50,738 nt of DNA from Gammaproteobacteria bacterium. Its GTDB lineage: Bacteria > Pseudomonadota > Gammaproteobacteria > Steroidobacterales > JABDKV01. Shown here piece after piece: positions 1-50,738 of the stretch (positions within the stretch are counted from its first letter, which is position 1; every line of letters begins with the position of its first letter). Made by a program: the position numbers and the translations under genes. The notes beneath the pieces were generated by a model. That model was given only the letters and a program-made list of their open reading frames with translations. It did not search any database and was not told the DNA's origin. The DNA lies in assembly GCA_013003425.1 (NCBI GenBank), contig JABDJB010000026.1:1-50738 (forward strand), read 5' to 3'.

Positions 1-10
1 CCGGCCGGAT

Positions 11-335
11 TTGCGTGTATCCCGACACGCAGACCGGACGGGTCGCGGAGCGACTCCTGTTGCGAGGCCGCAGGCCGAGGCCTGCATGCGCTCGGGCGTT
101 CGCCGGGGCGAAGCTGGCGCTTCGCCTATCTCCGCCTCACCCTCTCACCCCGACCAATTTTGCGCGTAATTACACGCGTAAATAAAATCCGTCGCTTCAG
201 CGACACTGCCGTGAGGCCGCAGGCCGAGCCGTGTATTTACACACGCAAATTGAATCGGTCGCGAAGCGACGCAATCGCCCGAAGGGCGCTCCTGCGCGTA
301 TTTACACACGCAAATCGAATCGGTCGCGAAGCGAC
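11..335. repeat. Cluster of REP-like two-hairpin palindromes
   Basis: Four imperfect copies of one unit are visible at about 11-54, 160-205, 230-270 and 295-335. Each copy has a first palindrome built on GTGTA/TACAC or GCGTGT/ACACGC, then about ten bases, then a second hairpin GTCGC-nnn(n)-GCGAC. Copies three and four are nearly identical over about 40 bases. A further palindromic word, GAGGCCGCAGGCCGAG, occurs at 64-79 and 213-228, and 15 bases of it recur at 2146-2160 beyond the next gene. The two-hairpin layout resembles REP/BIME intergenic repeats. No RAYT transposase is present in the window, so the class is inferred. Confidence 0.6.
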
Positions 336-749
336 ACCAAAACTATCCGCCGTTGCTTCGCAACTGCTAGCGTCACTCCGGCGTTAGCCATGTTTTCTTG
401 AGTAAGCTAACACCGGCACCGTTTCGTTGGCACCGTTCCCCGGCTTTCCCGAGCAGTGCCATGCGCTGAACGTGCGCACGCGAATCAGTCAGTACTGTTG
501 TTGCGTTTTCGTCTCGTTATTGAGGCACCGAAACTGGCGGAAACGGGCAGTAATGCAGCTGATCAGGTGTGGCAAGGAAACCAACGATTATTCCATGCAC
601 AATCTCACAGACATGGCGACCCTCTCTGCTGCAGAGCATTTTTTCCTCGGCGGTTCATATCAAAGAATAGTCACTGGAAGGTCGAATGCAGCCGAATACT
701 GCGGAGCATCACCAATTCGGTAAGCCCTGATTGATCCACGCGAAGCAGC
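336..749. other. Intergenic stretch without a supported gene
   Basis: Several short open frames cross this stretch (for example 427-723 and 456-734 on the plus strand). They overlap one another, lack ribosome binding sites and encode arginine- and cysteine-rich sequence with no recognisable family. I see no RNA gene and no clear promoter. It is best read as the non-coding flank between the palindrome cluster and the secreted collagen-like gene. Confidence 0.5.
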
Positions 750-803
750 GGCGTACGTTCTCAGTATGGGCAGATGAGGGGCGCAGCGTACGCCTTGAGG
801 AGA
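750..803 (+). promoter_or_regulatory. Inverted repeat next to the ribosome binding site of the collagen-like gene
   Basis: GGCGTACG at 750-757 is the exact reverse complement of CGTACGCC at 787-794, with 29 bases between. The right arm ends three bases before a strong Shine-Dalgarno sequence, GAGGAGA at 797-803, which sets the ATG at 811. It could be a protein-binding operator or a hairpin in the mRNA leader; the sequence does not decide between them. Confidence 0.4.
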
Positions 804-810
804 CACTGTA

Positions 811-2130
811 ATGACACGCTCAACTTTTGCCGCCGCAATCATTGCCGCGGTGATCTTCAGCATTTGTCTTTCTATTCCCGGCCAAGCGGCGGTGCCCGAC
901 AGCCTGAGTTACCAGGGCTATCTCGCTGATGCATCGGGCTCACCCGTCAATGGAGTATCGACGATCACATTTTCGATCTATAACGTGCCGATAGAGGGTA
1001 TTCCACTATGGACGGACATGCAGACCGTTCCTGTGGATCAGGGGTTATTCTCGGTCCTGCTCGGAAATCCGCTGAATCCGTTTCCTCCAGGCACGTTCGA
1101 CGGCCCATTGTGGATAGGTATTACCGTGTCGGGTGATGCGGAGATGGTGCCACGGCGACAACTTACCAAAGTGAGTTACGCGTTCGAGGCAGACGACGCT
1201 TCGACAGTTCAAGGGCTTGGTCCCGAAGCTTTGCAGGGAGCAACGGGGCCTCCCGGACCTCCGGGTCCGCCGGGTGCCGATGGTGCCCAAGGCCTGACCG
1301 GTCCTGAGGGTCCGCAAGGCCTGACCGGTCCTGAAGGTCCGCAAGGCCTGACCGGTCCGCCGGGTGCCGATGGTGCCCAGGGCTTGCCCGGTCCTGAGGG
1401 TCCACAAGGCCTGACCGGTCCGCCGGGTGCCGATGGTGCCCAGGGCTTGCCCGGTCCTGAAGGTCCGCAAGGCCTGACCGGTCCGGAGGGTCCACAAGGG
1501 CCGGCCGGTCCTGAAGGTCCGGCGGGTCAAGGTATCGAGGCGTGCCCGTGCTGGATGTTGTTTCAATTGGTAAACGCAACAGAGGTGGATTTGAACGGAT
1601 GCCTCGTGACCCGCGGTACCGGAACCCTTTGGAGGACTGCTGCACCAACACCGGCCTTCCAGGTTCTTTTGCAGCCGGGATTTCCGGAGGCATGTCTTGG
1701 TCCGCAAGGATTTTCAGATACCATCAACTTCGGTGAGAGTCTGCAGTGTGTCCAGGACATTGTTACTGCGTTCGCCCCGTGTATTTTCGATAGCAGCCTT
1801 TCTTCCGCGGCGTTGGTGAAGAGTTCCGCCGAGGATTTCGACGGTGACGAAATTCTTGACGGTAACGACAACTGCGCAACTATCGGTAATGCTGACCAGC
1901 GTGACACCAATAACGACGGCATCGGCAATGCCTGTGATCCTGATCTCAACAACGACTGTATTGTGAATCTGCTGGATCTTGCGATGTTCAGGACGGTGTT
2001 CCTCACCGATGATGCTGACGCAGATCTCAACGGTGATGGTGCGGTCAACCTGCTTGACCTGGCGATAGCGAGAACGTTCTTTCCCAGTGAACCTGGACCA
2101 AGCGCCAGCGGTTGCACAGCAGCTTATTAG
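811..2130 (+). CDS. Secreted collagen-like protein with TSP3 and dockerin-like C-terminus
   Basis: A 439-residue exported protein. Residues 1-27 form a signal peptide (basic start, hydrophobic core, GQAA end). Residues about 30-135 form the 'SYQGYL...G.SV.LG' type domain often found ahead of collagen or tail-fibre repeats in bacterial surface proteins. Residues 143-241 are 33 uninterrupted Gly-X-Y triplets rich in GPP, GPE and GPQ, expected to fold as a collagen-like triple helix. After a cysteine-containing domain, residues about 343-380 carry thrombospondin type 3 calcium repeats. Residues about 381-430 hold two dockerin-like repeats with DLAMFRTVF and DLAIARTFF, and the protein ends in a PGPS-containing tail. 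The ATG has a strong GAGGAGA site. The same C-terminal module occurs in the genes at 3184 and 16416. A surface or matrix filament is likely; the binding partner is unknown. Confidence 0.85.
1237..1533 (+). repeat. Coding tandem repeats for Gly-X-Y triplets
   Basis: The DNA behind the collagen-like segment is itself repetitive. A 63-base higher-order unit at 1345-1407 is followed directly by a copy at 1408-1470 that differs at only a couple of positions. Shorter 27-base subunits occur on both sides. Such near-identical in-frame repeats are prone to gain or loss of units by slippage or recombination. Confidence 0.85.
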
Positions 2131-2137
2131 CGGCGCA

Positions 2138-2482
2138 TCAGGCACGCCGCAGGCCGAGCCGCGTAACGGGCCGAGCGTGCGTGCGGCGCTTGGCACGAAG
2201 CCGACGCTGTGCGGATCGCCTGTCGGTCAGGTCGGTCTCATCTTCGGTATTGGCCGCCTGGAGTCGCGTTCTGGCGCCGGCACCGGCCAGTGCCTGTTTG
2301 AAAGTATTGGCCGTCGCAGCGTCCATACTCTCACCGAGAAAAACAGGTTGCCCGAGAGATAACGCTGCCTGCAATTCGGCGTCGAAGTTAAACAGTTCCT
2401 CGAGTGCGTGTCGGACATCATCCGACACATGCCCGGGCTCTACCTCGCCCTCGAATATTAGATTAAAGCGTGCTGTGTTCAT
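2138..2482 (-). CDS. Small protein with an N-terminal 'FNLIFEGEV' domain
   Basis: The open frame continues to 2875, but the protein-like part starts at the ATG at 2482, giving 114 residues. Residues 5-70 (FNLIFEGEV ... LFNFD ... GQPVFLGE ... ATANTFKQALAGAGA) match a small alpha/beta module I recognise as an N-terminal domain of many proteobacterial membrane proteins of unknown role. Here it is followed only by an acidic linker and a short Arg-rich tail, with no membrane segments. It may be a genuine stand-alone version or a remnant of a longer gene. No clear Shine-Dalgarno sequence precedes the start. It is convergent with the collagen-like gene; the upstream 240 bases to the next gene hold nothing I recognise. 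Confidence 0.5.
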   Translation of the reverse strand: MNTARFNLIFEGEVEPGHVSDDVRHALEELFNFDAELQAALSLGQPVFLGESMDAATANTFKQALAGAGARTRLQAANTEDETDLTDRRSAQRRLRAKRRTHARPVTRLGLRRA

Positions 2483-2722
2483 GTTTGCATAGTTCGCCGG
2501 CCTGATTACGCAGATATTCTGATGCGGCAGGCCGGTAAATTCCGGGGTGCAGGTGACATTCCAGTCATTTTTCCGCACCACCCAACTCTTCAAGGCAAAC
2601 CCTCTGCAGCCTGACCACAAGAACTGGGTGAATACGGCAACCGTCTCTGGGTGATTACCCTCATGGCAGACAGGTGGAGTGCTCACGACAATACGCCGTG
2701 ACAATAACGCCGGAGACGGTCC

Positions 2723-3187
2723 ATGAGAATCTGTCTGCCATTTCTGCTGGCGCTGCTGCTGATGCCGGCCTCGTTCGCGTCGGCGGGACCGTTGCACCCG
2801 GTCGCTGCCAGCCTGCAGGCCGCCGGGATCGACGCCAGGGACCTGAAGGCGATTGGCTACGTGGAAAATGCGCACGGCCAGATCGATGAATGGTCAGACC
2901 GCATCATTGCCCGCCTGCAGCAGGGCATGGACGCGCGGGGCAACAGCCCGATCGTCGATGGTCGGGCACGCTTTCAGGTGCAGAAACTCCGCGTCACCTA
3001 CGCCGGATACACCCGCAACAAAGCCCTTATCGACGCCATCAACCTGCTGGCCGCCGCCCACGAACGACGCCTGGACGCAGTCGACGAGATGTTACGCAGC
3101 GGGGTTGACGAACAACGTTATGAAGCGACGAGCGACGAAGTCGATGAACTGATCGCCGCCATCAGAAACTGGAGATCGAAACAATGA
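2723..3187 (+). CDS. Small exported helical protein of unknown function
   Basis: A 154-residue protein with a clear signal peptide (residues 1-21, cleavage near SFASAG). The mature part is charged and mostly helical, with no cysteines, no lipobox and no family I recognise. A GGAG sequence at 2712-2715 supports the ATG at 2723. Its stop overlaps the start of the 940-residue secreted protein by four bases (ATGA), so the two are translationally coupled and probably act together in the envelope. It could be a periplasmic partner or chaperone for its large neighbour; this is inferred from context only. Confidence 0.7.
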   Translation: MRICLPFLLALLLMPASFASAGPLHPVAASLQAAGIDARDLKAIGYVENAHGQIDEWSDRIIARLQQGMDARGNSPIVDGRARFQVQKLRVTYAGYTRNKALIDAINLLAAAHERRLDAVDEMLRSGVDEQRYEATSDEVDELIAAIRNWRSKQ

Positions 3188-6006
3188 ATCAGCTCAGAAA
3201 TTTTTCAGCTGCTGTGGCCCTTATAAGCTGTTGCTCAGCTGCATATGCCGCAACGCCGCCAGTCGGCACGGTATCTGAGGCATCGACCACCGTGATGTGG
3301 ACCGGCGCCCCGAGTTCGTCAAATCCGGCGGCCTGTGACCCGTCCAGTTGCGACACCTTCGAATTGACCATCGTGCCGCCGTCCTATTCGCCGTACAAGG
3401 TGATTATCGAGATGGATTCGACCGGGCCCACGCCTGACCAGGACGATTACGATATGCAGGTGTTCGATCCTGCCGGCAACCAGGCCGGCAGCTCCGGCTC
3501 ATCGGGCTCGAACGAAAAAATTGCCTTGTTCAATCCTCCAGCCGGCACTTACGAGGTCGTGGTGCAGGCATGGGCGACAACCGCACCGCTCTCGAGCTAT
3601 GCGGCCACCGCAATGCTCATCAATGCTGCGGAGGCTCCGCTGCGGGCGTCTCCCCCACCGAATGAACGTTCAATATTTGCGACACCGACGCTGATGGACT
3701 CGCAGCTCCATACCGGTGAGCCTTCGATCGACGTGTCGCCGGTGCTGCCGGCGGACGGTAGCCGCCCGCTCGTTATAGGCGATGCCCCGTGGGGCACTTC
3801 GAACGCGACCAGTCTGTGGTGGCGCAGCCGTGACGGCGCCCACACGTTTGAGCTGGTGCAGGATCCGCTGGCTGCACCGCGCCCGCGTCCGTGCGAGGAG
3901 ATCGACGGTGGCGGCGATTCCGACACAGTCATCGATCGCAACGGTCAGATCTACGTCAACGACCTGGCCGCCTTGATCAATATCACTGTCGGTAACTCAG
4001 GCGACGATTTTCAGACGATGAGTTGCACCAAAGTGGATGGCACCAATCCGCTGCAGCCGATCCAGGACCGGCAGTGGATCGTGGCCTCACCGTTCGCCGA
4101 CGGCACCGGCCCCAATATCGATGCCTACATTACATTTCGTCGCGGCCTGATCGGCGGCAACCCGCTGACAGAAACGGCTATTCAGATTTATGCCACTACG
4201 GATGCCGGAGCAACCTACGATCCGGTTGGCGAGATTACAGACTTCTTTGGCTTCTCGAACAACAAGGTGTCACAGACCGGCAATCCAGTAGTGGATCCGA
4301 TCGACGGCACCCTGTATCAGGCCTATTACCTGGGAAGCGTGGCCAAGGTCGGTCGTTACGACCCGGTAGCCAACACTTTCGATGCGCTGACGGTCGCGAA
4401 CCGCGACAGCGACGTCGGCAACGTGTTCACGACGCTAGCCATCGACACAGACGGTAATCTTTATTACGGCTGGATTGAGGGCGGCTCCTTTGACGTGCAC
4501 GTTGCGGTGTCGACCGACCGCGGCGACACCTGGTCCTCGCCCGTGCGGGTGAATCTGCCCGGTGATTCTGATCTCGCGGTCAATCCCTACATGGTTGCCG
4601 GATCGCCGGGACGCGTCGCGATCCTGTACAACGCGACCGCCGATGCGCCCAGCCCCGATGGCGCGGATGGCCAGGTCTGGGACCTGTACCTGTCACAGTC
4701 GCTGAACGCTCTCGACCCCCAGCCGGATTACATCCAGTACAAGGTGACCGATACACCACTGCACTTCAATGCAATTTGCACCAGCGGTCTGGGCTGCAAC
4801 CTGTCGGTGCCGGAGGGCGATCGCTCGCTGCTCGAGTTCAACGAGGTTGATATCGACGAGAGCGACGGATCGATGGTATTCATCTTCGCCGACAACGGGC
4901 GGCACGCGCAGGCACCAGTCGATCCTGCCACTGAGATTCCGCAGCCATACATCATGTCGACGCGACAGATCGCCGGAGCATCGATGCTGGCAGGAAAAAC
5001 CATCAACAACACGCTGCCACGCATGAACCAGGTCACCGATCCGCTGGGCGATGCAACTTATCCGAAGGCCGGCACAGCGGAGGGTCCGACTCATCCGGCG
5101 CTCGACCTGCTGGCCAGCAACCTGGGAGCCACCACCGATGGCGTCCTGGTTACGCTCAACGTTGCCGACCTGAGCAACCTGAACGCAGCGCTGAACCCAA
5201 CCTACGGCGTCGGCGATCCGCGGATCACCCAGAAGGCGCTGTGGGTCACGCGCTTCGAGGTGGTCCACGAAACGGCGGGCGGAACGCGCGAAGAGGTGTA
5301 CACGGCCGGCATGGAATTCAACCTCGGCGATACGTCACCGACCTGCTTTTACGGGCCGGTTGGCGTGGCACGCAACGCCAGCGGCAGCATCAAGCGCTCG
5401 AACTACAGTAGCGCCGATGGCACCGTGGTTGCGGGCGACTGCCGCCTCGGGAACAGCATCGTTATCGAAGTGCCCTACGCAGCGATGGGTATCGATCCCG
5501 CGCTGAATCCACATCCGGCGTTTCGCTCTGTTGTGGCTTTCGCACTGGCCCAGCCTGAGGCCGAGCTCGATGGCATGCCGGTCGCGAGTTACTTTAACAA
5601 CCAGCGCACGGTCGACGCCACGCGGTCATACGACTGGTCGCCCAACGATTTCGACATTGACGGCATCAGCAATTCTGCTGACAACTGCCCGGTCACCTTC
5701 AATCCGTCACAGGCGGACACCGATCTGGACGGTATTGGCGACGGTTGTGATAACTGCTCGGCAATTTCCAACGCAGATCAGTGTGATACCAACAGTGATG
5801 GCTACGGCAACCTTTGCGATGCCGACCTGACCAATGACGGCATAGTCAACACCTTCGATCTTGCGGTCATGCGAACGGATTTCGGCAATCAGGGCCCCGG
5901 GGAGGACGCTGACCTGGACTGCAACGAGGTCGTTAACACCTTCGACCTGGCGATCATGCGCGAGCAGTTTGGCGGCCAGCCCGGACCCAGTGGCCTGATC
6001 GACTAA
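3184..6006 (+). CDS. Large secreted BNR-like protein with TSP3 and dockerin-like C-terminus
   Basis: A 940-residue exported protein. A signal peptide ends near AYA at residue 22. Residues about 55-150 look like a bacterial pre-peptidase C-terminal (PPC-like) beta domain (YDMQVFDPAGN ... GTYEVVVQAW). Residues about 170-560 contain Asp-box-like turns such as TTDAGATYDPV and STDRGDTWSSPV, typical of BNR/sialidase-type beta propellers. No complete sialidase active site was recognised, so an enzymatic call is not made. Residues about 823-880 are thrombospondin type 3 repeats. Residues about 880-932 are two dockerin-like repeats with DLAVMRTDF and DLAIMREQF, followed by a PGPS tail. The start overlaps the upstream small exported gene by four bases. 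A strong terminator follows. It probably lies outside the cell, held or displayed through the C-terminal module. Confidence 0.8.
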   Translation: MNQLRNFSAAVALISCCSAAYAATPPVGTVSEASTTVMWTGAPSSSNPAACDPSSCDTFELTIVPPSYSPYKVIIEMDSTGPTPDQDDYDMQVFDPAGNQAGSSGSSGSNEKIALFNPPAGTYEVVVQAWATTAPLSSYAATAMLINAAEAPLRASPPPNERSIFATPTLMDSQLHTGEPSIDVSPVLPADGSRPLVIGDAPWGTSNATSLWWRSRDGAHTFELVQDPLAAPRPRPCEEIDGGGDSDTVIDRNGQIYVNDLAALINITVGNSGDDFQTMSCTKVDGTNPLQPIQDRQWIVASPFADGTGPNIDAYITFRRGLIGGNPLTETAIQIYATTDAGATYDPVGEITDFFGFSNNKVSQTGNPVVDPIDGTLYQAYYLGSVAKVGRYDPVANTFDALTVANRDSDVGNVFTTLAIDTDGNLYYGWIEGGSFDVHVAVSTDRGDTWSSPVRVNLPGDSDLAVNPYMVAGSPGRVAILYNATADAPSPDGADGQVWDLYLSQSLNALDPQPDYIQYKVTDTPLHFNAICTSGLGCNLSVPEGDRSLLEFNEVDIDESDGSMVFIFADNGRHAQAPVDPATEIPQPYIMSTRQIAGASMLAGKTINNTLPRMNQVTDPLGDATYPKAGTAEGPTHPALDLLASNLGATTDGVLVTLNVADLSNLNAALNPTYGVGDPRITQKALWVTRFEVVHETAGGTREEVYTAGMEFNLGDTSPTCFYGPVGVARNASGSIKRSNYSSADGTVVAGDCRLGNSIVIEVPYAAMGIDPALNPHPAFRSVVAFALAQPEAELDGMPVASYFNNQRTVDATRSYDWSPNDFDIDGISNSADNCPVTFNPSQADTDLDGIGDGCDNCSAISNADQCDTNSDGYGNLCDADLTNDGIVNTFDLAVMRTDFGNQGPGEDADLDCNEVVNTFDLAIMREQFGGQPGPSGLID

Positions 6007-6013
6007 AGCGGAC

Positions 6014-6058
6014 GGGCTCCTCCTCCCCCCCTCTTTCAGGAGGAGCCCTGCCCCTTTT
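6014..6058 (+). terminator. Rho-independent terminator after the BNR-like gene
   Basis: An 11-bp perfect stem pairs GGGCTCCTCCT (6014-6024) with AGGAGGAGCCC (6038-6048). It is followed by TGCCCCTTTT. It lies eight bases after the stop codon. Confidence 0.85.
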
Positions 6059-6070
6059 CCCGCGAATGGC

Positions 6071-6107
6071 TGGCAGGCGGCGCGGAGCCGCGCCGCCTTG
6101 CCTGCCA
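6071..6107. repeat. Long GC-rich hairpin
   Basis: A ten-base-pair inner stem, GGCGGCGCGG with CCGCGCCGCC, closes on only two unpaired bases. An outer TGGCA/TGCCA stem lies beyond a five-base bulge. There is no U-tract after it, so it is not an ordinary terminator. It may be a second structured 3' element or a single palindromic repeat unit. Confidence 0.6.
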
Positions 6108-6290
6108 ACGCGCGGTCAGACACCTCACAGCGGCTCACACCCCTCGCCCTTACCGCACTGCTATGGCCCGCTGAGACACCGGCTGCCCGTAGCTCGCCAC
6201 TTTATGTAACCAACGGGTGCGTCAGCTCGCATTGACGGTTACGCTACACTGGCCGTCACGGCGTTCGTGATCACTCAGTCCGGTTTATAA

Positions 6291-7259
6291 ATGGCAAATA
6301 CCACCACACCCTTCCTGTCGGTAATCGCACCGTTGTACAACGAAGAGCTGAACGTGGGGCGGCTGCATGAGGCAATCGTTGCAGCCCTCGATCACTCGCG
6401 TTTTGCCGGGCACTACGAGCTGGTGTTTGTCGATGATGGCAGCACCGACGCGACTTACGCGCGGCTCGAAGAACTGGCCGCGATCGATCCGCAGGTAAAG
6501 GTCGTCCGGTTTCGTCGTAACTACGGCCAGACACCGGCCATGGCGGCCGGCATTGATCACGCCTCTGGCAAAATACTGGTTACGATGGATGGTGATCTCC
6601 AGAACGACCCGCGTGACATCGAAAAGCTCGTAAGCTGTGTCGAAACCGATGCCGATATTGCCGTTGGCTGGCGCTTTGACCGCCAGGACAAACTCATTAC
6701 CCGCAAGGTGCCGTCACGGATTGCCAACTGGATCATCGGCAAAGTCACGGGTGTTCCAATCAAGGACAATGGCTGCTCGCTGAAAGCCTATCGCAGCTCC
6801 GTCATCAAAAAAGTGCCGCTGTACAGCGACATGCACCGCTTCATACCCGCCCTCAGCTCGATAACCGGCGCCCGGATCACCGAGTGCAAAGTCCGTCACA
6901 ACGCCCGGGAGTTTGGCGAGTCCAAATACGGCCTGTCACGAGTCTACAAAGTCATCTTTGACCTGCTGTCGATAAAAATGATCACCGCGTTTGCCTTCCA
7001 GCCTTTGCTCTGGTTCAGCCTGCTTGCGCTGCCATTCGTGCTGCTTGTGCTCGCATCTCTGGCGTGGGTCACCGCAATCTGGTCCTCAGGCGCGGGCGCC
7101 TCTATTGTCCTGCCCAGTGGCGTACTGATTGTCTCCCTGAGCGCCGCGGTTTTCCTGGTGGTCTGCGGGGTGATCAGCGAACTGATTACCAGGTCATCGG
7201 GCAGGCGCCCCGGTGATATGGCAATACTGACGGCACTTGATTCGGCAGCGGAGAAATAG
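6291..7259 (+). CDS. Family 2 glycosyltransferase (polyprenyl-phosphate type)
   Basis: A 322-residue enzyme of the DPM1/GtrB/ArnC-like group, which transfers a sugar from a nucleotide donor to a polyprenyl phosphate at the inner membrane. The GT-A domain shows SVIAPLYNEE (residues 10-19), the nucleotide-binding DDGST (48-52) and the metal-binding DGDLQNDP (100-107). A conserved HRFIPAL segment lies near residue 182. Two membrane segments follow at about 240-260 and 270-295, as usual for the family. The sugar and acceptor cannot be read from the sequence. It overlaps nothing upstream and is followed one base later by a second, degenerate paralogue, so the two are co-transcribed. No obvious Shine-Dalgarno sequence precedes the ATG. 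Confidence 0.88.
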   Translation: MANTTTPFLSVIAPLYNEELNVGRLHEAIVAALDHSRFAGHYELVFVDDGSTDATYARLEELAAIDPQVKVVRFRRNYGQTPAMAAGIDHASGKILVTMDGDLQNDPRDIEKLVSCVETDADIAVGWRFDRQDKLITRKVPSRIANWIIGKVTGVPIKDNGCSLKAYRSSVIKKVPLYSDMHRFIPALSSITGARITECKVRHNAREFGESKYGLSRVYKVIFDLLSIKMITAFAFQPLLWFSLLALPFVLLVLASLAWVTAIWSSGAGASIVLPSGVLIVSLSAAVFLVVCGVISELITRSSGRRPGDMAILTALDSAAEK

Positions 7260-7260
7260 C

Positions 7261-8244
7261 GTGCTTAACGACCTGACCGTCATTGTCACCATTGCTTCAC
7301 GCCGACACGGCAACATGGACGAGGTATTTGCCGCTTACGACGAAGCGCTGCGCCCGCACGTGCAGGACCTGAGCTATGTATTCGTGGTCGACGGTGGTCA
7401 TGACGCCGCAGCGACTGCGCTCGATGCAATAGCCGCAAGCAATCCTGCCGTGCGGGTGATCAAGCTCAATCACGCCTTTGGCGAGAGCACCGCATTATCC
7501 ATCGGCTTCGATGCCGCCGATTCCGAGTGGCTGCTGACGTTGCCGCCATACCTGCAGATCGAGCCAGCCAGCATGCACAAGCTTCTCGACCAGGCCGGCT
7601 CGCACGACCTGCTCTCCGCCCGCCGCTGGCCGATCCGTGGCCACCTGCTCAACCGGATAAGCAACAAGCTGTTCAATCGCGCCGTTCTTGCCATGACCGG
7701 GCTGCCGTTTCGAGACCTGGGCTGCGGCGTCAGGCTGCTACGAAAAACTGTTTCAACAGAGGTTCCCGTTTACGGCGCGCTGCACAGGTTCCTGCCTATC
7801 ACTGCCAGCCAGCGTGGATTTAGCTGTGTCGAAGTCAGCCTGCCGCAGGCACAGCAGGATAAAGAGCTGCGGGTGCACGGTCCGTCGACCTATATCAAGC
7901 GGCTGATCGACCTGCTGACCGTATTTTTCCTGGTCAAGTTCACCAAGCGACCGTTGCGTTTCTTCGGTATGGCCGGATCGGTTTCAATCGCTGCCGGTGT
8001 CGCGGTACTGGCATTGACAATATTCCAGCGGCTGGTGATGTCCATGGCCCTGGCGGACCGACCGCTCATGCTGCTCGGCCTGGTGCTGGCCGTTTTGGGT
8101 GTACAGCTCTTTGCTGTAGGACTGGTGGGCGAACTGGTAATCTTCATGCATGCACGCGAACTCAAGGAATACACCGTGCTCAAGACGCTTAACCTTGAGC
8201 AGGCCACGGATGACGAAGACCGGCCGGGCCGACAGGCTGGTTGA
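7261..8244 (+). CDS. Degenerate family 2 glycosyltransferase paralogue
   Basis: A 327-residue homologue of the preceding gene, starting at a GTG one base after its stop; GGAG at 7249-7252 supports this start over an upstream in-frame ATG inside the first gene. The fold landmarks remain: an N-terminal beta-strand, VVDGGHD in place of the DDGST motif (residues 42-48), HRFLPIT and two C-terminal membrane segments. The metal-binding DGD of the first enzyme is replaced by PPY (LPPYLQIEP, about 94-102). Without these acidic residues it is unlikely to be a normal metal-dependent transferase. It may be a non-catalytic partner or regulator of the first enzyme, or may have a changed activity. The reading frame is intact, which argues against simple decay. 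Confidence 0.8.
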   Translation: MLNDLTVIVTIASRRHGNMDEVFAAYDEALRPHVQDLSYVFVVDGGHDAAATALDAIAASNPAVRVIKLNHAFGESTALSIGFDAADSEWLLTLPPYLQIEPASMHKLLDQAGSHDLLSARRWPIRGHLLNRISNKLFNRAVLAMTGLPFRDLGCGVRLLRKTVSTEVPVYGALHRFLPITASQRGFSCVEVSLPQAQQDKELRVHGPSTYIKRLIDLLTVFFLVKFTKRPLRFFGMAGSVSIAAGVAVLALTIFQRLVMSMALADRPLMLLGLVLAVLGVQLFAVGLVGELVIFMHARELKEYTVLKTLNLEQATDDEDRPGRQAG

Positions 8245-8289
8245 TCTGCAGGCCCCGGGGCGCCCGGCTCCGCACCACCTTAACCAGCC

Positions 8290-8853
8290 ATGTTCTTACT
8301 GATCGCCGGCCTGCTGCTGTGGTCGCTCGTTCACCTGTTTACGAGCGTCGCACCACAGCAGCGACAGCGATTGCGCGCGGGGCTCGGCGCGCAGGTTTAT
8401 CGGGCTTTTTATTCGGCGCTGATACTGCTGTCCCTCGTCCTGATCGTATTCGGCTGGCGCAACAGCCCGCCAGTCTCTCTCTACGCCCCGCCAGGCTGGG
8501 GCTACCTGCTGACGCCGGTAATGATGCTGCTCGCCCTGGTGTTGCTTGTTGCTGCAAACGCACCAGGGCATATCCGCCAGATGTTGCGCCATCCAATGTT
8601 GACGGGTGTCGTCGTCTGGGCGCTGGCCCATCTGCTTGTCAATGGCGAGAGCCGCTCACTGTTTCTGTTCGGGACACTGGCCGTCTGGGCAATCCTGGAA
8701 ATGCTTCTTATCAATCGTCGTGACGGACCACGACCTCCGGTAGCCGCAACCTGGTCCGCCGACATTGTTGCCGTGGCCGGCGGCATTGTGCTTTTCGCAG
8801 CACTCGGGTGGCTGCACCCGGTTTTTACCGGCAGGGCCGCACTGCCTTTCTAG
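8290..8853 (+). CDS. NnrU family membrane protein
   Basis: A 187-residue integral membrane protein with about five hydrophobic segments. The hallmark HPMLTG motif near residues 101-106, followed by WALAHLLVNG, places it in the NnrU family. The first member was linked to nitric oxide and nitrite reduction; related proteins are also reported in other pathways such as carotenoid isomerisation (Z-ISO). The precise reaction here is unknown. It lies 45 bases after the glycosyltransferase pair, and the next gene is a hemerythrin, a diiron protein. The pairing with a hemerythrin would fit an oxygen- or NO-related role, but that is inference. Confidence 0.8.
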   Translation: MFLLIAGLLLWSLVHLFTSVAPQQRQRLRAGLGAQVYRAFYSALILLSLVLIVFGWRNSPPVSLYAPPGWGYLLTPVMMLLALVLLVAANAPGHIRQMLRHPMLTGVVVWALAHLLVNGESRSLFLFGTLAVWAILEMLLINRRDGPRPPVAATWSADIVAVAGGIVLFAALGWLHPVFTGRAALPF

Positions 8854-8913
8854 CAACACGTAAACGGCCTGCAGGCGTATACTGGTCAAGCGCTAAGCGG
8901 TAATGGCCTCGCA

Positions 8914-9447
8914 ATGCACCCGATCATGCAAGCCCTGCACGAAGACCACGTCAATGTGGCGCGCCTTCTCGAGCTGATCGAGGAAGCGCTGCACCACACC
9001 AGCCGTGGTGACCTGTCCAGGCTTGACCTGGCTCACCAGGCGATGCGCTACATGACCGCCTACCCCGACATTTACCATCACCCAACCGAGGACATCGTCT
9101 TCGCCGCTTTGGTGCGCCGGGCTCCGGAGACCCGACAGATCGTCGATCAGCTGTCGGCCGAGCACGAATTGCTGGGTAGCAGCGGCACACAGTTTCTGAG
9201 CTTGCTGACAGAGGCCCGCGCCGGGATTCCGGAATCACTGCCCGCCACCGGCGCGGCATACGTTGATACCCTGCGGGCGCACATGAACATCGAAGAAGGC
9301 CGGGTTTTTCCCATTATAAAGGTGGTCTTCGGCCACCACGACTGGGACACGCTCAACGAGCAGCTCGAGATCGCACGCGATCCACTGTTCGGGCCGCAGC
9401 TGAAGAGCAGCTACCAGCAGCTGGCGCGCGCGCTGACCGACCGCTGA
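8914..9447 (+). CDS. Hemerythrin HHE domain protein
   Basis: A 177-residue cytoplasmic four-helix protein with the expected diiron ligands in order: LHEDH near residues 8-12, YHHPTED near 54-60, EHELLG near 84-89 and HMNIEEGRVFP near 111-121. Hemerythrin-like proteins bind oxygen, NO or iron and take part in sensing or repair of oxidative and nitrosative damage. It sits 60 bases after the NnrU-like gene on the same strand and is closed by a strong terminator. The start ATG lacks a clear Shine-Dalgarno sequence, but an earlier in-frame start is not supported. Confidence 0.87.
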   Translation: MHPIMQALHEDHVNVARLLELIEEALHHTSRGDLSRLDLAHQAMRYMTAYPDIYHHPTEDIVFAALVRRAPETRQIVDQLSAEHELLGSSGTQFLSLLTEARAGIPESLPATGAAYVDTLRAHMNIEEGRVFPIIKVVFGHHDWDTLNEQLEIARDPLFGPQLKSSYQQLARALTDR

Positions 9448-9471
9448 GCAGTCGCTTCACGGCCGGCACAA

Positions 9472-9499
9472 AAAAGCCCCGCTCGAAGGCGGGGCTTTT
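9472..9499. terminator. Bidirectional rho-independent terminator
   Basis: AAAAGCCCCGC (9472-9482) pairs perfectly with GCGGGGCTTTT (9489-9499) over an 11-bp stem. It carries A and T runs on both sides, so it can end both the hemerythrin transcript and the convergent VPxPA-CTERM gene. Confidence 0.92.
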
Positions 9500-9520
9500 G
9501 CGTTTTCGCAGGTACGAGGT

Positions 9521-10282
9521 TCAGCTGCGGCGACGCAACGCACCCAGGCCCAGCAGGCCGGATGCCATCAGCCACACTGCGGCTGGCACCGGGATAACCG
9601 CTGTTTCGCCAGTGACGCGAATATTGTCGATCTTGGCAAAGTCGCCCTCGCCGCCATCCAGCCAGAACGCCAGCCAGACTTCCGATTCACCAGCAGCGGC
9701 TGCCAGGTCAAACGTCGCGGTGGAAAAGTTGTTGTTTGGCCCGGCACGCAGCAGTTCGGTCCAGCCGCCGCCTTCCCAGTTCCAGACGCCGTCAGCCGGA
9801 CCGCCATGGCTGGTCGGACGCAGGTCGATCTGGCCATTTACAAAACCGATTGGATGCCCTGCCGCAAGATCACCGACGAAGTAACCGACAACGAGCCGGT
9901 CGTACGAACCGGCGGAAAAAGTACGCCAGTCAAATGTCAGCGTAATGTCAGTGTACATGCTGGCATCAAAGCTGATCAGCAGGCCGCCATCGTCCTCGGC
10001 AATACCCACCGGTGAACCATTACTACTGCCGCCGTACTGCTGTACGCCGACGTCGTGAGCCGGCGTACCATTGTCCGGCGCCTCGAACCTGGCACCAAAC
10101 CAGTCGTTGTCAGCACCAAAATTGCTGATGTCGGGTATACCGAAACGGCGTGGATCCGAACCGGAGTAACCGCTGGTAACGCCGTCGAAAGTTTCAGACA
10201 GGAGTGTTGCCGGAGTAGCTGCGGCACCGTGACTGAGTAAAATTGCCACCAGCCCGGTAACGGCCAGGATAAATCTCTTCAT
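9521..10282 (-). CDS. VPxPA-CTERM surface protein
   Basis: A 253-residue exported protein with a signal peptide (residues 1-22) and a C-terminal sorting tail: IPVPAAVWLM, a hydrophobic helix, then RRRS. This three-part tail is the VPxPA subtype of PEP-CTERM, recognised by an exosortase or archaeosortase-like enzyme that is not in this window. The body is a beta-rich domain (TFDWRTFSAGSYDRLVVGYFVGD; VWLAFWLDGGEGDFAKIDNIRVTG), probably a jelly-roll, and no catalytic motif was seen. Such proteins are usually processed at the cell surface or passed to the extracellular matrix. The function beyond sorting is unknown. A second VPxPA protein lies at 11230-11910. Confidence 0.85.
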   Translation of the reverse strand: MKRFILAVTGLVAILLSHGAAATPATLLSETFDGVTSGYSGSDPRRFGIPDISNFGADNDWFGARFEAPDNGTPAHDVGVQQYGGSSNGSPVGIAEDDGGLLISFDASMYTDITLTFDWRTFSAGSYDRLVVGYFVGDLAAGHPIGFVNGQIDLRPTSHGGPADGVWNWEGGGWTELLRAGPNNNFSTATFDLAAAAGESEVWLAFWLDGGEGDFAKIDNIRVTGETAVIPVPAAVWLMASGLLGLGALRRRS

Positions 10283-10318
10283 TATTATGTCCCTCGGGAA
10301 ATATTCTTGTGTTTTTTA

Positions 10319-10334
10319 GCAGGCGTGTTTCCCA
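10319..10334 (-). promoter_or_regulatory. Weak sigma-54-like promoter candidate
   Basis: On the minus strand this site keeps GG and GC ten bases apart, as in -24/-12 promoters, but the flanking bases match the consensus only partly. It sits at the right distance for a short leader before the ATG at 10282. It is offered because the second VPxPA-CTERM gene has a much better version of the same element. Confidence 0.2.
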
Positions 10335-10444
10335 CGCTCGTGTTCGCAGTTTACCGTAAATAAGTACCTGACTGACTTTGTCTTTACGCTCTTTTACCCT
10401 CTCGTGGTACAAATGTGACCACCTTTACACCTGGCCCAATACAT

Positions 10445-11227
10445 ATGAATCAATTTAGTACATTAGCGCTGCAGCGGCCGTCGCCCGGGACTGCGCTGCT
10501 GACGCTGAATCGTGCCGCTGCGCTCAATGCGATCAATTCATCCATGCGAAAAGAACTCGCAACTGTGCTGCGGCAGATGGCAACTGACGACAGCGTCCGC
10601 ATTGTTGTTATCAACGGTGAGGGGCGCGCCTTTTCAGCCGGCGCCGACCTCAAGGATGATATCGAACAGCTCGACATCAATGAGGTACTGATGAACGAGT
10701 ACAAACCGTCATTCGATGCCATCATCACCATGAACAAGCCGGTCATTAGTGTGGTAACCGGGCTGGCCGCAGGCATTGGCCTGTCGCTGGCGCTGGTCTG
10801 TGACCTGACGGTCATGGCCGACGATGCTTTTCTGCTTTGCCCGTTCAGCACCATCAGCCTGATTCCCGATGGTGGCGCCAATTTCCTGCTGGCACGCCAG
10901 CTCGGCTACCGGCGCGCCTACCAGATGGCAATCGAAGCTGAACGCCTCCCTGCCACTGAAGCGCTGCGCCTGGGACTGGTCAACCGGCTGGCACCGGCCG
11001 ACCACGCACTCGAAGATGCGCTGGCATGGGCTGACGAACTGGCACAACGTGCACCGTTGGCATTGGCGCGGACAAAAGAAGCGATGCGTTTTGCGCTGGG
11101 CCACACATACGATGAAACCTATCGCAGGGAAGCTGAACTACAGGCGGCCTGTTTTGCCAGTGACGATTTCAGCGAAGGGCGATCCGCTTTTGTAGAAAAA
11201 CGCGCGCCGCGCTTCAGCGGCAAATAG
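10445..11227 (+). CDS. Enoyl-CoA hydratase/isomerase (crotonase family, PaaG-like)
   Basis: A 260-residue crotonase-fold enzyme acting on a coenzyme A thioester. The oxyanion-hole segments are FSAGADL (residues 63-69) and GLAAGIG (106-112). The usual catalytic Glu of hydratases ahead of the LIPDGG loop is absent (the segment reads PFSTISLIPDGG), while Asp142 in this loop corresponds to the catalytic Asp of PaaG-type delta3-delta2 isomerases. An isomerase role in fatty or aromatic acid breakdown is therefore favoured over hydration. An in-frame GTG at 10415 could add ten residues; the ATG at 10445 fits the family length better, though neither has a strong ribosome binding site. It is divergent from one VPxPA gene and convergent with the other. 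Confidence 0.85.
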   Translation: MNQFSTLALQRPSPGTALLTLNRAAALNAINSSMRKELATVLRQMATDDSVRIVVINGEGRAFSAGADLKDDIEQLDINEVLMNEYKPSFDAIITMNKPVISVVTGLAAGIGLSLALVCDLTVMADDAFLLCPFSTISLIPDGGANFLLARQLGYRRAYQMAIEAERLPATEALRLGLVNRLAPADHALEDALAWADELAQRAPLALARTKEAMRFALGHTYDETYRREAELQAACFASDDFSEGRSAFVEKRAPRFSGK

Positions 11228-11229
11228 GG

Positions 11230-11910
11230 TCAGGATGGCCGCCGTGTCGCCAGGCCGAGCGCAAACAGTCCGGAGATCATCAGCTGCAGTGCAGCCGGGA
11301 TCGGCACCACTGCCATATCTATATTGATATCGCCACGGCTGCTGTTGCCCTGGGCATCTTCCGCCCAGAACCAGGCCGAGGCGCCAAAGTTCAGGTTCTT
11401 GTTGTTTGCACCAAAACCGATCTGGAATGCCGGGCCACGCTGCGTGATGATCAGGGTCGTGCCAGCCAGTGCTCCGATGCCGTCGAAGGTGCCGCTGAAG
11501 CCCGTGTAGTAGTACCAGGTTCCGGTATCGACCGGCCCGCCGTTGTCACTGTAAGCGCCGGACATCAGTTCCCGTTTCGGGCTGTCCGGTGGAGCGATGG
11601 CCGTTCGGCCAGACAACGACAGGGTTACCATGTAGCCGCTGCCGGCATCATCGATACTGTGAGCGTAGCCGCTGAACATGGCCGTACCGTCGTCGTATTC
11701 GATCAGCGTGCCGTCCGCGCCGGTAAACAGGTAATCCTGTCCGCTGATGGTAATTGCATGATCACCGCTGCCGGCGTAGTACTGCGCATCGGCCATCGCG
11801 GCACTCAACTCGTACGTACCAAAGGCGGTCGATGCCAGCGCACTGTCGGCCGCGGCACCGAGCAGGAACACCAGTGCCAGAATAATCACTTCGTTGTTGA
11901 TCTTTTTCAT
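11230..11910 (-). CDS. VPxPA-CTERM surface protein behind a sigma-54 promoter
   Basis: A 226-residue exported protein. Residues 1-27 are a signal peptide. The end carries VPIPAALQLM, a hydrophobic helix and a final RRPS, which is the exosortase-type VPxPA sorting signal. The body contains a beta-sandwich-like sequence (GTYELSAAMADAQYYAGSGDHAITISGQD) with repeated Tyr, Gly and Asp residues and no enzyme motif. A well-matched -24/-12 element lies 54-69 bases upstream of the ATG. Its stop is two bases from the stop of the convergent crotonase gene. The function is unknown; a matrix or surface role is inferred from the sorting tail. Confidence 0.83.
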   Translation of the reverse strand: MKKINNEVIILALVFLLGAAADSALASTAFGTYELSAAMADAQYYAGSGDHAITISGQDYLFTGADGTLIEYDDGTAMFSGYAHSIDDAGSGYMVTLSLSGRTAIAPPDSPKRELMSGAYSDNGGPVDTGTWYYYTGFSGTFDGIGALAGTTLIITQRGPAFQIGFGANNKNLNFGASAWFWAEDAQGNSSRGDINIDMAVVPIPAALQLMISGLFALGLATRRPS

Positions 11911-11963
11911 CGCATTGCCCGGTTAACTTAAAGCAGCCAGATCGCGGCTTCTGCAAAGAAAAA

Positions 11964-11979
11964 AGCAAGAACGATGCCA
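11964..11979 (-). promoter_or_regulatory. Sigma-54 (-24/-12) promoter
   Basis: Read on the minus strand the site is TGGCATCGTTCTTGCT. It matches the consensus TGGCAC-N5-TTGCW at every position except one (T for C), with the obligatory GG-N10-GC spacing. The predicted start site leaves a leader of roughly 40 bases before the ATG at 11910. In several species PEP-CTERM gene sets are controlled by sigma-54 with the PrsK/PrsR regulators, which fits this placement. GTTAACTTAA occurs at both 11922-11931 and 12027-12036, flanking the site. Confidence 0.7.
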
Positions 11980-12073
11980 TGACGCACAACTGACTGAGGC
12001 AACTGGAGTTTCGTTACCCGCGAGGTGTTAACTTAATTTGGCGGCGGTAAAAAAAACCGACAGCGGGGAGGAT

Positions 12074-13723
12074 CTAGCGGCGGCAATCGCCCGGCCGCGG
12101 CCGCACTGACGGATCATGCCTGCAACGTGCAGTTACCGTGACACGGTGATTAGCGCGGATGCCACGCAGTCGCGTGGTGCTGCCGTCTGCCCAGTGCACC
12201 GTAATCCGGTTCACCCGGCGTGCCCTGCCAAGCCCGAAATGCAGCACCTGCTCACTCTGGCCCAGGTAGGTTCCACCCGTGGTGACCTGCTGCACCTGGG
12301 TATCACGACGGGCCTTTACCGTTACCACCGCACCAATGCCCTGTGGCGCCAGTCGTGGATTCCTGTGCGTGTCGAAGCGCAGCTGCAACCAGTTCGCGTC
12401 TGCCGGCGCGTGCGGCGCCGAAATTATGTCGTTGCGATACAGCCGCAGCGGCTCTTCGTTAGACAAAATGACCAGGTCCATATCGCCATCGCGATCGTAG
12501 TCGAAATGCAGCATTGCGCGGCCTTCGCCGGTATGCGCCAGGCCCGCGCTCTCACCAATCTCCGCGAAATGCGCTCCATGCGAGCTGCGCCACAGGTAGC
12601 TGCGTTCGTTCACAAAGTTTGCGCCAGTAACCGGATCGTAGATTCGCCAGCCGTTCGTCATCGCCAGGTCGGTCCAGCCGTCGTTATCGAAGTCCACAGC
12701 GCTGGTCCCCCAGCCCCAGCCACCGTCGTTGACGCCGACTGCCGCAGACATCTCGCTGTAGATATGGTCACCGTGGTTGATATACAGCCCGTTGCCCCAG
12801 AATTCACTTTCGAAAGCATAGGTCGGCCAGATTGCGGTGATAAACCAGTCCGGCAGACCATCACGATTGAAGTCGGCAACAGCAGTACCCATGCCATTGT
12901 GCGCATTACCGATACTCCACTGCGTTGCGGGCAGCCCGCTACCCGGGTCCAGTTCAGTAAAAGTACCGTCGCGGTTGTTGCGGTAATAACGGTTAGTGCC
13001 GAAATCGCCGGCCACCAGCAATTCAGGAAAACGATCCCCGTCCATGTCTGCCCACACCGCGCCAAAGGCGTGGGTGCTGTCCTGGAACACGCCGGAGGTG
13101 CTCGTCACGTTAGTGAAGCTGCCGTTACCCTCGTTACGAAAAAGCCTGGCCCCCAGCACCGGACGGCTGTGCCAAGCCCCCACAAACAGGTCCAAATCGC
13201 CATCGAGATCGTAATCGCCGAATGCCGCACCGTAGCCGTCTTCGAAATTTTCAGTTGTCATGGCCACACCGGCCGCGACAGCGACATCGACAAAGCCATT
13301 GCCATCGTTGCGGTATAACAGGTGATGACCGGGCCCGGGCTGCTCGTCGCTTGGTCCAAAACTGGAGACGAACAGATCGTCATCCCCATCGTTGTCGTAA
13401 TCGCCAACCGTCGCCCCTACACCGCGATGCGGGCGGGCAATCCCCCAGCGCGCTGCCTGATCGCTGAAAGTCCCATCGCCGTTATTGATGTATAGCCGAT
13501 CGGGGGTTGCGCCGCCGCCAATCACGTAAAGGTCCGGATAGCCGTCGCTATTGAAATCGCCGATTGCCCCGCCACCGGCCATTGGGCCAGCGCGGTGCCC
13601 CAGCGGCTGATCGTGCACAAAGCTCAGCCCCGCGCCGGCGGTTTGCTCGCTGAAAACGAGCGGTGCAGCCAAACAGATAACAGGCTGCAGGGTAAGCAGT
13701 AGAGTCAATAAACGCAGCATCAT
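12074..13723 (-). CDS. Secreted FG-GAP/VCBS repeat protein with ASPIC/UnbV domain
   Basis: A 549-residue exported protein of the CRTAC1-like group. A signal peptide covers residues 1-19. At least seven calcium-loop repeats of the form D-x-(N/D)-x-D-G-x-x-D-L follow (DFNSDGYPDLYV, DYDNDGDDDLFV, DYDLDGDLDLFVG, DMDGDRFPELLV, DFNRDGLPDWFI, DFDNDGWTDLAM, DYDRDGDMDLVI), predicting an integrin-alpha-like seven-bladed propeller. Residues about 440-530 match the ASPIC/UnbV domain (GIGAVVTVKA ... GGTYLGQSEQVLHFGLG ... VHWADGSTT). Family members are secreted or surface proteins with largely unknown partners. It stands alone, with no operon neighbour. Confidence 0.87.
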   Translation of the reverse strand: MMLRLLTLLLTLQPVICLAAPLVFSEQTAGAGLSFVHDQPLGHRAGPMAGGGAIGDFNSDGYPDLYVIGGGATPDRLYINNGDGTFSDQAARWGIARPHRGVGATVGDYDNDGDDDLFVSSFGPSDEQPGPGHHLLYRNDGNGFVDVAVAAGVAMTTENFEDGYGAAFGDYDLDGDLDLFVGAWHSRPVLGARLFRNEGNGSFTNVTSTSGVFQDSTHAFGAVWADMDGDRFPELLVAGDFGTNRYYRNNRDGTFTELDPGSGLPATQWSIGNAHNGMGTAVADFNRDGLPDWFITAIWPTYAFESEFWGNGLYINHGDHIYSEMSAAVGVNDGGWGWGTSAVDFDNDGWTDLAMTNGWRIYDPVTGANFVNERSYLWRSSHGAHFAEIGESAGLAHTGEGRAMLHFDYDRDGDMDLVILSNEEPLRLYRNDIISAPHAPADANWLQLRFDTHRNPRLAPQGIGAVVTVKARRDTQVQQVTTGGTYLGQSEQVLHFGLGRARRVNRITVHWADGSTTRLRGIRANHRVTVTARCRHDPSVRPRPGDCRR

Positions 13724-13810
13724 AATGTTCTTGTTATGTCAGGTAGCAGAAACCCTCATACCAGTGTAACCAATTAATCCGGCAGCGACGCCGAAGTTGA
13801 CGATAACCGG

Positions 13811-14464
13811 TCAGACGGCCGGTCGGTTAAACAGGACAGTGTCCGGGCCGGCTGTACCACCAGACACTATAAAGTTCATCGCCTCGTCCATCGTCCAGGG
13901 TGTCGGTATCAGTTTCTCAACCGGCACTATTTCAACAAAACCATTGGTCGGGTTCGGCGTTGTTGGCACATAAACGGCAGCCAGCTCGATGCGGCTCTCC
14001 GGGTCGGTGAAGGTTCGGGTTACAAAGCCGACGGCTCGCATTTGTGGCGAAGGAAATTCGATCAGCACTACGCGCTGCACGCCGTCCGGCTTGCGCTGCA
14101 GCGCCGCGATCAGCTTTTTGACCGACCCATAGATGGTCTGAATACCGGGCACCCGGGCGACGATGGATTCAAACATCGTCACCAGGCGCCGTCCGACGAC
14201 CTGGCTGACCAGCAGGCCGAGCAGGTAAATCGAAAACAGCGTCAGGACGACAGCGAGCACGCTCTGGAACCACGGCTGCAACAACAGCTGCGCCAGCAGC
14301 GGTGCATCCTCGTCGATACGCCCGGCCACCACACGTACCCATGGCAGACCAACGCGGGACAGCTGGCGGAACACAATACTGACAACCACCCAGGTGACCC
14401 ACAGCGGTATCAGTGTCAGAACGCCGCTGATGAGATAGCGGCGGATATGCGGTTGTCGGCGCAT
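13811..14464 (-). CDS. DUF502 family membrane protein
   Basis: A 217-residue inner-membrane protein with two N-terminal hydrophobic segments (RYLISGVLTLIPLWVTWVVV and the VLAVVLTLFSIYLLGLL region). A soluble domain follows, with the family's PGIQTIYGSVKKLI and TTPNPTNGFVEIVP motifs. DUF502 proteins are widespread in bacteria and have no settled function. The ATG at 14464 is chosen because a GGA lies eight bases ahead; an in-frame ATG at 14473 would add three residues. It is divergent from the SprA-like gene. Confidence 0.85.
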   Translation of the reverse strand: MRRQPHIRRYLISGVLTLIPLWVTWVVVSIVFRQLSRVGLPWVRVVAGRIDEDAPLLAQLLLQPWFQSVLAVVLTLFSIYLLGLLVSQVVGRRLVTMFESIVARVPGIQTIYGSVKKLIAALQRKPDGVQRVVLIEFPSPQMRAVGFVTRTFTDPESRIELAAVYVPTTPNPTNGFVEIVPVEKLIPTPWTMDEAMNFIVSGGTAGPDTVLFNRPAV

Positions 14465-14670
14465 GAGGATCATCCGTAGCCCGGTTGAGCCCAAATTATA
14501 TGGCGTTATGTCGCAAAGGGCGGCAATAAATTTTCTAAAGTTCTGTTCGCGCCGGCCGGTATAACCGAGTGAGGGTTAAATCGCATGTCTGCCATGGACG
14601 GTGGATCGCGATTCTCGCGACAGGGACGGACAACCGGCGCCAGGGACGGCGCCATCTTTCTGAGATAGCC

Positions 14671-15315
14671 ATGGACGCAGTCAGCGCAAACAGGATCGAC
14701 GCGAATATAGCCGCACGGCCTGGCGGCAGCGTTGGACTGCCTGCGGTCAGCGGCAACGCAGGCAGCAACGACCCGCTGCAGCCGCGTCGTGCGGCGCAAC
14801 CCGATGCCGTGGCCGCCACTGGTGCGGGCGATGACAAGAGCGTGCGGGGCGCTAAGCCGCTCGGCCTGAATCGCAGTTTTTCCGCGGAAGAACAATCACA
14901 ACTGCGCGAACTGCGCGCGCGTGATCGCGAGGTCAGGGCGCACGAGCAGGCCCACCTCTCTGCTGCCGGCGCGCATGCCCGCGGCGGCGCCAGTTTCACC
15001 TATGAAACCGGCCCTGACGGGCGTCGCTATGCGGTCGGTGGTGAAGTCTCGATCGATACCGCGGAGGTTGCCGGCGACCCGCAGGCAACTCTGGCCAAGG
15101 CCCGGCAGGTGCGACGTGCTGCTCTTGCGCCGGCGGACCCTTCGCCGCAGGACCGGCAGGTGGCTGCCCGGGCAGCTGCAATGGCGCGCGAGGCCAGCGC
15201 AGAGATTGCGCAACAACGAATCGAGGCGCAGTCCGGTACGGCCACATCCGGCCGCCTGGATCGGGCCTATCAGGCGGCCGACGACGCCACATCGCTGGTA
15301 AATCTCGTCGCCTGA
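14671..15315 (+). CDS. SprA-like putative metalloprotease
   Basis: A 214-residue protein of the SprA-related family (also called putative metalloprotease CJM1_0395 family). The core is VRAHEQAH (residues 88-95, a HExxH-like zinc motif written HEQAH) followed by GGASFTYETGPDGRRYAVGGEVSID and a helical segment rich in Ala and Arg. The first 65 residues are low-complexity and probably disordered. The frame is open back to 14569, but the upstream 34 residues are Arg-rich and unlike the family, so the ATG at 14671 is preferred. There is no signal peptide. Proteolytic activity has not been shown for most of the family. Confidence 0.75.
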   Translation: MDAVSANRIDANIAARPGGSVGLPAVSGNAGSNDPLQPRRAAQPDAVAATGAGDDKSVRGAKPLGLNRSFSAEEQSQLRELRARDREVRAHEQAHLSAAGAHARGGASFTYETGPDGRRYAVGGEVSIDTAEVAGDPQATLAKARQVRRAALAPADPSPQDRQVAARAAAMAREASAEIAQQRIEAQSGTATSGRLDRAYQAADDATSLVNLVA

Positions 15316-15360
15316 TCACCCGCTGGCGCATCATGCGGCCCCGGTGTAGAACGGGTACCG

Positions 15361-16203
15361 ATGGATGCGCTCATTCTTTATGCGATTCCGGTGTTCCTGC
15401 TGCTGATGGGCGCCGAGTACCTGGCCGGGCGCACTCAGGGTCTGCAGCTATACGAACAGCGCGACACCCTGGCGAACCTGGCGATGGGCAGCGGCAATGT
15501 ACTGATCAATCTTGCCTGGAAAAGCGCCGGCCTGGCAGCGGCTATTGCCGTTTACCAGTACCGCCTGTTCGACATCCCGGCCAGCGCGGCCTGGGCATGG
15601 CTGCTTCTGCTGTTCGCTGAGGACCTCTGTTACTACCTGTTTCACCGCTTCCATCACGAATCGCGCATTGGCTGGGCGGCGCACGTCAATCATCATTCAA
15701 GTCGACACTTCAACCTGGCGGTAGCGCTGCGCCAGTCCTGGACCACACCGTTTACCGGAATGGTGTTCTGGCTGCCGTTGCCGCTACTCGGCTTCCACCC
15801 GTTAATGGTGCTGACGCAGCAGGCGATCAGCCTGCTGTACCAGTTCTGGATTCATACACAAACCATTGGCCGGCTCGGCCCACTCGAGTGGGTGCTCAAC
15901 ACCCCGTCCCATCACCGGGTGCATCACGGCACCAACCCGGAATATATCGATCGAAACTATGGCGGCATACTTATTATCTGGGATCGGCTTTTCGGCACCT
16001 TTGCCGCCGAAAATGCACCGGTGAAATACGGCATCATCCACCAGCTCGATACTTTTAACCCCCTGCGTATCGCCTTTCACGAATGGCGTGCCCTGTTCGG
16101 CGACCTGCGCCGCGCCACAGGCATTCGCCAGGCCGCCGGCTTCCTGTTGCGCCACCCCGGCTGGCAGCCAGCGCCACGCGGGCAGCAGTCAATTAGGGAA
16201 TAA
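15361..16203 (+). CDS. Fatty acid hydroxylase/sterol desaturase family protein
   Basis: A 280-residue integral membrane diiron oxygenase. The three histidine clusters are HRFHH (residues 95-99), HVNHH (108-112) and HHRVHH (184-189), interleaved with hydrophobic segments in the usual order. Family members hydroxylate or desaturate lipids such as fatty acids, sterols or carotenoids with oxygen at the membrane; the substrate here cannot be told. It starts 45 bases after the SprA-like gene and may share its transcript. The downstream 210 bases carry a promoter for the next gene. Confidence 0.85.
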   Translation: MDALILYAIPVFLLLMGAEYLAGRTQGLQLYEQRDTLANLAMGSGNVLINLAWKSAGLAAAIAVYQYRLFDIPASAAWAWLLLLFAEDLCYYLFHRFHHESRIGWAAHVNHHSSRHFNLAVALRQSWTTPFTGMVFWLPLPLLGFHPLMVLTQQAISLLYQFWIHTQTIGRLGPLEWVLNTPSHHRVHHGTNPEYIDRNYGGILIIWDRLFGTFAAENAPVKYGIIHQLDTFNPLRIAFHEWRALFGDLRRATGIRQAAGFLLRHPGWQPAPRGQQSIRE

Positions 16204-16294
16204 CGACTTTTTTAACAGGGAGTTGTATGCAATATGTCACCAAGCCTGTACAGCATGATGCATAACCTCAAGTTAACAGAATGCATCTGTCGGC

Positions 16295-16322
16295 TTGCAT
16301 TCAACTGTCGGTAACTTATGCT
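16295..16322 (+). promoter_or_regulatory. Sigma-70-like promoter for the large secreted protein
   Basis: TTGCAT at 16295-16300 and TATGCT at 16317-16322 are 16 bases apart and lie about 90 bases before the GTG start at 16416. This is the best -35/-10 pair in the intergenic region; it is a match by eye only. Confidence 0.4.
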
Positions 16323-16415
16323 AAGCGGGTTAGAAATAACGGCCGGCAGCGCGCCGGTGATAATAAGACAACCTGATTAAATAACTAGCTTCTCACCACA
16401 TGAGGGGGGTACAAC

Positions 16416-19184
16416 GTGAAGTTACTCAGAGGTATATCAGCCTCGCGGCTGGTCTGTATCGGCATGGCGGCGACACTCGTCGCGTTGTTCGGTACGGCAA
16501 ATGCGAATGAATACCTGCAGTCGGCAGTGCAGAAAGGCTCCAGCCTGACACGCAATGCCGCGATGCAGTCCGGAAATGAGCGTTCACGCAATTTCCTCAA
16601 AGCGGTACGCGGTGAAAACCGGGCGACACGTGGCGGCACCCTTTGCGCCGGTGGCCTCCCCAACGGCTCACCTGATGACGGTGAGGAGTGCGACGATGGC
16701 GATGACAGCATGCCCGGCGACGGTTGTACTGCCTGTACCATCGACGCCAACTCAGACTGTACCGCAGCGATTGCGGAAATCACCACGGCCAATGCCGTTG
16801 CTGACGGCAGCTTCGAACTCAATGACGGTTCGTGGGATCTTTCCAACCTCAGCTCGGGGCCGTCAGGCAATCCTGAATTCAACACGGATGCTTTCGACGG
16901 TGAGAACCTGATTCGCCTTGTATTTACGACCGACCCGGCTGGCCTGCAGGACAATTTTTCACAGACAGTATCTATTCCGGCTGACGCCACGATGCTTGAA
17001 TTCGCGTGGTGGGGTGTCTCCCTGAACGCACCGGCATGCGGCGAAGTCGGGACAGAACTGCGGGTTGCAATTAACGGTGTCACGCAGTGGAGCAACGTCA
17101 CAGACGACCCCATGGTCTGTGAATCGAGCTTTACGTATGCCTGGCGGCCGATCAGCATCGACGTCTCCGCGTTTGCCGGCACCGACGTGTTACTCGACAT
17201 TCAATATGATTTCGTCGTCGGAACGTCAGTGAACCTTTTCGTTGATGATTTCCGCATCGACATACCGCTGGAAGAGCCGATTCCGGCAGTGCCCAGTAAC
17301 TGCTATGTCGGTGTCTGCGGCGACGGCATCGTCTCCAGCGATGAGATCTGCGACGATGGCGACGACTCTGTTGCCGGCGATGGCTGTACTGCCTGTGTGC
17401 TCGATGAACTGTCGCATACCTGCTTTAACACGCTGGTCGACACCGGCTTTGACGTTGCCTCCGGTGCACTGCTGCGCGGCGATGACATCATCGACGGCGG
17501 CCTGGAACAGGGCGGCCCGAATCCTGACTGGGCCGAAACCGGTACGGTTTTTGATCCGATCTGCTCCGAAGGTTCCTGTGGTGCAGCGCTGGCTAACGAC
17601 GGCGACTTCTTTGCCTGGTTTGGTGGCGTGGCTGCAGCCAACGCCCAGACCCTGAGCCAGGAAACTGTGATCAGCACAGGCGCTTCGACGCTCGAGTTCG
17701 ACCTGCTGGTCGGTATTTGCGACAGCACTGCTGACGTGCTGCGCGTCAACATTATCGACGACGGCGGCGCGAGCAATACGGTGTACGAGCGCTTCTGCGC
17801 AGAAACCGGCGTGTACCTGCGCCAGGTAATCGACCTGACGACAGCACCCGGCGGCCCGTACAACACTGGCGGAACCTACACGGTTGAGATTGCCAGCGAG
17901 ACGTTTGCCACCAATGCCGGAAACTCGAATCAGTTTGTCGACAACATCGCCATCAGCTACGACCTGGCGACCGAACGCGCCCCGCTCAGCACGGTGTGCG
18001 TCGAGCAGGACACGCTGTGCGAAACCCCGGCCGGACGTGGCCCGGGCGGATTGCCCGAACAGTTCAACGACGGCACGCTTGGTGTGATGACCACTTTCGA
18101 GGCGGGCACTTTGTCCGGACCCAATACCTGGACAACCTCTGCCGACCAGTGGACCGCAGTTGGCGACCCGAGCGGCTGCGGCACGGCTGACTTATCTGTG
18201 GCCAACTGGCCGGGCGGCAACCTGATGGGTACCTCGGGTGAGGTGGCCTGCGCCGACTCTGACGGTGGAGCCGAGGCGCTGGCCGCTCCGGATGCCGAGG
18301 CCGCCTGCCTCGACGCCGCAGACCCGACGGCTGCATGCCAGACCCGCACCTGGTTGTGCACGCCATCACTCGACCTGTCGTCGACCACCTCGCCGATCCT
18401 GACTCTGATGGCGCAATACGACACCGCGACTCAGGACTTTGACACCGACAGTGAGCAACTGCGTATCCTGGTCGGCAATACATTCCCGAGTGTCTTCTCG
18501 ATGGGTAGTTATGCGGCAACGATTGCCGATCCGGAAGGTAATATTCTTCTGGGCAGCCTGATTCCGGACGAGAATTCGACCACCCTGGTCTCGCAGATCC
18601 CGGCGCCGACCTACATCGTCGACCTGCACTCGTTCGTCAACCCGGATCCGGGCCTGGTGCTCAACAACGCAGCCGGTGACCCACTGATTGATCCGATTTC
18701 GGGAGAGAACGTCAAGTTTGGCGATGAGTCGATCTATGTCTGCCTCGAGTACGCCGGCGTATACTCCTGGTTCGCCCAGGTAGACAACGTCGCACTGCGC
18801 GCAGATGACTGTGCCATCGGTGATATGGATCGCGACCGCGTGTCGGATGCTGTTGATAACTGCACTGAAGTTGCCAACGCCGACCAGAACGATACCGACC
18901 TCGACGGTTTTGGTAACCGGTGTGATGGTGACTTTGACAACGACTGCACCACAGGTCTGAACGATCTGGCCGCATTGCGCCCCGTCTTCCCGTCTTCTGC
19001 GGGCGACGGTGTGTATGAGAATCTGCCGCAAGCGGATCTCGACGGTGACGGCGCCATCGGTCTGCAGGATCTCGCGATCTTCCGCGAGCTGTTCCTGCTG
19101 CCGCCGGGGCCGGGTTCTGCTGATTGTGTGCCGCCGGCAGTGGCTGGCAAGCCGACGCCTCGCAACAGGAGAGCGGCTCGCTAA
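16416..19184 (+). CDS. Large secreted protein with DUF4215, TSP3 and dockerin-like modules
   Basis: A 922-residue exported protein starting at GTG, supported by a strong GAGGGGGG site at 16402-16409. A signal peptide covers residues 1-30. Two cysteine-rich DUF4215 repeats (ECDDGDDSMPGDGCTAC near 91-107 and ICDDGDDSVAGDGCTAC near 312-328) are each followed by a beta-sandwich-like domain of the carbohydrate-binding or jelly-roll kind. A third beta-rich domain follows. Residues about 804-835 are thrombospondin type 3 repeats. Residues about 838-895 are two dockerin-like repeats with DLAALRPVF and DLAIFRELF, then PPGPG and a basic tail. No catalytic site was recognised. The end module is shared with the genes at 811 and 3184, so the three products probably share one export, docking or surface-retention route. 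Confidence 0.82.
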   Translation: MKLLRGISASRLVCIGMAATLVALFGTANANEYLQSAVQKGSSLTRNAAMQSGNERSRNFLKAVRGENRATRGGTLCAGGLPNGSPDDGEECDDGDDSMPGDGCTACTIDANSDCTAAIAEITTANAVADGSFELNDGSWDLSNLSSGPSGNPEFNTDAFDGENLIRLVFTTDPAGLQDNFSQTVSIPADATMLEFAWWGVSLNAPACGEVGTELRVAINGVTQWSNVTDDPMVCESSFTYAWRPISIDVSAFAGTDVLLDIQYDFVVGTSVNLFVDDFRIDIPLEEPIPAVPSNCYVGVCGDGIVSSDEICDDGDDSVAGDGCTACVLDELSHTCFNTLVDTGFDVASGALLRGDDIIDGGLEQGGPNPDWAETGTVFDPICSEGSCGAALANDGDFFAWFGGVAAANAQTLSQETVISTGASTLEFDLLVGICDSTADVLRVNIIDDGGASNTVYERFCAETGVYLRQVIDLTTAPGGPYNTGGTYTVEIASETFATNAGNSNQFVDNIAISYDLATERAPLSTVCVEQDTLCETPAGRGPGGLPEQFNDGTLGVMTTFEAGTLSGPNTWTTSADQWTAVGDPSGCGTADLSVANWPGGNLMGTSGEVACADSDGGAEALAAPDAEAACLDAADPTAACQTRTWLCTPSLDLSSTTSPILTLMAQYDTATQDFDTDSEQLRILVGNTFPSVFSMGSYAATIADPEGNILLGSLIPDENSTTLVSQIPAPTYIVDLHSFVNPDPGLVLNNAAGDPLIDPISGENVKFGDESIYVCLEYAGVYSWFAQVDNVALRADDCAIGDMDRDRVSDAVDNCTEVANADQNDTDLDGFGNRCDGDFDNDCTTGLNDLAALRPVFPSSAGDGVYENLPQADLDGDGAIGLQDLAIFRELFLLPPGPGSADCVPPAVAGKPTPRNRRAAR

Positions 19185-19213
19185 GACAGCCAGGTACTTT
19201 TGTACTACTAACA

Positions 19214-19240
19214 GACCCCGCTTCGGCGGGGTCTTTTTTT
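19214..19240 (+). terminator. Rho-independent terminator
   Basis: GACCCCGC-TTCG-GCGGGGTC (19214-19233) is followed by seven T residues. This textbook UUCG-capped terminator lies 30 bases after the stop of the large secreted gene. The 230 bases from here to the pilus cluster show no gene. Confidence 0.95.
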
Positions 19241-19469
19241 GCCTGTTTCACACGCAAATCATCAGTGACCAGATTCGACATAAGCACCCGGGACCGTGCG
19301 CAAACACCAGCGCGACGCCTGTGACGCCCTGTTAAGCATCGTCTTTAAGTAAAACTGCGCTACCGGTTATCCACCGCTGCGGCCCGCTTATCGCGTCAAT
19401 GCGGCGCCGGCCGGGCTTTTGTGATTTGTCTCTCAGTGCCGTTGCGCCGTCCTCTCTAGACTGCGCCGC

Positions 19470-20030
19470 ATGAACAAATCGCGCGGTTTTACCTTAGTCG
19501 AACTACTGTACACAATAGCCATCGCCGGCCTGCTGATGGCCGTTGGTGTGCCGACTTTCACCACCACGATGCAGAACGGCGCAATGACCGCGTCGACCAA
19601 CAGTATCGTCACGGCACTGCTCGCGGGCCGCTCCGAAGCGGTCAAACGCCGTTTGCGGGTCACCGTGTGTCCGGCCGAGCTGGTGTCCGGCAATCCGGCC
19701 TGCACCGCCGACGGCACGAACCTGCTGGTATTTACCAATACGGCCGACGACGCCACCTTTAACTCGGCCGCCGGCGACACCGTCGTGCAGTTCCAGCAGT
19801 GGGTGCGTGGCAAGGTGACAACCGCCTCAACCAACCTGCCCGGCTACGTGTCTTACCTGCCGTCTGGTTATACCCGTCTGGTCGGCGGTGGCCCGATCGC
19901 CGGCGACCTGGTGTTTTGCGATGCCCGCGGCGACAGCTTTGCACGCGTCATGAGCATCTCCGCCACCGGCCGTCCACAGGTACGCAAGCGTGCCGACGTG
20001 CCGGCAGCCCCGGCCTGCCCGACCTCCTGA
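19470..20030 (+). CDS. fimT: Type IV pilus minor pilin FimT/GspH-like
   Basis: A 186-residue class III prepilin: the leader is MNKSRG, cleavage follows Gly6, the mature protein starts with Phe and Glu at +5 is present (Glu11). A hydrophobic helix follows. The C-terminal globular part has the GspH features RRLRVTVCPAE, LVFCDARGD and ISATGRPQV. Minor pilins of this kind prime pilus assembly at the inner membrane together with PilV, PilW and PilX. This is the first gene of the cluster; PilV starts 11 bases after its stop. No clear Shine-Dalgarno sequence is visible before the ATG. Confidence 0.9.
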   Translation: MNKSRGFTLVELLYTIAIAGLLMAVGVPTFTTTMQNGAMTASTNSIVTALLAGRSEAVKRRLRVTVCPAELVSGNPACTADGTNLLVFTNTADDATFNSAAGDTVVQFQQWVRGKVTTASTNLPGYVSYLPSGYTRLVGGGPIAGDLVFCDARGDSFARVMSISATGRPQVRKRADVPAAPACPTS

Positions 20031-20041
20031 GGAACCCATTG

Positions 20042-20515
20042 ATGAAGAACAATCAAGGCTTCACCCTGCTGGAAACACTGATCGCCCTGGTGGTGTTGTC
20101 AGTTGGCATGCTTGGCATTGCATCGTTACACGTCGAGGGGCTGCGTAACGGTCGCACTGCGACGCTGCGCACAAAGGCGATGACCCTGGCCACCGACATG
20201 GCCGAAAAAATGCGCGCCAACCGGATTGGCGCTCAGGCCGGCAACTATGTCAGCGCCGCCGCTGATGCTGGCGCAAACAACGACTGTGCCGACGATCTGG
20301 TTGGCAATCCCACTGTGGCCTGCACCCCTACGCTGATGGCCCAGCACGACATCTGGCTGTGGAAACGCAAGCTGGTCAACGCACAAACCGGCCTGCCCGG
20401 TTCACCAACGGGCGTGATTATCAGCGATGGCGCCGCAGCGCCGACTTTCACAATAACGCTGAACTGGACCGAGAACGGCGTCGCCGACACCGTCTCGCTG
20501 CTGGTGCAGCCATGA
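20042..20515 (+). CDS. pilV: Type IV pilus minor pilin PilV
   Basis: A 157-residue prepilin with the leader MKNNQG and mature start FTLLE (Gly6, Glu11), then VVLSVGMLGIASLHVEGLRNG, a sequence typical of PilV. A CADD...ACTPTLMAQHDIW stretch in the globular domain also fits the family. GAGGAA at 20029-20034 precedes the ATG. The stop is followed by the same GAGGAACCCA context that starts pilW. Its product joins the minor pilin complex at the pilus tip. Confidence 0.9.
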   Translation: MKNNQGFTLLETLIALVVLSVGMLGIASLHVEGLRNGRTATLRTKAMTLATDMAEKMRANRIGAQAGNYVSAAADAGANNDCADDLVGNPTVACTPTLMAQHDIWLWKRKLVNAQTGLPGSPTGVIISDGAAAPTFTITLNWTENGVADTVSLLVQP

Positions 20516-20523
20516 GGAACCCA

Positions 20524-21483
20524 ATGCCTGCTAACAATCTTGGTTTCAGCCTGGTCGAACTGCTGGTAGCAATGGCCATCGGCGTCGTACTGGTTGGTGG
20601 CGCGCTCACAGTGCACATCCAGAGCCATGACGCACACACTTTTGCAGAGCGGATGGCGCGCATCCAGGAGAACGGCCGCTTTGCCGTTGACACGATTTCG
20701 CCGGACATACGACTTGCCGGGTTCTGGGGCCGCACGGAAAAAGCCGGCTCAATCTCCCGCCGTACCGGCGATGCGCTCAACCCGATGCCGGCCGCCATGA
20801 CACCGGCCAACGACTGTTACGCGGGTTATTTCACCAATGTTACACGTCGTATCGAGGCAGCCAACGAGGACCAGCTGGGCGCGGCCAATCCGTTTGCGGC
20901 CTGTATTCCTGATACCGCGAGATTGCCGGGCACGGACATACTCGTCGTTCGACACGCCGCGGCGACAGCTACTGCCCCTGCAAACATTGTCAACGGCAGG
21001 GTCTACATCATTTCAAACGCGCTAACAGCAGAACTTTTCGTCGGTGGCCTGATGCCAATACCGGCTGGCTATGGCGCTGCCGACACGATTCACGAAGTTG
21101 AGGTCAATGCCTACTATGTCAGCCCCAACTCCTCCGCCGGGGTCGGAATTCCGGCTCTGAACCGGCTCGAACTCGGTGACGGCCCGCTGCTGGTCAACCA
21201 GGAACTGATCTCCGGTGTCGAGGACCTGCAGGTGCAGCTGGGTATTGATACCGATGGCACCGGCTCGGTCAACAGCTACGTAAATCCCGGCAGCGCGGCG
21301 ATCGCCGGCGCCACCATCATCGCCAATCGCGCCTGGGTACGAGTGCGCGGCGAGCGTGTCGACCTGGACTATACCGATGGTGCCACCTATGAGTACGCAG
21401 ACCGGCAGGTTGAACCGAATGACAGTTTTCGGCGCATGCTGCTGTCCAAAACGCTCCGCATTCGCAATGGACTTGGAACATGA
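20524..21483 (+). CDS. pilW: Type IV pilus assembly protein PilW
   Basis: A 319-residue minor pilin with the leader MPANNLG and mature start FSLVE (Gly7, Glu12). The segment ERMARIQENGRFAVDTISPDIRLAGFWGR is the family signature after the hydrophobic helix. The ATG at 20524 is chosen because GAGGA lies five bases ahead; an ATG at 20512 that overlaps the pilV stop is the alternative. The stop overlaps the start of pilX by four bases. Confidence 0.9.
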   Translation: MPANNLGFSLVELLVAMAIGVVLVGGALTVHIQSHDAHTFAERMARIQENGRFAVDTISPDIRLAGFWGRTEKAGSISRRTGDALNPMPAAMTPANDCYAGYFTNVTRRIEAANEDQLGAANPFAACIPDTARLPGTDILVVRHAAATATAPANIVNGRVYIISNALTAELFVGGLMPIPAGYGAADTIHEVEVNAYYVSPNSSAGVGIPALNRLELGDGPLLVNQELISGVEDLQVQLGIDTDGTGSVNSYVNPGSAAIAGATIIANRAWVRVRGERVDLDYTDGATYEYADRQVEPNDSFRRMLLSKTLRIRNGLGT

Positions 21484-21947
21484 TCAATCGAAATAACCCC
21501 ATCAACCAGCGCGGTGCCGCACTGGTGGTTTCACTGGTGCTGCTACTGGTCCTGACCATCATCGCAGTGGTAGGCATGAGCACGGCTACGCTGGAACTGG
21601 CCATGGCAGGCAACATGCAATTCCAGAACAGTGCGTTTGAAGCTGCCGAATCCATTGTCGAAGCGGAGCTGACACGTAATGACCTGGTGCCGCTCAATGC
21701 ACCGGGCACCATGCCGATTATTGCCGTCAACACCAATCGCGATTTCCGCGATCCCGACAACGACTGGGTGGCAACGGCGACGGCTACCACTAATTACCTC
21801 GGCCTGACCGGTGTTACCGGCTGGCAGCTGGGCGGCGCGACTTCGTTTGCCGCATTTCATTTCGAAACCAACGGTGTGGCAACTGCGGCCAAGGGTGCCG
21901 CCGCCAGTCACCGCCAGGGCTACTACGTAGTCGGCCCAAGCCTTTAA
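21480..21947 (+). CDS. pilX: Type IV pilus assembly protein PilX
   Basis: A 155-residue pilin-like protein starting four bases before the pilW stop. The N-terminus NQRGAALVVSLVLLLVLTIIAVVGMSTATLELAMAGN matches the PilX N-terminal family: cleavage is expected after Gly12, and there is no Glu at +5, as in many PilX proteins. The following region has the expected AFEAAESIVEAEL helix. The globular domain is short. Confidence 0.88.
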   Translation: MINRNNPINQRGAALVVSLVLLLVLTIIAVVGMSTATLELAMAGNMQFQNSAFEAAESIVEAELTRNDLVPLNAPGTMPIIAVNTNRDFRDPDNDWVATATATTNYLGLTGVTGWQLGGATSFAAFHFETNGVATAAKGAAASHRQGYYVVGPSL

Positions 21948-21971
21948 TTTGTGACATTCGGAGAACACGAC

Positions 21972-22292
21972 ATGTTGAACAAACTTCTCATATCCCTGTT
22001 GCTGGCACTCGCCATGGGCACTGCCTCAGCCGGAAAAATGGTGCTGCTCGAAGAAGCAGCAGAATTCGACACGCTCAACGTGCGTGTCTCGAAAAAAGGC
22101 AAGGGCACGCTGAAAATCAAGCGTTGCGACGAGTGCGACGAAGTCCGCCTGAAGATTACCCCAACCACGCAGCTGCGCGTGGGTGACCAGGTACTTCCGC
22201 TGGACGCACTGAACCGGGCAACGCTACGAAGCGGCACGGTGTTCTATCGCGTCGAGAGTGGCGTAGTCACCCGCATCGTTGCGATGCGCTGA
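21972..22292 (+). CDS. Small exported Cys-pair protein inside the pilus cluster
   Basis: A 106-residue protein with a signal peptide (residues 1-20, MGTASA) and a small basic beta-rich mature part. It carries one CDEC motif (Cys52, Cys55) within KIKRCDECDEVRLKI, and I recognise no family. GGAGAA at 21960-21965 supports the ATG at 21972 rather than the in-frame GTG at 21951. It sits between pilX (24 bases upstream) and pilY1 (27 bases downstream), where many pilus clusters have no gene. It is probably a periplasmic accessory factor of the PilY1/minor-pilin complex; that role rests on position only. Confidence 0.75.
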   Translation: MLNKLLISLLLALAMGTASAGKMVLLEEAAEFDTLNVRVSKKGKGTLKIKRCDECDEVRLKITPTTQLRVGDQVLPLDALNRATLRSGTVFYRVESGVVTRIVAMR

Positions 22293-22319
22293 GCAAGATT
22301 TCCTGAAAGAGGCATAGAT

Positions 22320-25300
22320 ATGTTTAGTAAATGGCAAAAACTCCGCATGGTGCTGACCGGGTTTGCCCTGGGCGCCCTCGCCGGCCAGCCGGCTCTGGCC
22401 GACGATACCGAGATCTTCAAGGGACTCTCGCTTGATTCAGGCCAGCCCAACGTGCTGTTCATCATTGATACATCAGGCAGCATGGGCTCGAAGGTCGACT
22501 GGGAGGTCCCCTATGAGCCTGCCACGGCCTATGACGGCAGCTGCGAAACCAACAAGGTCTACTGGACCACCGGGACGACACCGCCCAACTGCTCCACCAA
22601 CCAGTGGGTCTGGGCCGACTTCTTCGTCTGCCAGGAAGGCAACGAGGCGCTGGCCAGTTCGGGCTTTTTCACTGACCGTATGCAGCAGTACGAAGATGAC
22701 AACAAGCCCGACAAGCGTGTTTGGAATAACCTCGACGAAGATGAAAACAGCTGGATGGTCGAGTGTAAGGCAGACACCGGTCGCCACGGCGATGGCTCGA
22801 GTAACATCGAGGTCTATGCCGCTGAAGAGGAATTTGCCCCCTTCTCAATCCAGGTAACCGGGCCCACGCACGTCGTCTGGGATGACGAGCCAAACTACAC
22901 CGTATATAGCGGTAACTACATGAATTACATCAATAATCCCAGCAACTACACGGTCAACCGGCTGGACGTTGTGAAGATCGTCGGCCGTAACACGCTAAGC
23001 CAGACATCCAACATCAACGTCGGCATGATGCGTTTTGACCGCTGGGGCCGCGGCGGCCAGGTGACCCGTGCGGTTGCGCCGATTGCCACCGAGTTCACAC
23101 CGGTTACGAACGCCCTTGATGCGTATGATGATGGCGGCTCGACACCGCTGTCAGAAACCATGTATGAAGCAACGCTGTACCTGCGCGGCGACAAGATGGA
23201 CTACGGCGCCGACGCGCGTGGTAATGGCGGCACGCTCGAGCCCAGCACCGGCGATGCGACAGTCGGGGACGATTACAAAAGCCCGATCGTTAACCAGTGC
23301 CAGAAAAACTATGTGGTGCTGCTGACAGACGGCGAACCGACTTCCGATACCGGCGCGAACACCAAGATTGCCGGCCTGCCAGGCTTCGAGGATGCTACCG
23401 GGCAGACTGCGTGTGTGGGCAACTGTCTTGATGAAATGGCAGCCTACCTGCAGAATTCTGACCTCAATAGTGACCTCCAGGGCACACAGAACGCCAACGT
23501 GTTTACTATTGGTTTCCACACCGATCAACAGCTTCTGCAGGATGCAGCAAACCGTGGTGGCGGGACCTATTACAAGGCCGATAGCGCTGACGAGCTGGCC
23601 ACTGCGTTTACCGAGATTCTCGATAACATTATCGAGCGTGACAGCACCTTTACCGCCCCTGCTGTTGCGGTAAACACTTTCAACCGCCTGACCCACCGTG
23701 ATGAGTTGTTCATCTCGATGTTCCGGCCCGCCCAGGAACCCCACTGGCCGGGCAACGTCAAGCGCTACCGTCTGGATAACACGGGTGGTGACAAGACCAT
23801 CTATGATGCAACCGACCGGCCGGCAATCAACCCGGACACCGGCACGTTTTACGGCGACGCCAAGAGCTACTGGACGATAGGCGACCCGGATGGCTTCGAC
23901 ACGGCCGCCGGTGGCTTTGCCAGCCGCCTTCATGCCAACAGAAACGTGTACACCGTTACCAGCGGCGCAACTGCAAACGTCGCGCTGGCTACTGCTGCCA
24001 ACAGGGTTCACGAGGATAACCTGGCACTCACGGACGTGATGCTGGATGTTCCGGCCGCCGAGCGCACCGAGCTCCTGCGCTGGGCGCGCGGCGTCGACGA
24101 CCTGGACCAGCCCTTGGAGATACTTGGCGACCCGCTGCATACCCGCCCGGTTGTCATGTCATGGGGCGGCAGCACCACGGATCCGGACCTGACGCTGTTC
24201 TACAGCACCAACGATGGCTATTTCCACGCCGTCGACCCGACCGCGAGTGCGGCTGAAAACATGGAGCTGTTTTCGTTCATACCGGCTGAAATGCTGTCAC
24301 GGCTCGATACCCTGAAGGATAACCGGCGCAATAATCCGCCCAAGTTCTATGGACTGGACGGCCAGATGAGCTACCTGATCTACGGTGACAACGGCAACCG
24401 CGTCGTGGACGCAGGCGAGCGTGCCTTTATCTACTTTGGTATGCGCCGAGGCGGACGCAACTACTATGCGGTTGAGGTCACCGACCGGGCCAACCCGCGC
24501 CTGGCATGGACAATCGAAGGTGGTCAGGGCCTGTTCGGCGAACTTGGCCAGACCTGGTCGGAAATGACCCCGGCCAAAGTCAAGATCGCCGGCAACGTCA
24601 GGGACGTACTGGTATTTGGTGGCGGCTACGATACTCGCCAGGATGCGACCGGCGCCAGCGTCGAGGACAATGTCGGCCGGGCTATATACATGGTCGATGC
24701 GCTGACCGGCAGCCTGTTGTGGTGGGCATCAAACTCCGCTGACAACCCGACTGCCAATCTCAAGCTCGATGCAATGACCAACAGCATCCCGTCAGACCTG
24801 CGGGTCATCGACATGAACGGCGACAACCTGCACGACCGCATTTACGTTGGCGATACGGCCGGCCAGATGTGGCGCTTTGATATCAATAACGCGGCCGGCC
24901 CGAGTGGCCAGCTGGTCACCGGCGGCATAATCGCCGACATCGGTAGCGACGGCACTGCAGGCAACCGCCGCATCTACTACCCGCCAAGCGTGGCGCTGGT
25001 GGCTGACGACTACATCGGCAGCTTCCTCTCGGTATCCTTCGGCACAGGCCATCGCGCCAACCCGGTAGGTACAGCCGGCGCCGATATTACCGATCGCTTC
25101 TACATGCTGCGTGACCCGTTCGTGTTCGCCCCGGCGCGTGACACAAACGGCGATGTAACCTACTACTCGGCGAGCGATGCTGACTTCTACGACGTGACGA
25201 CCAACCTCGACCCGTCTACGGACCAGCTTGCCGGGTTCAAGGGCTGGCGCATCACGCTCGACACGAAAGAAAAAGTGCTGGCGAAATCGCTCACAGCGGA

Positions 25301-25694
25301 CGGCCGTATCTTCTTCACCAGCTATGTGGCGGAGAACCCGGGCTCGCTGACCTGCAACCCGACTGCGGCACTGGGTGGCGCCCGCGCCTACTCTGTTGCC
25401 ATCGGTTCAGGATCACCACGTCTGATCGGCGACCCGTACGACCCCAATGGCCCGACCGGAAACCCGGACTGCGACGGCCGCTGCGTGCCGACACAGGGCC
25501 CGATACCGCCGGAACCGGTACTGGTATTTACCGAGCCGCCGGAGCCAGAGCCATGTCCGCCGGGTGAAGTGTGCGCCGTCGACCCCTGTGACGGTATCGC
25601 CGACGTCGCCATGGTAATCGGTACCGACGTACTCGACCCGGCCATCTGCACATCGCCGGTCCGTACCTACTGGTATGCCGACGGCGATAACTAA
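22320..25694 (+). CDS. pilY1: PilY1 pilus tip adhesin
   Basis: A 1124-residue exported protein with a signal peptide (residues 1-27). A von Willebrand A domain starts at about residue 44, with an intact MIDAS DxSxS (Asp50, Ser52, Ser54 in [12 protein letters not shown]). A long PilY1 beta-propeller domain follows, from about residue 610 ([15 protein letters not shown]) to about 1000. A calcium-loop-like stretch, [11 protein letters not shown], lies near residue 689. The final 60 residues are Pro- and Cys-rich. PilY1 proteins prime pilus assembly with the minor pilins, stay at the tip, and act in adhesion and surface sensing. AGAGG before the ATG supports the start. Confidence 0.93.
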
Positions 25695-25703
25695 AGCCGA
25701 ATT

Positions 25704-25737
25704 CGCCGCCCGCCGACTGGCGGGCGGCGTTATTTTT
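25704..25737 (+). terminator. Terminator between pilY1 and pilE
   Basis: CGCCGCCCGCC (25704-25714) and GGCGGGCGGCG (25719-25729) form an 11-bp stem with a four-base loop, followed by TTATTTTT. It lies between pilY1 and pilE, so pilE is either expressed by readthrough at a lower level or from its own promoter. Confidence 0.88.
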
Positions 25738-25750
25738 ACGAGGAAGCAAG

Positions 25751-26161
25751 ATGCATAAATCGCAACGTGGCGTAACCCTGATCGAACTGGCAATTGTGGT
25801 CACCATTATTTCTATCCTGGCGGTGATCGCTATACCCAGCTACCAGAATCACATGCGTCGCTCGCATCGCACTGATGCAATGTCAGCCCTGCTTCGCCTG
25901 GCTGCCGAGCAGGAAAAGTATTACTTTGCCAACAGCCGTTACGGTACATTTGCAGAACTTGGCAGCCCGACTACCGAACACGGCTGGTATACGCTGGCAG
26001 TTACCTCCAACGACGCCAATACTTTTGTCGCGACGGCAACAGCGGCCACCAGCGGGCCACAGGCTGCCGACACCACCTGCAAGACCTTCGTCCTCACAGC
26101 CGCCGGCGTTCGACTCGCTTTCGATTCCGATGCGCTGCCACAGGATCTCTGCTGGAGGTAA
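25751..26161 (+). CDS. pilE: Type IV pilin-like protein PilE
   Basis: A 136-residue prepilin with the leader MHKSQRG and mature start VTLIE (Gly7, Glu12), then a hydrophobic helix ending in [31 protein letters not shown], the PilE minor-pilin signature. The globular part has two cysteines (TCKTF and DLCWR) able to form the usual C-terminal disulfide loop. GAGGAAG before the ATG is a good ribosome site. It follows a strong terminator and is itself closed by one. Confidence 0.9.
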
Positions 26162-26183
26162 CCCCCCCCTGCAGAAGCTGAAC

Positions 26184-26218
26184 AGCCGGCCTCATGCCAG
26201 TCATGACGCCGGCTTTTC
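26184..26218 (+). terminator. Rho-independent terminator after pilE
   Basis: AGCCGGC (26184-26190) pairs with GCCGGCT (26208-26214), followed by TTTTC (the final T of the stem is part of the run). It is moderate in strength and ends the pilus cluster. Confidence 0.7.
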
Positions 26219-26229
26219 AATGCACTAAT

Positions 26230-26259
26230 ATCGTGCGCTTCCAAAGGAGCGCACCCGAT
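26230..26259 (+). promoter_or_regulatory. Hairpin enclosing the ribosome site and start codon of the patatin gene
   Basis: GTGCGCT (26233-26239) pairs with AGCGCAC (26248-26254) around an eight-base loop. The Shine-Dalgarno AAGGAG (26244-26249) lies in that loop and its closing base pairs. ATC (26230-26232) can extend the stem by pairing with GAT (26257-26259), across a two-base bulge. Since the ATG is at 26258, the start codon would be partly paired. This arrangement could restrict translation. Confidence 0.5.
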
Positions 26260-28453
26260 GAACCTGTTCAGCCTGCGGCACGCCTGTGTGCCATTGTTAT
26301 TGTTGGCGGCCACCCTTGCCAGCGCTGCAACTGAAAGACCGAAAGTTGGCCTGGTACTCAGTGGCGGCGGCGCTCGTGGCGCAGCGCACGTAGGCGTACT
26401 TAAAGTTCTGGAGGAGTTGCGGGTACCGGTTGATATCATCACCGGCACCAGCATGGGCGCGGTAGTCGGCGGGCTGTACGCCATGGGCTATAGCGCGGAT
26501 GAGCTTGGCGACCTGGTCAACGAGATCGACTGGAATGACAATCTTGACGATGATCCGGGGCGCTCTGCGTTGTCGTTCAGGCGCAAACAGGACGACCGCA
26601 GTTTCCTGGTCGACTTTGATTTGGGACTGCGCCGCGACGGCGTGCATCTGCCACTAGGCCTGGTGCAGGGACAGAAAATGAACCTGCTGCTGCGTGCAAG
26701 AACCCTGCCAGTTGAGCATATCGACGATTTTGACCAGCTGCCGATCCCGTTTCGGGCGGTCGCGACGGACATAGAAACCGGTGCCCCGGTAGTGCTGGGC
26801 AGCGGCGACCTGGCAACGGCAATGAGAGCCAGCATGGCAGTGCCGGGGGCGTTCGCACCCGTTGACTACCAGGGCCGGCTACTGGTCGACGGCGGTGTTT
26901 CCAACAACCTGCCAATCGACGTCGCCCGATCACTTGGCGCCGACGTCCTGATTGTTGTCGACATACAGTTTCCGCTGCTGGCTCGCGACGAGTTGCGATC
27001 GGCGGTCGATATCACCGGGCAGCTGCTGACTATCCTGGTAATCCGTGAGTCCAACGCGCAACTTGCCACGCTGTCCGATCAGGACATCGTCATCGTCCCC
27101 GACCTGGGCAGCATGGGCTCGACGGATTTTGATCTGGCGCCGCAGGCGATTGACGTGGGTGCCGAGAGCGCATGGCTCGAGGCGGCGGCGCTGGCACGGC
27201 TGAGCGTGCCGGAAACAGAGTATTCGGTTTTCGCCGCGACCAGAAAGCAGCAACACCGGCAACCGGTAATATCCGATATTCGCGTGACCGGTACTGATTC
27301 TGTCAGTGAGAGCATACTGCTAAGCCAGCTGGACATAGAACCGGGTCCGGTTGATCTGCAGCGGCTCGACGACAGCATCAGCCGCCTCTACGGCATGAAT
27401 ACATTCCAAATTGTCGATTACCAGATCGTTGATGAACCCGATGGCAGCGCCGGACTCCAGGTCACGGCTATCGACAAGTCCTGGGGGCCGGCTTACCTGA
27501 ATTTCGGCGCGCGGCTCGTCGACGATCTCGATGGCGCCAGCAGCTACACACTCGCCGCGCGGTATACCCGGACCGGCATCAACAAGCGTGGCGCTGAATT
27601 GCGCAGCGATTTGCAGGTTGGTACAAACCCGCGGCTGTTTTCCGAGTTCTACCAGCCGCTCGACCGGCACTGGCTTTATTTCGTTGCTCCCCAGTTAGAC
27701 CTGCAGCGAATACAGACAGACCTGTTTGCCGACGACAAGCGCATCGCCACACTACAGCTGAATCGTGCAGCCGCCGGTCTCGACTTCGGCCGCACATTTG
27801 GCAACTGGGGCGAGCTGCGTCTCGGACTGTGGCGCGAAACAGGGCGCATCAGTCGCCGTGTTGGCACCGACGACCCTGATCCGAATTCATTCGATAGCGG
27901 CAGCATCCGCCTCCGTTTTGTCCGCGACATGCTGGACGACGATAATTTCCCGCGTACCGGCTGGCGCACCCAGCTTGGCTGGGATGGCTTTCGCTCCGGG
28001 CTGGGCGCCGATACCAATCGTGATCGTGTAGCTTTCAGTTCGCTGTGGGCAGCCAGTCAGGGGCGCGGGACCTGGGTGGTTGCCGCCCAGGCCGGCTCGA
28101 ATCTGCGGGCGACCGGTGAGGTGCAGGACCTGTTCGACCTGGGTGGCCTGTTCCGGTTGTCAGGCTTCCGCAACGGCCAGCTGCGTGGCCAGCATTTCGG
28201 TGTGGTGGACCTCGCCCACTACCGGCGGCTCGACCAGGCCACCGCCTTTGGTGTCCCAATCTATGCCGGTGTCTCTGTGGAGCTGGGCAATGTCTGGGAT
28301 GACTCTGACGCGATCGGTTTCAGTGACATGCGGCTTGCCGGCAGCGTGTTTCTCGGCCTCGATACTTTTATCGGACCGTTGTACCTGGCCTACGGCATCG
28401 CTGAAGGCGGCCGCTCAGCAGCTTATTTCCAGCTCGGCCAGGGATTTGACTGA
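26258..28453 (+). CDS. Patatin-like type Vd autotransporter (PlpD-like)
   Basis: A 731-residue secreted lipase of type V secretion, subclass d. A signal peptide covers residues 1-23. The patatin domain (about 28-310) has the oxyanion loop GGGARG (36-41), the nucleophile elbow GTSMG with Ser65, and DGG with Asp211, so the Ser-Asp dyad is intact. Residues about 330-400 form a POTRA-like domain (ISDIRVTGTDSVSESILLSQLDIEPG). The remainder is a BamA/FhaC-like outer-membrane barrel (FVRDMLDDDNFPRTGWRTQLGWDGFRSGLG ... GNVWDD). The last barrel strand ends in ...FQLGQGFD, with Phe one position from the end instead of last. Family members cleave phospholipids and can be surface-exposed. The AAGGAG site for the ATG lies in a hairpin. 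Confidence 0.9.
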   Translation: MNLFSLRHACVPLLLLAATLASAATERPKVGLVLSGGGARGAAHVGVLKVLEELRVPVDIITGTSMGAVVGGLYAMGYSADELGDLVNEIDWNDNLDDDPGRSALSFRRKQDDRSFLVDFDLGLRRDGVHLPLGLVQGQKMNLLLRARTLPVEHIDDFDQLPIPFRAVATDIETGAPVVLGSGDLATAMRASMAVPGAFAPVDYQGRLLVDGGVSNNLPIDVARSLGADVLIVVDIQFPLLARDELRSAVDITGQLLTILVIRESNAQLATLSDQDIVIVPDLGSMGSTDFDLAPQAIDVGAESAWLEAAALARLSVPETEYSVFAATRKQQHRQPVISDIRVTGTDSVSESILLSQLDIEPGPVDLQRLDDSISRLYGMNTFQIVDYQIVDEPDGSAGLQVTAIDKSWGPAYLNFGARLVDDLDGASSYTLAARYTRTGINKRGAELRSDLQVGTNPRLFSEFYQPLDRHWLYFVAPQLDLQRIQTDLFADDKRIATLQLNRAAAGLDFGRTFGNWGELRLGLWRETGRISRRVGTDDPDPNSFDSGSIRLRFVRDMLDDDNFPRTGWRTQLGWDGFRSGLGADTNRDRVAFSSLWAASQGRGTWVVAAQAGSNLRATGEVQDLFDLGGLFRLSGFRNGQLRGQHFGVVDLAHYRRLDQATAFGVPIYAGVSVELGNVWDDSDAIGFSDMRLAGSVFLGLDTFIGPLYLAYGIAEGGRSAAYFQLGQGFD

Positions 28454-28464
28454 ATCGCGCCGGT

Positions 28465-29325
28465 CTAGAGCTGATCAAGAGGAATTTTCAGATAGCTGAC
28501 GCCGTTACTTTCGGCGGGTGGCTTTTGTCCGGCTGAAATATTGAACTGGACTGACGGCAGCAGAAGACGCGGCACCGGCAAGCCGGCGTCGCGCTCGCTA
28601 CGCATGGCGACAAATTCCGCCTCCGTTACACCGTCATTTACATGGATATTGTCGCGCTTTTGTTCCGCTACGCTGACCGCCGCACGCGGCTCTTCTCCGG
28701 CGGGCGGATAATCGTGACACAGGTACAGCACGGTTTCGGGCGGCAACGACAACAGCTTGCGGATTGACTGATACAGACCGGCTGCGTCGCCACCCGGGAA
28801 ATCGCACCGCGCGGTCCCGTAACCCGGACTGAACAGGGTGTCCCCGATGAAAGCTGCTCCTGGAAGCAGCAGGCTAATGCTGTCATTGGTGTGACCTGGT
28901 GTGGCCATCACTTCCAGACACAGTTCACCCAACCTGATTTTCTCCCCTTCCTCGAGCAACCGATCAAACTGGCGACCGTCAGTCGGAAACCGCTCACCGA
29001 GGTTAAAAAACCTGCAAAAAGTCTGCTGCACCTGGCGAATGCCGGTGCCTATCGCAATCTGCCCGCCTACGCTGGCCCTGACATGCTGCGCAGCGCTGAG
29101 GTGATCTGCATGGGCATGTGTTTCAAAAATCCAGTCGACCACCAGATTGTTGTCACGCACATAACTGATCAACGCATCAGCAGCAATGGTACGAGTCCGA
29201 CCGCTGTCAGGATCGTAATCGAGCACCGGATCGATAATCGCTGTGCGCGATGAGGCGCTACATGACAGTACGTGCGTCCAGGTCGACGTCTCAGGATCAA
29301 AAAAACTCTTTACCTGGTGCGGCAT
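28465..29325 (-). CDS. MBL-fold metallo-hydrolase (persulfide dioxygenase-like)
   Basis: A 286-residue metallo-beta-lactamase fold protein. The metal motif THAHADH (residues 69-75) is intact, and further ligands lie in ATPGHTNDS and GDTLFSPG. The opening FFDPETSTWTHVLSC, the SYVRDNNL segment and the overall layout resemble the ETHE1/Blh group, which oxidises glutathione persulfide in sulfide detoxification. The C-terminal 60 residues, including AEFVAMRSERDAGLPVPRLLLPSVQFNISAG, also fit that group. The stop codon of the DksA/TraR-like gene directly precedes its ATG, so both come from one message. It is the last gene of an eight-gene minus-strand run. Confidence 0.83.
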   Translation of the reverse strand: MPHQVKSFFDPETSTWTHVLSCSASSRTAIIDPVLDYDPDSGRTRTIAADALISYVRDNNLVVDWIFETHAHADHLSAAQHVRASVGGQIAIGTGIRQVQQTFCRFFNLGERFPTDGRQFDRLLEEGEKIRLGELCLEVMATPGHTNDSISLLLPGAAFIGDTLFSPGYGTARCDFPGGDAAGLYQSIRKLLSLPPETVLYLCHDYPPAGEEPRAAVSVAEQKRDNIHVNDGVTEAEFVAMRSERDAGLPVPRLLLPSVQFNISAGQKPPAESNGVSYLKIPLDQL

Positions 29326-29709
29326 TCAGGGACGCCGCCGGTCGGCTTCCTCAGCGCATGACACGCACTGGTCGGAAAATGGCAAAACCTCCAGCCGGCT
29401 CCAGGGGATTTGCTCGCCACATGCTGCACAGCTGCCGTAATCGCCAGCGTCAATGCGTGCCAGCGCGCGGCTGATCTGGCGCAATTCGATACGCCCCGCT
29501 TCACCGAGTGCATCCAGTACTTCTTCATGTTCGCGCTCAACCGCCTGCTCGGCAAAATCCGAGCTCAGTGGCCCGGCTGTATGGCGCACATCGTCAGTAA
29601 TGGCCTTGACGCGTTGCTGCAGTTCGGCACGTCGCTCCAGCAAGACGCTGCGTATCCGGTCCAGTTCGGCACTCACCGGCGGCTCCAGGTAAAACTTCCG
29701 TACAATCAA
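29326..29709 (-). CDS. DksA/TraR family zinc-finger protein
   Basis: A 127-residue protein with a coiled-coil N-terminal part and a C4 zinc finger (Cys94, Cys97, Cys115, Cys118, in CAACGE ... CVSCAEE). The coiled-coil tip carries DFAEQA, close to the acidic DxxDxA that DksA inserts into the RNA polymerase secondary channel. It is shorter than typical DksA (about 150 residues), so a DksA-like or TraR-like regulator is the safer call. It likely modulates transcription under nutrient or redox stress. Its stop touches the ATG of the MBL-fold gene. The gap to the CBS gene upstream is 43 bases. Confidence 0.83.
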   Translation of the reverse strand: MIVRKFYLEPPVSAELDRIRSVLLERRAELQQRVKAITDDVRHTAGPLSSDFAEQAVEREHEEVLDALGEAGRIELRQISRALARIDAGDYGSCAACGEQIPWSRLEVLPFSDQCVSCAEEADRRRP

Positions 29710-29752
29710 CGTACTGCACAGGGAAGTGCCCGGTCAAGCTCAGGCCACAAAT

Positions 29753-30163
29753 CTAGTCAGACGCGGCTGGCCACAACCCTTCAAGTACCAGCTCATTATA
29801 GCTGACTACGCCGACCACCTTGTTGTTGCGCATTACCGGCGCCGAGGACAGGCCGAAGTGCTCGAACAGGCGGGCGCAGTAACGTATGTCCATTTCGGGT
29901 CGTACCGAGACCACCGGCTTGGCCATGATCTCGTAAACGTTGACCCGGTCCGGTGATCGGTCGCGGGCCAAAACCTGCTTTGCGATATCGGCCAGCAGCA
30001 CCAGACCGATCTCGTCGTCATCATGGCGCTTGCTGACGATCGCCATCGCCGACCGAGCTTCTTTCATTTTTGTCAGCGCATCGGCAACAGTCTCCATGCC
30101 GTCCACCACTACATAGGCGCTGCGCATGACTGCCTCAACACGTTGAATGTCTCGTTTAGTCAT
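29753..30163 (-). CDS. CBS domain pair protein
   Basis: A 136-residue protein formed of two CBS motifs and little else. The first includes VMRSAYVVVDGMETVADALTKMKEARSAMAIV; the second includes IMAKPVVSVRPEMDIRYCARLFEHFGLSSAPVM and ends in VVGVVSYNELV. Such Bateman modules bind adenine nucleotides and gate enzymes or transporters. Its start lies eight bases inside the P-II-like gene, so the two are translationally coupled. With two DUF1538 membrane proteins just upstream, it is most likely a nucleotide-sensing regulator of that membrane system. Confidence 0.88.
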   Translation of the reverse strand: MTKRDIQRVEAVMRSAYVVVDGMETVADALTKMKEARSAMAIVSKRHDDDEIGLVLLADIAKQVLARDRSPDRVNVYEIMAKPVVSVRPEMDIRYCARLFEHFGLSSAPVMRNNKVVGVVSYNELVLEGLWPAASD

Positions 30164-30509
30164 ATTCCCCTCCCACCTGCTGGGCCAGGCTCTCGGCCTG
30201 GTGTGCGATACCTACGGCATCTTCAACATCAATCTGGATGGCAATACCGGTCCCGGGAGCTGACTCGAACTTCCCCACGTCGCCGATAGTCTCAAGAATA
30301 TGCCGGCTGCGATGTTCTTCCACCAGCAGCAGCAGCACATCACGCTGTGTCTCCAGCGACAGGCCGAAAAACGTCCTGTTTGGCGTCAGCCCCTCGCCCC
30401 GCGCATTTGTTACCACTGTCACGCCCGTGGCGCCAGCCTCCCGCGCGGCGTTGATTACCGCATCGGTATGCTCGTCATCGACGAATACCACCAGTAATTT
30501 GAAGTGCAT
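30156..30509 (-). CDS. P-II-like signalling protein
   Basis: A 117-residue protein with the ferredoxin-like P-II fold: strand KLLVVFV, helix, then AGATGVTVV and a nucleotide-loop-like ARGEGLT (residues 37-43), and a C-terminal VEDAVGIAH strand-helix. The T-loop region reads RTFFGLSLETQRD and lacks the uridylylated Tyr of GlnB/GlnK, so control by GlnD is unlikely. Stand-alone P-II-like proteins often regulate adjacent membrane transporters. It lies 13 bases after a DUF1538 gene and overlaps the CBS gene. A ligand cannot be predicted. Confidence 0.75.
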   Translation of the reverse strand: MHFKLLVVFVDDEHTDAVINAAREAGATGVTVVTNARGEGLTPNRTFFGLSLETQRDVLLLLVEEHRSRHILETIGDVGKFESAPGTGIAIQIDVEDAVGIAHQAESLAQQVGGEYD

Positions 30510-30522
30510 CAGCTTTCCTCCA

Positions 30523-31326
30523 CTACAGTTTTTTGTCCTGTTGCTCTTCCGCAGCTTCCCGGTCGCGCTTTTTGCGCCGTTCGCGTGCGGTCAATGTTTC
30601 CGTAATCTGCGCGTACGCCATTACCGAGATAATCGGGAAAAGGCTGGCAAACGCTATAAGACCAAAACCGTCAATAAGCGGGCTGCGCCCGGGCACGCTC
30701 TCGGCCAGGCCGAGGCCCAGTGCGGCCACCAAAGGTACAGTGACGGTCGAGGTTGTCACACCACCCGAATCATAGGCCAGCGGGATAATCATGCGTGGCG
30801 CGAACACTGTCTGAATTACCACCACTATGTACCCGGTAATAATAAAATAGTGAATCGGTGCACCGACTACGATCCGCCATGAACCAACCATGATCGCCAG
30901 CCCCACCCCCAGGGCAACCGCGATCCGCAGACCCCAGGGGCCGACTGCGCCACCGGATACTTCGTGCGCCTTTATTGCAACGGCGATAAGGGCAGGCTCG
31001 GCGATGGTCGTAGCAAAGCCGATGGCGAATGCAAACAGGTAGACCCAGTAATAATCGGCCCAGCCCGCTGCCGCGCCGATAAATGCCGGGTCCGTGAGCT
31101 GAGCCGCCATACTCCGTCCCAGCGGAAACAGCGCCTCCTCGAGGCCCATCAGGAATAGCGCCAGCCCGAGCAGCACGTAGAAAAAACCCAGCATGAGGCG
31201 GCGCAGGTTCGGGATACGCCGCCGCAGCACCAGCACCTGGAAACCGATAATTATTGCCGCAATGGGCGCGATATCGCGCATGGTACCGACGAGTACGCCT
31301 AGTGCATGGGAGATAAATTCGCTCAT
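30523..31326 (-). CDS. DUF1538 membrane protein (second of the pair)
   Basis: A 267-residue integral membrane protein with about seven hydrophobic segments. The family motifs include [15 protein letters not shown] and [52 protein letters not shown] (given here by its ends). The C-terminus is a basic-acidic cytoplasmic tail ending in QQDKKL. I recall a report of a DUF1538 pair (UmpAB, from Halomonas) acting together as a monovalent cation/proton antiporter, which would fit a halophilic or marine setting; that function is not readable from this sequence. It overlaps the other DUF1538 gene by four bases. Confidence 0.85.
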
Positions 31327-32054
31327 CGCAGCATGCCAAAGCCCATGACAAATATCATTGGCGTCAGAGAAGCAAAGGCAATCAGGCCGAATCCATCGAG
31401 CATCGGATTACGCCCGCGAATGGAACTGGCCAGCCCAATACCCAGCGCTGTTACCAGCGGCACGGTAATGGTGGATGTGGTTATACCGCCGGAGTCATAG
31501 GCAATACTGATAATTTCGCGTGGCGCAACCGAAGTCATAATTACGACCAGCACATAGCCACCGATAATCAGGTACTGGATGGGCCAGCCACGCAAAATCC
31601 GCAAAACCCCGATAACGATAGCAATACCCACAGAGAGCGCTACGGTAAGACGCAATTCCAGCGCGTAGCGCGACATCGTTTCGTCGTCTGCCGCTATGAA
31701 CTGCGCTTGTGCGGCAACTTCTGCCGCCTCTCCGGCAATAGCAATCAGTGCAGGCTCAGCGATAGTTGTGCCAAAACCCAGGGCGAAGGCAAAAAGCAGC
31801 AGCCATAGCACGCTACCCTTACGCGCGAATGCATGGGCCATCGACTCGCCCAAAGGAAAAAGGCCGATTTCCAACCCCTGGATAAACAGGCTCAGTCCCA
31901 CCAATACCAGCACAAAACCGACCATAATCCCGACGAAGTCGGGCACCGGCTGACGCAGTATTGCAACCTGGAAAAAGCCGACAACCAGCACTATCGGTGC
32001 CAGGTCGCGCAGGCTGCCGAACATCGAACTGGCGAACTGCAGCACAGATTTCAT
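31323..32054 (-). CDS. DUF1538 membrane protein (first of the pair)
   Basis: A 243-residue integral membrane protein, homologous to the downstream gene: it shares [34 protein letters not shown] and the [27 protein letters not shown] ending. It has an extra acidic insertion (FIAADDETM) and no charged tail. The two genes overlap by four bases and are likely subunits of one complex. Downstream P-II-like and CBS proteins are candidate regulators. The MtfA-like gene lies 25 bases upstream on the same strand. Confidence 0.85.
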
Positions 32055-32079
32055 TGTTTATGGATGCCGGGCTTCAGTG

Positions 32080-32919
32080 TCATGTCTCCCATTCACGCGG
32101 ATCGACCGCGAAATACCGTGCCAGCGCGCTATACAGACGGCGGTGCTGGCGCTCCAGCTCGTTTGGCGTCGAAAAAAATGCTTCTGCAGCTACCGCGAAA
32201 AACTCGCTTGGCTCGGTCGCACCATACGGGTCCAGTGCTCCGGTTTCGTAGTCACCGTCGCGGTGCCGTTGCTGCATTTCCTCGTACTCAGCCGCAAACA
32301 CCTCCGCCCAGGCACGCTGTGCGGCGGCATCAGCAATCGGCGGTGACCCGGCCATGGCACCGTCCAGCGCATCGAGCTGATGGGCAAATTCGTGCACGAT
32401 CACATTACCAACAGCAGACCGGCCAGATTCCGCATCAATATCTGCCCACGACAGAATTACCTTGCCGTGTGACCACGATTCGCCGCTCAGCGCCTCACGG
32501 CCGGCGGTTACAACGCCGTTTTCGTCCTCGTGTTCTTTATGCACCAGGAAGGCGTCTGGATAAATCAGTATCTGCCGCAATGTCGGGTACGGGATCGATG
32601 CGCCAAGGCTCATCAGCGCCGCCCACGCAGAGACCAGAACCCGCATCTCTTCTGTAATCTCGAGCCCGTTGCAGCCAACAAAACACTTCTCGCTAAGGAA
32701 GACCTGCATCTGGGCCAGCAATCGCGCACGGATTGTCGGGCTCATCCTGGCAAACTGGGGCATGCGCCGGCGCAACAGTTCTTCCCAGTGATCCGGGGGC
32801 GTACCCGCGCTGCGGACACGGTCGATTCTGGCGCGGCGCCAGCGTGGAGCCAGCAGCAACCACGCGACGATTACGCCCGTTGCGAGCAGAGCAACGATCA
32901 GTACGAGCTTGGCGATCAC
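32080..32919 (-). CDS. mtfA: MtfA-like M90 family zinc peptidase
   Basis: A 279-residue protein of peptidase family M90. The zinc motif is HEFAH (residues 176-180) followed by QLDALDG, and the third ligand is probably the Glu in EPSEFFAVAAEAFF. An N-terminal membrane anchor (residues 3-23) is present, as in membrane-tethered members. E. coli MtfA binds the Mlc repressor and has peptidase activity, but members in other species may have different targets. The start is a GTG that shares its first base with the TAG stop of the OsmC gene, indicating tight coupling. Confidence 0.87.
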   Translation of the reverse strand: MIAKLVLIVALLATGVIVAWLLLAPRWRRARIDRVRSAGTPPDHWEELLRRRMPQFARMSPTIRARLLAQMQVFLSEKCFVGCNGLEITEEMRVLVSAWAALMSLGASIPYPTLRQILIYPDAFLVHKEHEDENGVVTAGREALSGESWSHGKVILSWADIDAESGRSAVGNVIVHEFAHQLDALDGAMAGSPPIADAAAQRAWAEVFAAEYEEMQQRHRDGDYETGALDPYGATEPSEFFAVAAEAFFSTPNELERQHRRLYSALARYFAVDPREWET

Positions 32920-33371
32920 TAGTCGCCAGCGACTTCTACGACGACCTCGGTGCGGACAGAATTAGCAATAAAGCACTCTTCGTGCGATCGATCGTGCATT
33001 TTTCTTATCGCCGCCGCATCCGGTTGACGGTCACCGCTGAAGTCGATGACAGGCCGGAGCGTCACGCGGGTCACGGCCAGCTTGCCATCCGCGTTTTTTG
33101 CCAGCACGCCGGTTGCCTCATCGCGGTAGGCATCTACGACGAACCGCTTTTTGCTGGCCAGGGCCAGGAACGTGAGCATGTGGCATGACGACAGGCTGGC
33201 GACAAATGCCTCTTCAGGATCTACGCGCGCAGCGTCGCCGAGAAATCCCGGCGCAGACGATGCTGCCACCTGGACAGATTCAAAATCCCAGCTGTGGTCA
33301 CGATTGTAGTCTGCATAGTCGAATGAATCTGTTTGTCGACGCCAGACTATCGTCGCTTTGTGTACGGACAT
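32919..33371 (-). CDS. OsmC family peroxidase-like protein
   Basis: A 150-residue OsmC/Ohr-fold protein. Both redox cysteines are present: Cys63 in SLSSCHML and Cys133 in HEECFI. The FVASLSSCHMLTFLALASKK segment is diagnostic. Family members reduce organic or lipid hydroperoxides using thiols. It is the first gene of an eight-gene minus-strand run that ends at 28465, has GGGAGG before its ATG and a TATAAT element at 33419-33424 upstream. Its last codon overlaps the start of the M90 peptidase gene by one base. Confidence 0.88.
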   Translation of the reverse strand: MSVHKATIVWRRQTDSFDYADYNRDHSWDFESVQVAASSAPGFLGDAARVDPEEAFVASLSSCHMLTFLALASKKRFVVDAYRDEATGVLAKNADGKLAVTRVTLRPVIDFSGDRQPDAAAIRKMHDRSHEECFIANSVRTEVVVEVAGD

Positions 33372-33418
33372 GGATCCTCCCTGTCCCTGTTTAAGTTGGT
33401 CATGCGATAATCGTTTGC

Positions 33419-33424
33419 ATTATA
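33419..33424 (-). promoter_or_regulatory. Candidate -10 element for the OsmC-led operon
   Basis: A perfect TATAAT lies on the minus strand about 48 bases ahead of the OsmC start. The -35 region 16-18 bases further upstream is a poor match to TTGACA, so activation or a different sigma factor may be involved. Confidence 0.35.
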
Positions 33425-33494
33425 ACCAGCTGATGTTTGCAAAAGTTAATAATTTTACCTTTATGCCAGGCCGCGACGACCGCACTATTAGGCC

Positions 33495-34169
33495 ATGAAT
33501 ACTGCAACAACCATGAACAGCCCCGCGCCCAAACGCCGCTTCAGCGGACTGCAGGTCCTGGGTATCGTCTTTTTGGCCATTCTGGTAACGGCTCTCATTA
33601 CCGCATTTGTTCTCAAGCGGTACCTGTGGCCATCAGAATTCCGGCCAGTCGAACTCAACCAGAAAGAAGAGCAGGTGCTGGAAGGCAAACTGCAGCGCCT
33701 GCAGAGCCTGGATGGCAATGTTGCCGTTTCGGGGGGCGACCCCCTCGTTGTGGAGGCTTACAGCGAAGATGACGCGAAGCGAGAGATATTTTTCGAAGAG
33801 CGTGAACTCAACGCGCTGATCGCCCGCAATACCAACCTGGCCAACAGGCTTGCCGTAGACCTGTCCAGCAACCTTGCCAGTGCGAAGCTGCTGGTACCGC
33901 TGGCCGATGATTTTCCTGTCATGGGTGGCAAGACTCTCCGCGTTACGGCGGGCGTCGAGATGGCTTTCGAGAACAGTCGTCCGATTGTCATACTGAAGGG
34001 CATCAGCATGATGGGCGTTCCGATACCGAATGCCTGGCTGGGTAACCTGAAAAACGTCGACCTGGTGCGCGAATTTGGCGGCAACGAGGGCTTCTGGAAG
34101 ACGTTTTCCGAAGGCGTCGAGCTGATCGAAGTAAGCGATGGCCGGCTGCACATCAAGCTGAAGGAATAG
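33495..34169 (+). CDS. Membrane-anchored periplasmic protein of unknown function
   Basis: A 224-residue protein with one N-terminal membrane helix (residues about 20-42, LQVLGIVFLAILVTALITAFVL) and a soluble beta-rich domain in the periplasm. Conserved-looking stretches are REIFFEERELNALIARNT and SSNLASAKLLVPLADDFPVMGGKTLRVTAGVEM. I do not recognise a well-described family. The length and shape resemble single-pass proteins that sometimes carry inherited, unconvincing enzyme names in databases. It is a single gene, convergent with the MATE transporter. An ATG at 33513 is an alternative start. Confidence 0.75.
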   Translation: MNTATTMNSPAPKRRFSGLQVLGIVFLAILVTALITAFVLKRYLWPSEFRPVELNQKEEQVLEGKLQRLQSLDGNVAVSGGDPLVVEAYSEDDAKREIFFEERELNALIARNTNLANRLAVDLSSNLASAKLLVPLADDFPVMGGKTLRVTAGVEMAFENSRPIVILKGISMMGVPIPNAWLGNLKNVDLVREFGGNEGFWKTFSEGVELIEVSDGRLHIKLKE

Positions 34170-34178
34170 CCTCGCCCG

Positions 34179-35504
34179 TCAGACCTTGATCGACACCCAG
34201 CCGCGCTGCGACCAGAAACGCAGGAATATCGCCGCCTGCATGATGCGATAAATGCCCTGCATGATCCAGATGCCGACCAGCCCGAGCCCGAGCACGGGTC
34301 CGACCATATAAGCGAGCGGCAGGAAAATGGCCCACTGTGTGGTTATCGCGACCACCATGACGCGTTTTGCATCACCGGCCCCCAGCAATGCGTGCATCAG
34401 CACCATCCCCACAGCCTCGATGGCCATCGTCGCGCCGACAATGCGCATCGGCAGGCGGCCGACGTCCAAAGTCTGCGCGTCATGGATGAATGCGGTCATG
34501 ATCAGGTCCGGCACCAGCAACATTGGCAGACCAAGCGCAGTCATCAGCAACACACCGATTTTGGTTACATCCCAACCCCACTGCTCCGCATCGACTGCAT
34601 CGTCACGACCGAGCGCCTGCCCCACCAGGGTCGCGGCAGCCAGCCCCAGGCCAAGTCCCGGCAGTATTGCTACCAGGGTGACGTTTATCAGCACGTTGGC
34701 CGCTGCCAGCTCGCGCGTGCCGACCAGACCGATAATCCAGTAGGTGGCTACAAATCCGGTGGAAAAAAACAGCTGCTGCACCCCGGACGGCAAAGACAGA
34801 CGCAGCAGGTTCCAGGTCTCGGTGCGTGACGGCAGCCCGTGCAGGAAACCCTGCGGCCGCAACTGGCGCCAGCCGAGCGTGAGATAAATGATGGTGCCAA
34901 GCAGTGTCGACAACGTGGTTCCAAGACCGGCACCAGTGGCACCCAGCTCCGGAGCCCCGAACTTGCCAAAAATGAGCATGTAGTTCAGCAAGATGTTGCA
35001 GACGTGCATCACTATCAGGGTGGTCATGTAGACCGATGAGCGGTCAATGGCATTCCAGAAGCCGCGAAAAGCGAAATTCATACCGACAAATGTGATGCCG
35101 GCAAGACGCATCTGCAGGTAAGGCACGCCAGGTTCGATTACTTCGGGGTCGCCATTGAGCAAGGGATAAAACCAGGGCGCCGCGATGTACAGCAGTACTG
35201 ATAACGCGGGCGCGACCGCCAGCACCATCAGCAGGCCCGCGTTGAGCGGCCGGGCGGTTTCGCTGAGTTCGCCGGCACCCTTGCGTCTGGCGGACATCGC
35301 CTGCACCCCGGTAGAGATACCCAGGATGAGCGCCATGCACATAAAGTTGGCGAAGCCGCCCATGCCGACTGCTGCCAACGCGGCATTGCCCAGCATTCCC
35401 ACCATGGCGGTATCAACCAGATTGAGGACGTTTTGCGACATCATGCCGCCGATAATCGGCAGCGAAAGTGTCATGATGCGCCGCAGCCGCGGCCGGTCGA
35501 TCAT
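34179..35504 (-). CDS. MATE family efflux transporter
   Basis: A 441-residue protein with about twelve hydrophobic segments in two halves. The first half opens with RIMTLSLPIIGGMMSQNVLNLVDTAMVGMLGNAALAAVGMG, which has the MatE hallmarks; the second half contains a related segment near residue 240 (GVQQLFFSTGF). Such transporters expel drugs or metabolites in exchange for Na+ or H+. The ATG at 35504 overlaps the stop of the upstream gene by four bases (ATGA), which is preferred over an ATG 15 bases earlier. It is the last gene of a three-gene minus-strand unit. Confidence 0.9.
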   Translation of the reverse strand: MIDRPRLRRIMTLSLPIIGGMMSQNVLNLVDTAMVGMLGNAALAAVGMGGFANFMCMALILGISTGVQAMSARRKGAGELSETARPLNAGLLMVLAVAPALSVLLYIAAPWFYPLLNGDPEVIEPGVPYLQMRLAGITFVGMNFAFRGFWNAIDRSSVYMTTLIVMHVCNILLNYMLIFGKFGAPELGATGAGLGTTLSTLLGTIIYLTLGWRQLRPQGFLHGLPSRTETWNLLRLSLPSGVQQLFFSTGFVATYWIIGLVGTRELAAANVLINVTLVAILPGLGLGLAAATLVGQALGRDDAVDAEQWGWDVTKIGVLLMTALGLPMLLVPDLIMTAFIHDAQTLDVGRLPMRIVGATMAIEAVGMVLMHALLGAGDAKRVMVVAITTQWAIFLPLAYMVGPVLGLGLVGIWIMQGIYRIMQAAIFLRFWSQRGWVSIKV

Positions 35505-36154
35505 CGGCGCGCCCGCCACGCTGACGGGCTGACCTCACGCCAACTGGCAAAGCTTTCTTCGTCCAGCGGGTCATCACCCTGCAGATAACGCTCCAGCCAG
35601 GGCAAATCATCGAAACCAAAAAACAGCTCGGAGTCTGCCCGTACCGTCGGCACTCCAAACACACCAATGTCTATGGCTGCTGCTGTAGCTTCACGCAACT
35701 GTTGCTTGATCTGCGGCGATACGGAAGCCTCGAGCAGCCCGGCATCGTGCCCACTCTCCTCCAGCAGCAACTTCAGGGCCGTGACGCTGCTGATGTCACG
35801 CGACCGTGCCCACGCGGCTGTAAACAGCAACTCTGTAACAGCCTCGCGCTGGTCGCCGGGCGCAGCCAGCGCGAGACGCAATGCTGCAAGCGGGTTGAAC
35901 GGGTGCGAGTGTGGCGCCTGCAGGTCCACGCCCAGGGTGGCCGCCTTGCGCAGACAGTTGCGCACCATCCAGTCGCGCTTTGGCGCAACTTCCGCCGGCC
36001 CGACCTGTCCATGCTGCTCCAGCAACGCCGCGAACAACACCGGGCGCAGCACCAGATCTGCCTCATGACGCGCAGCGATCCGACGAATCCTGCACCAGGC
36101 CAGGTAGGCGTTTGGCGAAATGAAGTCGTAGAAGAACTCGAGTGCAGCTGGCAT
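35501..36154 (-). CDS. 2-hydroxychromene-2-carboxylate isomerase family protein (DsbA fold)
   Basis: A 217-residue thioredoxin-fold protein of the HCCA isomerase/kappa-GST group. FFYDFISPNAYLAW at the N-terminus carries the Ser (Ser13) that replaces the redox cysteines, and the GVFGVPTV segment contains the family's cis-Pro loop. Relatives isomerise aromatic ring-cleavage products with glutathione in naphthalene breakdown, but many act on other unknown substrates. No other aromatic catabolism gene is in the window. The start overlaps the DUF4442 gene by one base, and the stop overlaps the MATE gene by four bases. Confidence 0.87.
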   Translation of the reverse strand: MPAALEFFYDFISPNAYLAWCRIRRIAARHEADLVLRPVLFAALLEQHGQVGPAEVAPKRDWMVRNCLRKAATLGVDLQAPHSHPFNPLAALRLALAAPGDQREAVTELLFTAAWARSRDISSVTALKLLLEESGHDAGLLEASVSPQIKQQLREATAAAIDIGVFGVPTVRADSELFFGFDDLPWLERYLQGDDPLDEESFASWREVSPSAWRARR

Positions 36155-36642
36155 CAGGCGCCCTTGTGACGCGGCGAGACGTACATGGTTATCACCGCAC
36201 GCACCACCACGGTTCCGGCAGTGTCGCTGACCTCGACCGTAACAGGCAGGTCAGCTGCCGTGGCGAAAGCAGGCAACGGATCGATCTTCGCAACAGCGCT
36301 TACGTCGGTAGTCGCTTTCGCCAGGTAGTCGATCGACATGCCCTTCGGTATCCAGCGCATGCTGACCGGAACCGTGACTTCGGTCATCGTCCCCGCTACC
36401 AGCTCGCACAGGTTGGCCATGGCAATCGCATGTACGGTGTGAATATGATTTTCGACCCGGCGACGCTTGCGGATTCGTGCCTCCGCATGGCCAGGGCCCA
36501 GCACCGTGAACAGCGGACGGATCGTCGCGAAATACGGCGCCTTGAAGCACAACGCGCGGGTAAACAGCCAGTGGCCCAAGGGCCAGCGACTGAGACGTCG
36601 GTAGAGCGCCAGGACTGGCGGTGTCGTGGTGGCGCTGTTCAT
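36154..36642 (-). CDS. DUF4442 hotdog-fold protein
   Basis: A 162-residue protein matching the DUF4442 hotdog family: NHIHTVHAIAMANLCELVAGTM holds the helix entering the hotdog core, and WIPKGMSIDYLAKATTDVSAVA continues the sheet. These proteins are thought to be acyl-CoA thioesterase-like. Here it is the first gene of a unit with an HCCA isomerase-like protein and a MATE exporter. Confidence 0.8.
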   Translation of the reverse strand: MNSATTTPPVLALYRRLSRWPLGHWLFTRALCFKAPYFATIRPLFTVLGPGHAEARIRKRRRVENHIHTVHAIAMANLCELVAGTMTEVTVPVSMRWIPKGMSIDYLAKATTDVSAVAKIDPLPAFATAADLPVTVEVSDTAGTVVVRAVITMYVSPRHKGA

Positions 36643-36710
36643 AGCGGGCGATTGTAACGGAGCGTAACGCCGCGGTCGCCTGCTTCAGCTGCGATTCAGC
36701 CAGCAGACGC

Positions 36711-36722
36711 TACAATACGGGT
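36711..36722 (+). promoter_or_regulatory. -10 element adjacent to the start codon of the DUF2845 gene
   Basis: TACAAT (36711-36716) lies six bases before the ATG at 36723, so transcription would begin at or next to the start codon. No -35 hexamer with normal spacing and no Shine-Dalgarno sequence are evident. Confidence 0.3.
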
Positions 36723-37088
36723 ATGCGTGGCACTACATTGACAGCGATTATCACCCTCGTAGCCGCGGCGGCCTATGCCGGCCCGGCCGAGGCATTCCGC
36801 TGTGGCAACCGCATAGTCATCGAGGGCGATGACATCAGCCACGTTTATCACATTTGTGGCGAACCCTCTGCGCGCCAGCACTGGACCGAAGTGCGGGTCC
36901 GGCCCGTATACCACTACCCGTATCGTTATTCCTACCGTCACCGGAATCAGCGCTACGTTGCCAACGTTCCGGTCGAAATCAATATCGAGGAATGGACTTA
37001 TAACTTCGGTACACGCCGTTTCATGCGCCGACTACGCTTCGAAAACGGCCGGCTGGTGGATATCAGGGAACTGCGCTACGGCCATTGA
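36723..37088 (+). CDS. DUF2845 exported protein
   Basis: A 121-residue exported protein with a signal peptide (residues 1-24). The mature part has the family features FRCGNRIVIEGDDISHVYHICGEPS (two Cys) and the ending EEWTYNFGTRRFMRRLRFENGRLVDIR. DUF2845 proteins are periplasmic, small and without known function. It is rich in His and Tyr in the middle. It is followed by a hairpin that also serves the convergent gene. Confidence 0.87.
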   Translation: MRGTTLTAIITLVAAAAYAGPAEAFRCGNRIVIEGDDISHVYHICGEPSARQHWTEVRVRPVYHYPYRYSYRHRNQRYVANVPVEINIEEWTYNFGTRRFMRRLRFENGRLVDIRELRYGH

Positions 37089-37091
37089 AAA

Positions 37092-37113
37092 ACGCCCGGC
37101 TGATGCCGGGCGT
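37092..37113 (-). terminator. Terminator, strongest on the minus strand
   Basis: ACGCCCGGC (37092-37100) and GCCGGGCGT (37105-37113) form a nine-base stem with a four-base loop. On the minus strand it is followed by TTTTTC, so it best terminates the gene at 37128-37727. The plus strand lacks a good T-run. Confidence 0.8.
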
Positions 37114-37127
37114 TATGTGTGCCGCTG

Positions 37128-37727
37128 TTATTTCTTCTTCTTTTTTTGCGCCTTGCGCGCTTCCTGCTGTGCTTTCTTGATTGCACCGCTGTAGCGCTTT
37201 TTAAGATCGGGATAGATGTCGAAGGCAGCCGACAGCGCCTCTTCATAGCCGGCCGTGCCCGCATGAGTGACGTGCAGGTAAACCGCCGTGTTGTCGGCGT
37301 TATCGAATGACAGATCGGAATTTTCGCGAATGAATTCCCAGCCGCCGGCAGCCATCACGGCACCCTGTGACCCTGCCTTGTCGGTCACTTTTTTTCCCAT
37401 CAGTCCGCCAAATGGCACCTTCTTGGCCAGCATGCCGGCGGCTTTCTTGCCCGCTTCCTTGCCTGCTGCCGAGCCAACCGATGCCTGCAGCGCCTTGTCG
37501 GCCCACGCGGTTCTGTCACCGGACGACATGTAGGGGCTGACATACTTGCCCTCGGCATCGGCGCGCGGCTCGGGGGCCTCGAGCTCGATACCGGCCGCAG
37601 CATATTTTTCCAGCATTTTTGCGGTTTGCTGAATCAGCCGGGCCGCAGCGGCGACGTCGGCGGGACTGGCCGCATACGACGCCGGTGCCAGCAGCGTGAT
37701 CAATACGATTGAAATTATTACCTTCAT
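37128..37727 (-). CDS. Exported protein of unknown function with Lys-rich C-terminus
   Basis: A 199-residue protein starting at 37727, where GGAG lies seven bases upstream; the longer frame to 37766 is not supported. A signal peptide covers residues 1-19. The mature protein is Ala/Gly-rich, with a GKEAGKKAAGMLAKKVPFGG segment resembling a glycine-zipper, and a more ordered domain from about 110 to 180 (GWEFIRENSDLSFDNADNTAVYLHVTHAG). The last 17 residues are highly basic and end in five or more Lys. I do not recognise a family. A membrane- or nucleic-acid-contact role could be imagined from the tail, but nothing proves it. Confidence 0.75.
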   Translation of the reverse strand: MKVIISIVLITLLAPASYAASPADVAAAARLIQQTAKMLEKYAAAGIELEAPEPRADAEGKYVSPYMSSGDRTAWADKALQASVGSAAGKEAGKKAAGMLAKKVPFGGLMGKKVTDKAGSQGAVMAAGGWEFIRENSDLSFDNADNTAVYLHVTHAGTAGYEEALSAAFDIYPDLKKRYSGAIKKAQQEARKAQKKKKK

Positions 37728-37807
37728 GCCTGCTCCTGACGATTGTGGTTGCCAAACTGATAGCACAAATCTTCAGGTTTGCAATAGGTATAAGCCGCGG
37801 ATTCGTG

Positions 37808-38173
37808 TCAGCGGCCATCCGGGTAGTTGGCCTGGTCGCCGATAAAGCCCGAGGCCAGCCAGCTGGTCAGGGAAACCAGGAGCGCCCCGAATACGGCCGC
37901 CCAGAAGCCATCGATACTGAATTGCGGCAGCAGCCAGGCCACCAGGCCGAGCATGCCGGCATTGATAACCAGCAGGAACAGCCCCAGGGTAATCAGCGTT
38001 ATCGGCAGCGTCAGCAGGACGACAATCGGGCGCACGATGGCGTTGACCAGCCCCAGCAACATCGCAGCGAAGATCAGCGTGCCGAACCCGTCAATGCGCA
38101 TACCCGGGACAAACCGTGCAGCAACCAGAAGACTGAGTGCGACAATCAGCCAGCGCACAATCAGCCCTGGCAC
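37808..38173 (-). CDS. Phage holin family IV-like (DUF) four-helix membrane protein
   Basis: A 121-residue membrane protein with four hydrophobic segments (IVRWLIVALSLLVAARFVPG, TLIFAAMLLGLVNAIVRPIVV and two more), matching the family often named 'phage holin family protein' (mycobacterial four-TM type). The name is historical: no phage genes are near, and the role is unknown. The start is a GTG one base after the stop of the lipoprotein gene, with GGAGAG at a good distance, so it is the last gene of the Mla-type operon. Confidence 0.8.
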   Translation of the reverse strand: MPGLIVRWLIVALSLLVAARFVPGMRIDGFGTLIFAAMLLGLVNAIVRPIVVLLTLPITLITLGLFLLVINAGMLGLVAWLLPQFSIDGFWAAVFGALLVSLTSWLASGFIGDQANYPDGR

Positions 38174-38174
38174 C

Positions 38175-38807
38175 TCAGATCTCTCCTGCGCAGCGGCCGT
38201 CGGGACCGGTGGCGGCCGCGGCGACAAACTCGCTGAAATCCTGCAGCAGCCGGCGCACAGCATTGTCAGCTGCCGCCACGCCCGCGTCCGGCGTCTGTTC
38301 CGAGGCCGGCACCGTATAGCTGAAGTTACGCGCGTTCAGCAACTGGCGCTGGCGTGGCGCATAGATACGTGAACTCATGCGCAATTCGACAAAGGAACGC
38401 TCGTCATCGAAGCGCTGTATCAGCCACAACCCATCGTTCTCCACCCGCAAGTCGCCGCTCACCGGTGCCGGCGATGACAGCACAGCGCTGTAGCGGGCCG
38501 AAACGCGTAACGCATCCAGCAACAGCGGCTCAAGCATCATCGCCGGACTGGCTGCCCAGCGGGAAAACGCAAAACGTTCGATCTGGTTGGGGTGCCGCTG
38601 GTACAACATCTGGGCGCCGGACTGGCCCGGTGCGTTTTCCGGCGGGTTGACGACGACAACGCCGCAGCCCGCGCTGGCGCCGGCAACCGCCGGGAGCCGG
38701 GTCTCCAGCAGGTAAACATGGTTGCGCCCCGCCGGTTTGACGCCAGGCAATACGGCGCAGGCGGTCAGTGACAACAGTATTGTCGTTGTGATTAAAAAGC
38801 GCATCAT
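38175..38807 (-). CDS. ABC-type transport auxiliary lipoprotein
   Basis: A 210-residue lipoprotein: the signal peptide ends in the lipobox LTAC (Cys17). The mature domain fits the ABC_trans_aux family, recognised by YLLETRLP, QMLYQRHPNQIERFAFSRWAASPAMMLEPLL (given in part) and the ending AADNAVRRLLQDFSEF. Members of this family occur with MCE-type transporters in the periplasm or outer membrane (for instance PqiC). It overlaps the MCE gene by four bases. Confidence 0.88.
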   Translation of the reverse strand: MMRFLITTTILLSLTACAVLPGVKPAGRNHVYLLETRLPAVAGASAGCGVVVVNPPENAPGQSGAQMLYQRHPNQIERFAFSRWAASPAMMLEPLLLDALRVSARYSAVLSSPAPVSGDLRVENDGLWLIQRFDDERSFVELRMSSRIYAPRQRQLLNARNFSYTVPASEQTPDAGVAAADNAVRRLLQDFSEFVAAAATGPDGRCAGEI

Positions 38808-39748
38808 TCGCCCGGCCCCGGTGGTGGTTTTGGCGGCCCGAACAGCAACGTGCTGGGGTCACCCTGCAGCTGCTCGCTCATGCGACGCAGGTTCCGCGCG
38901 GTGAGGCGCAGCTCGGCAACCAGCGTGCCGGCTTCCGGCAGCGTATTGCCGGTAAATGCCCGCAGGTCTTCGCCGCTGACTTCAATCGTGTGCTGCAGGT
39001 CTTTGCCGGCAGTCTGCAGCGTCTCACCGGTTTCGGACAGCGTCTGCGCCATGGTCTCGAAAGCAGCGGCGCCACGTTCGAGCTGGCTGATCAGCGCAGG
39101 CAGCTGCTCCGTGGCCTGCCTGGCATTGCTCAGCGTGGCATTGAGTTTTGAAAACATCTCGTCCAGGCGCTGCGACTGCGTCGAAAAATTTTCCGTCATG
39201 TCACGTACGTTTGCCAGCGTCCCTCTGATCGCGGCGCGGTTGTTTTCATCCATGAGCAGGTTCAGTCGCGCTGAAGTCTCGATCAGGTTGGCGAGTAATT
39301 CAGACACCGTGTCATCGAGTCGCACCAGCAACGATGGCCGGCTCTGGATGACCGGGTAGGGTTCCTCGGCCGGCTTGACCAACGGTTGCGACAGAGGTCC
39401 GCCGCCGCTTAGATTGACGTGCGCGACTCCGGTTAGTCCCTGCACCTCCAGCGTTGCGGTCGTATCGGCATTGACCGGGGTTCCCTGCAGCACTACGAGC
39501 AGCAGCCGCACCTCCTCGGGATTTTCGGGGTTAAGCCGGATATCGCGCACCCGACCTACGTTCACGCCCTTGTATTTGACCGCTGCATCGAGGCTGAGAC
39601 CCGATACGGACTCCGGCATATAAACAAGGTAAAACTCGTAATCTTTCGGTGGGCCGCCGGTGCTGAGCCACAGGATGCCGCCAATCAGCGCGACCCCGAG
39701 TATCAGCACAAACAGGCCTACGAGCACATAGCTGGACTTTGGCGTCAA
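38804..39748 (-). CDS. MCE domain protein (MlaD-type)
   Basis: A 314-residue protein with one N-terminal membrane segment (residues 7-29) and one MCE domain (about 38-115, YEFYLVYMPESVSGLSLDAAVKYKGVNVGRV). A long helical region follows to residue 290. This layout suits a ring-forming periplasmic lipid carrier attached to the inner-membrane ABC complex. The C-terminal tail is Pro-rich. The start overlaps the ABC ATPase gene by four bases and its stop overlaps the lipoprotein gene by four bases. Confidence 0.9.
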   Translation of the reverse strand: MTPKSSYVLVGLFVLILGVALIGGILWLSTGGPPKDYEFYLVYMPESVSGLSLDAAVKYKGVNVGRVRDIRLNPENPEEVRLLLVVLQGTPVNADTTATLEVQGLTGVAHVNLSGGGPLSQPLVKPAEEPYPVIQSRPSLLVRLDDTVSELLANLIETSARLNLLMDENNRAAIRGTLANVRDMTENFSTQSQRLDEMFSKLNATLSNARQATEQLPALISQLERGAAAFETMAQTLSETGETLQTAGKDLQHTIEVSGEDLRAFTGNTLPEAGTLVAELRLTARNLRRMSEQLQGDPSTLLFGPPKPPPGPGE

Positions 39749-40536
39749 CTTACAGCTCCCTGGTCATGTTGCCGCCCCGCTGCGCGCGCACGGGGACCGG
39801 CGAAAAACCTCTGGATGGCCGGCTCATCCGACCGCGCAAGCTCCTGCATCGTACCCGACCCGAGTATACGGCCACCGCCCAGTAACAGGACGCGATCGGC
39901 CACCCGCCATAAGGAATCCATGTCGTGAGTCACCATGACGATAGTCAGCCCCAGCAGCTGTTTCAACTGCAGGATGAGATCATCCAGCTCATCCGCACTG
40001 ACCGGGTCCAGGCCCGAGCTGGGCTCATCGAGAAAAATCAGCTCGGGATCGAGTGCCAGAGCGCGTGCCAGCGCGGCGCGCTTGCGCATGCCGCCACTGA
40101 GCTGGCTGGGCGACATTGCACCGACCTCGGGATCGAGACCGGCCAGGCGCAGCTTCAGCACGGCTACTTCGTCAATCAGGTCGGAACTGAGCTCGGTATG
40201 TTCGCGCAGTGGCACGCCAACGTTTTCCAGAACGGTCTGGCCGCCAAACAGCGCACCGTGCTGGAACATGACGCCCAGCCGCCGGCGCAGCGGCAGCAAC
40301 GATACTTCGGACTGCCCGGTCACCTCGCGCCCCAGCACGGTCACCGAACCGGAGGTAGGCGCCTGCAGCATTACCATTTCGCGCATCAGGGTCGACTTGC
40401 CGCTGCCGCTGCCACCGACAACGGCAAGCACTTCACCGCGATAAACATCGAGAGAGATCCCGTCGTGCACCAGTTTTTCACCAAAGCGGGTCACGATATC
40501 GCGCATGACAACGACGCCTTCAGCCTTACTCGTCAT
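39745..40536 (-). CDS. ABC transporter ATPase (MlaF-type)
   Basis: A 263-residue ATP-binding subunit. The Walker A GGSGSGKST (41-49), Q-loop FQHG (Gln92), signature LSGGM (146-150), and Walker B LIFLDE (166-171) are all intact. The sequence VGVPLREHTELS and the absence of an export domain fit the MlaF/Ttg2A subgroup. It powers lipid transfer with the adjacent permease. It overlaps the permease gene by one base and the MCE gene by four. Confidence 0.92.
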   Translation of the reverse strand: MTSKAEGVVVMRDIVTRFGEKLVHDGISLDVYRGEVLAVVGGSGSGKSTLMREMVMLQAPTSGSVTVLGREVTGQSEVSLLPLRRRLGVMFQHGALFGGQTVLENVGVPLREHTELSSDLIDEVAVLKLRLAGLDPEVGAMSPSQLSGGMRKRAALARALALDPELIFLDEPSSGLDPVSADELDDLILQLKQLLGLTIVMVTHDMDSLWRVADRVLLLGGGRILGSGTMQELARSDEPAIQRFFAGPRARAAGRQHDQGAVS

Positions 40537-41672
40537 CAGATATCCAGCCTGCTGAAGACGATTGAAAATATTGCGTCAACCACAATGACCAGGAAGATTG
40601 ACTGCACCACACTGATCGTGGTGTGGCGCCCCACGCTTTCGGCGCTGCCGCTGACGCGAAAACCCTGGTAACAGCCAACCGAGGCAATGATTGCTGCGAA
40701 TACCGGCGCCTTGCCGACGCCGACCAGGTAGTCCTGCAGGCGTACCGATTGCGTCAGCCGGTCGACAAAGTTCTGGAAACTGACGTCGAGCATGCTGCCG
40801 GCCATAACCATGCCGCCGAGCAGGCCCATGATATCGGCGAACACCGTCAGTAATGGCAGCATTAATATCAGTGCAAACAATTTTGGCAGTACCAGCAGCC
40901 CGATCGGCATGATACCCATCGTGCGCATTGCATCGACTTCTTCGGTGACTTTCATGGTGCCAATCTGGGCGGTATACGCCGAGCCGGTACGACCAGCAAC
41001 GATGATTGCGGTTACCAGCGGCGACAGTTCACGCAACATTGCCAGGCCGACAAGGTCAGCGATAAATATCCCGGCCCCGTACTGCTGCAGCACGACACCG
41101 CCCTGGTAGGCGATCACCACGCCGATCAGAAAGGACAGCAGGCCAACGATAGGCAGGGCATCGAACCCGGCTTCCTCGGCGTCCTGCACGACCTGCCGCC
41201 ACCGTAGCCGCGCCGGGGTGAGCAGCACACGCAACGCGCTGAAGGTGATGTGGCCGATGAATGAAAGAAAAGAGACTTGCTCGTGGAGCACTTCGAGGCT
41301 GTCGCGGCCAAGGTTTTCCAGGAACCCGGGATCACGCGGGCGCGGAACGTTACCCGGCTCGCACCCCTGCTCTGCCGCCAGCTGCAGCAACTCGTCTGTT
41401 TCCTCTCCCTGGCCGGAAAAGCTGACGCTGTTGCCGCGCTGCTGCAGGCGTTCACGGGTACGATGCAGCAGCCAGGCGCCGGCGGTATCGATTCGCTGCA
41501 CGCCTGCCAGGTCAATCTGCAGTTCACCCGGCGGTGGCCGCAGGGATCGCAGTTGCCGCTCCGCCGCAGCCAGGCGCAGTGCCGTCCAGCGACCACTGCA
41601 TTCGATATGCGGACCGGCAACACGCACGGATGCCGCGCTTTGGGTGGACTTGTTACTGCCGGAACGCATCAA
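40536..41672 (-). CDS. Lipid ABC transporter permease (MlaE-type) with N-terminal STAS domain
   Basis: A 378-residue membrane protein. Residues about 20-110 form a STAS-like domain (LQIDLAGVQRIDTAGAWLLHRT). The rest is an MlaE permease with the family's GRTGSAYTAQIGTMKVTEEVDAMRTMGI segment. In E. coli the STAS protein MlaB is a separate subunit; here it is fused to the permease, a known arrangement in other proteobacteria. It is the first gene of the lipid transport operon; a cytochrome c gene ends 28 bases upstream. Confidence 0.92.
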   Translation of the reverse strand: MMRSGSNKSTQSAASVRVAGPHIECSGRWTALRLAAAERQLRSLRPPPGELQIDLAGVQRIDTAGAWLLHRTRERLQQRGNSVSFSGQGEETDELLQLAAEQGCEPGNVPRPRDPGFLENLGRDSLEVLHEQVSFLSFIGHITFSALRVLLTPARLRWRQVVQDAEEAGFDALPIVGLLSFLIGVVIAYQGGVVLQQYGAGIFIADLVGLAMLRELSPLVTAIIVAGRTGSAYTAQIGTMKVTEEVDAMRTMGIMPIGLLVLPKLFALILMLPLLTVFADIMGLLGGMVMAGSMLDVSFQNFVDRLTQSVRLQDYLVGVGKAPVFAAIIASVGCYQGFRVSGSAESVGRHTTISVVQSIFLVIVVDAIFSIVFSRLDI

Positions 41673-41700
41673 CGCTGGCTTCCGGTGGCCGCAGCGGCCT

Positions 41701-42030
41701 TCAGTCTACGGTACGCAGCGGCGAACTCTGTGCCGAGAAGTAGGCCGCCAGGTCTTCAATGTCCTGCTCGCTCAGTCCCGCGGCCAGGCCCGCCATGATC
41801 ATGTTCTTGCGCTCACCGTTTTTGTATTGCAGCAGCGACTGGACCAGGTAATCGGCGTGCTGCCCGGCAAGGATCGGGTATTGCGGACTGATTGGCGCCG
41901 CACCGCCGGCCCCGTGACAGGCAGCGCATGTTACTGCCTTTTCTTCGCCAGCCGCGACATCGCCGGCAGCAGCATTCATGCCGCAGAGGCCCAGCGCCAG
42001 CAGTGCCGACAGTTTTATTGCTGCCTTCAT
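41701..42030 (-). CDS. Small cytochrome c (second of a tandem pair)
   Basis: A 109-residue periplasmic class I cytochrome c: a signal peptide (residues 1-22), one haem-binding CAACH (35-39) and a distal Met candidate (MIMAGLAAGLSEQD) before a C-terminal helix DIEDLAAYFSAQ. It overlaps the upstream cytochrome gene by four bases. The pair may transfer electrons to or from a terminal oxidase; no oxidase is in the window. Confidence 0.9.
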   Translation of the reverse strand: MKAAIKLSALLALGLCGMNAAAGDVAAGEEKAVTCAACHGAGGAAPISPQYPILAGQHADYLVQSLLQYKNGERKNMIMAGLAAGLSEQDIEDLAAYFSAQSSPLRTVD

Positions 42031-42356
42031 TGCTCACCTCCACCCTGCGCGGCGAAATAGGCGGCGATCTCTTCCATATCCTGCTCGCTCAATGTCATTG
42101 CCTGGGACTGCATGGTCGGGTGCGAACGCTCACCGCTCTTGTATGCCTTCAATGCAATCACCAGGTAGTCCTTGTTCTGGCCTGCCAGCATCGGCACCTT
42201 GTAAGTGGGATAGACATTCTTGTAACCCTCGATGCCATGGCAGCCGCGACAGGTCTCGGCCTTGATGGCCCCGGTCTCGTCCGCACCATCGGCCAGTACC
42301 GGTGCGGCAAGCACGAGAATCAGCAGTGTGGCACCAACGCGTGAGAAGCCGGTCAT
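42027..42356 (-). CDS. Small cytochrome c (first of a tandem pair)
   Basis: A 109-residue monohaem cytochrome c with a signal peptide (residues 1-22), one CRGCH motif (36-40) and Met ligand candidates in TMQSQAMTLSEQDMEEIAAYF. It is homologous to the overlapping gene downstream and resembles small cytochrome c553-like carriers. The two probably arose by duplication and are co-translated. Confidence 0.9.
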   Translation of the reverse strand: MTGFSRVGATLLILVLAAPVLADGADETGAIKAETCRGCHGIEGYKNVYPTYKVPMLAGQNKDYLVIALKAYKSGERSHPTMQSQAMTLSEQDMEEIAAYFAAQGGGEQ

Positions 42357-42450
42357 TTGTCATCCTCGGATAGCGCCGTCCGCCAACGGCCGGGGCGTAT
42401 TGTCATACAAACGGCCGGCTATCTCAAAGACAGCCCGCGAGGACGCCGGG

Positions 42451-43437
42451 TCAGCGCGATACCCGGTTGCGACCGCGCAGCTTGGAGCGGTACAGGGCGG
42501 CGTCAGCTCGCTCGATCAGGGTTTCCAGCGAATCTGCGGCATCGGACTCCGCTACGCCCATCGAGATGGTCACCGGCGCGCTCCCGTCATCGAGCTGCCC
42601 CGTGTTTGACTCCTCGACGCCCTTGCGCACGCGCTCCGCGACCATAAGGGCATTTTCGAATGTCGTGTCGGGCAACATGATGCTGAACTCGTCGCCGCCA
42701 AAGCGGGCAATCAGGTCCGTCGGCCGGAAATGGTCGCGCAGTGCGTCAGCAACGCAGCACAGGGCGTGGTCTCCGACCAGGTGGCCAAAATCATTGTTGT
42801 AAGTCTTGAAACCATCCACATCGACCATGATCAGGCAAACCGGCTTTTCGCCAATACGGCAGCGCCGCAGCTCGCGCCGGAACATATCTTCCATCCAGTG
42901 ACGGTTGTACAGCCCGGTCAATGCATCGGTAACGGACTTGCGCTCGTACTGGCGCATTATCACCACGCTGTCGGCGATGATGCGGTTATCGGAGCGCACA
43001 CGCTGCGACAGTATCACCAGCAGGTTGCGGGCAATGGCATGCGACACATTGATCATGGCCCACAGCGTGTCGTGGGGGATCATCAGCAGCTGCGTCTCTT
43101 CCACCGCCATGACAAAGGCTGACGGGTTTTTACTCTCCAGGATCGACATCTCGCCAACGCAGTCACCCTTTGTCAGGGTTGTCAGTGCCTGCTGGTCCAC
43201 GCTATCGAGATGGATCTGCAGGGTCCCGTCCAGGACGACAAAGAAATGCAGGTTGGGTCGGTCGGGGCTCAGCAGCAACTCGCCGGCACTGATCGACTTG
43301 ATTGCGCACTCCTCAAGATACAGTGCCATCGTATCGGGGCTGACGCTGCGAAACAGCCGCAGGTCACTGAGCACCTCAATATTGTCGAGCAGGTCTGCCG
43401 CAGGCGCAGAAGCGGGTTGGATTTCCAGAGTGTCCAC
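42451..43437 (-). CDS. Diguanylate cyclase with cyclic-nucleotide-binding-like sensor domain
   Basis: A 328-residue cytoplasmic signalling protein. Residues about 25-140 match a cNMP-binding/Crp-like beta-barrel domain (FVVLDGTLQIHL ... KGDCVGEMSILESKNPSAFVMAVEETQLLMI). A helical linker leads to a GGDEF domain, with intact GGDEF at 247-251 and an allosteric I-site RPTD at 238-241, five residues ahead. It should therefore make c-di-GMP and be feedback-inhibited by it. The sensor's ligand is unknown. It is on the same strand as the downstream cytochromes but separated by a 94-base gap. Confidence 0.92.
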   Translation of the reverse strand: MDTLEIQPASAPAADLLDNIEVLSDLRLFRSVSPDTMALYLEECAIKSISAGELLLSPDRPNLHFFVVLDGTLQIHLDSVDQQALTTLTKGDCVGEMSILESKNPSAFVMAVEETQLLMIPHDTLWAMINVSHAIARNLLVILSQRVRSDNRIIADSVVIMRQYERKSVTDALTGLYNRHWMEDMFRRELRRCRIGEKPVCLIMVDVDGFKTYNNDFGHLVGDHALCCVADALRDHFRPTDLIARFGGDEFSIMLPDTTFENALMVAERVRKGVEESNTGQLDDGSAPVTISMGVAESDAADSLETLIERADAALYRSKLRGRNRVSR

Positions 43438-43508
43438 GTGGCAAGGCTACGTGGGGCCACGGCCAGTTTCCGCGATGCAGTTAACAGATTTCCGGATGAC
43501 GAATTATG

Positions 43509-44429
43509 TCAAGTTGCCGGTGGCTTGATGATCATCAGGTCGCACGGCAGCCGATCCAGAATATGCAGTGCGGTAAAGCCCAGAAACGCTCTTTTCAGCC
43601 GGCCGCGGGACACGGCGCCGGTGACGACTACATCGGCATGCTGCTCGCTGGCGGCCTCGACCAGCTGCCGGCGTGGCTCCCCTGCCAAAAGTTTGATTTT
43701 GTCACTGGCAATGTCGCGGCCCTGCAGTAATCGCTCAAGGGCCTCGCGGTGTGCCGATTCGATACTCGACCGCAGCGTCTCGAGGTCGACCGTCGACGGC
43801 ATGACCGTACCGGTTGCTGCGGCAGCCGCCGGTGCCGACACCGGATAGCAATGCACAACGTGCAGCTCACCGTCTGCCGCACTGGCAAGAACCTCGCCGG
43901 TGTCGAGTATTGCCGCATCGAGTGCCGCCGGCTTGTCGCCAAGATGCATGGGATCAACGGCGGCCATGATCACCGGCCGTTGCGACCACTCTTCGTTTTT
44001 TACCAGCAACAGGTTTTGCGGACAAAGGCGTATCAGTTCCCAGTCGGTATTGGTAAAAATCGATCGCTTGAGGGCGTGATGGTAGTGCGTGTCCTTTACG
44101 ATCACGTCCGGCGCAAGCTCCCTCGCCTTGACCAGGATGCCTTCGTGCAGCGGGTGGTAAAACGTCGCATGGGTGGCAACCTCGATACCCGTCTCGCGCA
44201 GCGGCCCGGCGAGCCCCTCGAGTCGCTCGCGCGATGCATCAAGCAACGCCTGGCGGCCCTGCTGCAGGTCGGCGGAGTCGCCAAAGCGGGTTCCTGCCAG
44301 GTGGTCGTCGTAGTCACAGATCAACAGGTCAAGGCGGGCACCAGTCCGTCGTGCCAGGTCTGCGGCACGGCTGACTGCATTCTGGGTCTCGACAGTAGGG
44401 TCTGCGACGGCAAGAATACACTCGAACAC
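43509..44429 (-). CDS. Tandem universal stress protein (UspE-like)
   Basis: A 306-residue protein of two Usp domains, about 1-145 and 150-303. The first ends in ELIRLCPQNLLLVKNE. The second keeps the stronger nucleotide-loop-like sequence VVTGAVSRGRLKRAFLGFTALHILDRLPCDLMIIKPP. UspE proteins act in survival of starvation or oxidative stress. It is divergent from the kinase-like gene. Confidence 0.9.
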   Translation of the reverse strand: MFECILAVADPTVETQNAVSRAADLARRTGARLDLLICDYDDHLAGTRFGDSADLQQGRQALLDASRERLEGLAGPLRETGIEVATHATFYHPLHEGILVKARELAPDVIVKDTHYHHALKRSIFTNTDWELIRLCPQNLLLVKNEEWSQRPVIMAAVDPMHLGDKPAALDAAILDTGEVLASAADGELHVVHCYPVSAPAAAAATGTVMPSTVDLETLRSSIESAHREALERLLQGRDIASDKIKLLAGEPRRQLVEAASEQHADVVVTGAVSRGRLKRAFLGFTALHILDRLPCDLMIIKPPAT

Positions 44430-44507
44430 ATTTCCCTCCGGAATACGGGCTTCCTTTTCATGGTAGAAACGTGCCGGGACTGCGAATATCCGCGAAAATA
44501 CCTATAC

Positions 44508-45167
44508 ATGAGCAACAGCGAAAAACTGCTGAAACGCGACCTGTTGGGTGAGGTGCGCCTGCTGCAGCAGCCCGGCGGCGAGTGGCTCAGCCGGCGTGAT
44601 GCCGGCGCGGCCCGCTGGTGGCTGCGCCCGATTGCCCGGCGACTGGCGGCACGCGAAAACCGTGCGTTGCAGCTGCTGACGGCAATCGACGGCGTGCCGC
44701 GCTCCCTCAGCGCAAGCCACAGCACGCTGGACCGCGAGTGGCTGGCCGGGGCGCCAATGCAGGAAGCCGGTCCTCGCGACAAGGCGTATTACCGCGAGGC
44801 CCTGCGGCTGTTGCGGCAGATTCACCGCGCCGGTGTTGTGCACAACGACACCGCCAAAGAGCCCAACTGGCTGGTGCGCACGGACGGCAGCCCGGCACTG
44901 ATCGATTTCCAGGTCGCGATGTGTTTTCGCCAACGCGGCCGCCTGTTTCGCATGCTGGCCCGCGAGGACGTGCGCCACCTGCTGAAGCACAAACGCACCT
45001 ACCTGTCCGCTGGTCTGACATCGCGACAGAAGAAGATGCTGGCAACACCGGCAATATCGGCGCGGTTGTGGCGCATCAGCGGCAAGCCACTGTATCTGTG
45101 GGTCACGCGCCGTTTGCTGGGGTGGTCTGATCGCGAGGGGGCCGACGATCGTCGGCCGGCCGGTTGA
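44508..45167 (+). CDS. Small kinase-like protein
   Basis: A 219-residue protein with a protein-kinase-like C-terminal catalytic part: HNDTAKEPN (residues 112-120) matches the HxDxxxxN loop, and IDFQ (132-135) stands in for DFG. A typical glycine-rich loop and the Lys-Glu pair are not obvious, as in the small RIO/KdkA-like or lipopolysaccharide kinases. The open frame runs back to 43749 through the antisense of the Usp gene, but the family-like sequence begins with the ATG at 44508. The substrate, protein or sugar, is unknown. The downstream 53 bases precede a small unknown gene. Confidence 0.75.
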   Translation: MSNSEKLLKRDLLGEVRLLQQPGGEWLSRRDAGAARWWLRPIARRLAARENRALQLLTAIDGVPRSLSASHSTLDREWLAGAPMQEAGPRDKAYYREALRLLRQIHRAGVVHNDTAKEPNWLVRTDGSPALIDFQVAMCFRQRGRLFRMLAREDVRHLLKHKRTYLSAGLTSRQKKMLATPAISARLWRISGKPLYLWVTRRLLGWSDREGADDRRPAG

Positions 45168-45220
45168 ACCGCGGGCTTTGCTGCCGGACAATGCCGGATC
45201 CAGGACACTGACGGTACAGC

Positions 45221-45502
45221 ATGCCAACGAGTGAAAACACTGATGCCGGCCGCATTCGCAGCGGCAGTGAACGCGTCTACGGCGTACGCATGACGTTACC
45301 GCCCGATGACCCGATGCGCCGGGTGCTTGGAGATGAATGGGCCAGCTTTCGCTGGTTTGCCAGCATCGACGAGCGTGACAACGCTCTTATCCGCATGCGC
45401 CGGGAACACGAGTACTCCCGGCTGGGTGACACCCCTACCCTGGTTTACGAAAAGGTCGAACGTGACAAACCGCCGGCGCCGCTGAAACGCCCGACGGCCT
45501 GA
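45221..45502 (+). CDS. Small protein of unknown function
   Basis: A 93-residue soluble protein with no signal peptide. Its centre, MTLPPDDPMRRVLGDEWASFRWFASIDERDNALIRMRREHEYSR, looks folded; the end is Pro- and Lys-rich. I do not recognise a family. It stops two bases before the GTG of a thioesterase gene and is probably co-translated with it. A weak ribosome site lies ahead of the ATG. Confidence 0.7.
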   Translation: MPTSENTDAGRIRSGSERVYGVRMTLPPDDPMRRVLGDEWASFRWFASIDERDNALIRMRREHEYSRLGDTPTLVYEKVERDKPPAPLKRPTA

Positions 45503-45504
45503 AG

Positions 45505-45975
45505 GTGACCGCAGGCAACGAAACGGCAGGCGCGGAAGCCGCCTATGCAGCGTGTCGCGAACTGCTGGATGACTACCCGGTGCTGGTGAACATACCGGTG
45601 GCCTGGGGCGAAATGGATGCGCTCGGGCATGTCAATAACATCGTCTACTTTCGCTACTTCGAGAGCGCGAGGATGGCCTACTTCGAGCGCATCGGGTTCG
45701 GCGAGCCGGCGACCGGCATCGGCCCGATTCTCGCCGAAACCCGCTGCCGCTTCCGCGCCCCGCTGCGCTACCCCGACTACATCGCCGTGGGAGCACGCGC
45801 CCGTGCTGTCGAAACTGACCGATTCACCATGGATTACGCTGTGGCCGGGCATCGCGACCGGCGCATCGTTGCCGAAGGGAGCGGCCTTGTGGTGTGCTAT
45901 GACTACCAGTCGCATCGCAAGACAGCGTTGCCCGGAGCGATAGTCGACGCCATTGAACAGCTGCAGAGCCCATGA
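45505..45975 (+). CDS. Acyl-CoA thioesterase (4HBT family)
   Basis: A 156-residue hotdog-fold enzyme. The signature WGEMDALGHVNNIVYFRYFESARMAYFERIG spans the active-site Asp of the 4-hydroxybenzoyl-CoA/FadM-type group. It probably hydrolyses acyl-CoA thioesters. The start is a GTG two bases after the previous stop. Confidence 0.87.
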   Translation: MTAGNETAGAEAAYAACRELLDDYPVLVNIPVAWGEMDALGHVNNIVYFRYFESARMAYFERIGFGEPATGIGPILAETRCRFRAPLRYPDYIAVGARARAVETDRFTMDYAVAGHRDRRIVAEGSGLVVCYDYQSHRKTALPGAIVDAIEQLQSP

Positions 45976-46044
45976 TCGTGCGACGGACCAACCGAGGCGG
46001 TATAGTTCCACGGCTGGAAAACACATAGAACACGGAGTAATTAG

Positions 46045-47343
46045 ATGGCAGACGGCAAGATTGAGATTCCCGCTGACGGTGACCGCATCACGCTGAAGAA
46101 CGGCGTATTACAGGTGCCGGACAACCCGATCGTGCCGTTTATCGAGGGTGATGGCACCGGGCCGGATATCTGGCGCGCCACAGTACGGGTGCTCGATGCA
46201 GCAGTCGAGCGTGCCTATGGCGGCAGCCGCAAGATCCGCTGGATGGAAATTTATGCCGGCGAAAAAGCCAATCGCCTGACCGGCACCTGGCTGCCGGACG
46301 AGACGGTCGATGCCTGCCGCGACTTCCTGGTTGCGATCAAAGGACCCCTCACCACGCCGGTAGGCCGTGGCATCCGCTCGCTGAACGTGGCGCTGCGCCA
46401 GCTGCTCGACCTGTATGTCTGCCTGCGCCCGGTACGCTGGTTCAACGGTGTTCCTTCACCGGTGCGCAACCCCGCCGATGTCGACATGGTGATATTTCGT
46501 GAGAACACCGAGGACATTTATGCCGGCATCGAGTTTGAAAACGGCACCTCTGACAATGCGCGGTTTCTCGCGCTGTTTCGCGAGCATTTTCCCGACGAGT
46601 ACAGCAAGATCCGTTTCCCGGAAACCTCGGGAATCGGGCTGAAACCGGTGTCGAGCGAGGGCACCGAACGGCTGGTGCGCGCGGCCATCGAGTACGCAAT
46701 TGCCAACAAGCGGCACAGCGTCACCTTTGTCCACAAGGGCAACATCATGAAGTTCACCGAAGGCGCATTCCGTAACTGGGGCTACGCCCTTGCCGAACGA
46801 GAATTCGGGGACCACACCTACACCTGGTCGCAGTGGGAACGGACCCGGGCATCCGACGGCGATGCCGCGGCCAACGAGGAGCAGAAACGCGCCCTGGATG
46901 CGGGACGAGTTCTCATAAAGGACGCCATTGCGGACATCACACTGCAGCAGGTACTGACTCGGCCACGTGAATTCGATGTTATCGCCACTATGAACCTCAA
47001 TGGCGACTACCTGTCAGATGCCCTGGCCGCGCAGGTCGGCGGCATCGGGATCGCACCGGGCGGCAACATCAACTACCTGACCGGCAATGCCGTCTTTGAA
47101 GCCACTCATGGCACGGCGCCCAAATATGCCAACCAGGACAAGGTGAACCCGGGTTCGCTGATCCTGTCCGGCGAGATGATGTTGCGTCACATGGGCTGGA
47201 CCGAGGCTGCTGACTCGGTTATTTCCAGCATGGACAAGACTATCGCCAGCAAGACGGTCACTTACGACTTTGCCCGCCTGATGGACGGCGCGACACAGGT
47301 GAAGTGCAGCGAATTTGGTGATGCGTTAATCAAGAACATGTAA
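46045..47343 (+). CDS. icd: NADP-dependent isocitrate dehydrogenase
   Basis: A 432-residue enzyme converting isocitrate to 2-oxoglutarate in the TCA cycle. The phosphorylation site is clear: RSLNVALRQ with Ser112, matching Ser113 of E. coli. Active-site sequences [32 protein letters not shown] and the C-terminal [30 protein letters not shown] are all present. GGAG precedes the ATG. aceK follows four bases downstream, so the target and its control enzyme are in one operon. Confidence 0.96.
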
Positions 47344-47347
47344 CTGC

Positions 47348-49098
47348 ATGACGGGCGCAGGCCAGAATGCACCGCCCGGCCCGGCTGCCTGTGCGCGGCT
47401 CATTGACGAGGCGTTTGCCACCTACAACTATCATTTCCGCACCGTAACCCAGCGGGCTGCCGGGCGCTTTGCCAGTTGCGACTGGCACGGCAGTCAGCGC
47501 GATGCGGTACAGCGCATCGAACTGTATGACCGTGCAGTAAACCGCCTGGTGCGGCGTCTGCGGTCACTGCTGGGTGATGCCGCGACCGAGCGCGAGCGAT
47601 GGGTGGCGGCAAAAGCCAGTTACCGGCAGCGCACCCGCAACTATCTCGATCGCGCTTTTCACGAGACTTTTTTCAACTCCGTAACGCGCCGCATATTTGG
47701 CACTGTGGGCGTTGACCCTGAGGTAGAGTTCACCGAAGCGCAGGAGCTCGCGGACGAAGCGCCAAAACACTCCGCAATTATTCGCAGCCATCGTTATCGC
47801 GGCTCTGTCTGGAGTCTCATGGAAGAGTGTCTGCGGGCATTCCCTTTCCAGCTTGAATGGGACAACTTCAGCGGCAGCGTGGATCGCACGGTCGCCGCCA
47901 TCGAAGCCGCCATGGCGCAACAAGGTGAACGCTATGCGCTGCAGGGCGTGGAGTTCCTGCGGCCGGTCTTTTACCGTGACTATCGTGCCTACCTGATCGG
48001 CCGGATGGTCGGGCCGCGTGCCGACACGCCACTGGTGATCGCCATCAAGCACGGTGACAGGGGCCTGCTGGTCGATGGAATTATTTCCGATCGCAAGGAG
48101 CTGAGCATTCTTATCGGGTTTGCACGCTCCTACCTGCACGTCGACCTCGACCCGGTGCGTGATGCAGTGCTGTTCCTCAAGTCATTGCTGCCGGCTAAAC
48201 CGATCGGTGAGGTCTTTACCGCGCTGGGGCGCGCCAAGCAGGGCAAGACAGAGCGTTTTCGCACGCTCATCAGCCACCTGAAGAATACCGGCGACCGTTT
48301 TGTCGATGCTGCCTACGACAAGGGCATGGTAATGATCGTGTTTACCCCGACCGATCAGCCGGTCATATTGAAGGTGATCCGCGACCGCTTCTCCAGTTCA
48401 AAAACTGTCGCGCGACGTGAGGTGGAAGAGCGTTATCGACTGGTTTTCAAGCACGACCGGGCCGGCCGGCTGGTCGATGCCCAGGAATTTCGCGGGCTGA
48501 AATTCAAACGTCTGCGCTTCAGCGATGATGTACTGGACGAACTCGCGAGGGAGGCAAAAAAGACGGTCCGCTTCGAGGACGACTATGTCATTCTGGATCA
48601 TGTTTACGTCGAACGGCAACTGACGCCGCTGAATGTTTTCCTGCAGCAGGCCAGTGAATCCGAACAGCGCCGCGCAGTACTCGACTACGGTCAGGCCATT
48701 CGTGATCTCGCTACCTCAAATATTTTTCCCGGCGACCTGCTACTGAAAAATTTTGGTGTCACCCGCCACTGCCGGGTTATCTTTTATGACTACGACGAAC
48801 TGTGCCGGGTGACCGACTGCAACTTCAGGGAAATGCCACAGGCGCAGACCATGGAGGAAGAAATGGGATCGCCCGACTGGTATTACGTTGCTGAAAACGA
48901 TGTGTTTCCCGAGCAGTTTCTGAACTTCCTCGGACTGAAAGACGAGCTGGCAACGCTGTTCCGCGACGCCCACGGCGAACTGCTGACGGCCGGCTACTGG
49001 CGTGACATCAAGGAAAGAATCCTGGCGGGCGAGGTATTCGAGATACTGCCGTACCGCCGTCCGGCGTATCAGTACGCCACGCAGCCGGGAGATACTCC

Positions 49099-49102
<4 letters not shown>
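47348..49102 (+). CDS. aceK: Isocitrate dehydrogenase kinase/phosphatase
   Basis: A 584-residue AceK, close to the usual 578. It phosphorylates and dephosphorylates isocitrate dehydrogenase at the active-site Ser, thereby diverting carbon to the glyoxylate shunt during growth on acetate or fatty acids. Recognisable regions include the N-terminal regulatory half with FHETFFNSVTRRIFGTVGVDPE, the ATP-binding PTDQPVILKVIRDRF with the catalytic Lys, and the FPGDLLLKNFGVTRHCRVIFYDYDEL kinase core. It directly follows icd. Its TAG stop overlaps the stop of the convergent fcl gene in a shared CTAG. Confidence 0.96.

Positions 49103-50738
<1,636 letters not shown>

Follow-up and report, generated by a model that had tools for sequence, protein, structure and literature searches.

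A predicted PrsR-type sigma-54 promoter of the PEP-CTERM-box kind upstream of a VPxPA-CTERM gene in a gammaproteobacterial genome

The locus considered here raises the question of whether a gene coding for a protein with a VPxPA-CTERM tail is transcribed from a sigma-54 promoter and, if so, with which other sorted proteins it might be expressed. The window, i.e. the whole stretch of DNA analysed (50,738 nucleotides), carries on its minus strand the predicted regulated gene P0002 (11230..11910), which codes for a 226-aa protein with a signal-peptide-like start, a predicted beta-rich domain and a VPIPA C-terminal tail. This tail, VPIPAALQLMISGLFALGLATRR (11239..11307, minus strand), is the presumed XrtD-type signal. 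It matches the VPLPA-CTERM profile (TIGR03370) with 22.6 bits in the genome search and 17.7 bits as a whole protein, against a cut-off of 25.35, while the tail of the orthologue in relative G002 exceeds that cut-off with 28.7 bits. The canonical PEP-CTERM model (TIGR02595) gave no match to P0002 at E 10 and none at its locus at E 0.5. The protein matched no Pfam family and no viral relative of it was found; its predicted fold is beta-rich (mean pLDDT 77.5), and a comparison with the PDB returned nothing at E 0.001 or better.

The preliminary description had placed ahead of this gene a minus-strand site with one deviation from the sigma-54 consensus and intact GG-N10-GC spacing, and the sequence of the window bears this out. 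The -24/-12 element TGGCATCGTTCTTGCT (11979..11964, minus strand), termed motif 2 of the PEP-CTERM box, differs from TGGCAC-N5-TTGCW at position 6 only (T for C) and is separated from the P0002 ATG (11910) by 53 nt. Scored with a matrix set by hand from consensus frequencies, it reached 16.5 bits, as compared to a maximum of 14.5 among 285 control ORFs (long ORFs of the same genome, each read from the first of its start codons). Taken singly, the element occurs at chance frequency within 50 kb, the window containing 32 sites with at most two mismatches to the consensus, where shuffled sequences lead one to expect 35.1. In the standard sigma-54 geometry transcription starts 12 nt beyond the -12 element, which would place the start at 11953 (minus strand), 12 nt past the -12 C, with a leader of about 43 nt.

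The promoter becomes convincing through a second element, through two orthologues that keep both elements, and through the presence of RpoN, PrsK, PrsR, PrsT and XrtA in the genome. The second element, GTCGGTTTTTTTTAC (12061..12047, minus strand), has the form GTCG-N7-TTAC and lies 67 nt upstream of TGGCATCGTTCTTGCT; it is the presumed PrsR site, or motif 1. Under a matrix derived from xEP genes only, motif 1 of P0002 (GTCGGTTTTTTTTACC) scored 16.3 bits, while the control ORFs (282 positions) had a maximum of 14.6 and a 99th percentile of 9.6. The matrix has its origin in a Gibbs search of 22 regions upstream of xEP genes, drawn from four genomes within the genus, which yielded TCGG-N5-TTTACA at 326 bits versus 237-253 bits for five shuffled sets; the shuffled sets were searched less deeply (2 x 40 restarts and rounds, against 6 x 60 for the real set), and the width of 17 and the upstream range were chosen after motif 1 was known from Haft 2006. 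Several of the 22 regions aligned poorly, and the final matrix comprised 15 xEP sites, being applied to the VPxPA genes afterwards.

Among the 17 VPxPA rows of the genome scored for motif 1 (L027, L034 and L037 being left out), four reached 14.9-19.4 bits, each of them accompanied by a sigma-54-like site of at least 11.6 bits. Another 12 scored no more than 5.8 bits, and the remaining one, L026, has too short a stretch of upstream DNA. In two of the low scorers, L021 and L030, a sigma-54-like site (10.8-10.9 bits) stands without motif 1.

Conservation of the pair was assessed in the orthologues of P0002. In G002 (62% identical) the sigma-54 site is perfect, TGGCACCGTTCTTGCT, and in G035, a member of another family (41% identical), it reads TGGCCCGAATCTTGCA; both keep GTCG-N7-TTAC at 65 nt while the flanks have diverged. 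Their motif 1 scores are 11.6 and 9.2 bits, respectively; the G035 value falls short of the 9.6 bits that mark the 99th percentile of the controls. The closest orthologue (G001, 65%) stands outside the comparison of promoters, its contig beginning 15 nt before the gene. A second box-bearing VPxPA family, represented by C3:15242, likewise retains the box in G002 (C167) and in G003 (C6:19898, assigned to the family by its similar start).

A different picture emerges at P0001 (9521..10282, minus strand), the second VPxPA-CTERM gene of the locus. The order P0001, enoyl-CoA-hydratase-like gene (as read from its translation), P0002 is conserved in G002 and G001. The preliminary description had extended the same type of promoter to P0001 by way of a poorer site at 10319-10334. 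This site belongs to the background (4.1 bits, against a control median of 3.6), and P0001 lacks the box, as do its syntenic orthologues in G002 and G001 (73%), where sigma-54 scores are 1.1 and 4.0, so that P0001 is placed outside the regulon. The two neighbouring VPxPA genes thus appear to retain opposite regulation across relatives.

The genome (3.26 Mb in 115 contigs, 95.5% complete) codes for the machinery that such a promoter would call for. RpoN is present (476 bits, cut-off 277), and contig 6 carries side by side PrsR (717 bits, cut-off 502.6), PrsK (777, cut-off 300), PrsT (630, cut-off 312) and an EpsB2-type transferase (568, cut-off 393). The exosortase XrtA (316 bits, cut-off 208) and an XrtA-system amidotransferase lie on the same contig, about 15 kb from the Prs genes, and a second exosortase, XrtD, of the VPLPA-CTERM-specific type, is found on contig 67 (589.6 bits, cut-off 400). 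Tails of the xEP kind are presumably processed by XrtA and VPxPA tails by XrtD. The earlier reading of sigma-54 control with a PrsR-type activator is thus supported by RpoN, by PrsK, PrsR and PrsT, and by both exosortases, all of them above their cut-offs.

Genome-wide, TGGCAY-N5-TTGCW has 17 matches, versus three for the reversed pattern. Seven of these precede flgA-like and flgB-like genes, a type IV pilin-like gene, three xEP genes and P0002 (judged from translations), and the rest are inside or near other ORFs or have no gene resolved. When gene starts were chosen by a signal-peptide heuristic, sigma-54 sites of at least 13 bits within 250 nt upstream were found at 7/12 PEP-type genes, 3/20 VPxPA genes and 6/285 control ORFs. 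Read on the other strand, the upstream regions of the PEP-type and VPxPA genes contained no such site. The 20 VPxPA rows derive from 22 VPLPA matches, two of which (L038 and L040) are xEP genes. At the same threshold, three relatives of the genus gave 9/16 xEP, 3/24 VPxPA and 2/11 unclassed genes, 51 of 55 rows being counted; loci were available for 30 of their 46 PEP-CTERM matches.

The full box was defined as GTYR-N7-TTAC at a spacing of 45-112 nt from a sigma-54 site scoring at least 10.5. It precedes 4/17 usable VPxPA genes of the genome, 6/11 xEP genes and 0/278 control ORFs, where L026 and L027 were left out for their short upstream DNA and the PxPG-tail genes L037 and L071 were counted separately. 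The figure of 4/17 includes two relaxations made post hoc, GTTG in place of GTCG in motif 1 of L025 and GG in place of GC in the -12 element of L035 (shared by its two relatives L180 and L172); the strictest reading, without these two genes, gives 2/17, namely P0002 and C3:15242. In the relatives (50 rows; L143 and L178 were dropped as having no start, L165 and L053 as having no upstream DNA, L173 as out of frame) the box is present at 13/21 xEP and 4/26 VPxPA genes, and PxPG-tail genes have it in 0/2 cases in the genome and 0/3 in the relatives. The difference between VPxPA genes and controls (p = 7.7e-6 in the genome, 4.3e-5 in the relatives with the same controls) and that between xEP and VPxPA genes (p = 0.12 in the genome, not significant; 0.0019 in the relatives) carry optimistic p values, given the kinship within the genus, the widening to GTYR after L025 and the choice of P0002 for its site.

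The family of L035 (C111:8573), with L180 (G002 C141:744) and L172 (G003 C29:9122), keeps motif 1 at 64-65 nt, and its -12 element is TTGG instead of TTGC (TGGCACGATACTTGGA, TGGCACGAAAATTGGA).

The notion of a small VPxPA regulon enriched in -24/-12 sites therefore holds in part: box-bearing VPxPA genes exceed the controls, yet the regulon is not specific to VPxPA, the box being commoner at xEP genes. Membership of the VPxPA genes in general among the sigma-54 genes is rejected, 13 of the 17 usable ones lacking the box. The PrsR/sigma-54 promoter would seem to be common to the smaller part of the second sorting class rather than to mark out a VPxPA regulon.

In the four genus genomes the pair pattern was matched 33 times and its reversed form once. 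As read from translations, 19 of the 33 precede sorted proteins, three a DUF5658-like membrane protein (C78:84343, G003 C17 and G001 C460) and two a polysaccharide-export-like gene (C111:17775 and G001 C211); for the other nine the gene is ambiguous or none is convincing. At the polysaccharide-export-like genes (C111:17775-17870, G001 C211:1143-1238) the full box lies some 220-260 nt before the gene, implying a long leader, and a match in G002 (C170:2011) resembles it.

Taken together, these observations make it very probable that P0002 is transcribed from a PrsR-type sigma-54 promoter and that its VPxPA product is co-switched with xEP proteins. In this scheme the membrane kinase PrsK would phosphorylate PrsR, most likely the activator of P0002, which would occupy GTCGGTTTTTTTTAC at 12061..12047 and touch the polymerase via a DNA loop, a whole-turn spacing placing the two on the same face of the DNA. 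RNA polymerase with sigma-54 would then read P0002 from 11979..11964, starting at about 11953. The signal peptide would export the product, and XrtD is predicted to process its VPIPA tail. Since PrsK/PrsR belongs to the XrtA/exopolysaccharide cluster, switching on the xEP proteins would at the same time bring about the synthesis of a few VPxPA proteins, including P0002.

The crossing of sorting classes in this scheme would disappear if the promoter were as described and the VPIPA protein were processed by XrtA. We regard this as rather unlikely, though it has several points in its favour: the P0002 tail scores below the VPLPA cut-off, the W of VPxPAAxW is missing from two of the four VPxPA tails that go with a box (L020 and L036), and a homologue in an alphaproteobacterial MAG has a VPEPG tail, from which it follows that the family can switch tail class. 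Against it stand the XrtD gene, the G002 orthologue with its tail above the cut-off, and the box-bearing C110:1685, whose tail (VPVPAAVW, 31.9 bits) is clearly of the VPxPA type. The box-like pair of the alphaproteobacterial homologue is weak (10.0 and 13.6 bits).

It is improbable that a different NtrC-type activator, also encoded in the genome, drives the sigma-54 promoter in place of PrsR. The PrsR model has nine matches in the genome, and any of the eight below its cut-off could bind; moreover, the bipartite pattern also stands ahead of a non-coding unit in other families. Motif 1, however, is common to the xEP genes and is linked to PrsR by phylogenetic profile in Haft 2006 (PMC1569441), and DVUA0057, a predicted PEP-CTERM regulator of Desulfovibrio vulgaris, bound its five predicted PEP-CTERM targets, which were enriched in DAP-chip (PMC3333781). 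Most improbable of all is a chance sigma-54-like match with transcription from a sigma-70 promoter that escaped recognition. Single sites of equal quality do arise by chance in 50 kb, but here a second element lies at the proper distance, two orthologues conserve the arrangement and no control ORF of 278 has both elements (the lack of a sigma-70-type match at 11800-12300 says little, as just 0.1 is expected there).

The preferred reading, a PrsR-type sigma-54 promoter, has clear precedents. Haft 2006 (PMC1569441) describes proteobacterial PEP-CTERM genes preceded by a 17-nt motif ending in TTTACA together with a sigma-54 site, with a spacer of mean 62.8 nt (SD 10.6, range 32-92), and ties this box to PrsR, PrsK and PrsT. 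P0002 shares both elements, at 67 nt within that range, as well as the three Prs proteins and an exosortase; the genes there are TIGR02595 genes, whereas here a VPxPA tail without TIGR02595 match and discrete spacings are encountered. The P0002 promoter thus appears to be of the kind already described, now reaching a second sorting class. For pepA of Aquincola tertiaricarbonis (PMC9850573), a PEP-CTERM gene with -24/-12 motifs in common and a predicted upstream element, RpoN1-dependent transcription was demonstrated with an rpoN1 mutant and the start was determined. That gene codes for another protein in another bacterium, and DVUA0057 was studied by a binding assay in a further organism, whereas the P0002 promoter and its activator are predicted from sequence.

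The spacing between the two elements falls into classes. Within the genus, where 48-78 nt were permitted, the 33 matches lie at 52-55 (8), 64-68 (21) and 76-77 nt (3), with one at 49 nt that has no convincing gene; at some xEP genes the two elements stand further apart, at 83, 95 and 107-110 nt. Outside the genus, the 139 matches listed lie at 51-55 (15), 61-68 (68) and 74-77 nt (56), with none among them at 56-60 or 69-73. The step of about 11 nt corresponds to one helical turn, and cases of helically phased enhancer sites are known among other sigma-54 activators. Haft 2006 (PMC1569441) gives the mean, SD and range of the box spacing; the word helical occurs a single time in its text, within a reference, and phasing is not mentioned. 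A literature search, with subscription journals mostly outside it, found neither a VPxPA minority under an XrtA-linked switch nor quantised box spacing, and nothing relevant on VPLPA-CTERM, XrtD or PrsR with helical spacing.

Across the order, the pair pattern occurs in 99 of 196 genomes, with at least 150 matches, and the reversed pattern in none. Inspection of 29 matches in 28 new loci showed that 18 precede a non-coding unit (75-76 nt) and four a recognised sorted protein, the 11 matches other than the 18 having spacings of 54-55, 63-67, 75 and 76 nt. The idea that all order-level matches are PEP-CTERM promoters is thereby ruled out. As the 18 represent one orthologous RNA promoter, the 76-nt class is probably largely that promoter and not independent evidence, and the same pattern ahead of a non-coding unit in other genomes implies that the box need not mean PEP-CTERM control.

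A broader view may be offered tentatively, and at somewhat less than even confidence: the PrsR box may be a single switch that governs XrtA-type proteins, a conserved XrtD-type minority and a gene for EPS export, joined in further families of the order by a small RNA with AAN repeats; its activator and promoter sites would be separated by integral numbers of helical turns (about 54, 65 and 76 nt). Sequence evidence suggests that a regulator linked to XrtA and exopolysaccharide controls some proteins of the second class, in which case the substrate classes of the exosortases would not have to match the regulons. Quantised spacing could offer an inexpensive way of picking out true PrsR promoters and would provide a testable geometry of activator looping. 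In the order at large there are signs of a small RNA under a promoter of this type.

Homologues (L082-L095) of the P0002 domain, RGPAFQxGxGANxKN...GxSxWF, occur in other proteobacteria, a planctomycete and Flavobacteriaceae; the domain is repeated once, in L085, and in G022 (L056) it lies inside a long protein with an SD-rich tail.

The non-coding unit (L234-L243, L246, L248-L250, L253-L255 and L258; e.g. L234:1607-1836) is about 200 nt long and is preceded by GTCG-N7-TTACA and a sigma-54 site at 18 of the 28 order-level loci. A Rfam scan of seven of the 18 units had no hit reaching threshold at the unit (CrcZ 19.3 bits of 95, in L235), and its signature motifs were absent from the other 1.2 Mb examined, except for one motif in L090. 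It consists of a CGCACAAAAAAGG-like start, a TTCGACATCTG/CAGACATCGAA hairpin, AAN/CAACAACAATAA repeats and a terminator, a design which we take to be CrcZ-like, and in five of seven loci inspected an ABC-ATPase-like gene lies downstream.
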